Assembly: GCF_001650195.1 (NCBI RefSeq)
Contig: NZ_LXYR01000018.1
Location: 1-64,000 of the forward strand
DNA length: 64,000 nt
Direction of reading: 5' to 3'
Source: Phormidesmis priestleyi BC1401
GTDB lineage: Bacteria; Cyanobacteriota; Cyanobacteriia; Leptolyngbyales; Leptolyngbyaceae
Shown here: piece after piece, positions 1-64,000 of the stretch
Layout of the letters: the number at the start of each line of letters is the position of its first letter
Numbering within the stretch: position 1 is the stretch's first letter
Made by a program: the position numbers and the translations under genes
Notes under the pieces: model-generated
Told to the model about the DNA's origin: nothing
The model's database searches: none
Seen by the model: the letters and a program-made list of their open reading frames with translations, nothing else

Positions 1-576
1 GGGGTGCAGAAGCAACGAGGCAGACCGCGCAAGTACGACGGCAAAGTTGACCTGACAGACCTCAGTCACTTCACCTTTGTGGAAACCGTGCAACCCCAGG
101 TTGACCTCTACACTGCCCGATTGTGGCACGTCTCCTTGAAGCGGGAGATTCGAGTCGCCTACCTAGTTGACCGTCGCGTTCCGAACCGAGTCCGCACCTG
201 CCTGCTGTTCAGTACCGATGTTGAGCAAGCCCCCAAGCAGATTATTCAGTTCTATAAATTGCGCTTCGGGATTGAATTTCTCTTCCGCGATGCCAAGCAG
301 TTTACGGGTCTGAGTGATTGTCAAGCCCGTGACCTCTTGAAGTTGGACTTTCATTTCAATGCCAGTTTTACCGCCCTCAATCTAGCGAAGTTCGACGCGC
401 ATCCCCAGCACACCGGTCAAGACCCATTTGTATTCTCAATGGCAAGCGTTAAGCGTCGTGCCCTCAATCAACACCTACTTGAACGATTTATTGCCACCTT
501 AGACTTGGAGCCAAGCTTGATTAAATCCCATCCCAACTACTCAACCCTTTGCGATTACGGCACTATCGCCGCCTAA
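1..576 (+). CDS. IS4-family DDE transposase, C-terminal part (cut by left edge)
   Basis: The frame is open from the first base, so the apparent GTG at 4 is only the window edge and the N-terminus lies outside. The C-terminal signature of IS4-type DDE transposases, Y-x2-R-x3-E-x6-K, is visible in YKLRFGIEFLFRDAK, supplying the last catalytic acidic residue. After the stop, the sequence to about 592 (ending near GAAGTATTG) is shared with a remnant at 24683-24732, which suggests that the right end of the element lies around 592. The upstream half and left inverted repeat are not in view, so whether the copy is intact cannot be judged. Confidence 0.8.
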   Translation, partial: GVQKQRGRPRKYDGKVDLTDLSHFTFVETVQPQVDLYTARLWHVSLKREIRVAYLVDRRVPNRVRTCLLFSTDVEQAPKQIIQFYKLRFGIEFLFRDAKQFTGLSDCQARDLLKLDFHFNASFTALNLAKFDAHPQHTGQDPFVFSMASVKRRALNQHLLERFIATLDLEPSLIKSHPNYSTLCDYGTIAA

Positions 577-639
577 AACTGTCCGAAGTATTGATCCTAA
601 GAGACGTTGATAATTGCTTCGCTGCGAGGCTGCCCCACC

Positions 640-754
640 CTGAACTGAAGTTCGGGCTACCAAGGAAAGTCCGTTGAAACGGACTGAAGAGGCTGGAACT
701 TTCTCTGAGTCCACTTAAATGGACTTTTATCGATTAGCCCGAACTTCAGTTCAG
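640..754. repeat. Fold-back element with perfect 20-bp inverted ends
   Basis: Positions 640-659 and 735-754 are perfect inverted repeats of 20 bp (CTGAACTGAAGTTCGGGCTA and its complement). Inside are two further hairpins: 668-685 (AGTCCGTT/AACGGACT) and 708-725 (AGTCCA/TGGACT). The nested palindromes and size of about 115 bp fit a non-autonomous MITE-like element. It separates the transposase end from cobM, where it could also fold in either transcript. No target duplication is evident. Confidence 0.7.
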
Positions 755-783
755 AGCGGGTGAATGCGGTGAACCATCACTGC

Positions 784-1656
784 TCAATCATCCTCATTCT
801 TAGCTTTATCGCTCTTCTCGCGAAACAGACGAGAATGTCCGGGGTGATAGAGGCGCGATCGCTGCCCCATCCAAACTTCTCGATCAAGCAAGCCAAACTT
901 TGAAGGGACTGTCTCTGCGGCAAGCGCCGGACTGATCACATACAGCGTCGTGCGAACTAGATCTTGCTCGTGAGTGACGATCGCCATCTGATCCAACCGC
1001 ACGAGCCGAATTTGTTCATCTGCCCAACCCAGCCGAAAGCAAATCGCCACCGGAGTGTCCGCAGAGTAATGCTGCATCAGTTTCGTCTGAGCATTTTCGA
1101 CGTGACGAGCACTTAAGTAGAGGCAGAGACTGGCGCGATGGGTTGCCAGCGACGAGAGTTCTTCATCGATCGGGACTTCGGTGCGTCCACTCATTCGAGT
1201 CAAAATAATCGACTGCACGACTCCGGGAATGGTAAGTTCGACCCGCAGCCGAGCCGCCGCAAGCTGGAAGGCGCTGATTCCTGGCACCACCTCAAACGGG
1301 ATGTCAGCCTCCACCAACGCTTGCATCTGCTCCTGAACTGCGCTATACAAGCTCGGATCACCCGAATGCAGCCGCACTACCGAGCCGCCTGATCGGACTC
1401 GTTCGATCATCAACGGCAAGATTTCCTCTAGGGTTTTGCTGGCAGTCTGAATGATTTCAGCATCCGATCGTGCCCCTTCAAGAATCTGCTGCGGAATCAA
1501 CGAGTCAGCAAATAAAATCACATCGGCTTGGGCAATTAATTTCTGTGCTTTGACCGTTAGCAATTCTGGATCGCCAGGACCTGCTCCGACGATGTAAACA
1601 CCCGCAGATAAAAGAGACGGATTTGATCGGGGTGACATTCCTAACGCGTTCAACAT
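784..1656 (-). CDS. cobM: Precorrin-4 C11-methyltransferase
   Basis: SAM-dependent tetrapyrrole methyltransferase that methylates C-11 of precorrin-4 in corrin-ring (pseudo-B12) synthesis. The family glycine-rich motif GAGPGDPELLT is near residues 24-34, followed by the DSLIP and SGDPSLYSA motifs and EVVPGISAFQLAAA near 121-134. Length (290 aa) is slightly over the usual ~255 because of a C-terminal tail rich in charged residues. An alternative start at Met7 (1638) would remove a short leader. It starts 11 nt after the lgt stop on the same strand, so the two are probably cotranscribed although functionally unrelated. Confidence 0.88.
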   Translation of the reverse strand: MLNALGMSPRSNPSLLSAGVYIVGAGPGDPELLTVKAQKLIAQADVILFADSLIPQQILEGARSDAEIIQTASKTLEEILPLMIERVRSGGSVVRLHSGDPSLYSAVQEQMQALVEADIPFEVVPGISAFQLAAARLRVELTIPGVVQSIILTRMSGRTEVPIDEELSSLATHRASLCLYLSARHVENAQTKLMQHYSADTPVAICFRLGWADEQIRLVRLDQMAIVTHEQDLVRTTLYVISPALAAETVPSKFGLLDREVWMGQRSRLYHPGHSRLFREKSDKAKNEDD

Positions 1657-1667
1657 TCCTTAATTTA

Positions 1668-2567
1668 TCAACGAGACGGTTCTGAGTGGGCAGCGTTGGG
1701 GTCAGGCACCACGTCAGGAAGCGATCGCCGCAGCCCATAGAGCCAGACGAGTCCGATCGTGCCGATCGCGATGCCAGCCAAGCTCACCATCTGCGCCGCC
1801 CGTAACGGACCCAACATCAAACTATCGGTCCGAAGTCCTTCAATCCAGACGCGACCCGAACTGTAGCCGATTAGATACACCAAAAATAGAGTGCCAACTT
1901 TTAAGCGGGGGTTGCCTCGCAGATCTCGAAAAAATAGCGTCATCAACACGCCAAACACCATCAAGTTCCACAGCGACTCATAGAGAAACGTGGGATGGTA
2001 ATATTCGACGGTCTCAAAGCCGGGGGGGCGACGGGCAATCTGTCTGCCCCTTTCGACGACATCGCGAGGAATAAACAGTTTCCACGGCAGATCAGTGGGC
2101 GCACCAAACGCTTCTGAGTTGAAAAAATTGCCCCACCGCCCGATCGCTTGACCCAAAATCAGAGACGGCGCAACCAGATCAGCCAATTGCCAAAATGAAG
2201 CTCGCTTTAGTTTGGCAAAAATCAGCGAGGCAATCACGCCCCCCAAAATAGCTCCATGAATCGCGATGCCCCCTTCCCAAATGGCGATAATCTTTTGGGG
2301 CTGTTGGGCATAGTCTTGCCATTGAAACAGCACATAGTAGAGCCGGGCGCTGGGAATCGCCGCAATCACCAACCAGACTGCCAGATCGCTCAATAAGTCG
2401 GGGTCAACCCTGCGACGAGCCGCCAGCGACTGAGAGAGCGTCGCCCCAATCAAGACCGCCGACGCAATTAGCAGCCCATACCACCGAATCACGATCGGTC
2501 CCCAATCGACCAAAATCGGACCGGGAGACGTAAATTGAAACGCCAAAATAGCAGTGTCAGAGAGCAT
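1668..2567 (-). CDS. lgt: Prolipoprotein diacylglyceryl transferase
   Basis: Inner-membrane enzyme that moves the diacylglyceryl group from phosphatidylglycerol to the lipobox cysteine of preprolipoproteins. The Lgt signature [13 protein letters not shown] is clear, preceded by the conserved [12 protein letters not shown] membrane segment, and about seven hydrophobic segments are visible across 299 aa. The ATG at 2567 gives the usual N-terminus (short periplasmic lead then [13 protein letters not shown]). First gene of a probable lgt-cobM pair. Likely substrates in this window are the lipoproteins at 10928-12538 and nrtA. Confidence 0.93.
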
Positions 2568-2668
2568 GAAGACTCAAAAGATGTTCGATCGGGCATCCAA
2601 ACGATACCATCTCAAGCGAGTTCTATGAATGAATACGACATGAGATTGCATCCCGATTCATGTTTGAG

Positions 2669-2810
2669 CGTTGCTGAATGCAGACATGAATTACCCTCAC
2701 CCCCAACCCCTTTCCTTCGGGAGAGGGGAGCTAGAAATCTTGTTCTCTCTCCTTCGGGAGAGGGCTAGGGTGAGGGCAAAGTCTGTGTTTCATAGATCGA
2801 TTCAGCAACG
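2669..2810. repeat. MITE-like repeat, copy 1 (CGTTGCTGAAT ends)
   Basis: Bounded by CGTTGCTGAAT (2669-2679) and its exact complement ATTCAGCAACG (2800-2810). The interior has the CCCTCACCC...GAGGGCTAGGGTGAGGG arms also found at 4815-4967 and, with different ends, at 43903-44026. The interior can fold into a long imperfect stem. It lies between the divergent lgt promoter side and the histidine kinase 3' side. No clear target duplication flanks this copy. Confidence 0.7.
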
Positions 2811-2829
2811 ACCATTTTTGAAGGCTGTA

Positions 2830-2852
2830 GAGACGTTTCGGTGAAACGTCTC
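2830..2852. repeat. Short palindromic repeat (GAGACGTTTC hairpin), copy 1
   Basis: Ten-base arms GAGACGTTTC and GAAACGTCTC flank a GGT loop and pair perfectly. The same hairpin recurs at 8217, 20369, 20406, 22277 and 38044, always outside intact genes. It lies just 3' of the histidine kinase gene (stop at 2881, minus strand), where it could act as part of a transcript end. Confidence 0.8.
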
Positions 2853-2880
2853 ATTTGATAGGAGGCGCGATCGACCCTTG

Positions 2881-4428
2881 CTACATATCATATCCGCCCA
2901 CATCGTTTGATAGATTAGCGTTAAAGGGTAAGCGAATCGTGAAGTGGCTGCCCTGTCCTTCAGATGATTTTACCTCAACCGTACCAGAGTGCAGTTCAGC
3001 CAGACGGCGAGTCAGCGCTAGTCCTAGACCAGTGCCTTCATGACAACGAGAGAGAGACCCGTCAATCTGCTGGAATGGCTTAAACAAAAGATGCTGCTTA
3101 TCTTCAGGGATGCCGATGCCGTTATCCCACACGGTCATATGCACCTCAGTTGCCTGCATCGTGACATCCAAACCGATTTCAGTCTCTTCTTTTGAGAATT
3201 TGACCGCGTTTGCCAGCAGGTTTAGCAACATTTGTCTCACTCGTAGCTCATCTGCCATCAAGTAGGGCAAGTGAGGCTGCATCGTGTAACGAATTTTGAT
3301 TTTGCGGGCTTCGGCTTGCTCGCTCATCAGTGCTAACGCGTCTTCACACAGTTCATTGATGGCGATCGGGCTAACCTCTAGTCGCATCCGTCCCGCTTCC
3401 ACTTTTGACAGATCGAGCACATCATTAATCAAACTTAACAAATGCTGTCCGCTCTGATTGATTTGATGGGTATAGAGTTGCTGCTTCGGGTTCAACGCTC
3501 CAAAAATCTGCTGTTTGAGAATCGACGAGAATCCCAAGATCGCGGTAAGCGGAGTTCGCAACTCGTGAGACATATTGGCGAGAAATTCCGATTTCAAACG
3601 GCTGGCGCGTTCTAGCTCGATATTTTTAGAGGCTAACTCGGCTTCGATTTGCTTTTGTTGAGTAATGTCTCGCGTGATGAACGACACGGCTGTAGGATTA
3701 TTTTTTTCGTCATAAATCGGTCCTACCGAGACTAGCGCCGGAAACCGCTCTCCGTTGCAACGACTGCAAACGACTTCTCCGCTCCACCCTCCGGCGATCG
3801 CTTGCTGAATCAACCACTGAGTTTGTCGCCGCTCTGGGTAGAAAATTTCGGCACTTCTGCCTGCTAAGACCCCTGAGTGCCAGCTAAAAATCCGACCTGC
3901 GGCAGGGTTTGCATAAAGCACTTCCCCTCTCAAGTCAGTAATCACCGCACTATCGTAAGCAGATTCCACTGCTCTCGAAAACATTTGCAGTTGCTTTTCG
4001 ATGCGTTTACGCTCACTGATATCGCGACCGATGCCCATTCCGCCAACGAGTTCACCTTTGCGATAGAGCAGTTTGCCATTCACCTCTAGGTGAATTTCTC
4101 CACCCGCGCGGGGTTGCAGCACAAAATTAAAATCTCTGAGTTCTCCAGTTTTGATTAGGTTATCAAACGCTTGTGCGGTTATTTCACGATAGGCAGGTGC
4201 GACAAAATTTAAGCAAGAATGTCCTAAAATCTCGTCTTCACGGCACCCTAAAAGTTTTTGCCCATAAGAGTTAACGTAGGTCATGACTCCTGCAAGATCT
4301 ACGGTGTAAACCATGTCATTAGCGGTTTCTACATAAGCTCGAAAAAGCTCTTCTGATTGACTGAGACTAATTTCTACAGTGCCGAGACGGAGAAGCTGAT
4401 CTTGAAGCAACCTATCTTGTTTTAACAT
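2881..4428 (-). CDS. PAS-PAS sensor histidine kinase (soluble)
   Basis: 515-aa hybrid-free kinase. Two PAS domains are visible (about residues 25-140 and 145-260, each ending in a typical DIS/DIT-containing PAC stretch), then a HisKA domain with phospho-acceptor His288 in NMSHELRTPLTAILGFS, and a HATPase domain with N-box NLLANAVKF, G1 DNGIGIP and G2 GTGLGLALTRR. No transmembrane segment or signal peptide is seen, so it probably senses a cytoplasmic cue. CSRC near residue 221 in PAS2 could bind a metal or respond to redox, but this is speculative. No response regulator is adjacent, so the partner is elsewhere. Confidence 0.88.
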   Translation of the reverse strand: MLKQDRLLQDQLLRLGTVEISLSQSEELFRAYVETANDMVYTVDLAGVMTYVNSYGQKLLGCREDEILGHSCLNFVAPAYREITAQAFDNLIKTGELRDFNFVLQPRAGGEIHLEVNGKLLYRKGELVGGMGIGRDISERKRIEKQLQMFSRAVESAYDSAVITDLRGEVLYANPAAGRIFSWHSGVLAGRSAEIFYPERRQTQWLIQQAIAGGWSGEVVCSRCNGERFPALVSVGPIYDEKNNPTAVSFITRDITQQKQIEAELASKNIELERASRLKSEFLANMSHELRTPLTAILGFSSILKQQIFGALNPKQQLYTHQINQSGQHLLSLINDVLDLSKVEAGRMRLEVSPIAINELCEDALALMSEQAEARKIKIRYTMQPHLPYLMADELRVRQMLLNLLANAVKFSKEETEIGLDVTMQATEVHMTVWDNGIGIPEDKQHLLFKPFQQIDGSLSRCHEGTGLGLALTRRLAELHSGTVEVKSSEGQGSHFTIRLPFNANLSNDVGGYDM

Positions 4429-4814
4429 TGTGCCCGGTTAGTCAAGGACTAACTTGAGTGGTAATGGAGCCAAAAACCCGCTTTGAGTGATTGAGAGAGG
4501 TCGTGATGCCCGATCGACCCCGGTAGAATTCATTCCTCGCTGAGACGAGTAGATGCACGGATGACTAACCCCTGTATTGAAAAACACTTTGTTTAGAGTC
4601 TATCAATTTTGTATTGCCCGTAGCCTGTCATTAGAGTCTCTATCAGGTTCGCTTTGAAGAAAGCCGAGATTCTACGGATTCTTTCTCCGTGAATTCAACC
4701 GATCTCGAAGTTTGTACTCAGTGTTTACCTGTAAACCTGTAGAACTGAGTCAGCATTTACTAAGAGGATTTAGAGTGCTCTAACTCGGCAGATTCTCTAA
4801 GGTCGAGAATTTGG

Positions 4815-4967
4815 CGTTGCTGAATCGATCTACAGAAGTACAGATTTTACACTCATCCCCAACCCTTCTCCCTGGGGAGAAGGGAGCCAGAACTCTTGCC
4901 CCCTCTCCTTTTGGGAGAGGGCTAGGGTGAGGATAAAATCTGTGCTCCATAAGTCGATTCAGCAACG
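4815..4967. repeat. MITE-like repeat, copy 2, with probable target duplication
   Basis: Ends are CGTTGCTGAATCGA (4815-4828) and its perfect complement TCGATTCAGCAACG (4954-4967). The interior again carries TCATCCCCAACCC and GGGCTAGGGTGAGGA arms. The 10-mer TCGAGAATTT occurs on the left at 4803-4812 and directly on the right at 4968-4977, which looks like a target-site duplication. This makes transposition by a trans-acting transposase plausible. The element occupies the middle of the 633-bp gap between the kinase promoter side and rlmN; I see no gene in the rest of that gap. Confidence 0.75.
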
Positions 4968-5061
4968 TCGAGAATTTTTACCTTCAAGACCTGAGCTGAA
5001 CGGCTTAAGATAGAACTCTACTAGAGCTAAGAAAATCCTTACCATAATCTCCCTTTTTGCC

Positions 5062-6114
5062 GTGATTCAGCAGTTAGAACCCGCCCAGTCTATTCAACAA
5101 CCGCTCGTTGGGGCATCACTCAGTGAGCTAACCGAGTGGGTTAAACAGCAGCAGCAGCCTGCTTATCGAGGCAAACAACTGCACCAGTGGATTTATCAGA
5201 AAGGGGCACGATCGCTGAGTGATGTCTCAGTGTTTCCTAAGTGCTGGCGCGAAAATTTGGCTGACTATCCGATCGGGCGATCGCAGATTCACGTTCAGGC
5301 ACCTGCGATCGACGGCACGATCAAGTTTTTGTTAAAGCTCTCAGATGGTCAAATTGTCGAGACGGTTGGCATTCCTAGTGAGAAGCGACTGACGGTTTGC
5401 GTGTCGTCTCAGGTGGGTTGCCCAATGGCGTGCGATTTTTGCGCAACCGGGAAAGGTGGCTTTCAGCGAAATTTAGAACGGCACGAAATCGTAGACCAAG
5501 TGCTAACCGTGCAGGAAGCGTTTCAGCAGCGAGTCAGCAATGTCGTGTTCATGGGCATGGGTGAACCGCTCTTGAATACCGACAATGTGCTGGGGGCGGT
5601 GCGATCGCTGAATACCGATGTGGGCATTGGGCAGCGATTGATGACGATTTCTACCGTGGGAATTCCGGGAAAGATTCGGCGGCTGGCGGAAGAGCAGCTT
5701 CAAGCGACGCTGGCGGTCAGCTTACACGCATCCAATCAGGAGTTGCGGACGCAGTTGATTCCGAGCGCGCGTCAGTATCCGCTAGAGGCACTTTTGAGCG
5801 AATGCCGCGAATATGTCAAAATCACCGGACGGCGAGTGTCGTTTGAATATGTTTTGCTAGCAGAACTGAACGATCGTGTAGAACACGCGATCGAGCTTTC
5901 TGAGCATCTGCGCGGATTTCAAAGTCACGTGAATTTGATTCCCTACAACCCAATTAGCGAAGTCGATTATCAAAAACCCGATCCTCGTCGCATTCAGGCT
6001 TTTGTGGATGCGCTAAAGGAGCGACACATCGCGGTGAGTGTGCGCCGCCCGCGAGGGTTAGAGGCGGATGCTGCCTGTGGGCAATTGCGGGCATCTCAGG
6101 CGGCGATCGCGTGA
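5062..6114 (+). CDS. rlmN: 23S rRNA A2503 / tRNA A37 C2-methyltransferase
   Basis: Radical SAM methyltransferase that methylates C2 of adenosine 2503 in 23S rRNA and A37 of some tRNAs. The cluster-binding CxxxCxxC motif is at Cys120, Cys124 and Cys127 (CPMACDFC), with the SAM-binding GMGEPLLN motif downstream. The C-terminal catalytic cysteine is in AACGQL near residue 340, so both cysteines needed for the ping-pong mechanism are present. Length of 350 aa is normal. The start is GTG at 5062; no ATG in frame gives a complete N-terminal domain. Monocistronic. Confidence 0.94.
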
Positions 6115-6186
6115 GGCAAATCTCCACAAAAAACAACGGGGATGCTTGATAGACATCCCTGAAAAACGACGAGTTCACATAAACGC

Positions 6187-6366
6187 CTAACGTCGGGCAT
6201 AAATTCCCGGTGCGTAAGCTTCAATCACTCTGCCAGTCTCTGAGCAAGTAATCATCAGATAATCACAGGTCGGGCATTGAGTCCGGGTGAGCCGATCGCT
6301 CTTTAAATGGTGTCGTTCGGCGTGACTTCCGCAGTTTGGACACCGAACATTTTGAACTGTCTGCAT
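6187..6366 (-). CDS. 59-aa zinc-ribbon protein (often mislabelled PriA in cyanobacteria)
   Basis: A 60-codon frame, ATG at 6366 to TAG at 6187, encodes MQTVQNVRCPNCGSHAERHH and on to GIYARR. Two cysteine pairs, CPNC near residue 9 and CPTC near residue 31, followed by a third Cys, form a zinc ribbon. I recall this short family as conserved in cyanobacteria and commonly annotated as replication restart helicase PriA, although it lacks any helicase part. No function is established from sequence. It is convergent with rlmN, with 72 nt between stops. Confidence 0.72.
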   Translation of the reverse strand: MQTVQNVRCPNCGSHAERHHLKSDRLTRTQCPTCDYLMITCSETGRVIEAYAPGIYARR

Positions 6367-6846
6367 TTTTAAACTCTCTATGATATCAAATTTTGACTTT
6401 CTAAAGCGAAACTCAATGAGAGACTCATGAGTCCATAAACCAAAGACGAAGTGTATCTAAAGCTACTTAATGGATTGGTTCTGCATCGTTGAATGGGTTA
6501 CTTATCTTTCTTTATTATGGTCGGTGTTTGTGTCGATCGTATCTACCGATTAGACTAAGTTTAAACTTGAGCAATCAGGGGATCACCTTCCTAGAGAGTG
6601 ATCCCCTGATTCAGTTTTAATATAGGCAAAGGCAAAAGAGCGTTATTGAACGTCAAATGAGAGGAAAAAACAAGGAAGTTCCAGCCCGTTTGATCGAAAA
6701 AACACTGAGAATCTAACTTTCGTAGAGACAAATATTCTAAGTATTAAAAGTGGACTGATAAAGAATCAATCACAGACTGATCATGAATTCTAATCAAACG
6801 TGATGTCATAAAATCTGGTCAGTGTCTGTAGCGATCGACCAACAGC
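6367..6846. other. 480-bp gene-free stretch with palindromes
   Basis: No frame of significance is seen. It holds a perfect 12-bp palindrome GACTCATGAGTC at 6422-6433, 55 nt upstream of the zinc-ribbon gene start, which could be an operator. It also holds the strong hairpin at 6573-6611 listed separately. The rest is AT-rich without recognisable motifs. Confidence 0.5.
6573..6611 (+). terminator. Strong hairpin, possible terminator of an unannotated small RNA
   Basis: Arms AATCAGGGGATCAC (6573-6586) and GTGATCCCCTGATT (6598-6611) pair perfectly over 14 bp with an 11-nt loop, followed on the plus strand by CAGTTTTAAT. The nearest plus-strand gene end is rlmN, about 460 nt away, so the hairpin would more naturally end a short independent transcript starting within 6400-6570. 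Strand and role are inference. Confidence 0.4.
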
Positions 6847-7557
6847 TCAGAGATTCTGACAGGCGGATGCAGCCGGGGCTTGAGTCTCGATCAAAACTTC
6901 TTTGACGTTGGGAACTTTGATCAGTTGAGTTACCGCAAGCTTGGCTCGATCGTTAGCTTGCAGCAAGATTCCATTCGTGCAAGCAGCCTCTTTTACCTTC
7001 TTAAGCGCTTCTTTTTGTGCCAGAGACTGAAGAGTTGGGGCAACGTCGGGTCCGAGTCCTAAAAGCCCTCGGTTATAGTCATAAACGTTGGAGCGATTGA
7101 CATCGATTTTGCTGTCGAGAATTTTGGGTGGCGGCAAGCGCAATCGTAGGGTATCCCCAATCACCTCGACGCTCTCAGGGGTGAGGGCACTTAGATCGAC
7201 CCCCGCTCTCACCTCTCCATAGGCAATATAAAGCAGCCGAGTTGTGCCGACTACAAACCCGCCAACTTTGGCATCTTGCTGAGTCGGAATGACCGCTTCC
7301 ATCGTGAAGACGGCGGTTGTAAGCTCGCTGGCGTTGCGAATCTGCTGAATGACCACCGATCGGGTTTCAATTTTTGGCTGGGTCGGCGGCGGATTTAAGA
7401 AGCTGCGAACCGTGTTGAAGACGCGATCGCCTGATCGTGCCATCCCGATTACGGCGACTCCTGCCAGCATTAGAGCACTGCCTGTCAGCATCAATCCTAG
7501 ATTTTTGAAGATCACAAATCCATTATTTGACCGCTTTTGGCGATTTTTTCCCCGCAT
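6847..7557 (-). CDS. DUF4230 family membrane-anchored protein
   Basis: Basic N-terminus (RGKNRQKRSN) followed by one hydrophobic segment (about residues 17-40 from the chosen start), then an extracytoplasmic domain with the DUF4230 pattern: a repeated RNASELTTAVFTMEAVI strand and a conserved GVDLSALTPESVEV. The function of the family is unknown. ATG at 7557 is preferred because GAGGGC lies a good distance upstream; a GTG at 7614 would add 19 residues. The C-terminal half contains a conserved aspartate/tyrosine run (SNVYDYNRGLLGLG) and ends in a Cys-containing tail. Confidence 0.7.
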   Translation of the reverse strand: MRGKNRQKRSNNGFVIFKNLGLMLTGSALMLAGVAVIGMARSGDRVFNTVRSFLNPPPTQPKIETRSVVIQQIRNASELTTAVFTMEAVIPTQQDAKVGGFVVGTTRLLYIAYGEVRAGVDLSALTPESVEVIGDTLRLRLPPPKILDSKIDVNRSNVYDYNRGLLGLGPDVAPTLQSLAQKEALKKVKEAACTNGILLQANDRAKLAVTQLIKVPNVKEVLIETQAPAASACQNL

Positions 7558-7768
7558 CCGCTTGCCCTCAACGCCAACCACACAGAATTGTACCTGTTTG
7601 TGATAATTTCTCACAGAAACTAAAGTAATCAGCAGAGAGTAGGAGGTAGGGTTCCGTTTTTTACACTAAAACCAACGCTGTGCACAACGGTAGAGAAATC
7701 GCTGACGGTTATTCTATCATCAGCATGAAGCCAGATGATATCAGGTCATTAAACTGGAATCAGCTATT

Positions 7769-8140
7769 GTGATACCAACCAAAATGACTACGATCGACAA
7801 CTCAGCTAATACGTTTACAGTACTGCCCGACGGGTTCAATCCTTTAGATCCTGAACAAACAAACCAGCCGCTGTTGTTAGTTTTCTCCGCGGCGTGGTCA
7901 GGTTCTTCTCGGTTGATCGATAGCATCCTTGAGCAGGTGAGCGCGCAAATTCGATCGCTAACCATTCTAAAAATTGACAGTGAGGTTTATCCAGACCTTG
8001 CTTCTCAATATCAAGTACATCCTTTGCCGACGTTGCTGCTTTTTTGCAAAGGAGAATTGGTCGATCGAATTGAGGAAGAAAGGACTGAATTGCTGATGCC
8101 AGCAGAGAAACTGATTCAGCGATTGCAGGCATGTTTGTAA
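7769..8140 (+). CDS. Thioredoxin-fold protein lacking the CxxC active site
   Basis: The domain has thioredoxin landmarks: a central strand PLLLVFSAAW, a helix, the strand LTILKIDSE, and the cis-proline loop HPLPTLLLFCKGELVDRI. The redox motif WCGPC is replaced by WSGSS at residues 43-47, so both catalytic cysteines are absent. It therefore cannot be a disulfide reductase of the usual kind and may act as a binding or scaffold module. The start is GTG at 7769 or ATG at 7784. It is divergent from the DUF4230 gene. Confidence 0.72.
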   Translation: MIPTKMTTIDNSANTFTVLPDGFNPLDPEQTNQPLLLVFSAAWSGSSRLIDSILEQVSAQIRSLTILKIDSEVYPDLASQYQVHPLPTLLLFCKGELVDRIEEERTELLMPAEKLIQRLQACL

Positions 8141-8216
8141 GAATCGCGGGTGATTTTTTTGTTACTTTTGAATGGTTGAATGAATGGGACAGACGGCAGG
8201 TTTGCCCGATGCCGTG

Positions 8217-8239
8217 GAGGCGTTTCGGTGAAACGTCTC
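8217..8239. repeat. Short palindromic repeat (GAGACGTTTC hairpin), copy 2
   Basis: Arms GAGGCGTTTC and GAAACGTCTC around GGT, with one unpaired position. It sits between the convergent thioredoxin-like and WD40 genes, a terminator-like location. Confidence 0.75.
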
Positions 8240-8280
8240 TACAGAATTTTGCAGTTGCAGGGCGATCGAGATGTCTTTAT

Positions 8281-9294
8281 TCATTCGATCTCTGAATGCC
8301 AAACGCGAATTCCATCACTGCTGCTGCTGATTATGGCGTTCCCCTCTAGGGCAAACTCTACAGAGAGTCCGCTATACCAAGATCCGCGCAGCATTCCTAG
8401 ATAGTCTTCGGTGTCGGGTTGCCAAAATTGCACGGTGCCCCCAACTGCCGCCGCGAGGGTTTGCCCATCTGGGGTGAGGGCTAAATCAGAAGACCCAATC
8501 CCAAAGGTATGTAGCAGCACACCCGAATTAACTGACCAGAGTTTCATGCGGCTGCTGCCTGTAAATAGGGTTTCACCATCGCGACTAAAGGTTAATGCAG
8601 TCAGATCTCCAGAATTAACGCTGTATAAAAGCCGTTTTGTTTTGGCTTGCCAGAGAGATGTTTTTTGATGACCCGCCGCCAAAATCTTGCCCGTCGGACT
8701 GAACGCGATCGCCGTCACGGGCTGATCCCCGATCGTGTCTTGCCATTTTTGAGTCGCCAAATTCCATAGCTGCACTCCTGGACGGCTCAACGTGCCATCC
8801 GCCCACCGAATTAAGCGACTTCCACTCGCTAAGGTTTGTCCGTCAGGGCTAAACGCCAACGTCGTTACACGACCTGAATAGATATTTCCTAACAGTTTGC
8901 CTGTTTTTAAGTTCCACAATTTGATGGTGCGATCGAGGCTGGCACTCGCTAAAATTTGACCATTCGGGCTGATCGCTAATGCACTCACCCAGTTTTGATG
9001 CCCTGATAGCGATCGTTGTTTTTTCCCGGTTTCTAGATTCCACAAATGAATAATATTGTGAGTGCCACTTGCTAAAATTTTGCCATCAGGACTGACCGTA
9101 ATCTTGGTCGTTTGTTCGGTAGTGAGTAATTGAGGTCGGGCATAACACACCAAACCATCGACATAAGAAGGAATGCACACTCGATTAGACACTTTAGCAG
9201 CGATGCTTTTGTCCAGCAGAGCGTAAGCGCCAATGATCAAGCCCACGATCGCGGTAATCATGACTCCTAAAATCACTCTCTGCTTTTGACTCAT
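8281..9294 (-). CDS. WD40 repeat protein with N-terminal membrane anchor
   Basis: 337 aa. A single hydrophobic segment (about residues 8-28) follows MSQKQR. After a linker with two cysteines come about six to seven WD40 blades, recognisable by SPDGKILASG, SPNGQILASAS, SPDGQTLASGS and terminal LWNL or VWH motifs. This gives one beta-propeller held at the membrane, presumably in the periplasm or thylakoid lumen. Ligand and partner are unknown. WD40 proteins are abundant in filamentous cyanobacteria. No kinase or caspase domain is fused, unlike many of its relatives. Confidence 0.85.
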   Translation of the reverse strand: MSQKQRVILGVMITAIVGLIIGAYALLDKSIAAKVSNRVCIPSYVDGLVCYARPQLLTTEQTTKITVSPDGKILASGTHNIIHLWNLETGKKQRSLSGHQNWVSALAISPNGQILASASLDRTIKLWNLKTGKLLGNIYSGRVTTLAFSPDGQTLASGSRLIRWADGTLSRPGVQLWNLATQKWQDTIGDQPVTAIAFSPTGKILAAGHQKTSLWQAKTKRLLYSVNSGDLTALTFSRDGETLFTGSSRMKLWSVNSGVLLHTFGIGSSDLALTPDGQTLAAAVGGTVQFWQPDTEDYLGMLRGSWYSGLSVEFALEGNAIISSSSDGIRVWHSEIE

Positions 9295-9440
9295 AACCGC
9301 ATTTCCTAACCTGTCGTAACCGACTCTTTGCCTAAGCTAATGGTGGCACGCTTGATGGAGATTCTGCCGCAAGTGAGATTAAAGTCGTAAAATTTTGGTG
9401 TTATGGTTGCACACATTTATTCAATGAAGTATAGGGTTTT

Positions 9441-10931
9441 GTGAAAAAAGCTGGAGTAATAACCGCGACGGCACTGCTTTGCGCTACTTACTTGAGCATT
9501 GCACTCATTGATTTGGGTCTCGATAAGTTTTACTACATTCTTGCGGGAGGCAAAAAGTTTGCGACCTTTCCTGATCTCATCAGTCAAATTGGGATTGGCG
9601 GCAGTTATTTAGTGCTCGCAGTTCTCTATCTCGTGTGGTTTTTAGGCATCGATCGCCGCGCTACAGTTTTAACATTTGGTGAGATTCTAAAAAAGACTGC
9701 CGCCTTCTGGTTAATTGCGTTCATCTCCTATCCATTAGGCAATGATGTTTATCTTTATCTGCACTCAGGCTTGATGAATCTGAGTGGGGTGAACCCGTTT
9801 ATCACTCGTGCCGCATTGTTTTCGTCTGAGCTATCGCCCTTTGTAGACTGGGGGCAGACTTCAACTTACGGTCCGATTTCACAGTTTTTGTTTACGATAT
9901 CCGCCGCGATTCTCTCAATTCATCCGATTCTGGCGATTTACGTTTTCAAAGTTTTTTGCCTGATATTGCATCTTTTCAATGGTTATTTAGTTTGGCAACG
10001 GTTGCCAATTGAAGACGGAAACCCACTCTTTAATCGTGACAAGATTGCGATCGCTTATCTCGTCAATCCGCTTTTGCTGATGGAGCAGGTTGGGTCGGCT
10101 CACATTGATGTGTTGGTTTCGACGAGCGCGATCGTGCTGGTGGCGAGTCTGGCTAAACAGCGATATTGGCTCTCAGTTATAGCCTTGTGGGGCGGGTTTC
10201 TCTCAAAAACAATTCCGTTAATTTGGGTGCCTCTGGTTGCCATCTTTCTGATTCGACATCGCCGATGGTATCTGCTGCTCAATGCAGTTCTGGCTTCGTT
10301 GGGTGTGATTTTGGTGCTGAGTGCGTCAGAGCTTCCAGGACTCGCCGCTTGGAGCAGCTTGCTCAACCCTGGGGTGACGGGGCAGTTTCAGGCATCGCTG
10401 CACACGATCGCTCGATTTGGACTCGACCTCGTGCGGATTTTTGTTCCTGGCTCGATCGGAATGAGTCAGCAGCAAATTATTCTTTTGATGTTGACTCGTC
10501 TCACGTTGCTGTGGTTCGCTGGTTTTTATGCCCTGACTGCGTGGCGCGCTTGTCGCCAACGAATCTATTCAGATCAGGATTTGGTTGAAGATATCGGCTG
10601 GGTGACGTTGGTGCTGCTGCTGTTTGCGACCCCGTGGCTGATGCCCTGGTATGCGTCGATCATGTTGACGATCGCCGCTCTGATCCCCAGAGCTAGACTG
10701 TTTGGGTTAACAAGTCTTGCATTTGGGCTGTCGAGTAGCGCTCAATATTTGCTGCAAGGACACAGCAGTTTAAAGGGTCTGGTGTCGATCGGAATTCCGT
10801 TGCTTGTCTTATTGGTGGGAGCCAAGATTTTGAAAGTGAACTCGATCGAGGAAGTGAAATCGCCCCGATCGGAGGAGCAGCTTTTGCTAGGAGACGGGCA
10901 GCATCACAGCGAAGAGACGATTAGACTTTAA
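9441..10931 (+). CDS. Polytopic GT87-like mannosyltransferase family protein
   Basis: 496 aa with roughly ten to twelve transmembrane helices. The arrangement, an early periplasmic loop with the acidic pair in PLGNDVYLYLHSG and a second loop with YGPISQF, fits polyprenol-phosphate-hexose-dependent glycosyltransferases of the GT-C fold (MptA/MptB, GT87). Those enzymes add a sugar from a lipid donor on the outer face of the membrane. The exact sugar and acceptor are not deducible. The start is GTG at 9441. Its stop overlaps by 4 nt the stop of the convergent substrate-binding protein. Confidence 0.68.
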   Translation: MKKAGVITATALLCATYLSIALIDLGLDKFYYILAGGKKFATFPDLISQIGIGGSYLVLAVLYLVWFLGIDRRATVLTFGEILKKTAAFWLIAFISYPLGNDVYLYLHSGLMNLSGVNPFITRAALFSSELSPFVDWGQTSTYGPISQFLFTISAAILSIHPILAIYVFKVFCLILHLFNGYLVWQRLPIEDGNPLFNRDKIAIAYLVNPLLLMEQVGSAHIDVLVSTSAIVLVASLAKQRYWLSVIALWGGFLSKTIPLIWVPLVAIFLIRHRRWYLLLNAVLASLGVILVLSASELPGLAAWSSLLNPGVTGQFQASLHTIARFGLDLVRIFVPGSIGMSQQQIILLMLTRLTLLWFAGFYALTAWRACRQRIYSDQDLVEDIGWVTLVLLLFATPWLMPWYASIMLTIAALIPRARLFGLTSLAFGLSSSAQYLLQGHSSLKGLVSIGIPLLVLLVGAKILKVNSIEEVKSPRSEEQLLLGDGQHHSEETIRL

Positions 10932-12538
10932 GATTTACGCAGCGTCCCAAAAGGGACTTTTTGAGTGACTTCTAGATTTGCTCCTTGGATGTTTTTTTGA
11001 GCAAATAAGTAATCTTTGTTTTGCCAAAGTGGAATGAACGGGATATCTTGAGCGAGAATATCTTGCAGTTCAGCGAAGAGCTTTTTACGCACTTCAGGAT
11101 TAAGCTCTTGGCGACTACGATCGATGAGTTTGTTGACTCGATCGCTATAATAAAACGACCCTTGAGAAAAGCTCTGACCCTCCACACAGCCTGTTTTGAC
11201 ACTTCCTTTAGAACATTCTAAAAATGGATAAATGTAGTTATCAGCATCTAGGAAATCAGGAGTCCAATCTAATAGAAATATCGGATAAACTCCTTTGTCT
11301 AAATTCTTATAAGCCGTGGTTGATTCAATACTATTTAATTCGATTTGCATCAATCCGCCGAGCTTTTTTTGAACGATCGCTTTCAGCGTCAACGCCGCCA
11401 TTTGATCGTTGCCTAAATTAGAGCGATACCAAAACTCGATCGTGAGAGGATTTTTGAGCGAGTAGCCTGCTTTTTGCAGCAGCTCTGTCGCGTTGCTGAC
11501 ACTGCGATCGCTATATTCTTGAAAGACAGGTTTTTGCACCTCTAAACTTGATGGAATCAAACTATAGAGCGGCTCAATTTGTCCTTGAAAGACGCGATTT
11601 TGCAACAGGGATCGATCCATCATGGCGGCGATCGCTTGTCGTACTTCTAATTTATCGAGGGGTGGCGATTTAAGATTTAGCGTCAGGTAATTAATGCCGC
11701 TTCCAGATTCCTCAATAATTTGCCAGCCTGCACTCGCCTTCTTGTCTTGCAACGCCCGAATCTGATCTAAGGCGAGGTTTTGATAAGCCACGTCGATCGC
11801 GCCTGTGCGAAAGGCGTTAAACAAATTGGCAGGACTGGAGAAAAACTGAATATCAATGCCTTTATTAGCAGGTTTCTTGCCCCAATATTGATCAAACGCT
11901 TCTAGCTGCATGGAGTCGGTGCCATATTTCACTAATTTATAAGCGCCCGTGCCCACAAACTGGTCTGATTTGAATGACCCTTCTTTAATCTCATAGGCAT
12001 TGGGCGACACCGCACACGCGCCCGAAAATGCCAGCAGTGAAGGGAATGCAGCAAATGGTTTTTTGAGTTTAATGATTAGCTCCTCATCACTAGAAGGCAC
12101 GATCGAGTCAACGCTATCGGCAATCAAAAACGAAGGCGCACCCCCATTTTTAATGAATCGCTGAAGTGAAAACGCCATTGCTTTGGCATTAAACGCAGTT
12201 CCGTCATGAAACATAACGCCACGACGCACAGGGATCTTATAAGTTAATCCATCTTTGCTAACGATCGGAAGCGCCGTTGCGAGCTGAGGTTCTAACTCAC
12301 TCGTGCCGAGTTTATAAGTGTAGAGACGATCGCCTAAGTTATAGAGCAGATTGCCAGAAAAAATATTGTAAGCATCTGCGGGGTCGATCGTGCTGACGGT
12401 TGCGGTGGTTCCGATCGTGATTCGTCCACTGTCCAGATTTGGCGAATCGGGAATAGAGCGATTGCAACTCACTGCCAAAATGCAACATAGACCGAATAAC
12501 ACCAACCGTTTGAGGCGCTGCCACAACTTGCTCGACAT
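10928..12538 (-). CDS. Peptide/nickel-type ABC substrate-binding lipoprotein (SBP_bac_5)
   Basis: The N-terminus is a lipoprotein signal with lipobox LAVSC (Cys25). The mature part is a cluster C (DppA/OppA-like) binding protein: TIDPADAYN near the start, LKKPFAAF, GTGAYKLVKY and a terminal PFIPLWQNKDYL segment. In the family it captures oligopeptides, or other solutes such as nickel, for a permease. No permease or ATPase gene is adjacent, so it is an orphan or serves a distant transporter. 536 aa is normal. It follows the tetR gene on the same strand after about 70 nt. Confidence 0.85.
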   Translation of the reverse strand: MSSKLWQRLKRLVLFGLCCILAVSCNRSIPDSPNLDSGRITIGTTATVSTIDPADAYNIFSGNLLYNLGDRLYTYKLGTSELEPQLATALPIVSKDGLTYKIPVRRGVMFHDGTAFNAKAMAFSLQRFIKNGGAPSFLIADSVDSIVPSSDEELIIKLKKPFAAFPSLLAFSGACAVSPNAYEIKEGSFKSDQFVGTGAYKLVKYGTDSMQLEAFDQYWGKKPANKGIDIQFFSSPANLFNAFRTGAIDVAYQNLALDQIRALQDKKASAGWQIIEESGSGINYLTLNLKSPPLDKLEVRQAIAAMMDRSLLQNRVFQGQIEPLYSLIPSSLEVQKPVFQEYSDRSVSNATELLQKAGYSLKNPLTIEFWYRSNLGNDQMAALTLKAIVQKKLGGLMQIELNSIESTTAYKNLDKGVYPIFLLDWTPDFLDADNYIYPFLECSKGSVKTGCVEGQSFSQGSFYYSDRVNKLIDRSRQELNPEVRKKLFAELQDILAQDIPFIPLWQNKDYLFAQKNIQGANLEVTQKVPFGTLRKS

Positions 12539-12609
12539 AAGACGGGCTTCTGAAATTAAGGTATAGCCAGTCTATACCAGTTGCAGAGAGTTGGGAGCGA
12601 AAGACACAC

Positions 12610-13227
12610 TTACCGAGTGAGGCTTCGGAGCAGATGAACGAACAGTTTTTCAGCAAAAGCTTCAGGTTCTAGCGTTTGATTTTGAACAACCAGTAGATCG
12701 TAGAGTGACCAGTTAATCGTGCCAATAATGCTGTTGATGGCAACTTGGACATTTAGCAATGGTGGGGGCAAGAACACTCCCTGATTCATTCCTTGTTCAA
12801 GTATTGTTGATAATAAATCACGATAGGTCTGTCGCGACTGTTTCAAGTGTTCCGTGGCATTCGAGTCCCCGTAGCCAATTTGCATAAAGAACAGTTTGAT
12901 CAATCCCTGATGCAGATGAAAATATTTCAGGGTCAGGAGCAGCAGTGTGTGCAATGCTTCTGTAGGAGGCAGGATAGGTTGAAGAGCTTGAGCAATCTGA
13001 GTATGCAATTCGTTCAGACGGCGCACCATAACCGCTGTCAGAAGTTCTTGCTTATTTTTGAAGTGCCGATAAAACAACCCGACCGAAATGCCCGCCGTAT
13101 TCGCAATCAATTGAGGTTGTGCTTTATCGTAGCCCTCGCAGAGTAATGTCTCGCCAGCGTCGAGCAGAGCAGACAAGCGACCCACCACGTCATATCGGAG
13201 TTGCAACGGCTTTAGTGATTTTTTCAT
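12610..13227 (-). CDS. TetR/AcrR family transcriptional regulator
   Basis: 205 aa. The N-terminal HTH is clear: LIANTAGISVGLFYRHFKNKQELLTAV near residues 36-66. The C-terminal ligand/dimerisation part is helical and typical in length. It is divergent from the cupin gene at 13304, and a 19-bp palindrome lies between them, so it probably represses itself and the cupin gene and releases DNA on binding a small molecule. The downstream peptide-binding lipoprotein could be in the same transcript. Confidence 0.85.
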   Translation of the reverse strand: MKKSLKPLQLRYDVVGRLSALLDAGETLLCEGYDKAQPQLIANTAGISVGLFYRHFKNKQELLTAVMVRRLNELHTQIAQALQPILPPTEALHTLLLLTLKYFHLHQGLIKLFFMQIGYGDSNATEHLKQSRQTYRDLLSTILEQGMNQGVFLPPPLLNVQVAINSIIGTINWSLYDLLVVQNQTLEPEAFAEKLFVHLLRSLTR

Positions 13228-13253
13228 GTCCAGAAGGTTGTGTTAGGCTAGTC

Positions 13254-13272
13254 GAGTGAATATTATTCACTC
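13254..13272. promoter_or_regulatory. Candidate TetR operator (19-bp perfect palindrome)
   Basis: GAGTGAATA-T-TATTCACTC reads the same on both strands, with 9-bp arms about one base. It lies 27 bp from the tetR start and 32 bp ahead of the cupin start, inside the divergent promoter. TetR dimers typically bind such palindromes in exactly this position. A GTG inside it (13256) is therefore unlikely to be the cupin start. Confidence 0.65.
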
Positions 13273-13303
13273 ATTCTTATTATGGCATTATGAGGATCAT
13301 GCT

Positions 13304-13651
13304 ATGTCTCAGCAGACGTTTATCGATACCTGTGAGCAGCCCTGGATTGACTTCACACAGTTTCCAGGAACCCAGATTCTTCCTTTAGCAGAACCCGTAG
13401 TGCAGGGATCGATTCATCGGCTGAAACTCAAAGCAGGCACGACGATTCCCATTCACACCCATCCGTGTGATGAATACGTTTATGTCTTGAGTGGACAGGT
13501 ACAAACGGGGAAAACTCAATGTGGAGCAGGAACGTTTTGGTTTACGCCTGCGAATACTCGTCAAGGACCACATCACGCGTTAACTGAAGTTGAACTGCTG
13601 ACGATTCGATTGGGGGCAATGGGTGCATTTGAAGTCGGTGTCCAAGCCTAA
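13304..13651 (+). CDS. Small single-domain cupin
   Basis: 115 aa from ATG 13304 (MSQQTFIDTC). The cupin metal-binding motifs are visible: motif 1 as PIHTHPCDEYVYVLSG (His, His, Glu) and motif 2 around GTFWFTPANTRQGPHHA. It belongs to the type seen in ChrR-like or quercetinase-like sensors and small dioxygenases; the substrate is unknown. The linkage to a divergent TetR regulator suggests induction by a small organic effector. A longer GTG-start version would read through the operator and is rejected. Confidence 0.75.
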   Translation: MSQQTFIDTCEQPWIDFTQFPGTQILPLAEPVVQGSIHRLKLKAGTTIPIHTHPCDEYVYVLSGQVQTGKTQCGAGTFWFTPANTRQGPHHALTEVELLTIRLGAMGAFEVGVQA

Positions 13652-13814
13652 CTTTGGTTTTCTCGATCGAACACCTGTCCGTGATTTGTAGGGGGCGATT
13701 GTGATTAATACTCATAAAAACAGCAACTTCACCCTTCAACGTTGTCAATCACTAGCGACTTCTCAGACATCCTTTTAGAGTTAGCGTAGAGTTTCAAGGC
13801 TTTGAGCGTGACCC

Positions 13815-14218
13815 ATGACAGATTTTACTCAGGCGGTGATCATTGGTGGCAGCATTGCCGGACTGTTGACCGCACGAGTCTTGGCTGATTTTTTTGATAC
13901 TGTCATCGTAGTCGAACGCGATCGCGTCCCTGATCGTCCCGAAAACCGTAGAGGAGTTCCCCAATCGCCGCAGCCCCACGTTTTGTTCACCAAAGGCTAC
14001 CGCATTCTAGAGGAATTATTTCCTGGCATCGGAGATGATTTGACTGTGGCAGGTGCGGTGGCGATCGATTGGGCGCGTGAGTTTCACTATTTCAATGAGG
14101 GAGTCTGAAATCGCCGCACGGACGAGCCAACCGACATCGCTTCCTTCACCTGTTCGCGTCCTTTGTTAGAGTGGGCGATTCGTCAACGATTGGCGGCTTT
14201 TTCAGTCGTGAGGTTCAT
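13815..14218 (+). pseudogene. FAD-dependent oxidoreductase remnant (nonsense plus truncation)
   Basis: The first 97 codons encode a Rossmann FAD-binding N-terminus (VIIGGSIAGLLTARVLADFF, VVERDR). A TGA at 14106-14108 interrupts it. The same frame continues with NRRTDEPTDIASFTCSRPLLEWAIRQRL, characteristic of FAD-dependent monooxygenase-like proteins, so the TGA most likely replaced TGG. After about 14218 the similarity ends and the rest of the gene (normally over 400 aa) is missing. The region 14219-14458 holds no convincing gene. Confidence 0.72.
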
Positions 14219-14464
14219 TGATTGTCGTTTGGTTTGGAGGCTCCTCCTTTACATCACCCTTCTTCGTCCTGAAAAATGTTGGTGATGACAAGCCACACAT
14301 CGTGAGGAGGACAACCTCGTTTTGCAATGAACGACCTTATTTAATTCGCGATCCTGGAGATGGACAGGTTAACATCGGGTGTGGCGATCGATCAAGCACT
14401 CGGTTTGAAATCTTTGAGTGAATGAATCCAAAACCTCCCCGCTTAGACATTAGGAGCCTTGGTG

Positions 14465-14833
14465 ATGACAGACGCAAAGAATGTATTAGGGAAACCGCTA
14501 GAGACTTGCAGCACGTCTCCGATGACTGGATTTTTTCGCAATGGCTGCTGCGAAACGGGGTCGCAGGATGCTGGAACTCACGTCGTTTGTGCCCAAGTCA
14601 CCGAAGAGTTTCTCACCTACACTCAGCTACAGGGCAACGACTTGAGCACGCCGATGCCGATGTATGATTTCCCAGGTTTAAAGCCAGGAGACCATTGGTG
14701 TCTCTGCGTGTCTCGTTGGAAGGAAGCCCTCGACTCTGGAGTTGCACCGCCGATCGTGCTGTCTGCCACTCACGAGGCGGCTCTCAAAGTCGTTGCCCTA
14801 GAAGTGCTGCAAGAACACTCGATCGAGCCTTAA
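14465..14833 (+). CDS. DUF2237 family protein
   Basis: 122 aa with the cysteine-rich family signature: NVLGKPLETCSTSPMTGFFRNGCC, then HVVCAQVTEEFL and GDHWCLCVSRWKEAL. The family is widespread and of unknown function; the conserved cysteines suggest metal or redox chemistry. AGGAG at 14452-14456 supports the ATG at 14465 over the upstream TTG/GTG. The stop overlaps the convergent ABC exporter stop by 4 nt. It may once have followed the FAD oxidoreductase in an operon. Confidence 0.8.
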   Translation: MTDAKNVLGKPLETCSTSPMTGFFRNGCCETGSQDAGTHVVCAQVTEEFLTYTQLQGNDLSTPMPMYDFPGLKPGDHWCLCVSRWKEALDSGVAPPIVLSATHEAALKVVALEVLQEHSIEP

Positions 14834-16623
14834 CTCAAACTTCTAGACTCTGAAATCCCAGACTGCAGCCGCCAGAGTGACGCATAAATTCCGTCTTGCT
14901 TTAGCAGCGCCTCGTGAGTGCCTTGCTCGACCATGCGCCCGTGATCCATGACATAAATGCGGTGGGCGTGACGAATCGTGGACAAACGATGAGCAATCGC
15001 GATCGTGGTGCGATTTTGAGTGATATATTCTAGCGATCGCTGAATCGCAGCCTCAGTCTCGTTATCCACCGCAGACGTGGCTTCATCTAAAATTAGGATT
15101 GGAGGATCTTTGAGCAGGGCACGGGCGATCGCAAGTCTTTGGCGTTGTCCACCCGATAGTTTTTGACCGCGCTCGCCGATCACCGTGTCGTATCCATCGG
15201 GCAATGCGTGAATGAATTCGTGTGCTTCTGCGAGTTTTGCCGATCGCATTACTTCTGATCGCGTCACATCAAAACTGCCATAGGCAATATTGTCAGCAAC
15301 GGTGCCGTGAAAGAGAAAGACTTCTTGACTCACCCAACCGATGCAGCGACGCAGATCACGCAGCCGCAGTTCGCGAATGTCGATGCCGTCGAGCAAAATT
15401 TGCCCCTGCTGAATCTCATAAAATCGCAGCAGCAGTTTGACCAGCGTGCTTTTTCCTGACCCGGTTGCGCCCACTACTCCGATCGTTTGTCCAGCGGGAA
15501 TGTGGAGCGATAAATTTTCTAGTGCGTGACCGCGACCCTGATAGGCAAAAGTGATGTGGTCAAGAGTGACTTCACCGCGCACTTGATGAATCGGCAGTGA
15601 GCGATCGCCTGTCGGGATGGCGATCGGAGTATCCAACAAATTCATCACTCGATTGATCGATGCCATTGCTCGCTGATATTGATCCATCGTCTGCCCCAAG
15701 CGGGTAAAGGGCCACAGCAGTCGCTGAATGATAAACACCATAAATCCATAAGTGCCGACTGAGAGCCGACCGTTTGCCGCTTCGATGCCGCCTAAAAAGA
15801 GGGTTGCGGTAAAGCCAACCAGAATGATAATGCGAATCAACGGGACAAACGCAGCACTCAATGCAATGGCTCGACGATTGCTAGCGCGATAGGCTTGACT
15901 CTCGACGGCAACGCGATCGCGCTCATAGTCTTCAGATGTAAAACTCTTGATCGTGGCAATGCCCGATAAATTATTGGCTAATCGACTGTTAATCAAACTG
16001 GCTTTTTGCCTCACATCCGCATATCGAGGGGCGAGACGTTTTTGAAACGCGATCGAACCCCACAAAATAAATGGAATCGGCAACATTGCAAACCACGAAA
16101 CTCCAGGTGCTAACAACAAAAATGTACCGCCGACGAATACGAACGTAGTGACGAATTGCAGAATCTCATTGGCACCGCTATCGAGAAACCGTTCTAATTG
16201 ATTGATGTCATCATTGAGAATGGATAACAGCGTTCCGGTGCTTTGCTCTTCAAAAAAGCTCAGTTCTAGCTCCTGCAAATGGCTGTAGGCACTAAGTCGA
16301 AGCTCATGCTGCAAGGTTTGTGCCAGGTTGCGCCAGAGCCGATCGTAGGCATATTCAAACAGCGATTCTAGGCTCCAAATTAAGAATGTCAGCACTGACA
16401 ACACCGCCAATTGCCCGATGATGCTGGTGACACCAACTTTTGATATCCAAGACGACTCTCGTTTGACGACAACATCAACTGCCATGCCGATCAGATAGGG
16501 CGGTGCCAAGTCAAAGATTTTGTTTAAGACTGAGCAAAAACTGGCTTGCCACACTTGAGCACGGTGAGGGCGACTATAGCGCAGAAGGCGTTGCAGAGGA
16601 TTTGATGCAGCGACAGCAGACAT
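14830..16623 (-). CDS. ABC exporter, fused permease and ATPase (MsbA-like)
   Basis: Half-transporter with an N-terminal six-helix exporter membrane domain and a C-terminal ATPase. Walker A GATGSGKST, signature LSGGQRQRLAIARALL, Walker B PILILDEATSAVD and the H-loop AHRLSTI are all intact, so the homodimer should be active. It belongs to the MsbA/multidrug exporter group; the substrate is unknown. ATG at 16623 (MSAVAASNPLQRLLRY) gives the normal 597-aa length; a TTG at 16728 would add an unusual 35-residue leader. The divergent upstream region carries an NtcA-like palindrome. Confidence 0.88.
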   Translation of the reverse strand: MSAVAASNPLQRLLRYSRPHRAQVWQASFCSVLNKIFDLAPPYLIGMAVDVVVKRESSWISKVGVTSIIGQLAVLSVLTFLIWSLESLFEYAYDRLWRNLAQTLQHELRLSAYSHLQELELSFFEEQSTGTLLSILNDDINQLERFLDSGANEILQFVTTFVFVGGTFLLLAPGVSWFAMLPIPFILWGSIAFQKRLAPRYADVRQKASLINSRLANNLSGIATIKSFTSEDYERDRVAVESQAYRASNRRAIALSAAFVPLIRIIILVGFTATLFLGGIEAANGRLSVGTYGFMVFIIQRLLWPFTRLGQTMDQYQRAMASINRVMNLLDTPIAIPTGDRSLPIHQVRGEVTLDHITFAYQGRGHALENLSLHIPAGQTIGVVGATGSGKSTLVKLLLRFYEIQQGQILLDGIDIRELRLRDLRRCIGWVSQEVFLFHGTVADNIAYGSFDVTRSEVMRSAKLAEAHEFIHALPDGYDTVIGERGQKLSGGQRQRLAIARALLKDPPILILDEATSAVDNETEAAIQRSLEYITQNRTTIAIAHRLSTIRHAHRIYVMDHGRMVEQGTHEALLKQDGIYASLWRLQSGISESRSLS

Positions 16624-16781
16624 AGGGAAGGGTTGAGATAAAGGAGACTCGATCGTATAGCAATTCGATTTAGCTACACCAGAAGATTGAATCGTGGCAA
16701 GAGGCGGAACGATCGAGCGACCCAACAAAACGTAAAACTTCGTAAATTTCTACAACAACGAAGGATTTTTAGAATAAATAA

Positions 16782-16799
16782 CTGTAACGTAGGTTACAG
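16782..16799. promoter_or_regulatory. NtcA-consensus palindrome (TGTA-N8-TACA)
   Basis: CTGTAAC-GTAG-GTTACAG forms a palindrome with 7-bp arms and contains GTA (16784-16786), eight bases, TAC (16795-16797), which is the full consensus of the nitrogen regulator NtcA. It lies between the divergent ABC exporter and the 92-aa gene. No good TAN3T -10 box was found at the standard 22-nt distance, so the assignment is tentative. Confidence 0.4.
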
Positions 16800-16882
16800 A
16801 ATAAATTAATTAGTGCATTCTCTCTGCACGGCAGTTTTAAGACCAACCACTACATCGCTTTTTCGCTTCAGAGGATTTATTT

Positions 16883-17161
16883 ATGCTTCAAACTAACTTT
16901 TGTTCTATTCCATCAGTCACGCCTCAAGACGAAACGATGAGTTCTCTAGCGTGGGAGATTTTGCAAAGACGGGAGCAATCTCGCTTACCCAAATTTGCGC
17001 CTTCGATGTGGGTGAAGGTGTTGAATCTGCCGACTGCCTTTAGTTTTGACGAGGCTTGGCTGCTGTGTCAATATGCTCAAAACCATTGGCTCGCATGGAT
17101 TCCTGACTATGGCGAGATCTTGTTGAAGACTGATGAGATGGGCGAAGTGCTCGATCGATAA
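16883..17161 (+). CDS. Conserved cyanobacterial small protein of unknown function
   Basis: 92 aa, soluble, tryptophan-rich (W at AWEIL, MWVKV, AWLL, HWLAWIP) with an acidic C-terminus (ILLKTDEMGEVLDR). No known motif is seen. It starts at ATG 16883 after AGAGGAT. It is divergent from the ABC exporter across the NtcA-like palindrome and could be nitrogen-regulated if that site is real. The following 200 bp to 17365 contain no recognisable feature. Confidence 0.6.
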   Translation: MLQTNFCSIPSVTPQDETMSSLAWEILQRREQSRLPKFAPSMWVKVLNLPTAFSFDEAWLLCQYAQNHWLAWIPDYGEILLKTDEMGEVLDR

Positions 17162-17365
17162 CTCTGGATCAACTTACCGATCGGCAGGGGTGCAGAGATA
17201 ATTTCTTTGTGCCCTCGTTTAAGCTCTTAAATTCAATACAAGCTTTAACGTGCAACGCTGACTAATACAGTAGTACTATCTCTACAGGCAAGACTTAAAC
17301 AGGAAAATTCGTGCAAGATTTGATCGGCGTGTTATCAATGTTCAACCACGATCGCACTCATTGAT

Positions 17366-17986
17366 ATGGATACACCACTCACTCAAACGCAGTTCACTCA
17401 ACTTGTCGCTGAAGTGGGGCAACTCTCAAGACAGCGTAAGGGCGAGTTGTCATCAGAACAAGTTAGACAAATCTTGCTGCAACTCAACTTGTCTGATGAT
17501 TTGCTAGACGAAGCGATCGTGCAGTTAAACCGACGCAAAGCACTTTTAAGACGGCAAAAACGAAACTGGCTGATTGGCGGAGTGATTGCAGTCACCCTCA
17601 CAGGTGGCATCGCAACTACAGCACTTTTACATCAACAATATCAACAGCAAATCGCACGAATTTCTGTCTTGCAAAATCGAATTACCCTTGCGAATAGTAA
17701 GATTGATGCAGGTCAAATCGATCGCCAAAACAAGCCCAAGGTGTTTTATCGAGTCACCCTGCAAGATACCCCGTTGGGCAATCGCTTGAGTCCGACGTGT
17801 GAATGGATTGATCCGTCCGGGCAAACGGTTCTTCAGAGCACTTATCAAACGCAACTCATCGAAAAATCGGTCTGGACAACCTACTGTTTTTATCAACTTA
17901 AAGCAAACACCTCGCCCGGAACGTGGCGGGTGCAGATGTCGTTAGAAGGGCGATCGCTCAGTCGTCAAACGTTTGTCGTTAAGTGA
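17366..17986 (+). CDS. Single-pass membrane protein with C-terminal beta domain
   Basis: 206 aa. Residues 1-65 are helical and charged. A transmembrane segment follows (about 68-90, WLIGGVIAVTLTGGIATTALL), then a short coiled linker and a beta-rich domain of about 90 residues (FYRVTLQDTPLG to GTWRVQMSLEGRSL) resembling immunoglobulin-like accessory domains. The topology suggests a cytoplasmic helical head and an extracytoplasmic beta domain. I do not recognise the family. It is upstream of arfB on the same strand with about 70 nt between. Confidence 0.6.
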   Translation: MDTPLTQTQFTQLVAEVGQLSRQRKGELSSEQVRQILLQLNLSDDLLDEAIVQLNRRKALLRRQKRNWLIGGVIAVTLTGGIATTALLHQQYQQQIARISVLQNRITLANSKIDAGQIDRQNKPKVFYRVTLQDTPLGNRLSPTCEWIDPSGQTVLQSTYQTQLIEKSVWTTYCFYQLKANTSPGTWRVQMSLEGRSLSRQTFVVK

Positions 17987-18058
17987 TGATGGGCAAACCC
18001 TATCAGTTCGTGGGCTACCATAGCACTACGAAATTGCGCAAAGCTATACCCTCAAACC

Positions 18059-18472
18059 ATGCTGCAAATCTCTAAACACGTCACCATTCCGTTCAGCGAG
18101 ATTGAGATGAATGCGATTCGATCGCAGGGGGCAGGCGGTCAAAACGTCAATAAGGTGGCAACTGCAATTCATTTGAGATTTGATATTAAGGCTTCATCGC
18201 TGCCCGATCGTTATAAAGAAGCGCTGTTAAACCTCAGTGATCATCGCATTACCCAAGACGGAATCGTGGTGATTAAAGCTCAAGAACACCGCAGCCAAGA
18301 GCAAAACCGAGAAGAAGCATTGGGACGGCTGCAAGCCTTGATCACCCGCGCTGTGATCGTGCCGCGTCCGCGTAAACTCACGAAACCGACCCGTAGCTCT
18401 CAGAGAAAACGGCTCGATCATAAAACCAAGCGAGGACAAATCAAATCAATGCGAAAGCCGATCGTAGAGTGA
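18059..18472 (+). CDS. arfB: Alternative ribosome-rescue factor B (peptidyl-tRNA hydrolase)
   Basis: 137 aa. The release-factor catalytic GGQ is at residues 26-28 in SQGAGGQNVNKVATA. The C-terminus is a lysine/arginine-rich tail (KTKRGQIKSMRKP), which in ArfB (YaeJ) enters the empty mRNA channel of a stalled ribosome. It hydrolyses peptidyl-tRNA on non-stop complexes. The length matches the family and excludes a full release factor. ATG at 18059 is the natural start. Confidence 0.9.
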   Translation: MLQISKHVTIPFSEIEMNAIRSQGAGGQNVNKVATAIHLRFDIKASSLPDRYKEALLNLSDHRITQDGIVVIKAQEHRSQEQNREEALGRLQALITRAVIVPRPRKLTKPTRSSQRKRLDHKTKRGQIKSMRKPIVE

Positions 18473-18642
18473 ACGTTGAGTAGATCGGCAGTCACAATAC
18501 GATCTCTATTATCTTGAAGCGCTATCTTGAGCAGGAGTGTAAACGGTTTGAATAGAACCCGTGATTGAGAACACAACCTCTCGTTACAGTATGAAGCTAA
18601 CCGTTTTTCTAACGGGCAATTTTGGAAAGGAGTCATCGTTGA

Positions 18643-18972
18643 TCACGATAGTGCATTAAAAGCAGTGCAATATCTGTTTGGCGCAGAGCCGAGCGATATT
18701 GAAGTGCTGTCGTTTGTGTTAGACATCGAATTCTGTTTAGGTTTTAGCAGAACATACCTGCTGGATTTTAAAACGTTTTCAATTCGTGCCTGTTCCAGTT
18801 CATTGAGCGTATAGAGAGGAGCAGTGGCATCAAGCCGTCCCAAAATCGTCAACCCTGTTGTCGCTAAAACCACCGCAATCTGAGAGACGCTGTTGGGGTC
18901 GATTTTCCCTTTCTCCTGATAGTCTGAAACATTTTTAGCGATCGCAGGGGAAATGGACGCGATCGCCGTCAA
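18643..18972 (-). CDS. Small cyanobacterial membrane protein, start codon unclear
   Basis: The frame from TTG 18972 encodes 109 aa, but it is open for 31 more codons (to 19065) and that extension adds SRTFWGAV directly before LTAIASISP, a stretch that looks like the natural start of a hydrophobic segment in this small cyanobacterial family (toxin/holin-like membrane proteins with a RLDATAPLYT segment). No ATG, GTG or TTG lies in the extension; only ATA and ATT occur. The real start may be non-canonical, or the original start may have been lost. Function unknown. Confidence 0.45.
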   Translation of the reverse strand: MTAIASISPAIAKNVSDYQEKGKIDPNSVSQIAVVLATTGLTILGRLDATAPLYTLNELEQARIENVLKSSRYVLLKPKQNSMSNTNDSTSISLGSAPNRYCTAFNALS

Positions 18973-19159
18973 AACGGCTCCCCAGAAAGTTCTGCTTTGA
19001 AAAAGACTCTTAGCACGAGGGGTAGAAGAGGAATTGCTTATCTCCCTTTGAATGCCTCTTAATGACTAACTCTATGGGTTTCATCAGGGCTAAGAGCGAC
19101 TATTACGGACAAATGAAACTACCTTTTCGGGTACTTTAAGCTGAGATAGGGAAATTCTA

Positions 19160-20287
19160 ATGCCAAGATGTGATGGTGATAAATTGATGAACGAATGGGA
19201 GCTAGTAGAATCAGCCAAGAGCGGTGAGATGCAGGCACTCTCAGCCTTACTCAATCAGACGTTTGTAGATCGAGCGATCACCGTGAAGGTGAGTCTGCAA
19301 TCAACCTGTCTGCGAATTTTGCTCGAAGCCGATCAGGTGCCAGACTCTGAAGCCACGATCGCTCTGATTCAAGACAGAATGCAGGATATCAAGAGCGATC
19401 GGATTCAATCCGTTCAGGTATTTGGGCGCGTAAATGGAGTCAATCGATCCGTTTGGTCTGAAACACTTACTTTAGAATCTTCTGCATCGTTCACTTCTAC
19501 GGCGGTTCATCCTCCTCAAACTTCGGGGAGTCGTTCTCGATCGCGGATCAGATCTGTCGACTCAAAAGGCTCAAGCGCATTGCTGACGGGATTCATTTTA
19601 GCGATCGCGCTGACGATTATCAGCCCGTTTAGAGTTTTATTCCACGGGTTTCTAATTCTGGTACACGAAATTGGACATGCCGCAACTCACTGGCTGTTTG
19701 GTCGTCCTGCAATTCCGACGGTCAATCTCGCCTATGGTGGAGGCGTAACGCTAGTCTTTGACCAATCTATCTTTGTGATTTGTCTCGTTTATTTAGCGAT
19801 CGCTTTCCTTGCTTACTGCTGTCGTCGCTATCGATTCATTCTAGTGTTACTGGGAATATTCACCAGCATTTATAGTATTTGTCTATCAACATCCATAAAT
19901 TTAATACTTTCGATATTTATGGGTCACGGCATGGAGTTGGTTGCGATCGCAGTTTGTTTATATTTATCGATCAGCGGATACTTTTGTCGGTCTTCGGGCG
20001 ATCGCTCCATTTATAGTATGTTGGGATTCTTTACGCTGTTCTCTGACGTTCAGTTTGCCTGGAATCTGGCTCATGATCTCGACTATCGAGAAATGTATGA
20101 AGGCGGGATCGGTGGCGTTATCGATAACGATTTTGTGATTTTGGCGCGAGATTATTTCAACGTAGATCTGTCTGTTGTTGCAACCGATTTCTTAATCGGC
20201 TGTGTTATTGTTCCGTTGATTGTGCTTTTAGTGTTTTACACTGAGTTCTGGCTGCGTGAGTGGCTAGATCGAATGCTTCTCGCCTAA
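19160..20287 (+). CDS. M50-like membrane metalloprotease family protein
   Basis: 375 aa. Residues 1-105 form a conserved cyanobacterial N-terminal domain (EWELVESAKSGEMQALSALLN, LRILLEADQVPDSE). A low-complexity Ser/Arg linker follows, then about six transmembrane helices. The zinc-protease motif HEIGH (His169-His173) sits in the first of these, followed by an AYGGG segment as in M50B-like proteins. A partner NPDG motif is not seen, so activity is uncertain. ATG 19187 (MNEWELVES) is an alternative start. The gene ends in front of a tandem hairpin repeat. Confidence 0.68.
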   Translation: MPRCDGDKLMNEWELVESAKSGEMQALSALLNQTFVDRAITVKVSLQSTCLRILLEADQVPDSEATIALIQDRMQDIKSDRIQSVQVFGRVNGVNRSVWSETLTLESSASFTSTAVHPPQTSGSRSRSRIRSVDSKGSSALLTGFILAIALTIISPFRVLFHGFLILVHEIGHAATHWLFGRPAIPTVNLAYGGGVTLVFDQSIFVICLVYLAIAFLAYCCRRYRFILVLLGIFTSIYSICLSTSINLILSIFMGHGMELVAIAVCLYLSISGYFCRSSGDRSIYSMLGFFTLFSDVQFAWNLAHDLDYREMYEGGIGGVIDNDFVILARDYFNVDLSVVATDFLIGCVIVPLIVLLVFYTEFWLREWLDRMLLA

Positions 20288-20368
20288 TCCAGCGATAGGT
20301 TGCTAATTCTAGATTGCAGTCTGAACCGATCGAGTAAGAAACCAGAAACCGCATCACCCAACCCTGTA

Positions 20369-20427
20369 GAGACGTTTCGGTGAAACGTCTCCTCATAATT
20401 AATCAAGACGCTCCGCCGGAACGTCTC
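20369..20427. repeat. Short palindromic repeat, two copies in tandem
   Basis: Copy 3 at 20369-20391 is the perfect GAGACGTTTC-GGT-GAAACGTCTC hairpin. Copy 4 at 20406-20427 has arms AGACGCTCC and GGAACGTCT around GCC, with one C/A mismatch. The pair lies exactly between two convergent genes, as a bidirectional terminator would. Confidence 0.78.
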
Positions 20428-20431
20428 TACA

Positions 20432-21517
20432 TTATGTCCAATACAAAACCTTTGCTTGAGGAAACCGATCGCGAATCTGCCCTTCAAAAAACTGGCGCAT
20501 CGACTTCATCGTGGTAGAGTCATAGACATATTTGGTGCCACCAAACTTATTGCGCTTAACCACTCGCTTAGACTCATCCATCTCTAGCTTGCTGTTGGGA
20601 TACCACGACTGCAACACCTCTTTAGACCCTGGCGTAAAGCGATGAGAAATTAGCTCAAACGTCAAATCGCACTCAAAGTCTAATGCCGCGCTAATCGCAT
20701 CAAAAAGACTGGTGTAGTGCTCTTCCCAATCCTCGATCGGCATAATCGGCGCAATCACTAACCCTACTGGATAGCCGCCTCCACCTTGTGCACGGGGCAA
20801 CGCCAGCTTCCGCAGTGCCTGAAGTCGATTGGCAACCGATGCCGTGCCTCCTTCGAGGCGATCGCTAATCGGGGCAGCATTCACACTAAATCGACAGCGA
20901 GTATGCCCATTGTGCGGCAGATCTAGCAACTCATCTACGCCATCAAACTTCGACACCCAGCGCAGATAGCCATCCTCACGAGTCCCAAAATAGCGAATGC
21001 ACTCTGCTAAACTGCCCGTCAAATGCTCAATGCCGAGCGGGTCAGTGTAGCAACTCACCTCAAACGAAGTGGGATTACCAGATTTTTCGTAGCTTCCGAG
21101 ATGCTGCAACGTCTGAGGCAAATTGGCAAACGCCCGAATCACAGGCGGACCAGACAGACTTCCTGCTAGATAACAATATTGACAGTGAGCCGGACACCCC
21201 TCAGCCAAGTGAAACTGCCAGTCAGCCGATGGCGGAATCGGACTTAGTTTTAAGCTGCTCGGTGGTGCATTCACTACCGCTAAGGTGCGCTTAGAAATTG
21301 CATAGGTTTCGCGCTCAGTCTCGCCGCGCAAACCTGTGAGCCGATTTTTAGGCAACTCTTCGACAGGCAGATTTAAAGCCTTGACTCGCGAAAGAATTTG
21401 CTGACCCCAAGGCTCATCTAAAGCTGCGGGGGTAAACAGAACTTGCTCAGGCATCCACAAACGCGCTTTTTGAGTCGCTTGGGGGAAAGAAACGGGGGGA
21501 ACGATCGAACTTAACAA
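20432..21517 (-). CDS. Spore-photoproduct-lyase-like radical SAM protein
   Basis: 361 aa. The radical SAM cluster motif CPAHCQYC has Cys108, Cys112 and Cys115, followed by YLAGSLSG. The N-terminal EQVLFTPAALDEPWGQQI and the later CRFSVNAAPISDRLEGGT segments match the SplB family, which reverses thymine spore photoproduct in endospore formers. In a non-sporulating cyanobacterium the substrate is unknown, but a DNA-repair role is plausible. The start is TTG at 21517, with ATG 21454 an alternative. Confidence 0.8.
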   Translation of the reverse strand: MLSSIVPPVSFPQATQKARLWMPEQVLFTPAALDEPWGQQILSRVKALNLPVEELPKNRLTGLRGETERETYAISKRTLAVVNAPPSSLKLSPIPPSADWQFHLAEGCPAHCQYCYLAGSLSGPPVIRAFANLPQTLQHLGSYEKSGNPTSFEVSCYTDPLGIEHLTGSLAECIRYFGTREDGYLRWVSKFDGVDELLDLPHNGHTRCRFSVNAAPISDRLEGGTASVANRLQALRKLALPRAQGGGGYPVGLVIAPIMPIEDWEEHYTSLFDAISAALDFECDLTFELISHRFTPGSKEVLQSWYPNSKLEMDESKRVVKRNKFGGTKYVYDSTTMKSMRQFFEGQIRDRFPQAKVLYWT

Positions 21518-22035
21518 TCTCTCTGCTCCATCTTTGTTCTATCCCTATTATCGCTTTTCTTGCAAAGCTGAATAACCTGTCTATAAGCGGATTTCACGAC
21601 TTTAAGAGTAGGGTTTTCTCTGCTCTCTAAACGCTGTGAGTCAACCGTCTCCAAACCTGTTTGAGCGCCCAATTGACGAGAATCTTTTCGGCGATCGAGC
21701 AATCTCTCTTATCTAGAAGCGGTGCCACCCGTTAAACCTCGTCGATCGTGATTCCATAGCCCAATCACTCTGTTTCATAAGCTTTGTCCCACACCGCTCT
21801 AACCGGATCTTTGTCGATCGCTAACTATTCTAGGTATTCTGTATCAGACATAGTTAAATCGATAAGTAGGAGCTAATTGTTCACCAAAGTTTTTTCTCAA
21901 CTGAATTTGTTATAGGACAGTACATCAGGTAAAGAGGTTGAATTGTGTTGTTTTAAAGAAGAAGAAAAGTACCTGTTGTCCTCCTCGGAGAGTACGCTAT
22001 ATTTTTGATACTCCCCCTATGGATTTGACGACCGA
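21518..22035. other. Intergenic region with no supported gene
   Basis: A 63-codon frame on the minus strand (21511-21702) overlaps the start of the SPL-like gene but has no recognisable features, and I regard it as chance. The remaining AT-rich sequence contains only isolated homopurine runs (GAAGAAGAAAAG near 21959) upstream of the excalibur gene. Confidence 0.5.
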
Positions 22036-22272
22036 ATGAAATCGCTTGCTGTAACCTGCGGTTTGACCGCGCTGATATTGTCACCCTTTCTGCTAACTAC
22101 ACTGTCTTCTACGGCGAAGAATTGCGATCCTGCTTATCCCAGTGTTTGCATTCCTTCCCCGCCGCCTGACCTGGACTGCAAAGACATTCCCTATCGCAAT
22201 TTTAGAGTGTTGGCTCCCGACCCGCATCGGTTCGATCGTGACAAAGACGGCATCGGCTGCGAGAAAAAATAA
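22036..22272 (+). CDS. Secreted excalibur-domain protein
   Basis: 78 aa. A signal peptide (KSLAVTCGLTALILSPFLLTTLSSTA) precedes a cysteine-containing mature part that ends in the excalibur calcium-binding motif DRDKDGIGCE. Three further cysteines (NCDPAYPSVC, LDCKD) suggest two disulfides. Excalibur domains occur on extracellular nucleases and surface proteins; here it is free-standing. Probably exported to the periplasm or outside. The 3' end abuts a hairpin repeat. Confidence 0.8.
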   Translation: MKSLAVTCGLTALILSPFLLTTLSSTAKNCDPAYPSVCIPSPPPDLDCKDIPYRNFRVLAPDPHRFDRDKDGIGCEKK

Positions 22273-22276
22273 CGTA

Positions 22277-22299
22277 GAGACGTTTCGGTGGAACGTCTC
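22277..22299. repeat. Short palindromic repeat, copy 5 (wobble form)
   Basis: Arms GAGACGTTTC and GGAACGTCTC around GGT. Relative to the perfect copies the right arm has changed A to G, giving a U-G wobble in RNA. It lies 5 nt after the excalibur gene stop. Confidence 0.75.
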
Positions 22300-22344
22300 C
22301 AAGACATCGGGTAAACGTATGATTCAGTTGCATTCATTCAAACA

Positions 22345-24573
22345 TTACCAGCGTTGAATAATTTTCCCTAATTCCTGAAGACTCAAATAATCAACAATAA
22401 AGCTTCTTCGGAGCAAATCAGTCGGAATAAATTCGTCATATTTTTGCAGTTTGGGGACTTCATCCGGGTCAAGCAATTCATCAGTATTGATAGTTTTGCT
22501 ATCTAGCGGCGACTCACTCCAAGCCGCCCCAAACGATCGCAGTTCAGACTCCAGACTTTCTAGCTTGCACTTACCCAATCTGACGATGATGAAATAGGGC
22601 GATCGGGTTTTAATGCTTTTCAGCCCCAACGCCCCTTTGCAGTAGAACCTCAAAAAGCGTTCTAACGTGCGAAACGCCGTGGTTCCTGCCCAGGGAAAAA
22701 TGCAGCAAAGCTCTTCATCTAACCGCACGATCGGATGACTCAACAATCCGCTATTGTGTGCCATCTCACGGGCAAGCTGCAGTCGTTTTTGTGCGCCCTC
22801 TTGCAGATAAGAATAGTGCGTAGTTTCTAAAAGAATTTGCCGCATTCGTTGCAGCACCCGCGTATGAATCTCTCCTGCACTGCCTCGCCAAGAACTAGAA
22901 GTTGCTGCCTTTTGGCTGGCTTGCACCGCAATCACTTTTTTCTTCGAGTCTACTTCCAGCACTTCCCATACCCGCCCCGCAAGCGAGATCAGATCACCCT
23001 CACTCGGCGGCACCACAATGCTCCCGATCGCCTTACTATCCCGCTTAACGACATAATCCTCAGCATCCGGGAAGATCGCGTAAAACTTGAAATTTCGAGC
23101 AATCTTTTCTCCTTGCAGTCCAATAATCAGTCCGCCTTCGGGTGTTTTCTCAATCTGATCAATCTCGATTAAATGTCGCAATAGCTGCCGAAAATCGGGT
23201 TGTGAAATAGCTTGAAAAGGCGGGAGCGTCAGCACCTGTTCAGCCAGCGCTGAGGGTGAAAGCTCTCCTTGCGATGCCAACACACTCATTGTTTGGTGAT
23301 AGAGCAAACTGAACGGATAGCGCAGCGATCGAGTCGGCTCAATCCATTTTTCTTCGAGATAAAGCTGAATCACGGCGATGCACTGCAAAAGCTGCCAGGG
23401 CACCTGTTCGGGCAACGATTCCTCACCCGTGGGTCGCTCTTCTGCACAGATGAATCTCATCTCAGCCGCGCCGCCTCGTCTGCCCGATCGCCCTAATCGC
23501 TGCAAAAAGCTCGCGACCGATGCAGGCGCTTCAAGCTGAATGACCCGATCGAGTTGTCCTAAATCAATGCCCATCTCAAAAGTCACAGTCGCAGCAGTCA
23601 CGGCGGGCGTATCTGGTTTTCGCATCGCGGTTTCTGCGGTTTCTCGCAGGGAGGCTGAGATGCTGCCGTGATGAACGTGATAGATATCCGGAAATCCTTT
23701 AGCGTGGGCAATATCTCGCAGAGCGGCGATCGCGTCTTCAGTCGCGGTGCGTCCGTTAGCAAAGATCAGGCATTTGCGCCCCTGACTTTGATTGAACAGA
23801 TGCAAATGATAAGGGTTAAACGCTGAATCCTTGGTTTCCCCGATCGCTCTCACAACCAATCCCGGATCGTAGAAATGCTCTAACGAAAGCTGAATCGTTC
23901 GCTGTCCGTCGTCAATTTTTGGGGTGCTGACCGAGCGAGATGTGCCCGATCGCAGCCACTCTTCAGCCAAACCATAATCTCCTAATGTGGCTGACAATCC
24001 GATTCGGCGCGGCTGATTGTGGGTGAGTTTGGCAAGACGAGACAACTGACAGAGAATCTGAGCGCCCCGATCGCTGCCAATAAAGGCGTGAATCTCGTCA
24101 ATCACGACAAACCGCAGATCACCAAAGACACGATCGAGATCAGCCCGTTTGTTAATCAGCAGGCTTTCTAATGACTCTGGTGTGATTTGCAAAATGCCAC
24201 GCGGATGGGTGAATAGCTTCTTCTTACAGCTTTGGGCGACATCTCCATGCCACGCCCACACGGGAATCTCAGCGTGTTTTAAGAGATCATTTAAGCGATC
24301 GAACTGGTCGTTAATCAACGCCTTAATCGGACTGATGTACACGGCTCCGATCGACTCAGGAGGATTTTCATGCAGCAGGGTCAATATGGGCAGAAATGCG
24401 GCTTCTGTCTTGCCAGATGCCGTTCCGGCTGCAATGAGTAGATGGTCATCTGTCTCAAATACAACGCGACAGGCTTCGACTTGAGCGTGTCTCAGATCAG
24501 TCCAGCCATTGCTATAAATATAGTCTTGAATAAACGGAGCAAGACGCTGATAAGAACTCTGCATAAATAGCAA
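22345..24573 (-). CDS. Lhr-like DEAD/DEAH-box DNA/RNA helicase
   Basis: 742 aa superfamily 2 helicase. Motif I is AGTASGKTEA, motif Ia SPIKALINDQ, motif II DEIH, motif III SATLGD, and motif VI QRLGRSGRRG; the FANGRTATED and EMGIDLGQLD motifs mark the second RecA domain. The C-terminal ~300 aa form the accessory region of large helicase-related proteins. The closest family appears to be Lhr-type or DEXH helicases linked to DNA repair. It is monocistronic. ATG lies at 24561 or 24573 (MLFMQSSYQRL). Confidence 0.88.
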   Translation of the reverse strand: MLFMQSSYQRLAPFIQDYIYSNGWTDLRHAQVEACRVVFETDDHLLIAAGTASGKTEAAFLPILTLLHENPPESIGAVYISPIKALINDQFDRLNDLLKHAEIPVWAWHGDVAQSCKKKLFTHPRGILQITPESLESLLINKRADLDRVFGDLRFVVIDEIHAFIGSDRGAQILCQLSRLAKLTHNQPRRIGLSATLGDYGLAEEWLRSGTSRSVSTPKIDDGQRTIQLSLEHFYDPGLVVRAIGETKDSAFNPYHLHLFNQSQGRKCLIFANGRTATEDAIAALRDIAHAKGFPDIYHVHHGSISASLRETAETAMRKPDTPAVTAATVTFEMGIDLGQLDRVIQLEAPASVASFLQRLGRSGRRGGAAEMRFICAEERPTGEESLPEQVPWQLLQCIAVIQLYLEEKWIEPTRSLRYPFSLLYHQTMSVLASQGELSPSALAEQVLTLPPFQAISQPDFRQLLRHLIEIDQIEKTPEGGLIIGLQGEKIARNFKFYAIFPDAEDYVVKRDSKAIGSIVVPPSEGDLISLAGRVWEVLEVDSKKKVIAVQASQKAATSSSWRGSAGEIHTRVLQRMRQILLETTHYSYLQEGAQKRLQLAREMAHNSGLLSHPIVRLDEELCCIFPWAGTTAFRTLERFLRFYCKGALGLKSIKTRSPYFIIVRLGKCKLESLESELRSFGAAWSESPLDSKTINTDELLDPDEVPKLQKYDEFIPTDLLRRSFIVDYLSLQELGKIIQRW

Positions 24574-24682
24574 TCATTCAATAGATAGAATCAGTCAACA
24601 CTCTGGACAGTTTTTGACAAGAAAGCGACCCATCTATTAGGGTGCAAATAATCATAAACGCGCCAAATAGATAGCTATATCA

Positions 24683-24732
24683 GCCCTTTGTGATTACGGT
24701 GCTATTGCTGCCTAAAACTAGCCAAAGTATTG
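24683..24732 (+). mobile_element. Remnant of an IS4-type element (3' terminus only)
   Basis: The last 10 codons and stop (ALCDYGAIAA) plus 17 nt match the end of the transposase at 1-592 (TLCDYGTIAA then AAAACT and AAGTATTG). Most differences are third-position changes, so this is a diverged relative, not a recent duplicate. Everything upstream is missing, so it is a deletion scar. It ends near 24732. Confidence 0.75.
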
Positions 24733-24873
24733 CACAAGACAATTAGTGCGTATGATAGCAATGAAACTGAATAACCTCCTGAAAATCAATTTTGCTCTGC
24801 TGTAAGTGACCCCGATCGAACGTCTCAGTTCTCTTGAGCATAATAGAGATCGCTGTTGTATCTCCTATTTCCC

Positions 24874-25242
24874 ATGAACCACCATTCACTTCCCTCTGAT
24901 GACTTACCCCCTCTCAAGCTAGAAGAAACAGACAGCAGCCTGATCCGCCAGCTCGAAGAAGCACTCAGTCGATATTTCTATGAATCTTGTGATGGAGTCA
25001 CTCAAGCGCTGCTGACCAACTGTGAATGGTATTTCACCACGATTTCAACCGTTCCAACGCTCGTGATCAATGGTGCTGACAGTGCGATGAATCAGCGTGT
25101 TTTTAATCATATTGTGGCGATCGCGACTGCGTTATCAGAGTTTTCTATTAGCGCCAAAGTTGTGATCGGCTCAACGATCGGACAGGAAGCCTTTGTTGAA
25201 ATCCGAGTGGATGAAATTTCTGCTTATCAAGACCCTCTTTGA
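24874..25242 (+). CDS. Hypothetical protein (122 aa)
   Basis: ATG at 24874 begins MNHHSLPSDDLPPL; an in-frame TTG at 24856 is less likely. The product is acidic and predicted soluble, with one cysteine in FYESCDGVTQALLTNC plus another, and a central beta-alpha pattern (TLVINGADSAMNQRVFNHIVAIATAL, SAKVVIGSTIGQEAFVEIRV). I do not recognise the family. It is followed after 82 nt by the Uma2 gene on the same strand. Confidence 0.55.
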   Translation: MNHHSLPSDDLPPLKLEETDSSLIRQLEEALSRYFYESCDGVTQALLTNCEWYFTTISTVPTLVINGADSAMNQRVFNHIVAIATALSEFSISAKVVIGSTIGQEAFVEIRVDEISAYQDPL

Positions 25243-25324
25243 GATTGGTGCCTAGAAAGAGTGAGCTAAACTCTAAATAGCTCAAAGACGCTGCAACGAC
25301 GGGTCTGTGATTAGGGGTCAACCT

Positions 25325-26221
25325 ATGGTTCTGCAAATTCCTTCTGTTAAAAAAGAGCCGATCGTCACTTGGGAAGCTCTGCCACTCGACTTTGTGTTAC
25401 CAGATGACCCTGTGGAAAATATTCAACAACCGCCCCTCGCTGCCGCCCTGACCGATGCGCTAGGAGCCAACAGGCACATCCAGCCCGAAATGCTGATTGG
25501 CTCAAACTTTGGGTTGGTCGCCACGATGAACAAAAAGACAGTAGTCAAAGCCCCAGACTGGTTTTATGTGCCCCAAGTGCATCCGATCGCGGAAGGCACC
25601 ATTCGACGCAGCTACACTCCTAACTTAGAGGGTGCGCCTGTTGCGATCGCAATGGAGTTTCTCTCACAAGAAGAGGGCGGCGAGTTGTCGGTACGATCGA
25701 CTCCTCCTTATGGCAAGCTCTATTTTTATGAGCAAATTTTGCAAGTGCCGACCTACGTCACCTACGATCCTTATGAACCTAGTCTCGAAGTCCGGTGCCT
25801 GTCGCAAAACAGACGCTATGTCATGCAAGAAGCGGATGCTCAGAAACGGGTGTGGATTCCTGAGTTAAATCTGTTTTTAGGAATCTGGGCAGGAGAGCGT
25901 CTCAAACAAACCGCAAACTGGCTGCGCTGGTGGGATGCATCTGGCAATCTGCTGCTTTGGAGTTCAGAACAGGTAGACCAAGAACGCCAAAGAGCCGATG
26001 AAGAGCGCCAAAGAGCCGATGAAGAACGTCTACGAGCTGATGAAGAACGCCAACGAGCCGATGAAGAACGCCAACGAGCAACCGAGGCGCGTCAACGGGC
26101 AGACGAAGAACATCAACGGGCAGATGAAGAACGCCAACGAGCAGACCAGGAACGTCAACGGGCAGAGGTCCTAGCGGCTGAGTTACGCAGGCTGGGGATT
26201 GACCCCGATCGCCTAACTTAG
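25325..26221 (+). CDS. Uma2 (DUF820) family protein with heptad-repeat tail
   Basis: The N-terminal ~190 aa form a Uma2 domain of the PD-(D/E)xK-like fold: PDWFYVPQV, GAPVAIAMEFLS, GKLYFYEQILQVPTYVTYDP and the closing LNLFLGIW segment. Uma2 genes are strongly multiplied in cyanobacteria; a nuclease role is predicted, not proven. The last 80 residues contain nine 7-aa repeats (ADEERQR type), a highly charged coiled coil found in several Uma2 proteins, ending with LRRLGIDPDRL. Start ATG 25325. Confidence 0.82.
   Translation: MVLQIPSVKKEPIVTWEALPLDFVLPDDPVENIQQPPLAAALTDALGANRHIQPEMLIGSNFGLVATMNKKTVVKAPDWFYVPQVHPIAEGTIRRSYTPNLEGAPVAIAMEFLSQEEGGELSVRSTPPYGKLYFYEQILQVPTYVTYDPYEPSLEVRCLSQNRRYVMQEADAQKRVWIPELNLFLGIWAGERLKQTANWLRWWDASGNLLLWSSEQVDQERQRADEERQRADEERLRADEERQRADEERQRATEARQRADEEHQRADEERQRADQERQRAEVLAAELRRLGIDPDRLT
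25973..26161 (+). repeat. Tandem 21-bp coding repeat, nine units
   Basis: Nine consecutive 21-nt units encode variants of A-D-E-E-R-Q-R inside the Uma2 gene. Units differ by a few synonymous or conservative changes (cgccaa/cgtcaa, gccgat/gcagac), so the array is not freshly expanded. Repeat number is likely to vary among strains by slippage. Confidence 0.88.
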
Positions 26222-26352
26222 AAAGCAACATAGCAAACGGATGCAGACACACTTACGAATCAAGGCACAACCTCTATAAAGATAGGTGTTCTCTCATAGA
26301 TAACCTTTGACTCTCATATTCTCTGAGAGTCTAGTAGGGCGTTGGTATTGTT

Positions 26353-26796
26353 ATGAACCACGATTCGTTCATCGTTCTGCCTAGCTCAAAAACTTCGTCA
26401 AGCAAAGATTATGACCCCGAATATGGTGGGAAGTATCAAAAAAAAGAAGACATCGCTGACAAATTGCAGCGTGACGTTGAACGGTTATCGACTTATCGAG
26501 ACATTCTCTATGCCAACAATCGCTATGCAGCGCTGCTCATTTTTCAGGCACTCGATGCCGTTGGGAAAGACAGCACAATGAAGCACGTCACGTCGGGCAT
26601 TAACCCGCGGGGCTGTCGGGTTCTTAGCTTTAAAGCGCCCTCAGACGAAGAACTGGATCACGATTGTTTATGGCGCTCGTGTCGAGCACTGCCCGAACGG
26701 GGTCGCATCGGCATCTTCAATCGCTCCTACTATGAAGAGGTGCTAGTGGAACGGGCAGAATCGGGCAAAGGGATTTGGGTGTCGTCTTCTCGCTGA
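26353..26796 (+). pseudogene. Polyphosphate kinase 2, truncated by fusion to ldh sequence
   Basis: The first ~135 codons encode the N-terminus of a PPK2-type kinase: [28 protein letters not shown] (Walker A) and [22 protein letters not shown]2 uses polyphosphate to phosphorylate nucleotides and normally has ~270-300 aa with Walker B and lid regions. Here homology ends at about 26762, where sequence of a 2-hydroxyacid dehydrogenase begins in another frame, giving the stop at 26794. A deletion therefore joined two neighbouring genes. The product would be inactive. Confidence 0.8.
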
Positions 26797-26925
26797 TGAT
26801 GTCAGTCGCAATCCTGTTTGTGAAGAACTTGGCGTAACCTATGTTGAGTTGTCCAAGTTATTCAGTGAGTCCGATCTGATCACGCTTCACTGTCCGCTTA
26901 CGCCTCAGACGCACCATCTGGTGAA
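26765..26925 (+). pseudogene. D-2-hydroxyacid (D-lactate) dehydrogenase internal fragment
   Basis: Read in the frame with GCT at 26792, the sequence gives [16 protein letters not shown] then CEELGVTYVELSKLF and SDLITLHCPLTPQTHH. This is the stretch after the NAD-binding GxGxxG and through the HCPLT motif of D-isomer 2-hydroxyacid dehydrogenases. Neither the start nor the catalytic end of the gene is present. It is fused out of frame to the PPK2 stump. Confidence 0.78.
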
Positions 26926-27016
26926 GCCGACTCGATCGCCCCAAACCCATAAAAAAAGCGCTACTGACTGACCCAATCAACAGCGCCATCGCGAACCCAC
27001 TTACTGCAAAAGACGA

Positions 27017-27856
27017 CTATTCGGTGTCGTCGTGGGCAAATCGGTTATAGAGGAAATCTAACGCGTAGTTCCGCAACTGATAATATTCGGGGGCTTCCAT
27101 GATTCGCGCTCGATCGCGGGGGCGACGAAACGGAATGTCTAACACTTCACCAATGTCAGCGGCAGGTCCATTGGTCATCATCACCAGGCGATCGGCGAGA
27201 AACAACGCCTCGTCAATATCGTGGGTAATCATCAACACGGTGCAGCGATGATCATTCCAGATTTTGAGCAGTTCTTCTTGCAGTTCTTCTTTGGTGATTG
27301 CATCGAGTGCACCAAACGGTTCATCTAAGATCAGCACTTCAGGGCGGATGGCTAACGCACGAGCGATCGCGACTCGCTGCTTCATACCACCCGAAATCTG
27401 TGGAGGCTTTTTCTCCATTGAGTCTGCCAAACCAACCATCGCCAGGTGTTCTTTAACGATGCGCGTTTTCTCAGCTTTAGACTTTTGGGGATAGACCGAG
27501 TTCACGCCCAAATAGACATTCTCAAAGACACTCAGCCAGGGCAGCAGAGCATATCCTTGAAAAACCACCATGCGATCGGGACCTGGTTTGACGATCGGTT
27601 TACCTTGCAGCCGCACTTCACCGTCGGTCGGGTGAGAAAACCCACTGACCATATTCAGCAGCGTCGATTTGCCGCAGCCAGAGTGACCAATGACGCAAAT
27701 AAATTCGCCCTGATTAACAGTGAGGTTAACGTCTTTGAGAACGGTGTAGCCGTCGCCATCTTTGGTGGGGTAGACCTTAGAGACGCGATCGACGACCAGA
27801 AAGGGAACCTGATTGACGGAATCAGAAACCTGTAAATCTTGGGTTACTGTAGTCAT
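27017..27856 (-). CDS. nrtD: Nitrate/nitrite ABC transporter ATPase
   Basis: 279-aa stand-alone ATPase of the nitrate/nitrite/bispecific importer. Walker [14 protein letters not shown]-loop, signature [15 protein letters not shown] and Walker [13 protein letters not shown] are intact. It pairs with the NrtC ATPase domain beneath the NrtB permease. It is last in nrtABCD, 45 nt after nrtC. The next minus-strand sequence downstream is unrelated; nirA and narB are not in this window. Confidence 0.94.
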   Translation of the reverse strand: MTTVTQDLQVSDSVNQVPFLVVDRVSKVYPTKDGDGYTVLKDVNLTVNQGEFICVIGHSGCGKSTLLNMVSGFSHPTDGEVRLQGKPIVKPGPDRMVVFQGYALLPWLSVFENVYLGVNSVYPQKSKAEKTRIVKEHLAMVGLADSMEKKPPQISGGMKQRVAIARALAIRPEVLILDEPFGALDAITKEELQEELLKIWNDHRCTVLMITHDIDEALFLADRLVMMTNGPAADIGEVLDIPFRRPRDRARIMEAPEYYQLRNYALDFLYNRFAHDDTE

Positions 27857-27901
27857 TAGCGTTTGTGTTGCGGTTAGCGTTTGCAGGGACGGAAAAAGAG
27901 A

Positions 27902-29905
27902 TTAAGCCGTTCGTGCGAGAGGTTTCTCGATCGCGACTTCTGCCATGTAGATGTCGTGTTTAATTTTGAGGCTGTTGAGATATGCGATCGGGTCATCGGC
28001 ACTAAAGTTGACCCCATCAAATAATTGAATCGCGCCCCGGCTGTAGGTGAGATCTGACAGCCCTAGCTCTCGTGCAGCAATGCTGAACACATTGACTTTG
28101 CTAACTCGCTCTAAAATCTCGACCCAGTTGCGTGGAAACGGAATGTCACCCCAACGCGCCATCTGCGTCATCATCCACAAATGCTCAGTGCGACTCGGAC
28201 GATTAACTCCGTGCCCATAAAACTGATGGTGAGCATATTCTTTAGGCGACGGACGCAGATCGCACACCCGATTGTTGGGGTCGCCGAGTTGAATGAACTC
28301 TAACTCAGAGCTTAAGTATTCGCCGCGTGAAAGAATCTCGCGAATCTCTTCATGATTGGCTTCATCGGTGCAATAGCGACACGCTTCTAACAGCGCTTTC
28401 ACAAGCGCTACATGAGTATTAGGATAGGCGTTTGCCCAATCTTCTCGCACTCCCAAAACCTTACCGGGATGACCATTCCAGATTTCTAAATCAGTGGCGA
28501 TCGTATAACCAATTCCCTCAACTGCTGCGCGAATGTTCCACGGTTCGCCGACACAATAGCCATCAATGCTGCCTGCTTTTAGGTTGGCGACCATTTGAGC
28601 GGGAGGCAGCGTTGTGATCGAGATATCACGATCAGGATCGATTCCGCCTGCTGCCAGCCAGTAGCGCAGCAATAAATTATGCATTGAGGCAGGATGCACT
28701 ACGCCGAAGATGTGCTGTTTATCAGCCGTTTCTAACAGCATTCGCTTTAGATCATTCAGCGTGTGCACGCCCTGATCATAAAAGCGTTTATCGAGAGTGA
28801 TCGCGTTGCCGTTGCGGGTGAGGGTGAGAGCACTGACGATCGGAATCGACTTACCGTCCATGCCACCGACCGTCATCCAAACGGGCATCCCAGAAGGCAT
28901 CTGAGCCGCATCGAGATAGCCGCCTACAATGCCATCCTGAATGCCGCGCCAGCTTGATTCGCGCACTAGATGCACGTCGTCTAAGCCGTGGTGGGCAAAA
29001 AACCCTTTTTCTTTGGCGATCGCCAACGGCGCACAGGCGACCAGAGGAACAAAGCCAATCTCTAGATTGATTTTCTCTAACCCATGACGCGCCACAGCAG
29101 CCGTCTTTCTGGCACGAAGTTTTTTGATTTGCTTCTGCTGATTGAGAAAGTAAATAATCTCGCTGCGATAGCTGTAGTAGTTGGGGTGACTAATCACCTC
29201 CATCCGCTTGCGAGGTCGAGGAATGTCAATGTCTAAAATCTGACCGATTTTAGACTCGGGTCCATTGGTGAGCATGACAACTCGATCGGACAGCAAAATC
29301 GCCTCATCGACATCGTGCGTCACCATCACAGTCGTGACGTGATTTTCTTCGCAGATCTCCATCAGCTTTTCTTGCAGGTTGCCGCGAGTCAGGGCATCGA
29401 GCGCGCCAAACGGCTCATCCAGCAGCAGCAGCTTAGGTTTAATGGCGAAGGCACGGGCGATCGCGACGCGCTGTTTCATGCCGCCAGAGAGCTGGTCAGG
29501 GGGCTTGTCTGCTGCGTGGCGCAGCCCCACCATATCGATGTGGTGCTCAACAATTTCACTGCGTTCGGCAGCAGGCAGATGTCCTAAAACATTCTTCACA
29601 GCCAGCTCGATATTTTGGCGAACGCTCATCCACGGCAGCAGCGAATAATTTTGAAACACGACCATGCGATCGGGTCCCGGCTTGAGCACTTCTTCGTTTT
29701 CTAGCATGACCACCCCATCGGTGGGCAAGTCTAGCCCAGCAATCATGTTGAGCAAAGTCGATTTACCGCAACCAGAGTGACCAATGAGAGAAATAAATTC
29801 GCCTTTTTCGATGTTTAGGTCAATCCCTTTGAGCGCGATATAGGTATCGCCATTGGTGAGGGGAAAGACTTTTTCAACGTTTTCAACGGTAACAAAATGA
29901 GTCAT
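27902..29905 (-). CDS. nrtC: Nitrate/nitrite transporter ATPase fused to regulatory NrtA-like domain
   Basis: 667 aa, matching the cyanobacterial NrtC architecture. Residues 1-~255 are an ABC ATPase ([36 protein letters not shown]). After a basic linker, residues ~275-660 form an NrtA-like solute-binding domain ([32 protein letters not shown]). In other cyanobacteria this domain mediates inhibition by ammonium or nitrogen-rich status. Third gene of the operon, 45 nt after nrtB. Confidence 0.95.
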
Positions 29906-29950
29906 GGCAAGGTTAGATAGGGGAGTGGATGAATGATGATGTCTGAATCA

Positions 29951-30796
29951 TTAGCGTTGACTGCTAGGCAGAATGAGCGTTTGAAGGCGCTCCATCATTT
30001 TGTCGAGCAGCCAGCCCACCAAACCGATATAAACCAGTGCCAGAATGATTTCGCTAATTTGGCTGTTTTGGTAAGCGTTCCAGATAAAGAAGCCAATGCC
30101 AACGATGCCAGACATCACGATTTCTGCGGCGATAATTGCTAACCAGGCAAGACCGATCGAGATCCGCAATCCGGTAAAGATATAGGGCAGTGCAGCCGGA
30201 AAGAGAATCTTAAAGAAATACTCTGACTTAGGAAGCTGCAGCACTTTGGCAACGTTGTTGTAATCGCTAGGAATCTGCTGAACGCCAACAGCCGTGTTAA
30301 TGAGAATGGGCCAAATCGCCGTGATGAAGATAACAAATAGGGCAGCAGGTTGGTTTTGTTGCAGAGCAGCAAGGGCGATCGGAACCCAAGCTAAAGGTGG
30401 AACCGTTCGGAGAATTTGAAAAATTGGGTCAAGGGATTTAGACACTCGCTTGTTCATGCCGACGAGAATGCCAAGACTAATGCCGACGACCGCAGCGAGA
30501 GAATACCCAATCGCGACTCGTTGCAGACTTGACATGACTTGCCAAAACAGCCCTTTGTCGGTGCCGCCTCGATCATAGAAGGGATAAGCGATCAGAGGCA
30601 TCCAAGTTTCTTGCACGACTCGCACCGGAGTGGGTAGCGTGGTCAATCCTGGAATGGAAGCCAGGAGTTGCCAGATAGCAAGCAAAATAAGCAGTGCAAT
30701 TAACGGCGAGGCAATGTCATCTAAGCGCTCCATTAACTTTGAGTTAGTGGGCTTGCGAAGAGACGTGGTTGGGTTGCGTTTTTGAACGAGGGTCAT
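29951..30796 (-). CDS. nrtB: Nitrate/nitrite ABC transporter permease
   Basis: 281 aa with about six transmembrane helices. The BPD_transp_1 EAA loop is seen near RTVPPLAWVPIALAALQ and the later LPYIFTGLRISIGLAW region. It forms the homodimeric channel of the importer. The N-terminal LVQKRNPTTSLRKP is cytoplasmic and basic. It starts 72 nt after nrtA. Confidence 0.94.
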   Translation of the reverse strand: MTLVQKRNPTTSLRKPTNSKLMERLDDIASPLIALLILLAIWQLLASIPGLTTLPTPVRVVQETWMPLIAYPFYDRGGTDKGLFWQVMSSLQRVAIGYSLAAVVGISLGILVGMNKRVSKSLDPIFQILRTVPPLAWVPIALAALQQNQPAALFVIFITAIWPILINTAVGVQQIPSDYNNVAKVLQLPKSEYFFKILFPAALPYIFTGLRISIGLAWLAIIAAEIVMSGIVGIGFFIWNAYQNSQISEIILALVYIGLVGWLLDKMMERLQTLILPSSQR

Positions 30797-30868
30797 AGCA
30801 AGGCTCCTAAGTTCGGGTTCGAGAGATGAGGAAATGGGTTCGTAAGCGTGAGGTTTTTAGACAGGATT

Positions 30869-32221
30869 TTACACTTTCTTAATCTTCAAGCTGTCTAAAT
30901 AAGCTTGAGGTTTTTCTGGATCAAATTTGATGCCGTCAAAGAATTCTTCAACGCCACGAGATGTGCTTGTAGGAATATCGGCTGCTGCAATTCCTAGTTC
31001 TTGAGCCGCCTGTTTCCAGATATCTTCGCGGTTGACTTGATCAATTAGCGTTTTGGCATTGGCTAGTGTTTCTTTGGGTAAAAAGCCCCAGCGAACGCTT
31101 TCGGTCAAGAACCAGAGATCGTGGCTCTTGTAGGGATAAGACACACTGCCCTTGCTGTCCTTCCAATAGAGAACTGCCATTGACTTGTCATCGATCGTCC
31201 GTTCGCCCAGATTGTATTTGCCCATCAGTGGGTCTAACAAAACGTTCTCTGGCACGTTGAAATATTCTCGTTTTGCCAGAATTGTGGCAAGCTCTGCACG
31301 ATTATCAAAGTTGTCACACCACTGTTGTGCTTCCATGAGTCCTTTGAGAATCGCTCGGGTTGCTTTCGGGTGTTTATCAACCCAATCCTTTCGTATTGCC
31401 AGATATTCTTCGGGGTGCGCCTTCCACATTTCTGCGGTCAAGGCGGCGATGAACCCTGTTTTGTCTGCCACAATGCGATTAGGCCATGGATCTCCGGTGC
31501 TAAAGGCATCCATTGCGCCGCGCTTCATATCTGCAACGGTCTGTGAGGCAGGCACTGTGAGCAATTCCACTTCTGCATCGGGGTCGATTCCGCCTGCGGC
31601 GAGCCAATAGCGAATCCAAAAATCTTGATTTGCTTTAGGAAAAGTGTAAGCGGCTTTGAACCGAGCGCCACCTGACTTCAGGTTGTTGAAAAAGGCAACT
31701 TGCTCATTGAGTTTTAGTCCGATGTTTTTCCCAGCATGTTTGTTGGAGATCGCAATTCCGTTTCCTTGCGTGTTTAGCTGCGCCAAAACATACATTGGCA
31801 CTTTTGTATTGTCAGTAATCAACCCTTCTGTAATTAGATAAGGCATCGGCATTTGCCACTGTCCGCCATCAATGCCGCCACCCGCGGAGCCAATTTTGAC
31901 GTTATCTCTCGCAGCGCCCCAGTTTGCCTGCTTATCAATTTTCATATCGACCATGCCATATTTGGCAAAAAAGCCTTTCTCTTTTGCGACAATCATAGGA
32001 GCCGCTTCGACGATCGGGATATAGCCCAGTTTTGCCGTTGTCACCTCTGGCTCTTCACCCGGCTTTACGCTCGCGACGGGATTGGCACCCGGAGAAGAGG
32101 TTGAGCCAGTTCCCGCTTCAGGCGGATTCCCTGTGCAGCCTTTAAGAAGAATAGAGCCTGCTGCCGTTGCGCTTGCTGCTAACAGAAACTTGCGCCGAGA
32201 TAAGGGTGAAAACTCCGTCAT
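30869..32221 (-). CDS. nrtA: Nitrate/nitrite-binding lipoprotein
   Basis: 450 aa from ATG 32221 ([12 protein letters not shown]), preceded by an AAGGA ribosome-binding site; the frame extends upstream but that part is not NrtA-like. The N-terminus has a twin-arginine-like SRRKFLLAA signal with lipobox LLKGC (Cys29), then a Gly/Pro/Ser-rich linker. The binding domain contains [23 protein letters not shown] and [11 protein letters not shown], as in NrtA/CmpA. It delivers nitrate or nitrite to NrtB. CmpA (bicarbonate) is the main alternative, but the long fused NrtC partner also occurs in Cmp systems, so substrate assignment rests on overall similarity. Confidence 0.9.
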
Positions 32222-32365
32222 GATTCTTTCCTTTTGATAGTGCGATCGTGTCCCTGGTGAGTGTGTATCACAGGGTAAAAAAAGCCGAGCAACAATTTTC
32301 GAGAGATGAATCTCGTCAAAAATTGAGTCGGAAATTGGGGTTAAGAAATACCGTTCAAATTGATG

Positions 32366-32392
32366 AATCAATGACTTCAATCATCATTGATT
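32366..32392. promoter_or_regulatory. Inverted repeat upstream of nrtA
   Basis: AATCAATGA (32366-32374) and TCATTGATT (32384-32392) are perfect 9-bp inverted repeats separated by 9 bp, 145 bp upstream of the nrtA start. The spacing is compatible with a LysR-type dimer site (NtcB is a known activator of nitrate genes), but identity is inference. No exact GTA-N8-TAC NtcA site was found in 32222-32700; the closest is TTA-N8-TAC (minus strand) at 32265-32278. Confidence 0.3.
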
Positions 32393-32716
32393 AAAAGCAA
32401 TGATTAGCATTGACAGTGCCAATCAGTTCATTGCCTATTATTTAATTAACTGAACGCTTGAAACAAGATTACTGTTCAACTGTCTGAAAGTAAAGAGAAA
32501 TTCTATGGACGATCAAAGAATTACTCGATAGAATCTATAAGTAAACCTTTAGTTATCGTGCAACCCCTTGCCGGGAGAACATTCTAGGAATTAAAGAATT
32601 GATATTTCTAGCCGATTATCGTTACACTTCTAAACTTGTTTAATTAAGATTTTAGCGGTCGATAGATAGATATAGATGTATACAAGTTGATATTAGTAAT
32701 GGTCAAAACAGGCACC

Positions 32717-32832
32717 AGTCCGGACAGTTTTAAATCGCCAACGGTAGAATGCGGGTCTGAGCCTCCTCGGCGAGGTCAGATGCTGACGGTAGAATGCGAG
32801 TCTCAGCCTCTGCCTCGAAAATTGTCCGGACT
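32717..32832. repeat. Fold-back element with 15-bp inverted ends and internal direct repeat
   Basis: Ends AGTCCGGACAGTTTT (32717-32731) and AAAATTGTCCGGACT (32818-32832) are inverted with a single mismatch. Inside, the string ACGGTAGAATGCG followed by GTCT(G/C)AGCCTC occurs twice, starting near 32741 and 32786. The 116-bp size suggests a non-autonomous element or a structured RNA. It lies in the gene-free stretch between the nrtA upstream region and the aldo/keto reductase. Confidence 0.6.
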
Positions 32833-32981
32833 ATTGAACAGGGATTGTTTAATGAATAGAGAGAAGTCAATACCAATGATTTGAAAGGCAGCAACGAGTG
32901 CTTAAAGTGGTCAGGAGATGCCTGAGAAGCCACTTATTTTACTTCTCAGACATTTCCTAAATTCAACGCTAATGCTTGAAT

Positions 32982-33947
32982 TCAATCATTGCTAGAACTG
33001 CCAAACAGATCCTCGATCGCACTCAAGGTTTCTGGCGACAGCTTCCGACCTGATGCTTTCACGTTCTCTTCTACCTGAGACGCTTTGGTTGCCCCAATAA
33101 TCACACTACTCAGAGCTTCGTTTCGCAAACACCAAGCCAAGGCTAATTGACTCATCGTTAAGCCTTCTCGCTCTGCCAAAGGCACCAATTTCTGAACTCT
33201 GACGAGCAAATCTTGATCCAACTGTCCTTTATTCATAAATGTGTTTTGTTTGGGATCGCCCGCACGAGATCCTTCAGGAAGCGCCTCACCGGGTTTATAT
33301 TTGCCCGTGAGAATGCCTTGAGCCAGGGGCGAAAAATTGATAATGCCAATGCCTTCACGATGACAAAGGGGCATAATTTCTGCCTCAATGTCCCGTTTGA
33401 TCATGCTGTATTGAGGCTGATTGGAGGCGATCGGACTCAGCCCCGCCAATCGCACCAGATCTGCCGCATGAGCAATCTGCCCCGCGCTCCATTCTGATAC
33501 GCCGTAGTAGAGGATTTTGCCCTGCTGCACGAGATGATCAAACGCGATTAACGTCTCAGACAATGGCACACTCGGATCGTAGCGATGCGCCTGATAGAGA
33601 TCGAGGTAGTCCACATTCAGACGCTTAAGACTGGCGTTGCACTGTTCAACGATGTGCTTGCGCGAGAGTCCTCGATCGTTGGCTCCCTTCCCCATCGGAA
33701 AATAAACCTTTGTCGCCAACACATACGACTCACGCGGATATTGCCCTAAGACAGTGCCGACCACTTTCTCAGTAGCTCCTCTGGCATAAACGTTGGCAGT
33801 GTCAAAGAAATTGATGCCCAAATCGTAGGCTTTTTCAATGCAGTCACGGGCGATCGCTTCGTCTTTTGCCGCGCCATACGTCAACCATGACCCTAAACAA
33901 ACTTCCGAAACGCGAACTCCCTGTTTTCCTAAGTGCCGATATTCCAC
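32982..33947 (-). CDS. Aldo/keto reductase
   Basis: 321-aa (beta/alpha)8-barrel NADPH-dependent oxidoreductase. The catalytic tetrad is visible: Asp in FFDTANVYARG, Tyr in the same segment, Lys in LATKVYF and His in LYQAHRYD. The cofactor segment SVIIGATKASQVEENVKA is near the C-terminus. It is of the voltage-gated K+ channel beta/YajO-like group by its MEYRHLGKQGVRVSEVCLGSW start. Substrate unknown. Single gene. Confidence 0.9.
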   Translation of the reverse strand: MEYRHLGKQGVRVSEVCLGSWLTYGAAKDEAIARDCIEKAYDLGINFFDTANVYARGATEKVVGTVLGQYPRESYVLATKVYFPMGKGANDRGLSRKHIVEQCNASLKRLNVDYLDLYQAHRYDPSVPLSETLIAFDHLVQQGKILYYGVSEWSAGQIAHAADLVRLAGLSPIASNQPQYSMIKRDIEAEIMPLCHREGIGIINFSPLAQGILTGKYKPGEALPEGSRAGDPKQNTFMNKGQLDQDLLVRVQKLVPLAEREGLTMSQLALAWCLRNEALSSVIIGATKASQVEENVKASGRKLSPETLSAIEDLFGSSSND

Positions 33948-34110
33948 TTGATTTCTCCTAAATAATCCCTGCTTAGAGTTGCATCCTATGTAATTGATAG
34001 AAAGAATTACCCTCGCGGAGGGCTGAGTTTCAGACTTTCTTCAAAAACGGCTCATCGCTGCAAAGCTAGAAGCGCTTAGACTAAATCCAAGAGAGTAACC
34101 CAACTGAACC

Positions 34111-35316
34111 ATGACTGACATTGCAACTGATTCGCTGACTCCAACACCCGCGACCTACGATATCGAACAGGCGGTCTTACAACGCTATGGAGAGGGGGCG
34201 CGTCAACCTCAAGCCGAACTGTGTTGTCCAACCGATGGCTATGACAGCCGTTATCTAGACTCACTGCCGCCAGAAATCATTGAAAAAGACTATGGCTGTG
34301 GCGATCCAACTCGCTATGTGGGGTCGGGTGAAACGGTGGTTGATTTGGGTTCAGGTGCCGGAAAAAACTGCTATATCTTGGCGCAGAAAGTTGGTGCCGC
34401 AGGACGCATTATCGGTGTCGATTTCAACGATGAAATGCTGAACCTGTCGCGCAAATATCTGGATCAGATGGGCGATCGGTTTGGCTATCGCAACGTCGAG
34501 TTTGTGAAGGGCAAAATTCAAGATTTGGCGTTGAATCTGGATCTCGCTCAACAGTGGTTAGATCAGACTCCGATCGCCTCGATCGCGCAACTCGCCAGCT
34601 TTGAAACTGAGTGCGATCGCTTACGTCAAGAACAGTCTCTAATCGCATCAGATAGCGTTGATGTAGTGATTTCTAACTGCGTGTTAAATCTGGTGCGCCC
34701 TCAAGACAAAGAGCAACTCTTTCGAGAAATCTTTCGCGTCTTAAAACGCGGCGGACGGGCAGTCATCTCCGATATCGTCTGTGATGAAGACCCAACTCCC
34801 ACGATTCTCAACGACCCCGACCTGTGGAGCGGCTGCATCGCAGGTGCTTTTAGAGAAGACGAATTTCTTGAAATGTTTGAACGAGCCGGATTCCACGGTA
34901 TTGAGATTTTGAGCCGACAGGCAGAACCGTGGCAGGTGATTGACGGCATTGAGTTTCGATCGCTGACCGTCCGTGCCTTTAAAGGCAAACAGGGCGACTG
35001 CTGGGAGCGCAACCAAGCCGTAATCTACAAAGGTCCGTGGCGCGCTGTGCAAGACGATGACGGTCACACTCTCTATCGAGGAGAACGGATGGCAGTCTGC
35101 GATAAAACCTTTCGTCTCTACACCGATCCGAGTAGCCCTTATCAAAGCGATTTAATTCCAGTGTCGCCTCACAGTGAGATTCCTTTAGAGTCTGCACAGC
35201 CCTTCAACTGCTCGCGAGATGCCGTCCGCGATCCGCGTGAAACCAAAGGTTTAGACTATCGAGCCACCGTTAAAAGTGAGGCAAGTTCTTCGTGCAGCAC
35301 CGATAGTTGTTGCTAG
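34111..35316 (+). CDS. ArsM-like SAM methyltransferase with C-terminal cysteine tail
   Basis: 401 aa. The SAM-binding motif is VVDLGSGAGKN (about 76-86). The hallmark cysteines of arsenite methyltransferases are present: Cys63 in YGCGDP, Cys190 in ISNCVLNL and Cys242 in WSGCIAGAF. It also has an extra CC pair at 38-39 and a C-terminal tail ending CSTDSCC. The family methylates As(III); in cyanobacteria such proteins can feed arsenosugar synthesis. No arsR, arsS or acr3 is adjacent, and the nearby radical SAM gene is of a different family. Selective metal(loid) binding by the tail is likely. Confidence 0.75.
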   Translation: MTDIATDSLTPTPATYDIEQAVLQRYGEGARQPQAELCCPTDGYDSRYLDSLPPEIIEKDYGCGDPTRYVGSGETVVDLGSGAGKNCYILAQKVGAAGRIIGVDFNDEMLNLSRKYLDQMGDRFGYRNVEFVKGKIQDLALNLDLAQQWLDQTPIASIAQLASFETECDRLRQEQSLIASDSVDVVISNCVLNLVRPQDKEQLFREIFRVLKRGGRAVISDIVCDEDPTPTILNDPDLWSGCIAGAFREDEFLEMFERAGFHGIEILSRQAEPWQVIDGIEFRSLTVRAFKGKQGDCWERNQAVIYKGPWRAVQDDDGHTLYRGERMAVCDKTFRLYTDPSSPYQSDLIPVSPHSEIPLESAQPFNCSRDAVRDPRETKGLDYRATVKSEASSSCSTDSCC

Positions 35317-35356
35317 ACGATCGTTCCCTGAGGCAACGGCACTATTTGAGTTCTGC

Positions 35357-36238
35357 TTAAACAGTGCCGATGTTTTGCAGCCGTTCTTCAGAGAATCCAG
35401 TGAGTTGGGCAACCTGCTCGATCGACATCCCAGACTGCAATAAATTGAGGGCAGTTTGACGCAACTGAGCCTCGGCTTGCTCGACTCGTTCGGCATCTGT
35501 GAGCAGCCAGTTAGCCTGTGCGTCATACCAGCGCAACCACGATCGAGTGATGCCGTCAAACTCGCCATGCCAGAGTCCTAATCCTAGTTTCAGCCCATTG
35601 AACCAAAATCGAGGACGATCGGGGTCAATCGGTTGTTCTTGATAGTCACTACCCACCAGTTGAAACACTCTCATCTGATTGGTGTAGCGACTAAACACCA
35701 CATAGTAAGGAACTCGCAGAATTTTCTCGTAGACATCCCACTTTCGAGGCGGCGTTTCTGCTGCGGGTGATTCGGATTCTGAGGCGGACGGCAATTCAGC
35801 GTTTTGTCCCAGGTCTTCTTTTTCGGTTCCAGGCGAGAGTAGTTCTACCACTACAAATGGACTGGTTCCTTCTTGCCAAATCACATAGCTCGATCGCAGG
35901 TCAATGCCTTCATACAGCCGCGACACGCCGAGCGCCAAAAACCAATCTGGGCGCTTGTGCCATAGAGGATGGTGAACGTCGTAATAGAGATTGAGATCTG
36001 AGCCAGTAAAGACTCGATCGCGACTGTAATCAACTAACCGGAGTGTCGCGCTTAAAAGCTGAGGTTGCAGATCGTGAAATTCGTCAGGCAAGCCGGGTTC
36101 CTCCGGATCTTCGCTAGGCAGATCATACATGGTCGGCAGAGTCAGCTTAGGCGAAAGCGGAGGATTGGTATGGGGGAATGTAAAAGGCTTGTGCATAGTG
36201 AAAATAGAGTCTTTGTCTTCTAGATTGAGGGTCAGCAC
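35357..36238 (-). CDS. Uma2 (DUF820) family protein
   Basis: 293 aa from the first in-frame start, or 279 aa from ATG 36196 (MHKPFTFPH). The Uma2 core is visible as RPDWFLALGVSRLY, PFVVVELLSPGTEKEDLG, VYEKILRVPYYVVFSRY and FNGLKLGLGLW, ending with a helical ADAERVEQAEAQLRQ segment and a sequence resembling the AQLTGFSEERLQ tail of this family. The catalytic-type E/D and ExxS residues are present. It lacks the heptad array of the homologue at 25325. Convergent with the ArsM-like gene. Confidence 0.82.
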   Translation of the reverse strand: MLTLNLEDKDSIFTMHKPFTFPHTNPPLSPKLTLPTMYDLPSEDPEEPGLPDEFHDLQPQLLSATLRLVDYSRDRVFTGSDLNLYYDVHHPLWHKRPDWFLALGVSRLYEGIDLRSSYVIWQEGTSPFVVVELLSPGTEKEDLGQNAELPSASESESPAAETPPRKWDVYEKILRVPYYVVFSRYTNQMRVFQLVGSDYQEQPIDPDRPRFWFNGLKLGLGLWHGEFDGITRSWLRWYDAQANWLLTDAERVEQAEAQLRQTALNLLQSGMSIEQVAQLTGFSEERLQNIGTV

Positions 36239-36399
36239 GACTCAAGCCACTAAATCAGTGTTGAAATTTAAGACATTAAAACGCTCAAAACAGATTTCGA
36301 GGCGATGATAGGGTGTTTCCCCTTCATAGAGCAGAGTGTTATTCTCTTGATTGCACTCGCTCACATTCTTTGTTTAACCCACATCAGGTCTAGAACATT

Positions 36400-37986
36400 A
36401 TGCGCGCACTCCTACTCTATCCCCGCTTTCCTAAAACGATCGAGTCCTATGAGAAGGTTTTGAAGCTAATCAATCGCAAAGCTTCGATGCCTCCATTAGG
36501 GCTGGTCACGGTCGCCGCTATTTTGCCCCAAACCTGGGAATTTAAGCTCGTGGACCACAACGTGCGGGAAGTCACCGAGGCAGAGTGGGATTGGGCAGAA
36601 GTCATAATCATGTCGGCGATGATTGTGCAAAAGCCAGATTTGCTAGCACTGATTAAAGAAGCCAAACAACGGGGCAAATCGGTTGCTGTGGGCGGACCGT
36701 ATCCAACTTCGATTCCTCAAGATTCGTCAGGGGCGGGGGCAGATTATCTAATTTTGGATGAAGGAGAAGTCACGCTGCCTCTATTTGTGAACGCGATCGA
36801 GCGAGGTGAATCTCAAGGCGTGTTTCGATCGGAGGGTGAGCGCCCCGACGTAACGCATACGCCCGTCCCGCGCTATGACCTGCTAGATCTGGATGCCTAC
36901 AATGCAATGTGCGTACAGTTTTCGCGGGGTTGCCCCTTTCAGTGCGAGTTTTGCGACATTATTGTCCTCTACGGACGCAAACCGCGCACCAAGACTCCGC
37001 AGCAGCTTTTGGCAGAGCTTGAATGTCTCTATCAGTTGGGCTGGCGACGATCGATCTTTATGGTCGATGACAACTTTATTGGCAACAAGCGCAACGTCAA
37101 GCTAATGCTGCAAGAACTCCAGGGTTGGATGGCAGAGCGGCAATATCCCTTCACGTTTCTGACCGAAGCCTCGGTCGATTTGGCGCAAGACACCGAGTTG
37201 ATGGACTCAATGGTGGCGTGCAACTTTAAAGCGGTCTTTTTGGGCATCGAAACGCCTGACGAGGAGAGTTTGAAACTCACCAAAAAGTTTCAGAACATGC
37301 GAAGTTCTCTCGTCGATGCAGTGCGCGATATCAATTGCACAGGGTTGAGAGTCACCGCCGGATTTATCATCGGATTCGATGGCGAGAAAAAAGGAGCGGG
37401 CGATCGGATTATCGAATTTGTTGAGCAAACTGCGATTCCGACGACGACGTTTGGCATTCTTCAGGCGCTTCCTGACACGGCACTGTGGCATCGGCTGAAA
37501 AAAGAAGGACGACTGCTCGAAATCTTGGGCGATGGCAGTCAAACGATGCTGATGAATTTTATTCCGACTCGCCCCGTTGAGGAGATTGCTGAGGAATATC
37601 TTCGAGCATTTTGCACCTTATATGAGCCGAAATGTTATCTCGATCGCGTCTATCGATCGTTCCGTCAAATGACTGCGCCGCCGCGATTAGCTCCGAACAA
37701 GTTTCCGGGTTTAATCGAGTTGAAAGCCTTGGCTTATATCGTTTGGCAGCAGGGCATTAAGCGCAACACACGGTTCATGTTTTGGCATCACCTGTTCAGC
37801 ATTCTCAAGCACAATCCAACTGTGTGGGATCAATATCTAACCGTATGTGCTTACGCAGAGCACTTTGTCGAATTTCGCGATCTGGTACGTGAACAAATGG
37901 ATGCTCAACTCACCAAATTTAAAGTAGAGGAAACGAGAAGAGACTTAGAGAAAAAAGACCTGGAGAACGCGTTGATATCGAAGTGA
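36400..37986 (+). CDS. B12-binding-domain radical SAM protein (DUF4070)
   Basis: 528 aa. Residues 1-~135 form a cobalamin-binding-like domain (LVDHNVREV, VAVGGPYPTSIP). The radical SAM core starts with CPFQCEFC (Cys178, Cys182, Cys185) and includes VDDNFIGNKRN. The C-terminus matches DUF4070. Related enzymes include the BchE and hopanoid methylase groups; here the substrate is unknown. It is a common single-copy cyanobacterial gene. Its 3' end is followed by a hairpin repeat. Confidence 0.84.
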   Translation: MRALLLYPRFPKTIESYEKVLKLINRKASMPPLGLVTVAAILPQTWEFKLVDHNVREVTEAEWDWAEVIIMSAMIVQKPDLLALIKEAKQRGKSVAVGGPYPTSIPQDSSGAGADYLILDEGEVTLPLFVNAIERGESQGVFRSEGERPDVTHTPVPRYDLLDLDAYNAMCVQFSRGCPFQCEFCDIIVLYGRKPRTKTPQQLLAELECLYQLGWRRSIFMVDDNFIGNKRNVKLMLQELQGWMAERQYPFTFLTEASVDLAQDTELMDSMVACNFKAVFLGIETPDEESLKLTKKFQNMRSSLVDAVRDINCTGLRVTAGFIIGFDGEKKGAGDRIIEFVEQTAIPTTTFGILQALPDTALWHRLKKEGRLLEILGDGSQTMLMNFIPTRPVEEIAEEYLRAFCTLYEPKCYLDRVYRSFRQMTAPPRLAPNKFPGLIELKALAYIVWQQGIKRNTRFMFWHHLFSILKHNPTVWDQYLTVCAYAEHFVEFRDLVREQMDAQLTKFKVEETRRDLEKKDLENALISK

Positions 37987-38043
37987 TCCTCTAAACCGAA
38001 TTGATTCGTGAATGCGATCGACAATAGATTTACCAACCCCGTA

Positions 38044-38066
38044 GAGACGTTCCGGTGGAACGTCTC
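38044..38066. repeat. Short palindromic repeat, copy 6 (compensated form)
   Basis: Arms GAGACGTTCC and GGAACGTCTC around GGT. Both arms differ from the common form at the paired position (T to C on the left, A to G on the right), so base pairing is kept. It lies between the convergent radical SAM and DUF4142 genes. Confidence 0.8.
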
Positions 38067-38150
38067 ACCGCTTTCACAATAACCCACAATCGACTGTTGC
38101 ATCCAGAGAACTGCCCCTTAGTCAAGCCTCAACAGCGGGAAGTTAGGACT

Positions 38151-38744
38151 TCAACGGGTCATAGCTTGATGTCCAGCAAGAATATTTTCTGCCATTTTGT
38201 AATGCTCCGCCACGATCGGCAATATTTGGGTTGCAAATGCCTTTACGTCACTATCTCGTCCCTGTTTGAGTTCTTTCTGATAGATAGCTTCTGTCTTGGC
38301 ATGTGCCTTAGCCTGCCCGTTCATATACGCCTGATCAAACTGAGTTCCAGATAGCTTTGTTAGTTGAGTCACTAAAGCTGTATTGGCTGCACCGAGAGTA
38401 GTCGGTAGCATGACCCCTTTTCGAGCCGCCAAGGGTTTGAGCTTACTGCTTGACTGCGTGTGATCCCTAATCATCATCTGCGCAAATTGCTTCACTTGAG
38501 AATTGCGAGAGCGCTGGAGGGCTAATTGGCTCGTCTTAATCTCCGTCATGTCACTTTGAGCTGCCTTTTGAACAAACTGTTGGTCGATCGCATTAAGTGA
38601 AGACCGAGTGGCTCGTGTCGAAGCGGACGAACTTTCTCGCATCGAATCGCCTTGAGCTAGAACAGAAGGTGACGAAGATAGAGCCGCAATACTGAGCACA
38701 CAAGCCCCTAGCCAAAAAGAACGACAGAACTGAGTTGATTTCAT
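38151..38744 (-). CDS. Secreted DUF4142 (ferritin-like) protein
   Basis: 197 aa from ATG 38744 (MKSTQFCRSF). Signal peptide with cleavage probably after SVLAQ. The mature part is an all-helical DUF4142 domain: DQQFVQKAAQSDMTEIKTSQLALQRS, VKQFAQMMIRDHTQSSSKL and QILPIVAEHYKMAE. The fold is ferritin-like, but few metal ligands are conserved. DUF4142 proteins are often induced by stress. Single gene, exported. Confidence 0.85.
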   Translation of the reverse strand: MKSTQFCRSFWLGACVLSIAALSSSPSVLAQGDSMRESSSASTRATRSSLNAIDQQFVQKAAQSDMTEIKTSQLALQRSRNSQVKQFAQMMIRDHTQSSSKLKPLAARKGVMLPTTLGAANTALVTQLTKLSGTQFDQAYMNGQAKAHAKTEAIYQKELKQGRDSDVKAFATQILPIVAEHYKMAENILAGHQAMTR

Positions 38745-39068
38745 AGTTGACCTGCTTCTCTGCAAAACTGAATGGGTTGACGACTTTAAGATCAAGTGGG
38801 CAGGGTGAATGCGTTGCTAAAGACAATAACACCTTGCACTGAGTGAACCATCCACCTTAAGAACGGTTCTGATTAGCAAAGCTTTTAAGACCGATCGGTC
38901 ATAGTCGGAGTTTTGCAGGTGTCGTGGTGAGAGATTGCCGCCGACTGATCTGTGAGATGAAGCAACACTTCAGCAGCATCGTAGAGGTCGCAAATCAGCA
39001 CTTGTGTAGAGGTAGAGTCCTCTGTCTATTCCTAATTTAGGACATACGTTGCTCATGATTGAACTACT

Positions 39069-40142
39069 TTGAAACTTACCCTCCCTGTCAATATTCCGAC
39101 TTCTCCTTGGGCGCTTCTGTCAGAGACGCACTTCAAGGTTATCCCATCCGTTCGCGCTTACCTAAAAGACTGGAAACTGCAGGCAAGCCAAATTCCAAAT
39201 TCAGAACTGCGGAAACAAGCGATCGCCAGCCTTGAAGCTAAACAGTTTCACTGTGAAGGGGGCGCGATTTACGGACTACTGGCGAAAAGAGATTGTCGAA
39301 AAGCAATCCGCTTTATTGTGGCTTATCAAACCATTAGTGACTATTTAGATAATTTGTGCGATCGCAGTAGTTCGCTAGACCCCGAAGATTTTCGGGCACT
39401 CCATGAATCTATCCTTCAGGCTTTAACGCCCGGTGCAGAATTGTCTAACTATTACCGATTCCGTGAGGACCAAGACGATGGCGGCTATCTCGAAAGTCTA
39501 GTTAGAACGTGTCAGAACGTTTTAGCTAACGTTCCGAATTACTCAAAAATTGCTCCAACGCTGCACGAGCTGGCAACCTATTACTGTGATTTGCAAGTTC
39601 ACAAGCATGTCAAGGTCGAAGAGCGGATTCCCCGCTTAAAAGCCTGGTTTGCTTTATATCAAGATAAATTTCCTGACCTCAGTTGGTATGAGTTTTCTGC
39701 GTGCGCGGGGTCAACTTTGGGAATTTTTTGTCTCGTTGCTTACTCATTCAATCAGGAGTTTTCTGAAAGCTTCGCAGCCCAGATTAAAAACAGTTATTTC
39801 CCTTGGGTTCAAGGACTGCATATCTTGCTCGATTATTTGATTGACCAAGAGGAAGATCGAGTCAATGGCGACTTAAATTTCTGCTTTTATTATCCAAGCG
39901 AAGATGAGATGACAAAACGATTTCAGCATTTCATCAAAAAAGCCACTGAAAGCGTTTCTCAGCTACCCGATACGCGATTTCATCAGCTCATCAATCAGGC
40001 ACTGTTAGGCGTTTATCTTTCAGACAAAAAGGTAAAGAGACAACAAAATGTTCAGGATGTTGCAAAGCGATTGATTCGATCGGGCGGCAGTCCTGCTGCT
40101 TTCTTCCTTCAAAATCGATTGGTTACGTCGCATTTGGTGTAG
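39069..40142 (+). CDS. DUF2600 (YtpB-like) terpene synthase family protein
   Basis: 357 aa, all helical. Two acidic clusters stand out: DYLDNLCDR (residues 91-99) and LLDYLIDQEEDR (about 248-259), as in YtpB-type tetraprenyl-beta-curcumene synthases that use all-trans tetraprenyl diphosphate. A basic and aromatic N-terminus follows the TTG start at 39069; no ATG in frame gives an adequate N-terminus. It is followed 55 nt later by an FAD-dependent reductase, suggesting a two-gene terpenoid pathway. The actual product is unknown. Confidence 0.76.
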   Translation: MKLTLPVNIPTSPWALLSETHFKVIPSVRAYLKDWKLQASQIPNSELRKQAIASLEAKQFHCEGGAIYGLLAKRDCRKAIRFIVAYQTISDYLDNLCDRSSSLDPEDFRALHESILQALTPGAELSNYYRFREDQDDGGYLESLVRTCQNVLANVPNYSKIAPTLHELATYYCDLQVHKHVKVEERIPRLKAWFALYQDKFPDLSWYEFSACAGSTLGIFCLVAYSFNQEFSESFAAQIKNSYFPWVQGLHILLDYLIDQEEDRVNGDLNFCFYYPSEDEMTKRFQHFIKKATESVSQLPDTRFHQLINQALLGVYLSDKKVKRQQNVQDVAKRLIRSGGSPAAFFLQNRLVTSHLV

Positions 40143-40197
40143 AGAAACAATCTCCGACTTTCACTCAAACTAAATTATTAGACAGGAAACCTCAATT

Positions 40198-41325
40198 ATG
40201 GCTACTATTGCGGTGATAGGTGCAGGACCATCAGGATGTTCGGCAGGATATCATCTCGCCAAAAGTGGACATCAAGTCACCTTAATCGATAAAAATCGTT
40301 TTCCTAGAGACAAAGTATGTGGAGATGGAATTAGTCTTGAGTCTATTCAAGCCTTATCCACGATGGGAATTTATCCCCAAGATCTGAAGAAACTAATCGT
40401 TGATTATGCACCCGTTCATCGGTTTTTTCTAGGAGTTTCAAATCAAATTTCTCATAGTGAAGCGACAAGCTTAGAGGCATACTGCATTCCAAGATTTGTC
40501 TTTGATCAATTACTCTACGAAAAAGCGATTGATGTAGGATGTGTTCCTCTCACTCAAACGATTAGCAAAAAGGATGGGCACCTTCAGACTTTATCTAGAG
40601 AGTTTGATTATCTGATTGATGCCCGTGGTGTGTCTGCGGGAGAGGTGACTGCGATCGCAATTCGCTCTTACTGGAGCTTCGATCGTCAAGACTTATCCGA
40701 AGTAGACCTAACCGAAGCCCAAATCCATTTCGATCATCACTTGGGGGTGAATGGGTACGGTTGGATTTTTCCAGTCGCGACTCAGGGAGAAGTCGTCAAA
40801 TTTAATGTCGGGGTCGGGGTCTGGATGGATGAGTACCAGAAAATCAATACGAATGTGATTCAGTTGTTTAAGGAGTTTATTCAAAGTAACAAACAAACGG
40901 CACATCTATTAAGTAAAGTCCTTCACCAGGAAACTCCTAAAGTGTATCCTCTAGCGACGGCTAAAAAAGGGAATCAAGTTGCAGATGGAAACATTCTTAA
41001 GATTGGAGACGCCGCTAATCTGACTGATCCTTTGACGGGTGAAGGGATTGCCAATGCAGTTCTTAGTGGGCTTTATGCTGCACAAGCGATTAACATGAGC
41101 CGTTCTCCAGAAATGGCAGCAGAGAATTGGCAATATCTCTATGAAGCTCGTTTTGAAGCAGATCTGCGTGCGGGTCTACGAATCAGAGCGTTTAGAAAAT
41201 TCTCGTTTATGAACACGCTGCTGATTCGGGTGATGAAACACAATCCGCGGGTTGCCGCACAGGTGAGTCATGCGGTTGCAGGGTTAGTGCCCTATCACGA
41301 AGTTCTATCTTCTCTAAGATATTAA
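40198..41325 (+). CDS. Geranylgeranyl-reductase-family FAD oxidoreductase
   Basis: 375 aa. N-terminal FAD-binding GAGPSG (residues 7-12) with a downstream acidic IDKNRFPRDKVCGDG motif typical of the geranylgeranyl reductase family, and the second FAD motif GDAANLTDPLTGEGIANAV. It lacks the long extra region of ChlP, so it is a paralogue, not the chlorophyll enzyme. It probably acts on the double bonds of a polyprenyl or terpenoid product of the preceding gene. ATG at 40198. Confidence 0.82.
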   Translation: MATIAVIGAGPSGCSAGYHLAKSGHQVTLIDKNRFPRDKVCGDGISLESIQALSTMGIYPQDLKKLIVDYAPVHRFFLGVSNQISHSEATSLEAYCIPRFVFDQLLYEKAIDVGCVPLTQTISKKDGHLQTLSREFDYLIDARGVSAGEVTAIAIRSYWSFDRQDLSEVDLTEAQIHFDHHLGVNGYGWIFPVATQGEVVKFNVGVGVWMDEYQKINTNVIQLFKEFIQSNKQTAHLLSKVLHQETPKVYPLATAKKGNQVADGNILKIGDAANLTDPLTGEGIANAVLSGLYAAQAINMSRSPEMAAENWQYLYEARFEADLRAGLRIRAFRKFSFMNTLLIRVMKHNPRVAAQVSHAVAGLVPYHEVLSSLRY

Positions 41326-41328
41326 AAG

Positions 41329-41427
41329 CCCACAGCCACGGCATTTATAGGTCTAATTGCCGCGGCGAGTGGTGACATTTTTCTTGACATCTTCACAACC
41401 GCAGTTCGAGTATTGGAGTAGAGATAT
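41329..41427 (-). mobile_element. Decayed IS1-type InsA zinc-finger fragment
   Basis: On the minus strand the frame reads YSNCGCEDVKKNVTTRRGN, stop, TYKCRGCGLL. This is the InsA zinc-ribbon layout CPxCG...KNG...RRGNQxYKCxxCG, with four mutations: C to Y, P to S, G to V and a CAG to TAG nonsense at 41353-41355. Each is a single-base change. Only about 100 bp remain, just after the FAD reductase stop. Confidence 0.6.
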
Positions 41428-41497
41428 CGTTATCTACTTCGCAACCCTCACGTCAGAACGAAATTAGTGGAGTACCAGTTTATGTTTTGGCGGCTCT

Positions 41498-41830
41498 TCA
41501 GTCCCGGTTTGTTGCTTGTTTTCTCCTCGCTGATGCTCTATACCACAGCGAAAAACCAGCAACCGCCATGATTAAAAGCCCTAAAGCATTGAGAAAAGGA
41601 TAAATAAATCCCAACTTCAGAGGACCAAAATTGCCTTTGTGGAGACTAAGTAACCAGTCAAATTGCTCTCCTTGACCTGCCAAGTCTGCGGCTTGATAAA
41701 GCGAGCCAGTTGTCAGGGTGAGAAGGAGAGGCAGGATCACAAAAGGCGCTAAAACATACTTGATATGACGGAGGCGACGGTCTGGGTTTTTTGAAGCAGG
41801 CTGGTTAGCAGGAAGTTGGTTAGATTGCAT
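41498..41830 (-). CDS. PepSY-associated TM-like small membrane protein
   Basis: 110 aa from ATG 41830 (MQSNQLPANQ). Two transmembrane helices are seen (VLAPFVILPLLLTLTTGSLY and IYPFLNALGLLIMAVAGFSLWY). The connecting segment contains LLSLHKGNFGPLKLG. I recognise the pattern of PepSY-associated transmembrane domain proteins (LHKGxFG then PFLNxLGL). It may belong with the PepSY protein at 43168, but I do not see the 22-bp box in front of it. A longer N-terminus to 41977 is doubtful. Confidence 0.6.
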   Translation of the reverse strand: MQSNQLPANQPASKNPDRRLRHIKYVLAPFVILPLLLTLTTGSLYQAADLAGQGEQFDWLLSLHKGNFGPLKLGFIYPFLNALGLLIMAVAGFSLWYRASARRKQATNRD

Positions 41831-42235
41831 CGTTGAGACGTTTGGTTTGGGGATAGGACTAAAAACTGACCTAGAACCGTGTTGAACAAACAGTCCATTC
41901 ACATCGTGCGTCAATTTGAGTATACAGGTTCGATCGTAAAATTGCCCTGAGATGAGCAATAGACAACATTCTTCCAAGGATGGAATTATTGCGCTTGTTC
42001 AGGATTCGTTGCCACACTGTCATTTTAATTCGTGGTCTCATAGCGATCGTACAGTCCTTTAGCTGCTGCCTCGCGGCTTGATCGAGCAGCGCGTGTGCTT
42101 ACTCCATCGGCTTAAACGCCTGGTCTGAGATTTCTATACTGTCGATGTCTGTAATCACCAATGAGGTGGCAGATTCTTAGCATAGTGAAGGCACTCGATC
42201 GCGTTATTAATCTGCGATCTATTCTGCACTTACTC

Positions 42236-42937
42236 TCAAAATTTTAACAATCCGCCCATCTTTTTCTGAGTTTGCAGTTTCAGCAAAGTGATGCAGATCA
42301 TTAGCCAGAGAAAGCCAACAGCATAACCTGCAACAATGTCGGTGAACCAATGAACGCCCAAATAGAGGCGACTGACCCCAATAGCAGTAATTAGAACGAC
42401 TGCGAAACTGTAGATCCAGTGAGATAACTTTGGAAACTCGATCGCCAAAAGATGGGCGAGAAACCCATACAGAACCAAAGATCCCAAGGCATGACCGCTC
42501 GGAAAGCTAAACGACGTTTCAGGAATGAGCGGAGTCCAAAGCTGAGGGCGAGGTTTCGCAAAAAAGAGCTTTAGCCCCTGATTGAGAATGAGTGCGCCTA
42601 GACACGCGATCGTTAGGACTTTTGCCTCAGTTCGCTGCTGTCTCCATAGCAACAGCCCAAAACTCAGAGCAATGATCACGACCACACACTCAGGATCACC
42701 GAATCGAGTTAAGCTCACCATGACTCGATCGAGAACAGGGTTCGTCCACCGATGCACTTCTAGTAAAACGGTGGTATCGAATCCGAAGGCTTCTTTTTCT
42801 AAAACTTCTTGAAACAGCCAACTCAAGCCTAACAAAATGACTAAGCAAGCGAATAGAGCGATCGTACTGATCGCGGTCATTAGAGCTGCAAGAGGTTGGT
42901 TGATTCGACGAATCCAGAAATGAACCAGTTTTTGCAT
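42236..42937 (-). CDS. PAP2-family membrane phosphatase
   Basis: 233 aa from ATG 42937. Six transmembrane helices. All three PAP2 signatures are present: KLFFAKPRP, PSGHALGS and SRLYLGVHWFTDIVAGY, so the histidine nucleophile and supporting Arg and Asp are intact. It would dephosphorylate phosphatidic acid, undecaprenyl pyrophosphate or a similar lipid on the outer side of the membrane. Its promoter carries the 22-bp box shared with two other nearby genes. A TTG at 42949 is an alternative start. Confidence 0.88.
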   Translation of the reverse strand: MQKLVHFWIRRINQPLAALMTAISTIALFACLVILLGLSWLFQEVLEKEAFGFDTTVLLEVHRWTNPVLDRVMVSLTRFGDPECVVVIIALSFGLLLWRQQRTEAKVLTIACLGALILNQGLKLFFAKPRPQLWTPLIPETSFSFPSGHALGSLVLYGFLAHLLAIEFPKLSHWIYSFAVVLITAIGVSRLYLGVHWFTDIVAGYAVGFLWLMICITLLKLQTQKKMGGLLKF

Positions 42938-42966
42938 TTTGAAGGGCAAATTGGGAGAACGATCGC

Positions 42967-43000
42967 AGTATATCCAGTAAAAGTCAAGAACTTGAAAAGA
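42967..43000 (-). promoter_or_regulatory. Response-regulator-type box and -10, PAP2 promoter
   Basis: Minus-strand direct repeat TCTTTTCAAGT (43000-42990) and TCTTGACTTTT (42989-42979), 11 bp each, then 6 nt, then TATACT (42972-42967). The leader to the ATG at 42937 would be about 23 nt. The 14-bp core AAGTTCTTGACTTT is identical to the copies at 43105 and 44090. The box overlaps the expected -35 position, as for class II activation by OmpR/PhoB-type regulators. Confidence 0.65.
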
Positions 43001-43097
43001 TACTCACCTTTTTCATTTCTAGCGATCGCTGGAAATTTTTTGTATCTGAAAGGCAAACCGATTGATTGGGGCAACAACTGGTTTAACCGTGTTCAAA

Positions 43098-43131
43098 TCT
43101 TTCTAAGTTCTTGACTTTCAGTACCTACAGT
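43098..43131 (+). promoter_or_regulatory. Response-regulator-type box and -10, PepSY promoter
   Basis: TCTTTCTAAGT (43098-43108) and TCTTGACTTTC (43109-43119), 6 nt, then TACAGT (43126-43131). The ATG at 43168 would have a leader of about 30 nt. It forms a divergent promoter with the PAP2 box about 100 bp away. Confidence 0.65.
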
Positions 43132-43167
43132 GAAATGGCAAACCCACATAACAATAGATTTCACACC

Positions 43168-43740
43168 ATGAAAACCTCAACCAAACTCATTTTGACTGCT
43201 GCTGCGATCAGCACATTCGGGATGGGTGTTCTAGCCAAGCTAGTGAATGCTACCCAGACCCAATCTCCTGTTGCAGCCATGCCCACTGCTCAAGTCGCAG
43301 AAAGGAGTGACGGAGATGGTGAAGTCAACCCCGCTACAGAAGCGCCGGAAGCTGCTCCCAAGTCTCAACTTCAAGCCAATTCAGCCCAAGTAGAGCCAGC
43401 GAACGGGAGGACTAGCGAAATGAGCGAGGGTGCTAAAGAACAGCAGGAGTCTAAAAAGCTGCAATCTCTTGCCAAAATTACCCCACAGCAGGCACAGCAG
43501 TCTGCTGAAATCGCCGCAAAAGGAAAAGCAACAAGCGTCAATCTAGAAAACGAAAACGGTGACCTGGTTTATGCCGTACTAATCGGACAGAACGAAGTCA
43601 TCGTGGATGCAGGCAACGGTAAAGTTCTCGGTACAACCCCGCCGAACAGTGAGAATAACGAAAAGACCCAGTTCCGCAGCAGCATTCAAGTGTCTCAAGC
43701 GGCTGATGATGGCGATGGCGAAACCAACGACGACGGCTGA
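43168..43740 (+). CDS. Periplasmic PepSY-domain protein
   Basis: 190 aa from ATG 43168 (MKTSTKLILTAAAIS). A hydrophobic signal/anchor segment is followed by a long Ala/Glu/Ser/Pro-rich disordered linker, then a PepSY domain (KITPQQAQQSAEIAAKGKATSVNLENENGDLVYAVLIGQNEVIVDAGNGKVL). The tail is acidic (DDGDGETNDDG), possibly metal-binding. PepSY proteins are commonly paired with OmpR-type two-component systems and often modulate the sensor or a protease. The 5' alternative start at 43111 lies in the promoter box and is rejected. Confidence 0.78.
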   Translation: MKTSTKLILTAAAISTFGMGVLAKLVNATQTQSPVAAMPTAQVAERSDGDGEVNPATEAPEAAPKSQLQANSAQVEPANGRTSEMSEGAKEQQESKKLQSLAKITPQQAQQSAEIAAKGKATSVNLENENGDLVYAVLIGQNEVIVDAGNGKVLGTTPPNSENNEKTQFRSSIQVSQAADDGDGETNDDG

Positions 43741-43902
43741 TTGAAAATGCTGACAACTCAGTCCGCTAAACTGTCTAGCCATTCAGTTCCTCATCAGGGG
43801 CAGATTGAGCTGCTTTGATCTGAAGTTGATTGCCGCACCCTAGTAAAGAGAATTATCCCTTCAATTTCCTTTAGCTGAGGAGGTTGAAGGGATTCTCTAT
43901 TA

Positions 43903-44026
43903 GACCTCCTGCACGAATCCTTTGCCCTCACCCTAGCCCTCTCCATAAGGAGAGGGAACAAGAGGTTCTAGCTCTCCCCAGAGAGAGAAGGGTTGGCGAG
44001 GGCTGTCCAGATTCATGCAGGAGATC
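43903..44026. repeat. MITE-like repeat, variant with CTCCTGCA ends
   Basis: Ends GACCTCCTGCACGAATC (43903-43919) and GATTCATGCAGGAGATC (44010-44026) are inverted with two mismatches. The interior has CCCTCACCCTAGCCCTCTCC, like the interiors of the elements at 2669 and 4815 in the other orientation. It therefore shares the core but has different ends. It lies in the leader region between the PepSY gene and the next promoter box. Confidence 0.6.
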
Positions 44027-44082
44027 TATTGAAAGAAAAGATGAATGGCAGACCCCTTCACAAGATTTGGGGCAGTACCTGG

Positions 44083-44116
44083 TCTTTCCAAGTTCTTGAC
44101 TTTCACCCTTTAGAGT
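44083..44116 (+). promoter_or_regulatory. Response-regulator-type box and -10, COG4705 promoter
   Basis: TCTTTCCAAGT (44083-44093) and TCTTGACTTTC (44094-44104), 6 nt, then TAGAGT (44111-44116). A leader of about 50 nt ends in AGGAGCAACAA before the ATG at 44172. It is the best-matching copy to the fourth box at 46391. Confidence 0.65.
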
Positions 44117-44171
44117 AAAGTCGCAAATTCAATCAAAGTTTAGCAGCCAGACAGCAACCTAGGAGCAACAA

Positions 44172-44927
44172 ATGAACAAACTTCCCCAAATCACTGCATT
44201 CTTCTGGATCATGAAGATCTGTGCAACAACTCTAGGAGAAACGGCAGGAGACCTATTATCGATGACCCTCCAGGTAGGCTATGCAGTCAGTTCTACGATC
44301 CTGATCGGAGTCTTTTTGGCGACGCTTGTGGCTCAACTGGTGTCAAAACGCTATAACCCACTGCTTTATTGGGCTGTGATCCTAGCAACTAGTACAGCAG
44401 GAACAACAATGTCAGATTATATGGATCGCACGCTAGGGCTAGGCTACGCTACCGGGTCGATGATTTTAGTGACCATTCTCTTAGCAATTTTTGCGTTCTG
44501 GCACTTAAGTGTTGGGTCACTCTCGGTTAAAAACGTCAAGACACCCAAAGTTGAGCTACTGTATTGGACTGCCATTCTATTTTCAAATACGTTGGGGACT
44601 GCTTTAGGCGATTTCTTAGCCGATACGTCTGGACTTGGATTTGCAGGCGGGGCATTCCTCATTGCAAGTTTGCTTGCCTTGGTATTAGCAGCGCATTATT
44701 TCTCCAAAATCTCTGGGGTCTTATTGTTCTGGATTGCGTTTGTCCTCACCCGTCCGTTTGGTGCAACACTAGGAGATGTTTTGACCAAATCACACGAAAA
44801 AGGCGGACTTAATTTTGGGACAGTTGGCTCGTCGATCGTCCTTGTATCAATTCTGGGAGTCTGTATTCTATTCACTACTCTAAGGCAGAAAAAACTGACC
44901 GTAGCTGGCAGTTCTAATCATGAATGA
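44172..44927 (+). CDS. COG4705-type multipass membrane protein
   Basis: 251 aa built from four repeats of about 60 aa. Each starts with an aromatic/Lys-rich loop and a glycine-rich helix bearing a T-x-G-D/S-D motif (TTLGETAGDLLS, TAGTTMSDYMD, TLGTALGDFLAD, FGATLGDVLT). About eight transmembrane helices. The family is annotated only as membrane-anchored protein; a transport role is plausible from the internal symmetry and buried acidic residues. It has a strong Shine-Dalgarno and its own copy of the 22-bp box. Confidence 0.8.
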   Translation: MNKLPQITAFFWIMKICATTLGETAGDLLSMTLQVGYAVSSTILIGVFLATLVAQLVSKRYNPLLYWAVILATSTAGTTMSDYMDRTLGLGYATGSMILVTILLAIFAFWHLSVGSLSVKNVKTPKVELLYWTAILFSNTLGTALGDFLADTSGLGFAGGAFLIASLLALVLAAHYFSKISGVLLFWIAFVLTRPFGATLGDVLTKSHEKGGLNFGTVGSSIVLVSILGVCILFTTLRQKKLTVAGSSNHE

Positions 44928-45009
44928 TACTCAGTTCAGTACATTCTCAACAGTTCCAATTTCTACCCAACAAACCGATTGATTTTACCAACACACTGGC
45001 GATGAAGCA

Positions 45010-46323
45010 CTACGTTAGATGGGCTTGATCATCGCCAGTATTTGCAGACGGAGGTTTTACAAATTTAACCATTCCTGTCATCGCTGTTAACTGCACGGTG
45101 AAGCAACTACCAGCCCCAACTTGACTGCTGACGCTGATTGTTGCGCCGTGACTTTGGGCGATCGAGCGGGCGATCGCTAACCCCAATCCAGATCCACCTT
45201 CCCAATGAGCGCGAGACTGATCCGCCCGCCAAAATCGGTCAAACACTCGCGCCAAATTTTCTGAAGCAATGCCAATTCCGGTATCGTTTACGTCAACCAA
45301 AAGAGTTTGCCCGGTGCGGCTTAACTTTATTTCGACTCTTCCCTCTGCTAACGTGTAGTGCAACGCATTGATGATTAGATTTGTGAATAATCGAGTGAGT
45401 TGTGCAACATCGCCTAATACCCACGAAGACTGAGCTAAGTGAGCGTGTAAGATAATTTGTTTTGCGTGGGCTTGAGGCTGATATCGCTCGACTAACTGCT
45501 CCAAAATTGCTGTTAAGTTGACGGGCTGGAAATTGGGGTTTGCCGCTTGATCAGTCCGCGCTAGTAGCAACAAATCTTCAGTGAGATCAGTCATTTGATG
45601 GGTCGCACTGGCGATCGCTTCAAACTTTTCAACATCAGTTGGGCGCATTCCATCTGAATATTTCAACGCAACAGATACATTGCTTTTAATCGCCATCAAC
45701 GGACTCCGCAACTCGTGGGAAGCATCCGCCGTGAACTGTTTCAACCGTTGAAAACTTTCCTCGATCGGGTACATGGCTTGACGAGTCAGCCAAACCCCGC
45801 CAATACCACTGAGAATCAACGCCATCACAATTCCGCTGCCTAAACCCCAGTCCAGCTTTCGCAGATTTTCATCCAACTCTTCGAGCGACTGACTGGCTCT
45901 GACATACCCTAGTTTTCGGTGATCATCGCCGCTAACAATAGGCAACGTGACTGATTGAATCCGAGGTTTCGATAGCTGAACTTGCAGCGCTTCAAGGCTC
46001 GAAAACGGTAAGGTTGAAATGGCTTTTCCCTGTTGAGCAATTAACTGTTCCTGAAGATCAAACCACTGCAATGCTTGACCTCGCGCAATGAGATCTTTAA
46101 CAGGAATGTCCTTCCCGACTTCTAGCTGACCGTGGTTAAATTCTGCACTGGTTGCGGCTCCTTGTCCCAATGTTGTCAATTCATCGGTGAGTTGTTGCTT
46201 GAGACTATGTGCATAGACAAGCCGAACGGCGAGCGCAAACGTTCCTAAGATCGAGGCGAGAACGATCAGGTAAGAAATCAGCAGCCGATTTTGAATCTGC
46301 TTAAACACAACGTTTGAAATCAA
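45010..46323 (-). CDS. Sensor histidine kinase (QseC/EnvZ-type)
   Basis: 437 aa. Two transmembrane helices (about residues 15-35 and 153-175) bound a periplasmic sensor loop of about 115 aa without a recognised domain. HisKA has the phospho-acceptor in FTADASHELRSPLMAIKSNVSVAL. HATPase motifs NLIINALHYT, DTGIGIA and GSGLGLAI are intact. The start is TTG at 46323 or GTG at 46308. It is 102 nt after the response regulator; the gap carries a degenerate copy of the 22-bp box, consistent with feedback. Confidence 0.88.
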   Translation of the reverse strand: MISNVVFKQIQNRLLISYLIVLASILGTFALAVRLVYAHSLKQQLTDELTTLGQGAATSAEFNHGQLEVGKDIPVKDLIARGQALQWFDLQEQLIAQQGKAISTLPFSSLEALQVQLSKPRIQSVTLPIVSGDDHRKLGYVRASQSLEELDENLRKLDWGLGSGIVMALILSGIGGVWLTRQAMYPIEESFQRLKQFTADASHELRSPLMAIKSNVSVALKYSDGMRPTDVEKFEAIASATHQMTDLTEDLLLLARTDQAANPNFQPVNLTAILEQLVERYQPQAHAKQIILHAHLAQSSWVLGDVAQLTRLFTNLIINALHYTLAEGRVEIKLSRTGQTLLVDVNDTGIGIASENLARVFDRFWRADQSRAHWEGGSGLGLAIARSIAQSHGATISVSSQVGAGSCFTVQLTAMTGMVKFVKPPSANTGDDQAHLT

Positions 46324-46390
46324 TAAAAATCAGTGACTCATATCGCTCGATCGCTGCAACCATTAAACGGTTTCGTCCACGATGGAGAAA

Positions 46391-46412
46391 CAAGACCAAG
46401 AACTCGGAAAGA
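46391..46412 (-). promoter_or_regulatory. Degenerate fourth copy of the 22-bp box, upstream of the sensor kinase
   Basis: TCTTTCCGAGT (46412-46402) and TCTTGGTCTTG (46401-46391) on the minus strand. The first 16 bases differ from the 44083 copy by one base; the second half-site diverges after TCTTG. No TAnAnT hexamer follows at the 6-nt distance, so it may be a weak or autoregulatory site. Confidence 0.5.
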
Positions 46413-46425
46413 TGAGTGCGATCAA

Positions 46426-47100
46426 TCAAACTGAATGGAGCCGATAACCGAGACCATACACTGTTTCAATCAAATTTTCTGGGCTTCCGGCACCTTTTAG
46501 CTTGCGACGCAGGTTTGTAATGTGGGTTTTAATCGTGTCTTCGCCAGAAGATTTATCAAACTCCCACAACCGATCTAAAAGCGCTGAACGGGTTAAAACC
46601 TGGGTGGGAGTTCGCAAAAAACACTCTAAAATCATGTATTCTCTGGGAGTCAATGCCAAGGGCACTCGTGCATAGGTGACGTTATAGGTGCTAGGGTCAA
46701 GCTCTAACTGACCATAAATCAACGTGGTCGCTCTGGTTTCTGGACTTCTTCGCGACAGTGCTCTGATGCGCGCGGCTAATTCTTCTAGTTCAAAGGGTTT
46801 AACCAGATAGTCATCAGCCCCAGCATCCAATCCAATGATCTTATCGCTCGTGGTGTCGCGTGCGGTCAACATCAGAATCAGCGCCTGAGATTTGGCAGCC
46901 CGCAGACGTTTGCAGAGGCTAATGCCGTCTAATTTAGGCAGCATTAAGTCTAGCAAAATTAGATCATAAACGACTCCTTGAGCGGCTTCCCATCCCGCCA
47001 AGCCATCCTTTGCAATATCTACAACGTGGTGCTGATATCTGAGATCTTCGGCTAAAGGCGTGGCAATTCGGGTATCGTCTTCAACTAATAAAATTCTCAT
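46426..47100 (-). CDS. OmpR/QseB-family response regulator
   Basis: 224 aa. Receiver domain with the acidic pocket EDD near the start, phospho-acceptor Asp in LILLDLMLPKLDG (about residue 51) and Lys in DDYLVKPFELEELAARI. A winged-helix C-terminal domain (LTPREYMILECFL, DTIKTHITNLRRKLK, YGLGYRL) binds DNA as a dimer on direct repeats. It is the natural candidate to recognise the TCTT-N7-TCTT box at the four sites listed here. ATG at 47100. Confidence 0.93.
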   Translation of the reverse strand: MRILLVEDDTRIATPLAEDLRYQHHVVDIAKDGLAGWEAAQGVVYDLILLDLMLPKLDGISLCKRLRAAKSQALILMLTARDTTSDKIIGLDAGADDYLVKPFELEELAARIRALSRRSPETRATTLIYGQLELDPSTYNVTYARVPLALTPREYMILECFLRTPTQVLTRSALLDRLWEFDKSSGEDTIKTHITNLRRKLKGAGSPENLIETVYGLGYRLHSV

Positions 47101-47482
47101 CGATCGTGCAAGGCAACTCAGGCTTCAGTCTAGATTATCGCGATTAGCGCCTTGTGCAACTCTAAAGGAATCGCTAGGCATCATCAACAGCAGAACGCGC
47201 GATCGCATAGATGTGGAGAAGCAAGTTCTATCCCACTCTGAAAAGCAGCTCGACTAAGACAAAAGTCCCCGATAGGTCGTTGCTCACGATTTAAGCCTTA
47301 GTTCTGACACTTTTCATCATCTTGTAGAGTAGGCTGGTGTTTGATTTAGATCGTTTGTCAATGCGTAAGTTCTAGAGATGTATAACTTCAGGCGCATATC
47401 ACTAACTTAGAAAAGGCTCTAGAGTCGAAAGTGTGCAGGTAGTGTTTGAATTCTTAACCTTTTAGACCACGAGGGTCGTCTC
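47101..47482. other. 382-bp gene-free stretch
   Basis: Contains the promoter regions of the response regulator and the NACHT gene. I see no full copy of the 22-bp box (only AAGTTCTA at 47223-47230). No repeat, RNA gene or ORF is supported. Confidence 0.5.
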
Positions 47483-49786
47483 ATGGTCAAGCGATCGCTT
47501 CAATCTTCTCTTTCTGGAATTCAACAGACTAAACGAGCGTTTGCCCTGAAGGGGTGGACGCAGGATAACCTGGCAGGGGAGGTCAACTTAAAGACTCGTC
47601 AACCCATCTGGCGGTTTTTCACTGGGCAGTCGGTCGATCGCCAAATTTTTACAGCCATTTGTGTTGTTTTAGACTTGGATTGGCGAGACATTGCCATCGA
47701 TCCCCCCGCTGAATTTCCTGAGCTTCAAAAGCAGGTGGGCGATCTCGCGATCGAGAGTCTGGTGCAGCAGGTGCGATCGCAGCGTCAGGCTAAAATTCAA
47801 GACCAGTGCGGCAGCTTGCAGTTGCTAGATATCAGCCATCCCGTCAGCATTGATGATATCTATATTGATGTCAATATTTTAGAAGCGATCGCGAGTCAGC
47901 AGCGGCTAGAAGTCGCCAACCTCGAAACCTTGCAACCGGAAGCGGTCGATCGCATGGGCTTGGGTGAGGTTGACCAACGCCAGGTTTCAGGAATGCGAGC
48001 CGTTGAAACCTACCCCAAACTCAGAGTATTGGGCAAACCAGGAGCCGGAAAGACGACCTTTCTACAACACCTTGCCATTCAGTGTAGCCAGGGCGCGTTT
48101 GAGGCGACGCGGGTGCCGATCTTCGTCACGCTGAGACATTTTGTAGAAGAGTCTGCCAGCGGTGAATTCAGCTTGTTAAACTACCTACAGCAAGAATTTC
48201 TCATTGATGGCATCACTGACCCGACCATAATAGAAACCTTGCTCAAAGCCGGACGGGTGCTGCTGTTGTTGGATGGGCTGGATGAAGTTCTGCACCAGGA
48301 GAGCATTGCGGTCTTGAGAGAAATTCGCCGCTTTTCAGACAAATATCACAAAAATCGAGTTGTGACGACCTGCCGCACTGCCGCCCAAAAGTTCAGTCTG
48401 CGAGGCTTCACCGATGTGGAGATCGCTCCGTTTACGCAGGCACAAATCAACGCCTTCGCGCAGAAATGGTTTGTGGCATTTACCAAAACCACCGCTCAGG
48501 CAGGAGCGATGCAGTCCTCTCAGTTTATCCAGAAGCTAGACCTCCCGGAAAACTGGCAGTTTCGTCAGCTAGTGGTTAATCCGCTGTTTCTGCACCTTGC
48601 CTGTTGGGTGTTTTATGGTCAGAGCAGGTTCCCGACCAAGCGCAGCGAGTTTTATAAGGAAGGGCTAGATTTGCTGTTAGGCAAATGGGATGAAGCCAGA
48701 GGGGTCGAACGCGATGAAGTTTATCGGGGGTTTTTGTTGCCCCAAAAGCTGAAGCTGTTGAGCCAGCTTGCCGCGGTCACCTTTGATCAGGGTCAGTATT
48801 TTTTTGAGCAGCGAGTGGTGGAGCAACACATTGAGGACTATATCCGGCATCTGCCCAATGCTTCAACCGACGATGAAGAACTGCACCTCGAAAGTGAATC
48901 GGTGCTGAAGGCGATCGAGTCTCAACACGGCTTGCTGACCGAACGCGCACGGGGCATTTTTTCGTTTTCCTATCTAGCGTTTCAAGAATATTTTACAGCG
49001 CGAAATATCGTTGCGAGTCATAACCTTCAGTCGTTAGAGCAGGCATTGGGTGGGCTGGTGAGTCACCTGACAGACCCGCACTGGCACGAAATCTTTTTGT
49101 TGACCGCTTCGATGTTGCGGAGTGCCGACTCACTGATGCAGTTGATGAAACAGCAGATTGATGCGTTGGTTGCCCAAGATCCCTATCTGCAAGAGTTTTT
49201 GCGGTGGGCAAGCCAAAAATCGAAGCTCCCAGTCGAAACCAGAGAGGCAACGGTGCGAGCCTTTCATCTAGCGATGGCTCAAACGCCGCACAAAGCGGCT
49301 AACTTTGCGCTCGCCTGCACCCTCGACCAGGGGATGTTTTTGGATATTGCCTTAGATGACCTGCTGGTGGAGTGTACGATCGATCAAAGTCCAGATTTTG
49401 CCCATGCTCATCTATGCGTCGATTCACTCAGCAATATTTTGGGGATTGTACTGGATGCTGGGTTTCACAAATCTCTGCAACAACTCCAAGAGCAATTGCC
49501 GCTCGAACAAAACCAGGCATGGTTTCAGAGTTGGTGGCAGGCACACTACACCGCCTGGTCAGAGCAGCTTAAGACCACGATCGCTCACTATCGACGGCTT
49601 GATCAAGACTGGCAGTTTAGCCCAGACCAACAGCAAGTCCTGCAACGCTACTACGCCGCCAATCAACTCCTGCTCGATTGTCTACACAGCGATTGTGAAG
49701 TGACAGCCCCGATTCGAGCGGAAATTGAAGCCACTTTATTGCTGCCTCAACAAGAACTCGAAGCGAGAGAATGGCACGAGTGCTGA
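47483..49786 (+). CDS. NLR-like NACHT ATPase with N-terminal HTH-like domain
   Basis: 767 aa. Residues 1-75 resemble a short helix-turn-helix (KRAFALKGWTQDNLAGEV, KTRQPIWRFFTGQSVDRQIFTAIC), seen in many cyanobacterial NACHT proteins. A linker leads to the NACHT domain: Walker A LGKPGAGKTT (184-192) and Walker B LLLLDGLDEV. The downstream helical region ends in FSFSYLAFQEYFTARNIV, typical of NACHT C-terminal helical domains. Bacterial NACHT proteins of this general type can act in antiphage defence; others are regulators. No effector domain is recognisable, so mode of action is unknown. Confidence 0.8.
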   Translation: MVKRSLQSSLSGIQQTKRAFALKGWTQDNLAGEVNLKTRQPIWRFFTGQSVDRQIFTAICVVLDLDWRDIAIDPPAEFPELQKQVGDLAIESLVQQVRSQRQAKIQDQCGSLQLLDISHPVSIDDIYIDVNILEAIASQQRLEVANLETLQPEAVDRMGLGEVDQRQVSGMRAVETYPKLRVLGKPGAGKTTFLQHLAIQCSQGAFEATRVPIFVTLRHFVEESASGEFSLLNYLQQEFLIDGITDPTIIETLLKAGRVLLLLDGLDEVLHQESIAVLREIRRFSDKYHKNRVVTTCRTAAQKFSLRGFTDVEIAPFTQAQINAFAQKWFVAFTKTTAQAGAMQSSQFIQKLDLPENWQFRQLVVNPLFLHLACWVFYGQSRFPTKRSEFYKEGLDLLLGKWDEARGVERDEVYRGFLLPQKLKLLSQLAAVTFDQGQYFFEQRVVEQHIEDYIRHLPNASTDDEELHLESESVLKAIESQHGLLTERARGIFSFSYLAFQEYFTARNIVASHNLQSLEQALGGLVSHLTDPHWHEIFLLTASMLRSADSLMQLMKQQIDALVAQDPYLQEFLRWASQKSKLPVETREATVRAFHLAMAQTPHKAANFALACTLDQGMFLDIALDDLLVECTIDQSPDFAHAHLCVDSLSNILGIVLDAGFHKSLQQLQEQLPLEQNQAWFQSWWQAHYTAWSEQLKTTIAHYRRLDQDWQFSPDQQQVLQRYYAANQLLLDCLHSDCEVTAPIRAEIEATLLLPQQELEAREWHEC

Positions 49787-49977
49787 AGCAACCGCTATTG
49801 CTGTAAAGAATTGTAAGCTCCTTAATCAACTTATACAAATCAAACATCGACTCGTCCTTTGTGGATACACGAACTCAAACGTGAGGTGAGTATTGTAGTG
49901 AGAGGAAGAGTGTTTGAGCTAACGGTGACTTTTGAGAAAAAGACGATTCGACAACTTAATTTATCAAGGAGCGTCAG

Positions 49978-50186
49978 ATGAACGATTTGCTAACCCGTTC
50001 AATCTTGCGATCGAGCCACTCAGCCCTCGATCGCAGCCAGCAGGGTTTGGGTACATCCTCGATCGAAGACCTCATGAGCAGTCATCACATCTGTCTCTGT
50101 TGTTCTACTGTTTTACTTCGACATATGCGTAATTGAGTGGACTTTATTGGCATTGTCGTTCTTGCCATGCAGAGATGCCTATCTGA
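49978..50186 (+). pseudogene. Small zinc-ribbon-like protein gene with two frame shifts
   Basis: AAGGAG at 49966-49971 precedes ATG 49978, giving MNDLLTRSILRSSHSALDR and on to HHICLC. After 50100 the expected CCSTVLLRHMR is one frame off because of an extra T; after 50131 LSGLYWHCRSCHAEMPI returns to the original frame, with two extra A. The reconstructed 68-aa protein has CLCC and CRSC pairs forming a zinc ribbon. As written, translation stops at 50131-50133. I recall a conserved cyanobacterial small-protein family with this ending, so decay or two sequencing errors are equally possible. Confidence 0.6.
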
Positions 50187-50241
50187 TGAGCACCTATCAA
50201 CAACAGTTTTCAGACTCAACAATTTTGAATGAGAGGTCAGT

Positions 50242-50590
50242 ATGTCGTTTGAGTTGATCAACCTAACATTGCCATTGGTGATCCAAGAAATCGAGGATGT
50301 TTTAGACGAGTATCCTGAACATCCCTATCAGTCAGCTTTTTCGATGCATGAATTTCGGCAAAAGCTGATTGCTCACGTTCTCAGTCAAGTTCCTAACCAG
50401 TATGCGATTGCAGGAGAACAAACTCCCGCAAGAAAACCCAGTTCTCGACATTCCTCTCTTTTTAGCGGAGCGAATGTATCTAGAAACCGTCGTTCGAGGG
50501 AGTATCTTGCACATTCTGAGAGAAAATGCCGATCGACTGACTGATGCCTTTCTGCAAAAGAAACACTTAGAGCCTACGATTTCCCGTTGA
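50242..50590 (+). pseudogene. ComFB-like protein gene with one frameshift
   Basis: From ATG 50242 (after GAGAGG) the first 54 codons read LINLTLPLVIQEIEDVLDEYPEHPY to VLSQVPNQYAI. From about 50405 the coherent sequence continues in another frame: LPQENPVLDIPLFLAERMYLE then VVRGSILHILRENADRL to the stop at 50590. Together they give about 115 aa resembling late-competence ComFB-type proteins. As written, the first frame ends at 50544 in unrelated sequence. It directly follows another frameshifted gene. Confidence 0.62.
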
Positions 50591-50796
50591 TTCTGTCGAA
50601 ATAACGCGATGGTTGCATCCTGAACTACAGAGAAAGAAAATGGCGATAGTCATAGCTTTTGCCGCTTGGAACTGACAACGCCCAACCATGCGATAGCAGC
50701 TACAGAAAGATTGCGATCGTGGTTCCTTTCAATTAGATAGCTTTATCACAACAGTGATCTGAAACGTCAATTTCACCAGCCAAAGACAATGATTTT

Positions 50797-53469
50797 ATGA
50801 AGCAATTAAGTCAGGGTGCTAATACATCCAAAAAGCCTGAAACGAAATCTAGCTCTTCTGCCGATTCATCCCAAGCTCTGCTCGATATTGCTCAGCGTGA
50901 TGTGGATGGAGTGCTGAAATTATTCGATACCTCGCTGGAGGGGCTGAGTGAGACTGAAGCCAAGCGGAGATTAGAGAAATCTGGGCTGAATGAGATCGCC
51001 CGCGAAAAACCGATCGCGTGGTATGTCCAACTGCTGAAGACAGTGACGAATCCCCTCTCACTTTTACTGATCGTTCTGGCGACAGTTTCACTGTTAACTG
51101 GGAGTCCGATCGCCGCCCTGATCATTTTTATCATGGTAATTTTTGGTGGGCTGCTGCGCTTTTCGCAAGAATTTCAGTCGAACAAAGCCGCCGAAAAACT
51201 GCGGGCAATGGTGAGCACAACAGCAACGGTGAGCCGTAAGGATGCCAATCAAGAGGCTGCACCGAAAGAAAAGGGAATCACAGCCGGAAAAGAAATTGCG
51301 GTGAAGCTGTTGGTGCCCGGTGATGTCATCTTTCTTTCAGCAGGAGATATGATTCCAGCCGATGTCAGACTGATTGCTGCAAAAGATTTATTCCTCAGTC
51401 AGTCAACCCTCACTGGGGAATCTCTACCCGCCGAAAAACACGCAGAACTCCCCGATGACAAGGAGAAGAACCCACTGGAGCTAGTGAATCTCTGTTTCAT
51501 GGGCACTTCGGTCGTCAGTGGTTCTGGAACAGCCGTTGTCGCCGAAACGGGGAGTCATACGTATCTAGCATCCCTGGCTAAGACCGTCAGCGGACGCAGA
51601 GCACGAACAAGCTTTGATAAAGGTGTGAATGGCGTGACCATGCTGCTGTTGCGCTTTATGCTGATCATGGCTCCCCTCGTCTTTTTGATCAATGGAGTGC
51701 TTAAAGGCAATTGGATCGAGGCATTCACATTCGGTCTATCGGTGGCGGTGGGATTGGCTCCAGAAATGTTGCCTGTGATTGTCACAGCAAATCTGGCGAA
51801 GGGGGCGATCACCATGTCTAACAAAAAGGTGATTGTCAAAAACATTGATGCGATTCAAGACTTTGGCTCCATGAATATTCTTTGTACCGATAAAACAGGC
51901 ACCCTGACCCAAGACAAAATCGTTTTGCAGAGGCACCTAGATCCCTATGGTCAAGAGAGTGTAGAGGTACTTAAGTATGCCTATCTCAACAGCTTTTACC
52001 AGACTGGCTTGAAAAATTTGTTAGATGTCGCTGTCCTCGATCGCAGTCAAGAACTTAAAGCGTTAGACATTGAAACAAACTACCAGAAATTTGATGAAAT
52101 TCCGTTTGACTTTGTGCGTCGTCGGATGTCTGTCGTCGTTGAAGAAACGGGAAAACAGCATGTGCTGATTTGCAAAGGTGCCGTTGAGGAAGTCCTCAAA
52201 GTCTGTACTCAACTCAAAGTCAATGACAAGGTTTTGCCAATGGATGAGTCAGTCCATACCAAGGTGGCTGACTTACAACAAAAACTAAACTCTGAAGGGT
52301 TACGGGTCATTGCAGTTGCCTACAAAGTAATGCCACCGGAGCAAGCACATTACGCCATTACTGATGAAAGTGATTTAGTGCTGTTGGGCAATATTGCCTT
52401 TCTTGATCCGCCTAAAGATTCCGCTGCCCAAGCGATTAAAGCCCTGAAGGGACATGGAGTGGATGTAAAAATCATCACTGGAGACAATGAGATTATTACT
52501 CGTAAAATTTGCAGAGATGTGGGGATGCCCGTTCAAAATGTCTTACTCGGTAGCGATATTGAATCCCTATCTGATGATGAATTAGCCAAGGTTGCTGCAA
52601 CCACAACCATTTTTGCTAAATTCTCTCCCACGCAAAAAGCCAAGGTGATTCAGGTACTGCGGAAAAAAGGCAACATTGTTGGATACATGGGAGACGGCAT
52701 CAATGATGCGGCGGCTTTGCGAGAGGCAGATGTGGGCATCTCAGTTGATACAGCAGTCGATATTGCGAAAGAGTCGGCAGACATCATTTTGCTCGAAAAA
52801 AACTTGCTGATCCTAGAATCTGGAGTACTCGAAGGTCGTAAGACGTTTGCCAACATCATCAAATATATCAGAATGGGCACTAGCTCTAACTTTGGTAATA
52901 TGTTTAGCGTCTTGGGTGCGAGTGCGCTGCTGCCCTTTTTACCCATGCAGCCCGTGCAGATCTTAATCAATAATCTCCTCTACGACTTCTCGCAAACAGG
53001 AATCCCTTTCGACCATGTGGATCAAGAATCCTTAGTCAAGCCGCCAACGTGGAAAATTGAGAATATCCGGCGATTTATGATCTTCATCGGTCCAATTAGC
53101 TCCATTTTTGACTATGCCACCTATGCCCTGATGTGGTTTGTATTTGGGGCAACCTCTGTAGAGCATCAAGCATTGTTCCAAACGGGTTGGTTCGTGGAAA
53201 GCCTGATGACTCAAACACTGATTGTCCATGTCATTCGCACAGCAAAGGTGCCTTTTTTCCAGAGCCGGGCTTCTCTACCCATGCTGCTGATCACCGCTAC
53301 GGTGATGGGAGTTGGCATGTATTTACCCTTTTCGCCGATCGCCGCCAGTTTAGGGTTTGTGCCCTTACCAGCCGTTTATTTCCTCTGGCTAGGCTTCATC
53401 CTCACTTGCTATTGCGTCTTGACTCAACTTGTCAAAACTTGGTTCATCAAGAAATATGGCTATACCTAA
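50797..53469 (+). CDS. Mg2+-importing-type P-type ATPase (MgtA-like)
   Basis: 890 aa. The actuator TGES is in STLTGESLPAEK, the phosphorylation site is Asp365 in DKTGTLTQDK, and the hinge is MGDGINDAAALREADVGISV. The M4 motif PEMLPVIV, in place of PEGLP, is characteristic of MgtA/MgtB magnesium importers (P-IIIB). The N-terminal ~30 residues are low-complexity Ser/Lys. The C-terminal region has about six helices. It is the first full gene of the stress island; I see no M-box riboswitch in the 200-bp leader. Confidence 0.86.
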   Translation: MKQLSQGANTSKKPETKSSSSADSSQALLDIAQRDVDGVLKLFDTSLEGLSETEAKRRLEKSGLNEIAREKPIAWYVQLLKTVTNPLSLLLIVLATVSLLTGSPIAALIIFIMVIFGGLLRFSQEFQSNKAAEKLRAMVSTTATVSRKDANQEAAPKEKGITAGKEIAVKLLVPGDVIFLSAGDMIPADVRLIAAKDLFLSQSTLTGESLPAEKHAELPDDKEKNPLELVNLCFMGTSVVSGSGTAVVAETGSHTYLASLAKTVSGRRARTSFDKGVNGVTMLLLRFMLIMAPLVFLINGVLKGNWIEAFTFGLSVAVGLAPEMLPVIVTANLAKGAITMSNKKVIVKNIDAIQDFGSMNILCTDKTGTLTQDKIVLQRHLDPYGQESVEVLKYAYLNSFYQTGLKNLLDVAVLDRSQELKALDIETNYQKFDEIPFDFVRRRMSVVVEETGKQHVLICKGAVEEVLKVCTQLKVNDKVLPMDESVHTKVADLQQKLNSEGLRVIAVAYKVMPPEQAHYAITDESDLVLLGNIAFLDPPKDSAAQAIKALKGHGVDVKIITGDNEIITRKICRDVGMPVQNVLLGSDIESLSDDELAKVAATTTIFAKFSPTQKAKVIQVLRKKGNIVGYMGDGINDAAALREADVGISVDTAVDIAKESADIILLEKNLLILESGVLEGRKTFANIIKYIRMGTSSNFGNMFSVLGASALLPFLPMQPVQILINNLLYDFSQTGIPFDHVDQESLVKPPTWKIENIRRFMIFIGPISSIFDYATYALMWFVFGATSVEHQALFQTGWFVESLMTQTLIVHVIRTAKVPFFQSRASLPMLLITATVMGVGMYLPFSPIAASLGFVPLPAVYFLWLGFILTCYCVLTQLVKTWFIKKYGYT

Positions 53470-53751
53470 AGTTATTCAAATGCAAAGCCACTAGCTGACG
53501 GCAATAATCTGGTTTCACAGGATAATTCACAAAGGTTGGTAGCAAGAGAATGATGTTTCTGCAAGCGTTTGACTGGTGTATGAGTTGTATAAATTCTAAC
53601 TAAAACGTTCAAAAGGTAGAGGTCATCTTGAACAGCTTCTGCAACCATTCAATCAGAGGTAGAAGCAATTCAGGCTGAGTATCTAATCGAAACTCGGCGC
53701 GGATACAGCCAAGCTTTAGAAGATCAACATACCTTGACCGGAGGAATCATT

Positions 53752-54177
53752 ATGAGTGTTGCGATCGACAATTTCACTAAAAAGCTTCACGATAATTTAG
53801 AAGCGATCGAGGATCGGGCGAAATCGCTGAGGAAAAGCATTCGATCTGCACCAGAAAAGACTCAAGCTGAAATTCAAGAAAAACTGGATAAAGCGAAGGC
53901 AAACCTAGATGGTAAGAAGCAAGAGTTCGATGCGTATCGGGCAAAGCTGAAGACTCAATTTGAGGCAAAAGAGTCTGAGGTGAAGTCGCAAGTTGATGAA
54001 TGGAAAGCCAGTCGCGAAGTCAAGAAGCTCAACCATCGAGCTGATCATGCTGAAGACTATGCTGATACGGCAATCTTTTTAGCGATGGCGATGATGGAAG
54101 AAGCAGAAGAAGCAACTCTAGCAGCGGTAGCCGCCAGACAGGATGCTGAGACGGCTGCGGGGACTCCGAAGAAGTAA
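53752..54177 (+). CDS. Coiled-coil protein of unknown function
   Basis: 141 aa from ATG 53752, preceded by GGAGG. Residues 10-90 are a continuous charged coiled coil (KKLHDNLEAIEDRAKSL, KETQAEIQEKLD type), followed by an Ala/Glu-rich helix (AIFLAMAMMEEAEEATLAAVAARQDAE). No membrane segment or signal peptide. The frame is also open for 40 codons upstream (53632-53751), with a sequence that looks like the end of a former gene. Function unknown; the position suggests a stress role. Confidence 0.65.
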   Translation: MSVAIDNFTKKLHDNLEAIEDRAKSLRKSIRSAPEKTQAEIQEKLDKAKANLDGKKQEFDAYRAKLKTQFEAKESEVKSQVDEWKASREVKKLNHRADHAEDYADTAIFLAMAMMEEAEEATLAAVAARQDAETAAGTPKK

Positions 54178-54297
54178 GACACGAGTGCAGAAGGTAAGAA
54201 GTATGAGGAACATTGCTTTTTACCCTCTGCTTTTCTCGCTAGAGCGAACTTATCAGAGAAATGTCGAAGTAGATCAAACAAACTTGTGGACACACTC

Positions 54298-54837
54298 ATG
54301 ACACATACGCATACGGTCGTAGCTCATCTTCCTTCTCACATGGAAGCAGAAAGGGTTGTCTTAGAACTACAAAAAGAAGGCTTCGATTTACAAAAGCTTT
54401 CGATCCTTGGTAAGGACTATCAAACTACTGAACATGTGCGCGGCTTTCTCACCTGGAAAGATACAGCCAAGGCTGGTGCTACAGGAGGGGGTTACTGGGG
54501 AAGCTTTGTGGGTGGCTTGTTTGGTATTTTGGCGGGGGCTGGAGTGGTCTTTATCCCTGGCATGGCTCCGATCGTAGTTGCGGGTCCTATTGCCGGAGTG
54601 CTAGCAGGGTGGTTGGAAGGTACGCTGGTCGGTGGCGTTGGTACTGCTGCTGTCGGAGGACTGGCGGGTGCTTTGGGAGGATTGGGCATCCCGAAACACG
54701 AGGTGCTGAAGTATGAAACTCAAGTTCAAGCGGGCGAGTTTATCATCCTGGTGACGGGTAGCGATGAGGATGTCCGTCAGGCAAAGCAAATGCTCGACAG
54801 AATCAGTCATGAAATCAGCCCGTCGGTTGCTGTCTGA
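54298..54837 (+). CDS. Glycine-rich general stress protein (17M/YflT-like)
   Basis: 179 aa from ATG 54298 (MTHTHTVVAHLPSH). An N-terminal YflT/17M-type alpha-beta domain (MEAERVVLELQKEGFDLQKLSILGKDY) is followed by two long glycine-rich hydrophobic stretches (GGYWGSFVGGLFGILAGAGVV, GTLVGGVGTAAVGGLAGALGG), which could form a membrane hairpin. The last 40 residues are an alpha-beta end (GEFIILVTGSDEDVRQAKQML). It is similar in layout to proteins of the heat and osmotic stress regulons. Cotranscribed with the downstream BON gene is possible (65 nt gap). Confidence 0.72.
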   Translation: MTHTHTVVAHLPSHMEAERVVLELQKEGFDLQKLSILGKDYQTTEHVRGFLTWKDTAKAGATGGGYWGSFVGGLFGILAGAGVVFIPGMAPIVVAGPIAGVLAGWLEGTLVGGVGTAAVGGLAGALGGLGIPKHEVLKYETQVQAGEFIILVTGSDEDVRQAKQMLDRISHEISPSVAV

Positions 54838-54902
54838 GGTTTTGCCCGAACAGCTACAGATTGACCTAACACAGAACACTCGTAAACTAAAGGACAAAGA
54901 CG

Positions 54903-55595
54903 ATGATCAGCACGATCGAGAAGACTGATATGGAACTCAAGACAGATGTGCTTTCTGAACTGGAATATGAGCCAGGTGTGAAGGTTTCAGACATCGGTGT
55001 CTTGGTAAAAGATGGCACCGTGACACTCAATGGCTATGCAGACAACTACAGCGAGAAATGGGAAGCTGTGCGTGCCGTAAAACGGATTGCTGGAGTGAAA
55101 GCGATCGCAGACGATATCGAAATCAAGCTGCTTCATCCTCTACTGCATACAGACGGAGACATTGCCGCCGCCGCTGCACAGCACATTGAGTGGAGCAGTT
55201 TAATTCCAGCAGAAAGCATTGTGGTCACGGTGCGTGAAGGCTGGCTCACGCTGGATGGCGAAGTGGAGTGGCGCTATCAGAAGAACACTGCCGAAAATGT
55301 CGTGCGGCATTTGTCAGGTGTCAAAGGAGTGTCTAATCTAATCTCAATCAAACCACAGCCAATGACAACGGCGGTCGAAACGGCAGTCGAGGCGGCGATC
55401 AAATCAGCCTTCAAACGCAGCGCTCTAGTAGATGCCAAGAAGATCCAAGTGGAGGCTGTTGGAGGAGAGGTGACACTCCGTGGCAACGTTCTGAACTTTG
55501 CCGAACTAGAGGAAGCCGAACGAGCCGCTTGGGCAGCACCAGGAGTATTTTTGGTGAACAATCAGCTCACGGTGAAGTGGTTTTCTGCGGAGTAG
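54903..55595 (+). CDS. BON-domain protein with three BON repeats
   Basis: 230 aa. Three BON domains of about 65 aa: VLSELEYEPGVKVSDIGVLVKDGTVTLNGYA, then an AAQHIEWSSLIPAESIVVTVREGWLTLDGEVEW repeat, and IKSAFKRSALVDAKKIQVEAVGGEVTLRGNV. No signal peptide is seen, unlike OsmY, so it is probably cytoplasmic. BON domains bind phospholipid and are induced by osmotic or envelope stress. Start ATG 54903; Met at 54930 is an alternative. Confidence 0.85.
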   Translation: MISTIEKTDMELKTDVLSELEYEPGVKVSDIGVLVKDGTVTLNGYADNYSEKWEAVRAVKRIAGVKAIADDIEIKLLHPLLHTDGDIAAAAAQHIEWSSLIPAESIVVTVREGWLTLDGEVEWRYQKNTAENVVRHLSGVKGVSNLISIKPQPMTTAVETAVEAAIKSAFKRSALVDAKKIQVEAVGGEVTLRGNVLNFAELEEAERAAWAAPGVFLVNNQLTVKWFSAE

Positions 55596-55756
55596 CGCTA
55601 GATTCACTACTCTCAACAAGGAACCCAAGTACTAGCTTAAACGGTCGCATGGACATCTCTACCCTGACCGTTTAATTTTCTTTTTCGTGCCACATTTGAC
55701 TGAATGGCTACTTCATAAACTTAGTTGTATTCGATAGTTTTTTATCAGGAGTCGTA

Positions 55757-56110
55757 ATGGTCAGCAAAATTGAGTTAACCAAATCTTTGCCGCGTGAGCG
55801 ATGGGGTGAGTTTTTTGATCAGTTTTCCGATGGTAATCGGGGACGGTACATCTCGATCGAAAGCATCAGTTTAGAACTCGGTGATGAAGAACTGATTCAG
55901 AACGCACCTTTGATGGCAATCGTTTACGATCGCCCTGGCAAAGGGGATGATTTGGTGATTGAAGTGGGTAAAGATGAAGTGACTTACGCTCACACGATCG
56001 ATGCACCCACTGACGTTTCAACGGGGCAAAGCTCAAACGGTCAGATGATAGCGCTTTGGATCGGTGATGCTGCTGGAACAAAAACCTTGATCAAACTGCA
56101 AGCCGATTGA
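55757..56110 (+). CDS. DUF5335 family protein
   Basis: 117 aa from ATG 55757. A compact alpha-beta protein: KIELTKSLPRERWGEFFDQFSDGNRGRYISIE, then PLMAIVYDRPGKGDDLVIEVGKDEVTYAHTID and a final ALWIGDAAGTKTLIKLQ strand. The DUF5335 family is small, of unknown function, and found next to stress genes. No membrane segment. Confidence 0.7.
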   Translation: MVSKIELTKSLPRERWGEFFDQFSDGNRGRYISIESISLELGDEELIQNAPLMAIVYDRPGKGDDLVIEVGKDEVTYAHTIDAPTDVSTGQSSNGQMIALWIGDAAGTKTLIKLQAD

Positions 56111-56358
56111 ACGATAGCTTGACGATAATCGCGATCGCTGTTTCCACACAGTTTATCACTGAGCAAAAAGATGGAGCTAGAGCATAAGACTGCTGCTAGT
56201 GTATCGCCTGATCCTGATGCCGCAGTCTCTGAAAGTCAATTCCTTTAGCATCGAACGATCGAGCAGTTGGAAAAAGGCGTTCAAGAGCGGGGTATCTACA
56301 AAGTGCTTTGATGTTGACCGCTTCACTTAAATTATCGCCCCTCTAAAAGGAGAGCCAC

Positions 56359-56952
56359 ATGAGAATTACTGAGCCTAGAATTGATGAGCAAGTTGTTAGT
56401 TCTAAGTGGACAACCACGATCGCGGTTCTGATGATCGTATTGGGAATTATTGCGATCGTCTTTCCGTTCTTTGCCAGCATTGCTTCAACTTTGGTGTTTG
56501 GCTGGGTTTTTATCCTGGCAGGCGTTGTTCAAATTGTTTATGCCTTTCAATCGAGAGGTGCAGGTCAAGTCGTCTGGAAGCTTATTCTCGGTGGTTTGTA
56601 CCTCTTCTCTGGCATTTTCGTAGTCGCAAATCCGCTCAAAGGGGTGCTCGCGTTTACGATAGTGCTGGGCGTGACCATCTTTGTGCAAGGCATCATTCAA
56701 GTGTCGATCGCGTTTCGAATGCGTCGAACTGCACCGAGATGGGGCTGGATGCTGGCAAGCGGCATCATCGGCATCATTTTCGGTATCGTCATTTGGTCGA
56801 GTCTTCCCTATAGTGCCGTTTGGCTTATTGGTACTTTGATCGGTGTCAATCTTCTGTTCGATGGCGTTTGGATGCTTACGTTGCACTCAGGACAGCGACG
56901 TGCTTTAAGTGATCCAGATTCAAGCATTGCCCACTCAAGCAAAGAACTATAG
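56359..56952 (+). CDS. HdeD family acid-resistance membrane protein
   Basis: 197 aa with six transmembrane helices arranged as three hairpins (DUF308 repeats). Helix pairs are separated by short loops: ALMIVLGIIAIVFPF, ILAGVVQIVYAF, YLFSGIFVVANPLKG and so on. In E. coli the homologue HdeD contributes to acid resistance at high cell density. It stops 1 nt before the ferrochelatase-like gene, so the two are translationally coupled or at least cotranscribed. Confidence 0.85.
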   Translation: MRITEPRIDEQVVSSKWTTTIAVLMIVLGIIAIVFPFFASIASTLVFGWVFILAGVVQIVYAFQSRGAGQVVWKLILGGLYLFSGIFVVANPLKGVLAFTIVLGVTIFVQGIIQVSIAFRMRRTAPRWGWMLASGIIGIIFGIVIWSSLPYSAVWLIGTLIGVNLLFDGVWMLTLHSGQRRALSDPDSSIAHSSKEL

Positions 56953-56953
56953 G

Positions 56954-58081
56954 ATGAGTCATCAACCTCAAGCATCGCATTCAATCACGCCGCATAACGA
57001 CGATCGCGAAGCCTTGCAGACAGATCGAGTTGCAGTTTTGCTTGCAGGATATGGCGAAGTGCAATCGTATCGCGATCTGAGTCGTTACAACCAAGCTGCG
57101 AGTAAGTACATTGCGGCTCAGTTTTTGCCCATTCCAGAGTGGCTCTATCCTACGGCGGGTCGGCTGCTCGCGCTCCAAGATTTATACAATTTTGGGGTCA
57201 AGCATGATCATTTCATCTCCCCCGAAAATGAGATGTTTGAAAAACAGCGGTTTGGGATTGAGGAACAGCTACAACACCAGTGGGGAGATCGTGTCCAGGT
57301 GTTCAAAGGCTTTTATTTCTGCCAGCCTTTTGTGCAACAAGTTGTGACAGATATCATTCAGCAAGGCTTCCAGAATTTGCTGATTTATCCTTTGCTGGTG
57401 GTAGATTCCGACTTCACAGGTAAAATCGCTGTCGAGCAGGTTAACGAAGTGATTGCAGCAACCGCATCGCAAACTGAGCCTCCACAGTCTCCCTTCAAGA
57501 CAATTCGATATATTCCAGCCTTCGCGACTGAGCCTGCTTACATTGATTTGCTGGTGCGTCAGCTAAAAGAGACACTGGTTCAGCCATTCGCGAATCGCTT
57601 TTCTGAGTCTCAGATTGGCGTTGTCTTAACCGTTCACGGAGGTCCAGAAGAAGCCAACGGATTGTTAACTGGAGTGATTGATGGGCAAGCCCTTTACGAT
57701 CGCGTAAAAGTGCAGCTACAGCATGAATATCCGCTGATCTCAATTGGTTGGATCAATCATGATATGCCTTTGATCAAATGGTCACAGCCCAATCTGAAAC
57801 AAGCCGCGAAAAACCTGATCAAAGCAGGTGCCCAAATCATTTTATTTAAACCGCTCGGCTGGGTAACAGAGAATTATGAAACCATTCTAGATGTCGAAGA
57901 TGCGATCTCATCTTTGCAGCGTCAGTATCCCACGGTGACTTACACACGGCTTGATTGCGTGAATGACGATCCCGATTTTTTGAAGATAGCAGCAGAGTGG
58001 GCAAATCCGCATATCGAAGCTATGTTGCCAGTGATGCATCGCCATGAGCATGTTCAAACTAGAAGGCTTAGTTTTGACTGA
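56954..58081 (+). CDS. Divergent ferrochelatase-family protein
   Basis: 375 aa from ATG 56954; a longer frame to 56909 overlaps hdeD and is rejected. The ferrochelatase signatures are recognisable: the catalytic His in VVLTVHGGPEEAN and the acidic GWVTENYETILDVE near the end, matching the GFVSDHxETLYDID pattern of HemH. The N-terminal part carries VLLAGYGEVQSYRDL. It lacks the chlorophyll-binding CAB tail of the cyanobacterial housekeeping HemH. It may insert another metal or act on another tetrapyrrole. Its place in a stress operon is unusual. Confidence 0.66.
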   Translation: MSHQPQASHSITPHNDDREALQTDRVAVLLAGYGEVQSYRDLSRYNQAASKYIAAQFLPIPEWLYPTAGRLLALQDLYNFGVKHDHFISPENEMFEKQRFGIEEQLQHQWGDRVQVFKGFYFCQPFVQQVVTDIIQQGFQNLLIYPLLVVDSDFTGKIAVEQVNEVIAATASQTEPPQSPFKTIRYIPAFATEPAYIDLLVRQLKETLVQPFANRFSESQIGVVLTVHGGPEEANGLLTGVIDGQALYDRVKVQLQHEYPLISIGWINHDMPLIKWSQPNLKQAAKNLIKAGAQIILFKPLGWVTENYETILDVEDAISSLQRQYPTVTYTRLDCVNDDPDFLKIAAEWANPHIEAMLPVMHRHEHVQTRRLSFD

Positions 58082-58199
58082 ACTTTGCAATCATCAGTCG
58101 CATGAGTACAGCCATTCTCATTGTGAAATCATCGCCGATCGCTGAGCGAAAAATTGGGGATCTTTACGTGACGTGCATTCAATCTAGCGGAGGCTGACT

Positions 58200-58931
58200 G
58201 TGCAGGAATTTCTGTTTGCTCTCACTCTGTCAGCTTTGCTTGTGATCAGCAACTTCATGGGAGCCATGATTGCTGAAGCATTACCCTTATCAAAACGAAC
58301 ATTAGGACTGGCACTCCATGCCGCTGGTGGGGTGCTACTCGCGATCGTATCTACCGAACTGATCCCTAGAGTCGTTATTGCCAAACCTGAGTGGGCAACG
58401 ATTCTAGCGTTGTTTCTCGGTGGAGCTTTTTTTGTCTGGGTGAATCAGCTTCTTAACTTAGGCAAAAATCGATTGCGCGGCGTGGGTCACGATACTGTTG
58501 CTTGGGTGATCTTTCTGAGTGTGGCGATCGACTTATTTGGCGATGGGTTAATGATTGGCACTAGTTTGACGATCGCGCCTCATTTAGGGGTGAAACTCGC
58601 ATCAGCGAGGGTTGTCGCTCACATTCCAGAAGGCTTTGTGACCAATGCAGAGTTCAAGAGTCAAAAGATGCCACGAACAGAGCGCTTTTTGCTATTAGCG
58701 GCATTGATCATTCCTATTTGGTTGGGCACAGCACTGGGCTATTGGGGTTTACGCGGACAAGCGGATCTTCCTAAGCTCGTTGTGCTTGCTTTTACAACAG
58801 GGACATTGATCACGGCGATCGTCGAAGAAATTCTCCCTGAAGCCCATCAAACTCAGGATACAAACGGGTCAACTTTGACGTTTATCGGAAGTTTTGCACT
58901 GGCGATGCTATTTTCTGCCTATCTGGAGTAG
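58200..58931 (+). CDS. ZIP family divalent-metal transporter
   Basis: 243 aa with about seven transmembrane helices. The ZIP hallmark residues are present: IAEALPLSKRTLGLALHAAGGVLLA, FLSVAIDLFGDGLMIG (GDG metal site) and AHIPEGFVTNAEFK, and IVEEILPEAHQ near the end. It probably takes up Zn2+, Fe2+ or Mn2+. Start GTG 58200. It is 118 nt after the ferrochelatase-like gene on the same strand. Confidence 0.8.
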   Translation: MQEFLFALTLSALLVISNFMGAMIAEALPLSKRTLGLALHAAGGVLLAIVSTELIPRVVIAKPEWATILALFLGGAFFVWVNQLLNLGKNRLRGVGHDTVAWVIFLSVAIDLFGDGLMIGTSLTIAPHLGVKLASARVVAHIPEGFVTNAEFKSQKMPRTERFLLLAALIIPIWLGTALGYWGLRGQADLPKLVVLAFTTGTLITAIVEEILPEAHQTQDTNGSTLTFIGSFALAMLFSAYLE

Positions 58932-59046
58932 TAAATTTTTGACATTGGATAAGGGCGGTAAAAGCATCCCAATTCGAGCAGTGTATCGATGAATTCATTC
59001 TGTGTTTGACCTGTTTATAAGGGTTCAATTAACTGGGGGAAAGATC

Positions 59047-59454
59047 GTGGTTGCTTCAGCACAAATAAAGAATGCGACTCAGATTGATCAACTCTGCATT
59101 AATACCATCCGTACTCTATCAATGGATGCAGTCCAGCAAGCCAATTCTGGTCATCCAGGAATACCAATGGCACTCGCGCCCGTTGCTTACTGCTTATGGC
59201 AGCAGTTTCTGCGCTTTGATCCCGACGATCCGATCTGGGCAACCCGCGATCGCTTCATTCTCTCAAACGGACACGCTTCGATGTTGCTCTACTCACTGCT
59301 GCATTTGTGCAGCGTGAAAGCGGTAAACGCTCAGTATGAAGAAGTTGGTACACTGTCCGTTATCCCGCAATACGACGGCTGGAATAATTCGGGAAATTAT
59401 GGCGATCGTCTCAGGGTACAACCCGATGGCAAGCTGTATCTTAATCTCCCTTGA
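59047..59454 (+). pseudogene. Transketolase N-terminal stump with foreign tail
   Basis: From GTG 59047 (GGGGAAAG upstream) about 105 codons read as the start of a transketolase: [56 protein letters not shown]. After about 59360 the next ~30 residues ([20 protein letters not shown]) are unrelated and end at 59454. A full transketolase has ~670 aa, so no activity is expected. This is a deletion junction. Confidence 0.78.
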
Positions 59455-59568
59455 TGGGCGATTTTGATGTTTGGGAAGCAGTAAAACAGCAAGAGATTGA
59501 TATTTAAGGCAACTCATCTTGAGCGTTCATTCAATAGTTAAAATCACCTCAATAGAAGGAAAACTTAT

Positions 59569-60084
59569 ATGTTTCAAAAGATCCTAGCTGCAATAGACTC
59601 GTCTACGATTGGACAACAAGTTTTTGACGAGTCCATTGCTATCGCCAAATGGAGTGATGCCAGCCTGATGCTGTTGCATGTGTTGTCAAACGAGGAAGAA
59701 GGCAGCCCTGTGCTGCCTATTTATGCTGTTGCGTCTCCCTATCCATTAACCCTTGAAGGCTACCCAAATCCTTTAGATTTCGATGTGTTTCGAGAGCAGT
59801 GGAAGAGTTATGAACAAAAAGGTCTGGCATTATTGAAAACATTTACGGATGAAGCAATAGCGGCAGGCGTGAGAGCTGAATTCACTCAAAGTCAAGGCAA
59901 CCCAAGTCGAACGATCTGTGATTTAGCCCGCACCTGGGAAGCTGACCATATCGTTATAGGCAGGCGGGGGCATTCTGGGCTTAGTGAGTTATTTTTGGGC
60001 AGTGTCAGCAATTATGTTCTTCATCATGCTTCTTGTTCAGTGCTAACGGTGCAAACAATTCTAGCAAAACCTGACCCTTCATAA
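59569..60084 (+). CDS. Universal stress protein (UspA family)
   Basis: 171 aa. N-terminal KILAAIDSSTIGQQVFDESIAIAKWSDASLMLLHVLS, and the ATP-binding motif G-2x-G-9x-G(S/T) as GRRGHSGLSELFLGSVSNYVLHHASCSVLTV. It should bind ATP and form dimers. USPs are typical of energy or oxygen limitation. The downstream TspO-like gene starts 1 nt after its stop. Confidence 0.92.
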   Translation: MFQKILAAIDSSTIGQQVFDESIAIAKWSDASLMLLHVLSNEEEGSPVLPIYAVASPYPLTLEGYPNPLDFDVFREQWKSYEQKGLALLKTFTDEAIAAGVRAEFTQSQGNPSRTICDLARTWEADHIVIGRRGHSGLSELFLGSVSNYVLHHASCSVLTVQTILAKPDPS

Positions 60085-60085
60085 A

Positions 60086-60874
60086 ATGAAACTCTTTACC
60101 CAAGACTCCTTTGACCCCGATCGACTACGACAAATCGCTACATTTGCCGCAGTTTTCGGCGGCATCGCGGTCAACACGATATCTAACAACCTCTTTCCCC
60201 TCAACGGGGTGCCGATGGGTGAACTTTCCACCACCCTCTTTGCTGCCGTACAAATCATCCCCGCTGACTATGCCTTCGCGATTTGGGGACTGATTTATCT
60301 CGGTCTGGTCGCTTTTGCGATCTATCAAAGCCAATCCACACAACGCCAAAATTCTGGCTTGCAGCGCAGTGGCTACCTGCTTGTATTCGCTTCTCTGGCT
60401 CAATGCGCCTGGATTTATTTATTCCTTGCCCGTCTTTTTCCGTTATCTACGATCGCCATGCTGGGGATCTTGCTTCCGCTGATTGGGATGTACCAACAGC
60501 TTGGCATTGGTCAACAGCAAGTTTCACTGCCAGAACGCTGGTTCATTCATATCCCCATCAGCCTTTATCTGGGCTGGATTACGGTTGCCACTGTGGTCAA
60601 CGTCGCGATCTCACTCTATAGTCTCAACTGGGATGGTTGGGGCATCGCTCCAACCGCTTGGGCTGTCGTGATGATGGTCGTCAGCACTGCGATCGCGATC
60701 GTCATCACCAGTCAACACCACGACATCGCCTTCTCGCTTGTCGTTGTTTGGGCATTAATCGCGATCGCCGTTCGGCAGATGGATACGCCGTTGATTGCAG
60801 TGACAGGTATGGTGATGGCGATCGTTCTAATATTAGTCTCCGCTATTTCTGCTTACCGATTAATAAAATTATAA
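60086..60874 (+). CDS. TspO/MBR-related polytopic membrane protein
   Basis: 262 aa with about seven helices. The segment DYAFAIWGLIYLGLVAFAIYQS and the aromatic SLYLGWITVATVVNVAISL stretch match the tryptophan-rich sensory (TspO/MBR) superfamily, but it is longer than classical TspO (~160 aa). Members bind porphyrins or cholesterol in other organisms; ligand unknown here. It is translationally coupled to the UspA gene. Confidence 0.76.
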   Translation: MKLFTQDSFDPDRLRQIATFAAVFGGIAVNTISNNLFPLNGVPMGELSTTLFAAVQIIPADYAFAIWGLIYLGLVAFAIYQSQSTQRQNSGLQRSGYLLVFASLAQCAWIYLFLARLFPLSTIAMLGILLPLIGMYQQLGIGQQQVSLPERWFIHIPISLYLGWITVATVVNVAISLYSLNWDGWGIAPTAWAVVMMVVSTAIAIVITSQHHDIAFSLVVVWALIAIAVRQMDTPLIAVTGMVMAIVLILVSAISAYRLIKL

Positions 60875-60939
60875 GAATTGATATCATGTCCATTCAAGAA
60901 CACCTAACCGACCTGGCTTCTAACCAGGAGATTTGTAAG

Positions 60940-62013
60940 ATGAATATTCTTTTCAAGCCACTCCAGATGGGTGATCTGACGCTCCCCAATCGGATTTTGA
61001 TGGCTCCGCTTACCCGTTCTCGTGCCGAAGACGGGCATTTACCAACTCATTTGATGGCTGAATATTATGCCCAGCGAGCCAGTGCGGGGCTGATTATTGC
61101 TGAAGCAACCATGATTATGGTCGGCAACTCTGCTTTTTGGCACGAACCGGGAATTTACTCCGATGCCCAGGTCGCTGGGTGGCAGAAAACGACGGATGCG
61201 GTTCATGCTGCTGGTGGTCGGATTTTTCTGCAAATTTGGCATGGAGGTCGGGCTTGTCATCCGCTACTAAACGATGGTCAGCAGCCCGTTGCTCCCAGCC
61301 CGATCGCGATTACAGATGATGAAGTCCATACCCCAGAAGGCAAAAAGCCCTATGTTATGCCACGAGAGCTACGGGATGATGAACTGCCCAGCATTGTAGC
61401 GGGTTTTAGGCAGGCGGCAGTCAATGCAAAAGCCGCAGGCTTTGATGGTGTAGAAGTTCATGGTGCAAATGGTTATCTGTTGGATGAGTTTCTGCGGGAT
61501 GGCTCGAATCATCGGACGGGAGCCTATGGCGGATCGATCGACAACCGGGCGAGGTTGCTGCTTGAAGTACTCGCGGCGGTATCCGAGGTCTGGGGTCGCG
61601 ATCGCGTTGGGCTGCGGATCTCACCCCTCAATAGTTTCAACAGCATGATCGATAGTGATCCGATCGGATTGTCTACCTGGCTGGCAACTAAACTCAACGA
61701 TTACCATCTTGCCTATCTCCATGTGATGCGAAGCGATTTTGCCCAAAAGCAGCATGGGGATATCTTGACTCCGATCCGTGCCCACTACAAAGGAATACTG
61801 ATCGGCAATATGGGATACACCGCCGCCGAAGCCACTGCTGCCATTGATGCGGGACAGCTTGATGCAGTTGCCTTTGGTTCTAGTTTCCTGGCGAATCCCG
61901 ATCTGCCGGAGCGGATTAAACTCGGTGCTGCGCTTAATCAACCCAACCCGGCGACATTCTATTCTCAGGGTGCAGTGGGATACACGGACTATCCAACCTT
62001 GAGCAAAGCATGA
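60940..62013 (+). CDS. Old Yellow Enzyme family NAD(P)H:flavin alkene reductase
   Basis: 357 aa from ATG 60940, 9 nt after AGGAG (60926-60930). The TIM-barrel OYE motifs are visible: LPNRILMAPLTRSRA, AQRASAGLIIAEAT, GRIFLQIWHGGRACHP (substrate His), GFDGVEVHGANGYLLDEFLRDGSNHRTGAYGGS and LRISPLNSF. It is close to NemA/XenB-type enzymes that reduce nitro compounds, enones and electrophiles. In-frame earlier starts at 60886 and 60637 would run into the upstream gene. It fits an electrophile-stress role. Confidence 0.9.
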   Translation: MNILFKPLQMGDLTLPNRILMAPLTRSRAEDGHLPTHLMAEYYAQRASAGLIIAEATMIMVGNSAFWHEPGIYSDAQVAGWQKTTDAVHAAGGRIFLQIWHGGRACHPLLNDGQQPVAPSPIAITDDEVHTPEGKKPYVMPRELRDDELPSIVAGFRQAAVNAKAAGFDGVEVHGANGYLLDEFLRDGSNHRTGAYGGSIDNRARLLLEVLAAVSEVWGRDRVGLRISPLNSFNSMIDSDPIGLSTWLATKLNDYHLAYLHVMRSDFAQKQHGDILTPIRAHYKGILIGNMGYTAAEATAAIDAGQLDAVAFGSSFLANPDLPERIKLGAALNQPNPATFYSQGAVGYTDYPTLSKA

Positions 62014-62047
62014 GGTGTTGATTCGTTAAGACTGCCCTTAGGGCAAC

Positions 62048-62100
62048 GGGTGGTGGCGGTAAAACAAATTAAATAAGAGTTGAAATGTACTCCACCACCC
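62048..62100. repeat. Inverted repeat GGGTGGTGG/CCACCACCC downstream of the OYE gene
   Basis: Arms GGGTGGTGG (62048-62056) and CCACCACCC (62092-62100) are perfect and separated by 35 nt. A small hairpin TGCCC-TTA-GGGCA lies just upstream (62033-62045). The pair could terminate the stress operon transcript before the P-type ATPase, but there is no long T-tract. Confidence 0.45.
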
Positions 62101-62207
62101 CAGGGTTGAGTAGCTCAGACTATTGACCTCACAATTTCCTCAAACTTGGCATTTAGCATCAAGCTTAATTAACCTATTTCTGATGTTTCACAGAAAAAAT
62201 TAAGATT

Positions 62208-64000
62208 ATGGTTTCTCCAATTGATCTCAATACCGTGGCTGGCTTATCTGAGCCAGACGCAATCGCCCGACTCAAACAAGACGGCTACAACGAACTGCCC
62301 TCGGCTCAGTCTCGAAGTCTCTGGTTGATTGCTTGGAATACGTTTAAAGATCCGATCTTCCTCTTGCTAGTAGGGGGTGGCATTATCTATTGGATTTTAG
62401 CCGACATCCAGGAAGCTTTGATCTTGTTAGGTTTCGTCCTTTTCCTGATGGTGATTAGTCTCTACCAAGAAGGCAAAACTGAACATGCCCTAGAAGCCTT
62501 ACGCGATCTTTCCAGTCCTCGTGCTTTGGTAGTGCGGGATGGACAGCGGAAACGGATTGCGGGGCGAGAAGTGGTTCGGGGAGATATCTTAGTGCTGGCA
62601 GAAGGCGATCGCGTGTCTGCGGATGCGATCGTGCTGTCTTGTACTAATCTCTCCACCGATGAATCATTATTGACTGGAGAATCTCTAACGGTTCGCAAAG
62701 TTGCTGCTGTAATTGGTTCTGGGGACAAGGTGAAGATGGCGCGTCCAGGGGGTGACGAATTGCCATTTGTCTATTCTGGAACTTTGGTGGTGCAGGGACA
62801 AGGAATCGCTCAAGTCCAAGCGATCGGTGCTCAGACGGAGATGGGCAAGATTGGCAATGCCTTACAAAAAGTGAAGCCTGAGATCACCCCCTTGCAACGG
62901 GAAATGACTCGGTTGGTGAGCCGTTTGTTTGGCATTGCCTTATCGCTGTGTGTGGCGATCGTCATTATCTATGGATTCACCACAGGAGATTGGCTCAAAG
63001 GAGTTCTCGCGGGCATTACCTTGGCGATGGCGATTTTGCCGAATGAATTCCCGGTCGTCGTGACGCTCTTTTTAGCGTTAGGAGCTTGGCGCATTTCTCG
63101 AAATCATGTCTTAGCGCGTCGGGCTTCTGCTGTTGAAACCCTGGGTTCTGCAACCGTTCTGTGTGTGGATAAAACTGGGACGCTGACCCTGAATCAGATG
63201 GCAGTACAGCAGCTATTCCCCTATCACCCAGAAAATACTCAGTCTTATGATTTAGCCCTGCATCCACAAGATCCACTACCTGAAGTGGTGCACGAATTAG
63301 TTGAGTTCTGCATTCTTGCCAGTCAACGCGATCCGTTTGATCCAATGGAGAAAGCGTTTAAGCAATTGGGCGATCATTACCTTGCCGATACTGAACATTT
63401 GCACAAAGATTGGAAGCTGTTGAGAGAATATCCGCTCTCACCGCATCTTCTAGCCATGTCTCACGTTTGGCAATCCGCCGATGGTAAGCAATATGAAGTC
63501 GCGGCGAAAGGCGCACCGGAAGCGATCGCAGATCTCTGTCATTTCACGCCCCAACAGCAGCAAACTCTCACGGCTCAAGTCAGCAAAATGGCATCTCAAG
63601 GACTGCGCGTGTTAGGCGTTGCCAAAGCCTCGCTACTCGAAGCTCCACCCGCATTTTTGCCACCGCATCCCTCGCTCAATCCCAATCATTTACCGGATCA
63701 ACAACACGATTTTCCCTTCCAATTTATCGGTTTGGTTGGATTGTCTGATCCGGTGCGTCCAACCGTTGCAGCCGCGATTCAAGAATGTCATACCGCTGGG
63801 ATTCGAGTGGTGATGATTACCGGGGATTATCCCGAAACGGCTCAAACGATCGCTCGACAGATTGGCTTGCTGCAAATGGGTGCGATCGTGACCGGAGCAG
63901 AATTGGAGAAAATGAGTGACGCTGATCTTCAGCAGCGCATTTCAAGTACCAATATCTTTGCGCGAACGGTTCCCGAACAAAAGTTGCAGTTAGTCAATGC
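62208..64000 (+). CDS. Cation-transporting P-type ATPase (cut by right edge)
   Basis: ATG at 62208 opens a frame that reaches the window end without a stop (597 codons seen). Actuator motif LLTGESL, M4 motif ILPNEFPVVVTLFLALGAWR, phosphorylation Asp321 in DKTGTLTLNQ and the KGAPEAI nucleotide segment are visible, and the next hinge region (SDPVRPTVAAAIQECHTAG) is also seen. The PNEFP motif suggests a P2/P-II ion pump (calcium or other cation) distinct from the MgtA-like one at 50797. The missing part holds the GDGxNDA hinge and the C-terminal helices. Confidence 0.86.
   Translation, partial: MVSPIDLNTVAGLSEPDAIARLKQDGYNELPSAQSRSLWLIAWNTFKDPIFLLLVGGGIIYWILADIQEALILLGFVLFLMVISLYQEGKTEHALEALRDLSSPRALVVRDGQRKRIAGREVVRGDILVLAEGDRVSADAIVLSCTNLSTDESLLTGESLTVRKVAAVIGSGDKVKMARPGGDELPFVYSGTLVVQGQGIAQVQAIGAQTEMGKIGNALQKVKPEITPLQREMTRLVSRLFGIALSLCVAIVIIYGFTTGDWLKGVLAGITLAMAILPNEFPVVVTLFLALGAWRISRNHVLARRASAVETLGSATVLCVDKTGTLTLNQMAVQQLFPYHPENTQSYDLALHPQDPLPEVVHELVEFCILASQRDPFDPMEKAFKQLGDHYLADTEHLHKDWKLLREYPLSPHLLAMSHVWQSADGKQYEVAAKGAPEAIADLCHFTPQQQQTLTAQVSKMASQGLRVLGVAKASLLEAPPAFLPPHPSLNPNHLPDQQHDFPFQFIGLVGLSDPVRPTVAAAIQECHTAGIRVVMITGDYPETAQTIARQIGLLQMGAIVTGAELEKMSDADLQQRISSTNIFARTVPEQKLQLVN

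Follow-up and report, generated by a model that had tools for sequence, protein, structure and literature searches.

The window analysed here is the whole 64,000-nucleotide stretch from Phormidesmis priestleyi BC1401 (contig NZ_LXYR01000018.1, positions 1 to 64,000). Part of it encodes a two-component pair and genes for a DUF347 (COG4705) membrane protein, a secreted acidic PepSY-domain protein and a PAP2-family phosphatase (Table 1). The kinase has a periplasmic domain between two transmembrane segments. Each of the four DUF347 repeats carries one conserved Asp, and the predicted structure has eight helices (mean pLDDT 87). No solved fold fits that model (best match E=0.39), so the structure gives no function. 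The model of the PepSY protein is confident in the PepSY domain only. About 2.7 kb separate its gene from that of the regulator, and a PepSY gene is also found near the kinase and regulator in six other loci (L107, L218, L221, L234, L270 and L271). The PAP2 gene has an ATG at 42937; the listed open reading frame begins at a TTG at 42949.

Table 1. Genes, boxes and -10 hexamers of the locus, in window coordinates.
Feature	Position	Strand	Basis
-10 hexamer TATACT, 6 nt past box 1	42967..42972	-	sequence + spacing statistic
Box 1, TCTTTTCAAGTTCTTGACTTTT	42979..43000	-	5' of PAP2 gene; perfect match
PAP2-family phosphatase gene	42236..42937	-	Pfam PF01569 E=5e-23; ORF list
Box 2, TCTTTCTAAGTTCTTGACTTTC	43098..43119	+	5' of PepSY gene; perfect match
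-10 hexamer TACAGT, 6 nt past box 2	43126..43131	+	sequence + spacing statistic
Secreted acidic PepSY-domain protein, DGDGExN motifs	43168..43740	+	Pfam PF03413 E=7e-7; alignment
Box 3, TCTTTCCAAGTTCTTGACTTTC	44083..44104	+	5' of DUF347 gene; perfect match
-10 hexamer TAGAGT, 6 nt past box 3	44111..44116	+	sequence + spacing statistic
DUF347 (COG4705) membrane protein, four repeats	44172..44927	+	Pfam PF03988 E=4e-63
Sensor histidine kinase	45010..46323	-	Pfam HisKA + HATPase_c; orthologues
Degenerate box 4	46391..46412	-	5' of kinase gene; 5 mismatches; -10 lost
OmpR/PhoB-family response regulator, predicted box binder	46426..47100	-	Pfam Response_reg + Trans_reg_C

The sequence-only reading had placed a 22-bp box, then 6 nt and a TAnAnT-type hexamer, before the PAP2, PepSY and COG4705 genes, with an identical 14-bp core in all three. 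Both observations hold. The pattern TCTTTYYAAGTTCTTGACTTTY has three perfect matches in the window and 0 in shuffled windows, the core AAGTTCTTGACTTT is the same in 3/3, and box and hexamer are oriented with the gene in each case. Within the window copies, TCTT..C is repeated with an 11-bp period, and the first half usually reads TCTTTYC in this genome. The whole element, -10 included, is 34 bp. An Rfam scan of the window returned no match. As for a degenerate copy proposed before the sensor kinase gene, it is present as box 4, but CATCGT stands at +6 where the hexamer should be. A better site at the equivalent position in a relative (L049:1820) aligns with box 4 and retains TACAAT, and bases of that -10 are missing from the window copy. 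Box 4 looks decayed rather than functional.

Pattern searches of the whole source genome recovered 11 boxes with at most three mismatches, against 0 for a reversed-pattern control, which excludes chance. Besides more PepSY and DUF347 genes, the further genes behind them include UppP, an MprF-type synthase and an HpnJ operon, and DUF347 has its box in common with both PAP2 and UppP genes. The regulon had been thought small, which is not the case with 11 sites in this genome and more than 100 elsewhere. The scan of other genomes that had been suggested as a check, covering 84,980 species, found 116 cyanobacterial sites in about 30 named genera. None of these is inside a gene, and 99 face a same-strand gene within 400 bp downstream. 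Of 29 non-cyanobacterial matches, 10 fall within genes and 4 face a gene, which is chance-like behavior; on these counts, a general repeat was rejected. Anabaena cylindrica PCC 7122 and Chroococcidiopsis thermalis PCC 7203 carry conjugative plasmids on which boxes precede DUF347 and PepSY genes, and several plasmid copies have metal-efflux genes nearby. Relaxed matches in three genomes (G163, G234 and G293) represent a single conserved site by unrelated genes and were excluded from the regulon. A match with two mismatches in G041, which lacks both a hexamer at +6 and a known target, was set aside.

The genes behind the boxes suggest what the system is for. They had been credited with no common function, a view that we do not retain, since metal and envelope stress is a plausible theme. 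DUF347 and acidic PepSY proteins are the most frequent targets, and together with the phosphatases, MprF, UppP, hopanoid enzymes, LepB, HtrA and Omp85 they suggest metal or cationic envelope stress. In Frankia, DUF347 is induced by lead together with UppP, and metal transport by DUF347 is a proposal only in the literature (PMC4531530). Metal export with phosphate precipitation of the PbrA/PbrB type pairs an exporter with a co-regulated undecaprenyl-PP/PAP2 phosphatase, and DUF347 is a candidate exporter for such a scheme. The PbrB phosphatase acts in lead resistance (PMC8195591), and ColRS with its envelope regulon responds to Zn, Fe, Mn and Cd (PMC4074579). We therefore regard divalent metal in excess, or some related cationic stress on the envelope, as the likely signal by analogy, with about an even chance of being right. 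We give somewhat less than an even chance to an alternative in which the regulator and box work as proposed but respond to damage of the cell wall or lipid II, to antimicrobial peptides or to acid rather than to metals. UppP, PAP2, MprF, HpnJ/HpnI, ArnT-like, LepB, HtrA and Omp85 targets are typical of responses to envelope damage and peptide antibiotics, whereas the two commonest targets, by analogy with the literature, speak for metals, and several of the plasmid copies are set amid metal-efflux genes. A wider reading is offered tentatively, and as a whole we lean against it. There, a widespread but so far undescribed cyanobacterial pair, borne by chromosomes as well as by conjugative plasmids, would drive a DUF347 exporter, PAP2/UppP phosphatases supplying periplasmic phosphate, a PepSY protein acting as an acidic metal binder with feedback on the kinase, and lipid and hopanoid remodelling.

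The association of the boxes with the regulator is found at several levels. Class-wide, in counts that ignore phylogeny, the exact box occurs in 15/390 genomes, 11 of which have the regulator (p=4.6e-9). With the relaxed box, the counts are 23/41 genomes with the regulator against 12/349 without (p=1.2e-17); the remaining 18 of the 41 have no box even by the relaxed pattern. Among 85 stretches found by DNA pattern alone, 27 have a regulator orthologue in the same stretch (within 8 kb), and in L107 a box also precedes the regulator gene itself. Where a regulator-bearing genome lacks the exact box, diverged copies of the form TCTTGAC-N4-TCTTGAC adjoin the regulator. The window protein has the recognition helix KTHITNLR. 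The form KTHxTNLR is common to its clade, with T192 and N196 in 36/36 members, and is absent from the RppA-type paralogues, from which the clade is split with support of 100/96.

It is unlikely that a different OmpR-family regulator, encoded elsewhere, reads the boxes and that the adjacent pair is a further target or a chance neighbour. In its favor, a single contig of one genome (G006) carries 8 good boxes, yet that genome has no orthologue of the pair (its nearest regulator is at 53%, with no kinase orthologue), three others (G152, G327 and G366) are boxed without a close regulator orthologue, and five box-linked regulators (54-61% identity) fall in the paralogous clade and lack the TNLR helix. 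Against it stand the co-occurrence at p=1e-17, the linkage within 8 kb in many genera, the diverged boxes beside diverged regulators and the helix specific to the clade. That the 46426-47100 protein governs the regulon, as had been proposed, is well supported by co-occurrence, close linkage, its clade-specific helix, the fixed -10 spacing and the lack of an alternative -35.

The promoter layout bears on how the regulator would act. In a set of 26 boxes picked irrespective of any -10, TANNNT stands at exactly +6 in 24 (background 1%, p about 3e-46), and there is no -35 hexamer 16-18 bp from the conserved -10. The expected layout for an OmpR-family activator, an 11-bp-period direct repeat over the -35 region, is borne out in both the repeat and the fixed spacing; it is the class-II OmpR/PhoB-type arrangement in which the site replaces the -35. 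That the regulator sits on the boxes as a repressor is quite improbable. A box over the -35 position could seat a repressor too, but without a -35 at normal spacing these promoters should be weak unless activated, so that low basal activity is expected, and a 6-nt gap fixed in 24/26 sites is expected for polymerase contact and unneeded for repression. Least probable of all is that the box belongs to an ordinary sigma-70 promoter or is a dispersed repeat unconnected with any regulator, since TTGACT in the second half-site, though near the -35 consensus, is just 9 bp from the -10 and so rejected as a -35, the first half-site is conserved to an equal degree, cyanobacterial sites point at genes and avoid coding sequence, and unrelated genes have the box in common and not the flanks, those of paralogous PepSY copies being common by descent.

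Therefore, we consider it quite likely that the boxes are class-II activator sites for the 46426-47100 regulator, with an envelope and metal output. Binding and activation we infer from the sequence patterns. The sensor kinase would phosphorylate the regulator, a tandem dimer of which would occupy the two heptamers of TCTTGAC-N4-TCTTGAC one helical turn apart. It would substitute for the missing -35, as PhoB does, and bring RNA polymerase to the -10 hexamer exactly 6 bp past the 22-bp box. The output would be the DUF347 membrane protein, a probable cation exporter; PAP2/UppP-type phosphatases; and the secreted acidic PepSY protein, as a metal binder and/or a DbfQ-like kinase modulator. Varying by genome, MprF, hopanoid-modifying enzymes, signal peptidase, HtrA and Omp85 would be added.

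The box is the promoter signature of an apparently undescribed sensing system in many cyanobacteria. Once the neighbouring regulator has been activated, this system probably switches on genes for metal handling and envelope repair. We found no description of the box, the pair or a cyanobacterial PepSY regulon in the literature searched, which takes in a minority of subscription journals. The 34-bp site is precise enough for target prediction by pattern search. It connects the uncharacterised families DUF347, PepSY, DUF2127 and DUF2808 with a single regulator, and for DUF347 it proposes a function that can be tested.

Among known systems, the nearest named models for regulator and kinase are those of cyanobacterial RppA/RppB (NF041734/NF041735), but membership was rejected because both scores fall below the curated cut-offs, at 231.7 bits where 250 are required and 283.3 bits where 400 are; the regulator also belongs to a separate clade with another recognition helix. 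On the Chroococcidiopsis plasmid, RppAB is annotated separately by NCBI. Mycobacterium tuberculosis PhoP, like PhoB, resembles the proposed regulator in that a tandem dimer binds a direct repeat of 7-bp motifs with a 4-bp spacer; the PhoP half-site is TCACAGC and the regulon is another (PMC4832192). DbfQRS of Vibrio cholerae also has a small secreted PepSY protein encoded beside the pair. That protein binds the kinase sensor domain, and PepSY-two-component modules are reported to be >60-fold enriched over chance (PMC12714742). The PepSY protein described here is acidic as well as longer and comes with a box promoter of its own, and its interaction with the kinase is putative. The system is a candidate cyanobacterial counterpart of the proteobacterial ColRS and BqsRS envelope-stress systems. 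ColRS of Pseudomonas putida has an envelope and lipid regulon that responds when Zn, Fe, Mn or Cd is in excess (PMC4074579, PMC2689224), but the published ColR core, (T/C)(T/C)NA(C/G)NN(T/C)TTTTT(C/G)AC, differs from TCTTGAC-N4-TCTTGAC at the targets here (PMC2689224). BqsRS of Pseudomonas aeruginosa is an OmpR-family pair beside the PepSY genes PA2658/PA2659 that responds to ferrous iron, and its site, TTAAG-N6-TTAAG, has an 11-bp period and can overlap the -35 (PMC4682146, PMC12714742). It differs in the half-site, TTAAG rather than TCTTGAC, and the system described here is cyanobacterial, with DUF347, UppP and hopanoid genes as targets.

Three copies of the box in the window are perfect (Table), each followed after 6 nt by TATACT, TACAGT or TAGAGT, and a shuffling control puts the perfect copies expected there at 0. 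They point toward the PAP2, PepSY and COG4705 genes with an exact 6-nt gap, and this layout and the hexamers are as the sequence-only reading gave them. That reading counted four copies and called the fourth, between the regulator and kinase genes, degenerate. It is best seen as decayed: it has five mismatches and no -10 hexamer, and alignment to a better site at the equivalent position in another genome (G018), where TACAAT is kept, finds bases of that -10 missing from the window copy.

Table. Boxes and neighboring features in Phormidesmis priestleyi BC1401 (C, contig; L012, locus on C84)
Feature	Position	Strand	Remark
Perfect box TCTTTYYAAGTTCTTGACTTTY	42979-43000	-	aimed at PAP2 phosphatase gene start
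Perfect box TCTTTYYAAGTTCTTGACTTTY	43098-43119	+	aimed at PepSY protein gene start
Perfect box TCTTTYYAAGTTCTTGACTTTY	44083-44104	+	aimed at DUF347/COG4705 membrane protein gene start
Extra boxes	C31, C84		upstream of second and third PepSY genes
Extra box	C84		upstream of further DUF347 gene
Extra box	C84		upstream of MprF-type lysyl-phosphatidylglycerol synthase gene
Extra box	C84		upstream of truncated PAP2 remnant; -10 at +6 lost
Extra box	C101		upstream of undecaprenyl-diphosphatase UppP gene
Extra box	C25		upstream of HpnJ radical-SAM gene with ArnE-like EamA protein
PAP2 remnant	L012 9842-10107		70 residues, 74% identity to window PAP2
Second L012 box	L012 9803	-	faces away from PAP2 remnant, toward no intact gene
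PepSY_TM-like small membrane protein	41498-41977; L012 12708-13001		near both own-genome box loci; own box absent
NACHT-domain STAND protein (NACHT + NCH2)	47483-49786		divergent from regulator gene; defence role possible
DUF2600 protein (tetraprenyl-beta-curcumene synthase-like family), then geranylgeranyl-reductase-like FAD enzyme	39069-41325		terpenoid operon possible

The regulon had been called small. A pattern search of the 5.55 Mb genome finds 11 boxes with ≤3 mismatches, mostly at envelope genes, and 0 matches to the reversed pattern; the regulon is therefore scattered. On C31, another DUF347 gene lies behind the box-preceded PepSY gene.

The promoter geometry was taken from 26 boxes (≤3 mismatches) in this genome and four relatives, sampled without a -10 requirement to avoid bias; they include paralogous PepSY copies and so are not all independent. 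TANNNT follows at +6 in 24 of the 26 and at +7 in one (background rate 1%), and at +0 to +5 in none. At 17 bp ahead of the -10 there is no -35 match; the second half-site does contain TTGACT, just 9 bp from the -10. Promoters where an OmpR/PhoB-family dimer stands in for the -35 are laid out in this way. In the diverged copies the half-site shows as TCTTGAC-N4-TCTTGAC, two 7-bp motifs separated by 4 bp, as in the solved site geometry of M. tuberculosis PhoP (PMC4832192).

A search of other genomes for the box at its fixed -10 spacing, which the sequence-only reading had proposed, covered 84,980 species genomes and yielded at least 116 cyanobacterial sites in about 30 named genera (counts are lower bounds). 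Among the matches listed, 0 of 116 cyanobacterial sites fall within predicted genes and 99 are no more than 400 bp from a gene on the same strand, which argues against a general repeat at unrelated sites; the non-cyanobacterial matches listed are inside genes in 10 of 29 cases and facing one in 4. The families most often behind the listed cyanobacterial sites are DUF347 (15) and PepSY (15), then DUF2808 (7), signal peptidase I (5), Omp85 (4) and HpnI (3), with one or two cases each of PAP2, acyltransferase 3, HhoA/HtrA protease, ArnT-like PMT, peptidoglycan-binding protein, DUF2127, rubrerythrin and the response regulator itself. Sbt_1 genes, of SbtA-like bicarbonate/Na+ transporters and an unexpected target, follow the box in at least four genomes (loci L102, L123, L130, L175). 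One locus filed under a Legionellaceae (Tatlockia) MAG (L091, JACCVJ010000553.1) carries the box along with a regulator of 75% identity and a DUF347 of 84% identity, and is probably a mis-binned cyanobacterial contig, or else a recent transfer.

The cis-element is real, and the window regulator is its well-supported predicted reader. Of 85 stretches of ≤8 kb picked by DNA pattern alone, 27 also contain an orthologue of that regulator. In the 390 genomes of the class, 15 have the exact element and 11 of these carry the orthologue, vs 30 of the 375 others (p=4.6e-9, shared ancestry ignored). In several orthologue-bearing genomes lacking the exact box, diverged boxes of the type TCTTGNCRAGTTCTTGACNNTT-N6-TANNNT adjoin the regulator. 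With a relaxed pattern, a box turns up in 23 of 41 regulator-bearing genomes vs 12 of 349 without the regulator (p=1.2e-17, shared ancestry ignored), and one unrelated conserved site accounts for at least 3 of those 12. The regulator tree splits the box-linked clade from RppA-type paralogues with support 100/96; its recognition helix reads KTHxTNLR, with T192 and N196 in 36 of 36 members, vs xxHxKGLR or similar in the paralogues. Linkage, diverged boxes and helix signature are independent of the co-occurrence statistics.

Some observations do not fit this assignment. One genome (G006), which looks complete, has eight boxes, at C2:60833-72319 (L044) upstream of PAP2, PepSY, DUF347, an HpnI operon and others, and no orthologous regulator/kinase pair; this genome has either lost the pair or reads the boxes with a different regulator. 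A recognisable box is absent from 18 regulator-bearing genomes, and five box-linked regulators fall in the paralogous clade.

Large plasmids, most of them conjugative, also carry orthologues of the predicted reader in Anabaena cylindrica PCC 7122, Tolypothrix PCC 7601 and 7712, Chroococcidiopsis thermalis PCC 7203 and several Nostoc. Three plasmid regions were read; their boxes stand in front of DUF347, PepSY or neighboring genes, amid metal-efflux genes, manganese catalase and a VIT1/CCC1 transporter. NCBI annotates RppA and RppB on the Chroococcidiopsis plasmid separately from the box-linked pair.

Because of the target families and the literature on them, metal or cationic envelope stress seems the likeliest signal, with about an even chance of being right. 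Lead induces DUF347 with UppP in Frankia, and a metal transporter role was proposed (PMC4531530); PbrB phosphatase frees periplasmic phosphate, trapping exported lead (PMC8195591); and ColRS shows that metals can induce a lipid and envelope regulon (PMC4074579). DUF347 has one Asp in each of four repeats (D27, D82, D147, D202), invariant in 18 homologues and consistent with cation handling; its predicted fold matched none of the solved structures. The window encodes an acidic, secreted PepSY protein with DGDGExN motifs. A PepSY protein adjoining a two-component pair is an arrangement already recognised as a module; one such protein, DbfQ, binds its own kinase (PMC12714742). The box and regulator pair appear to form a system undescribed in the searchable open literature; OmpR-family, PepSY-associated two-component systems are already known, and the cyanobacterial pair with its box adds to them.
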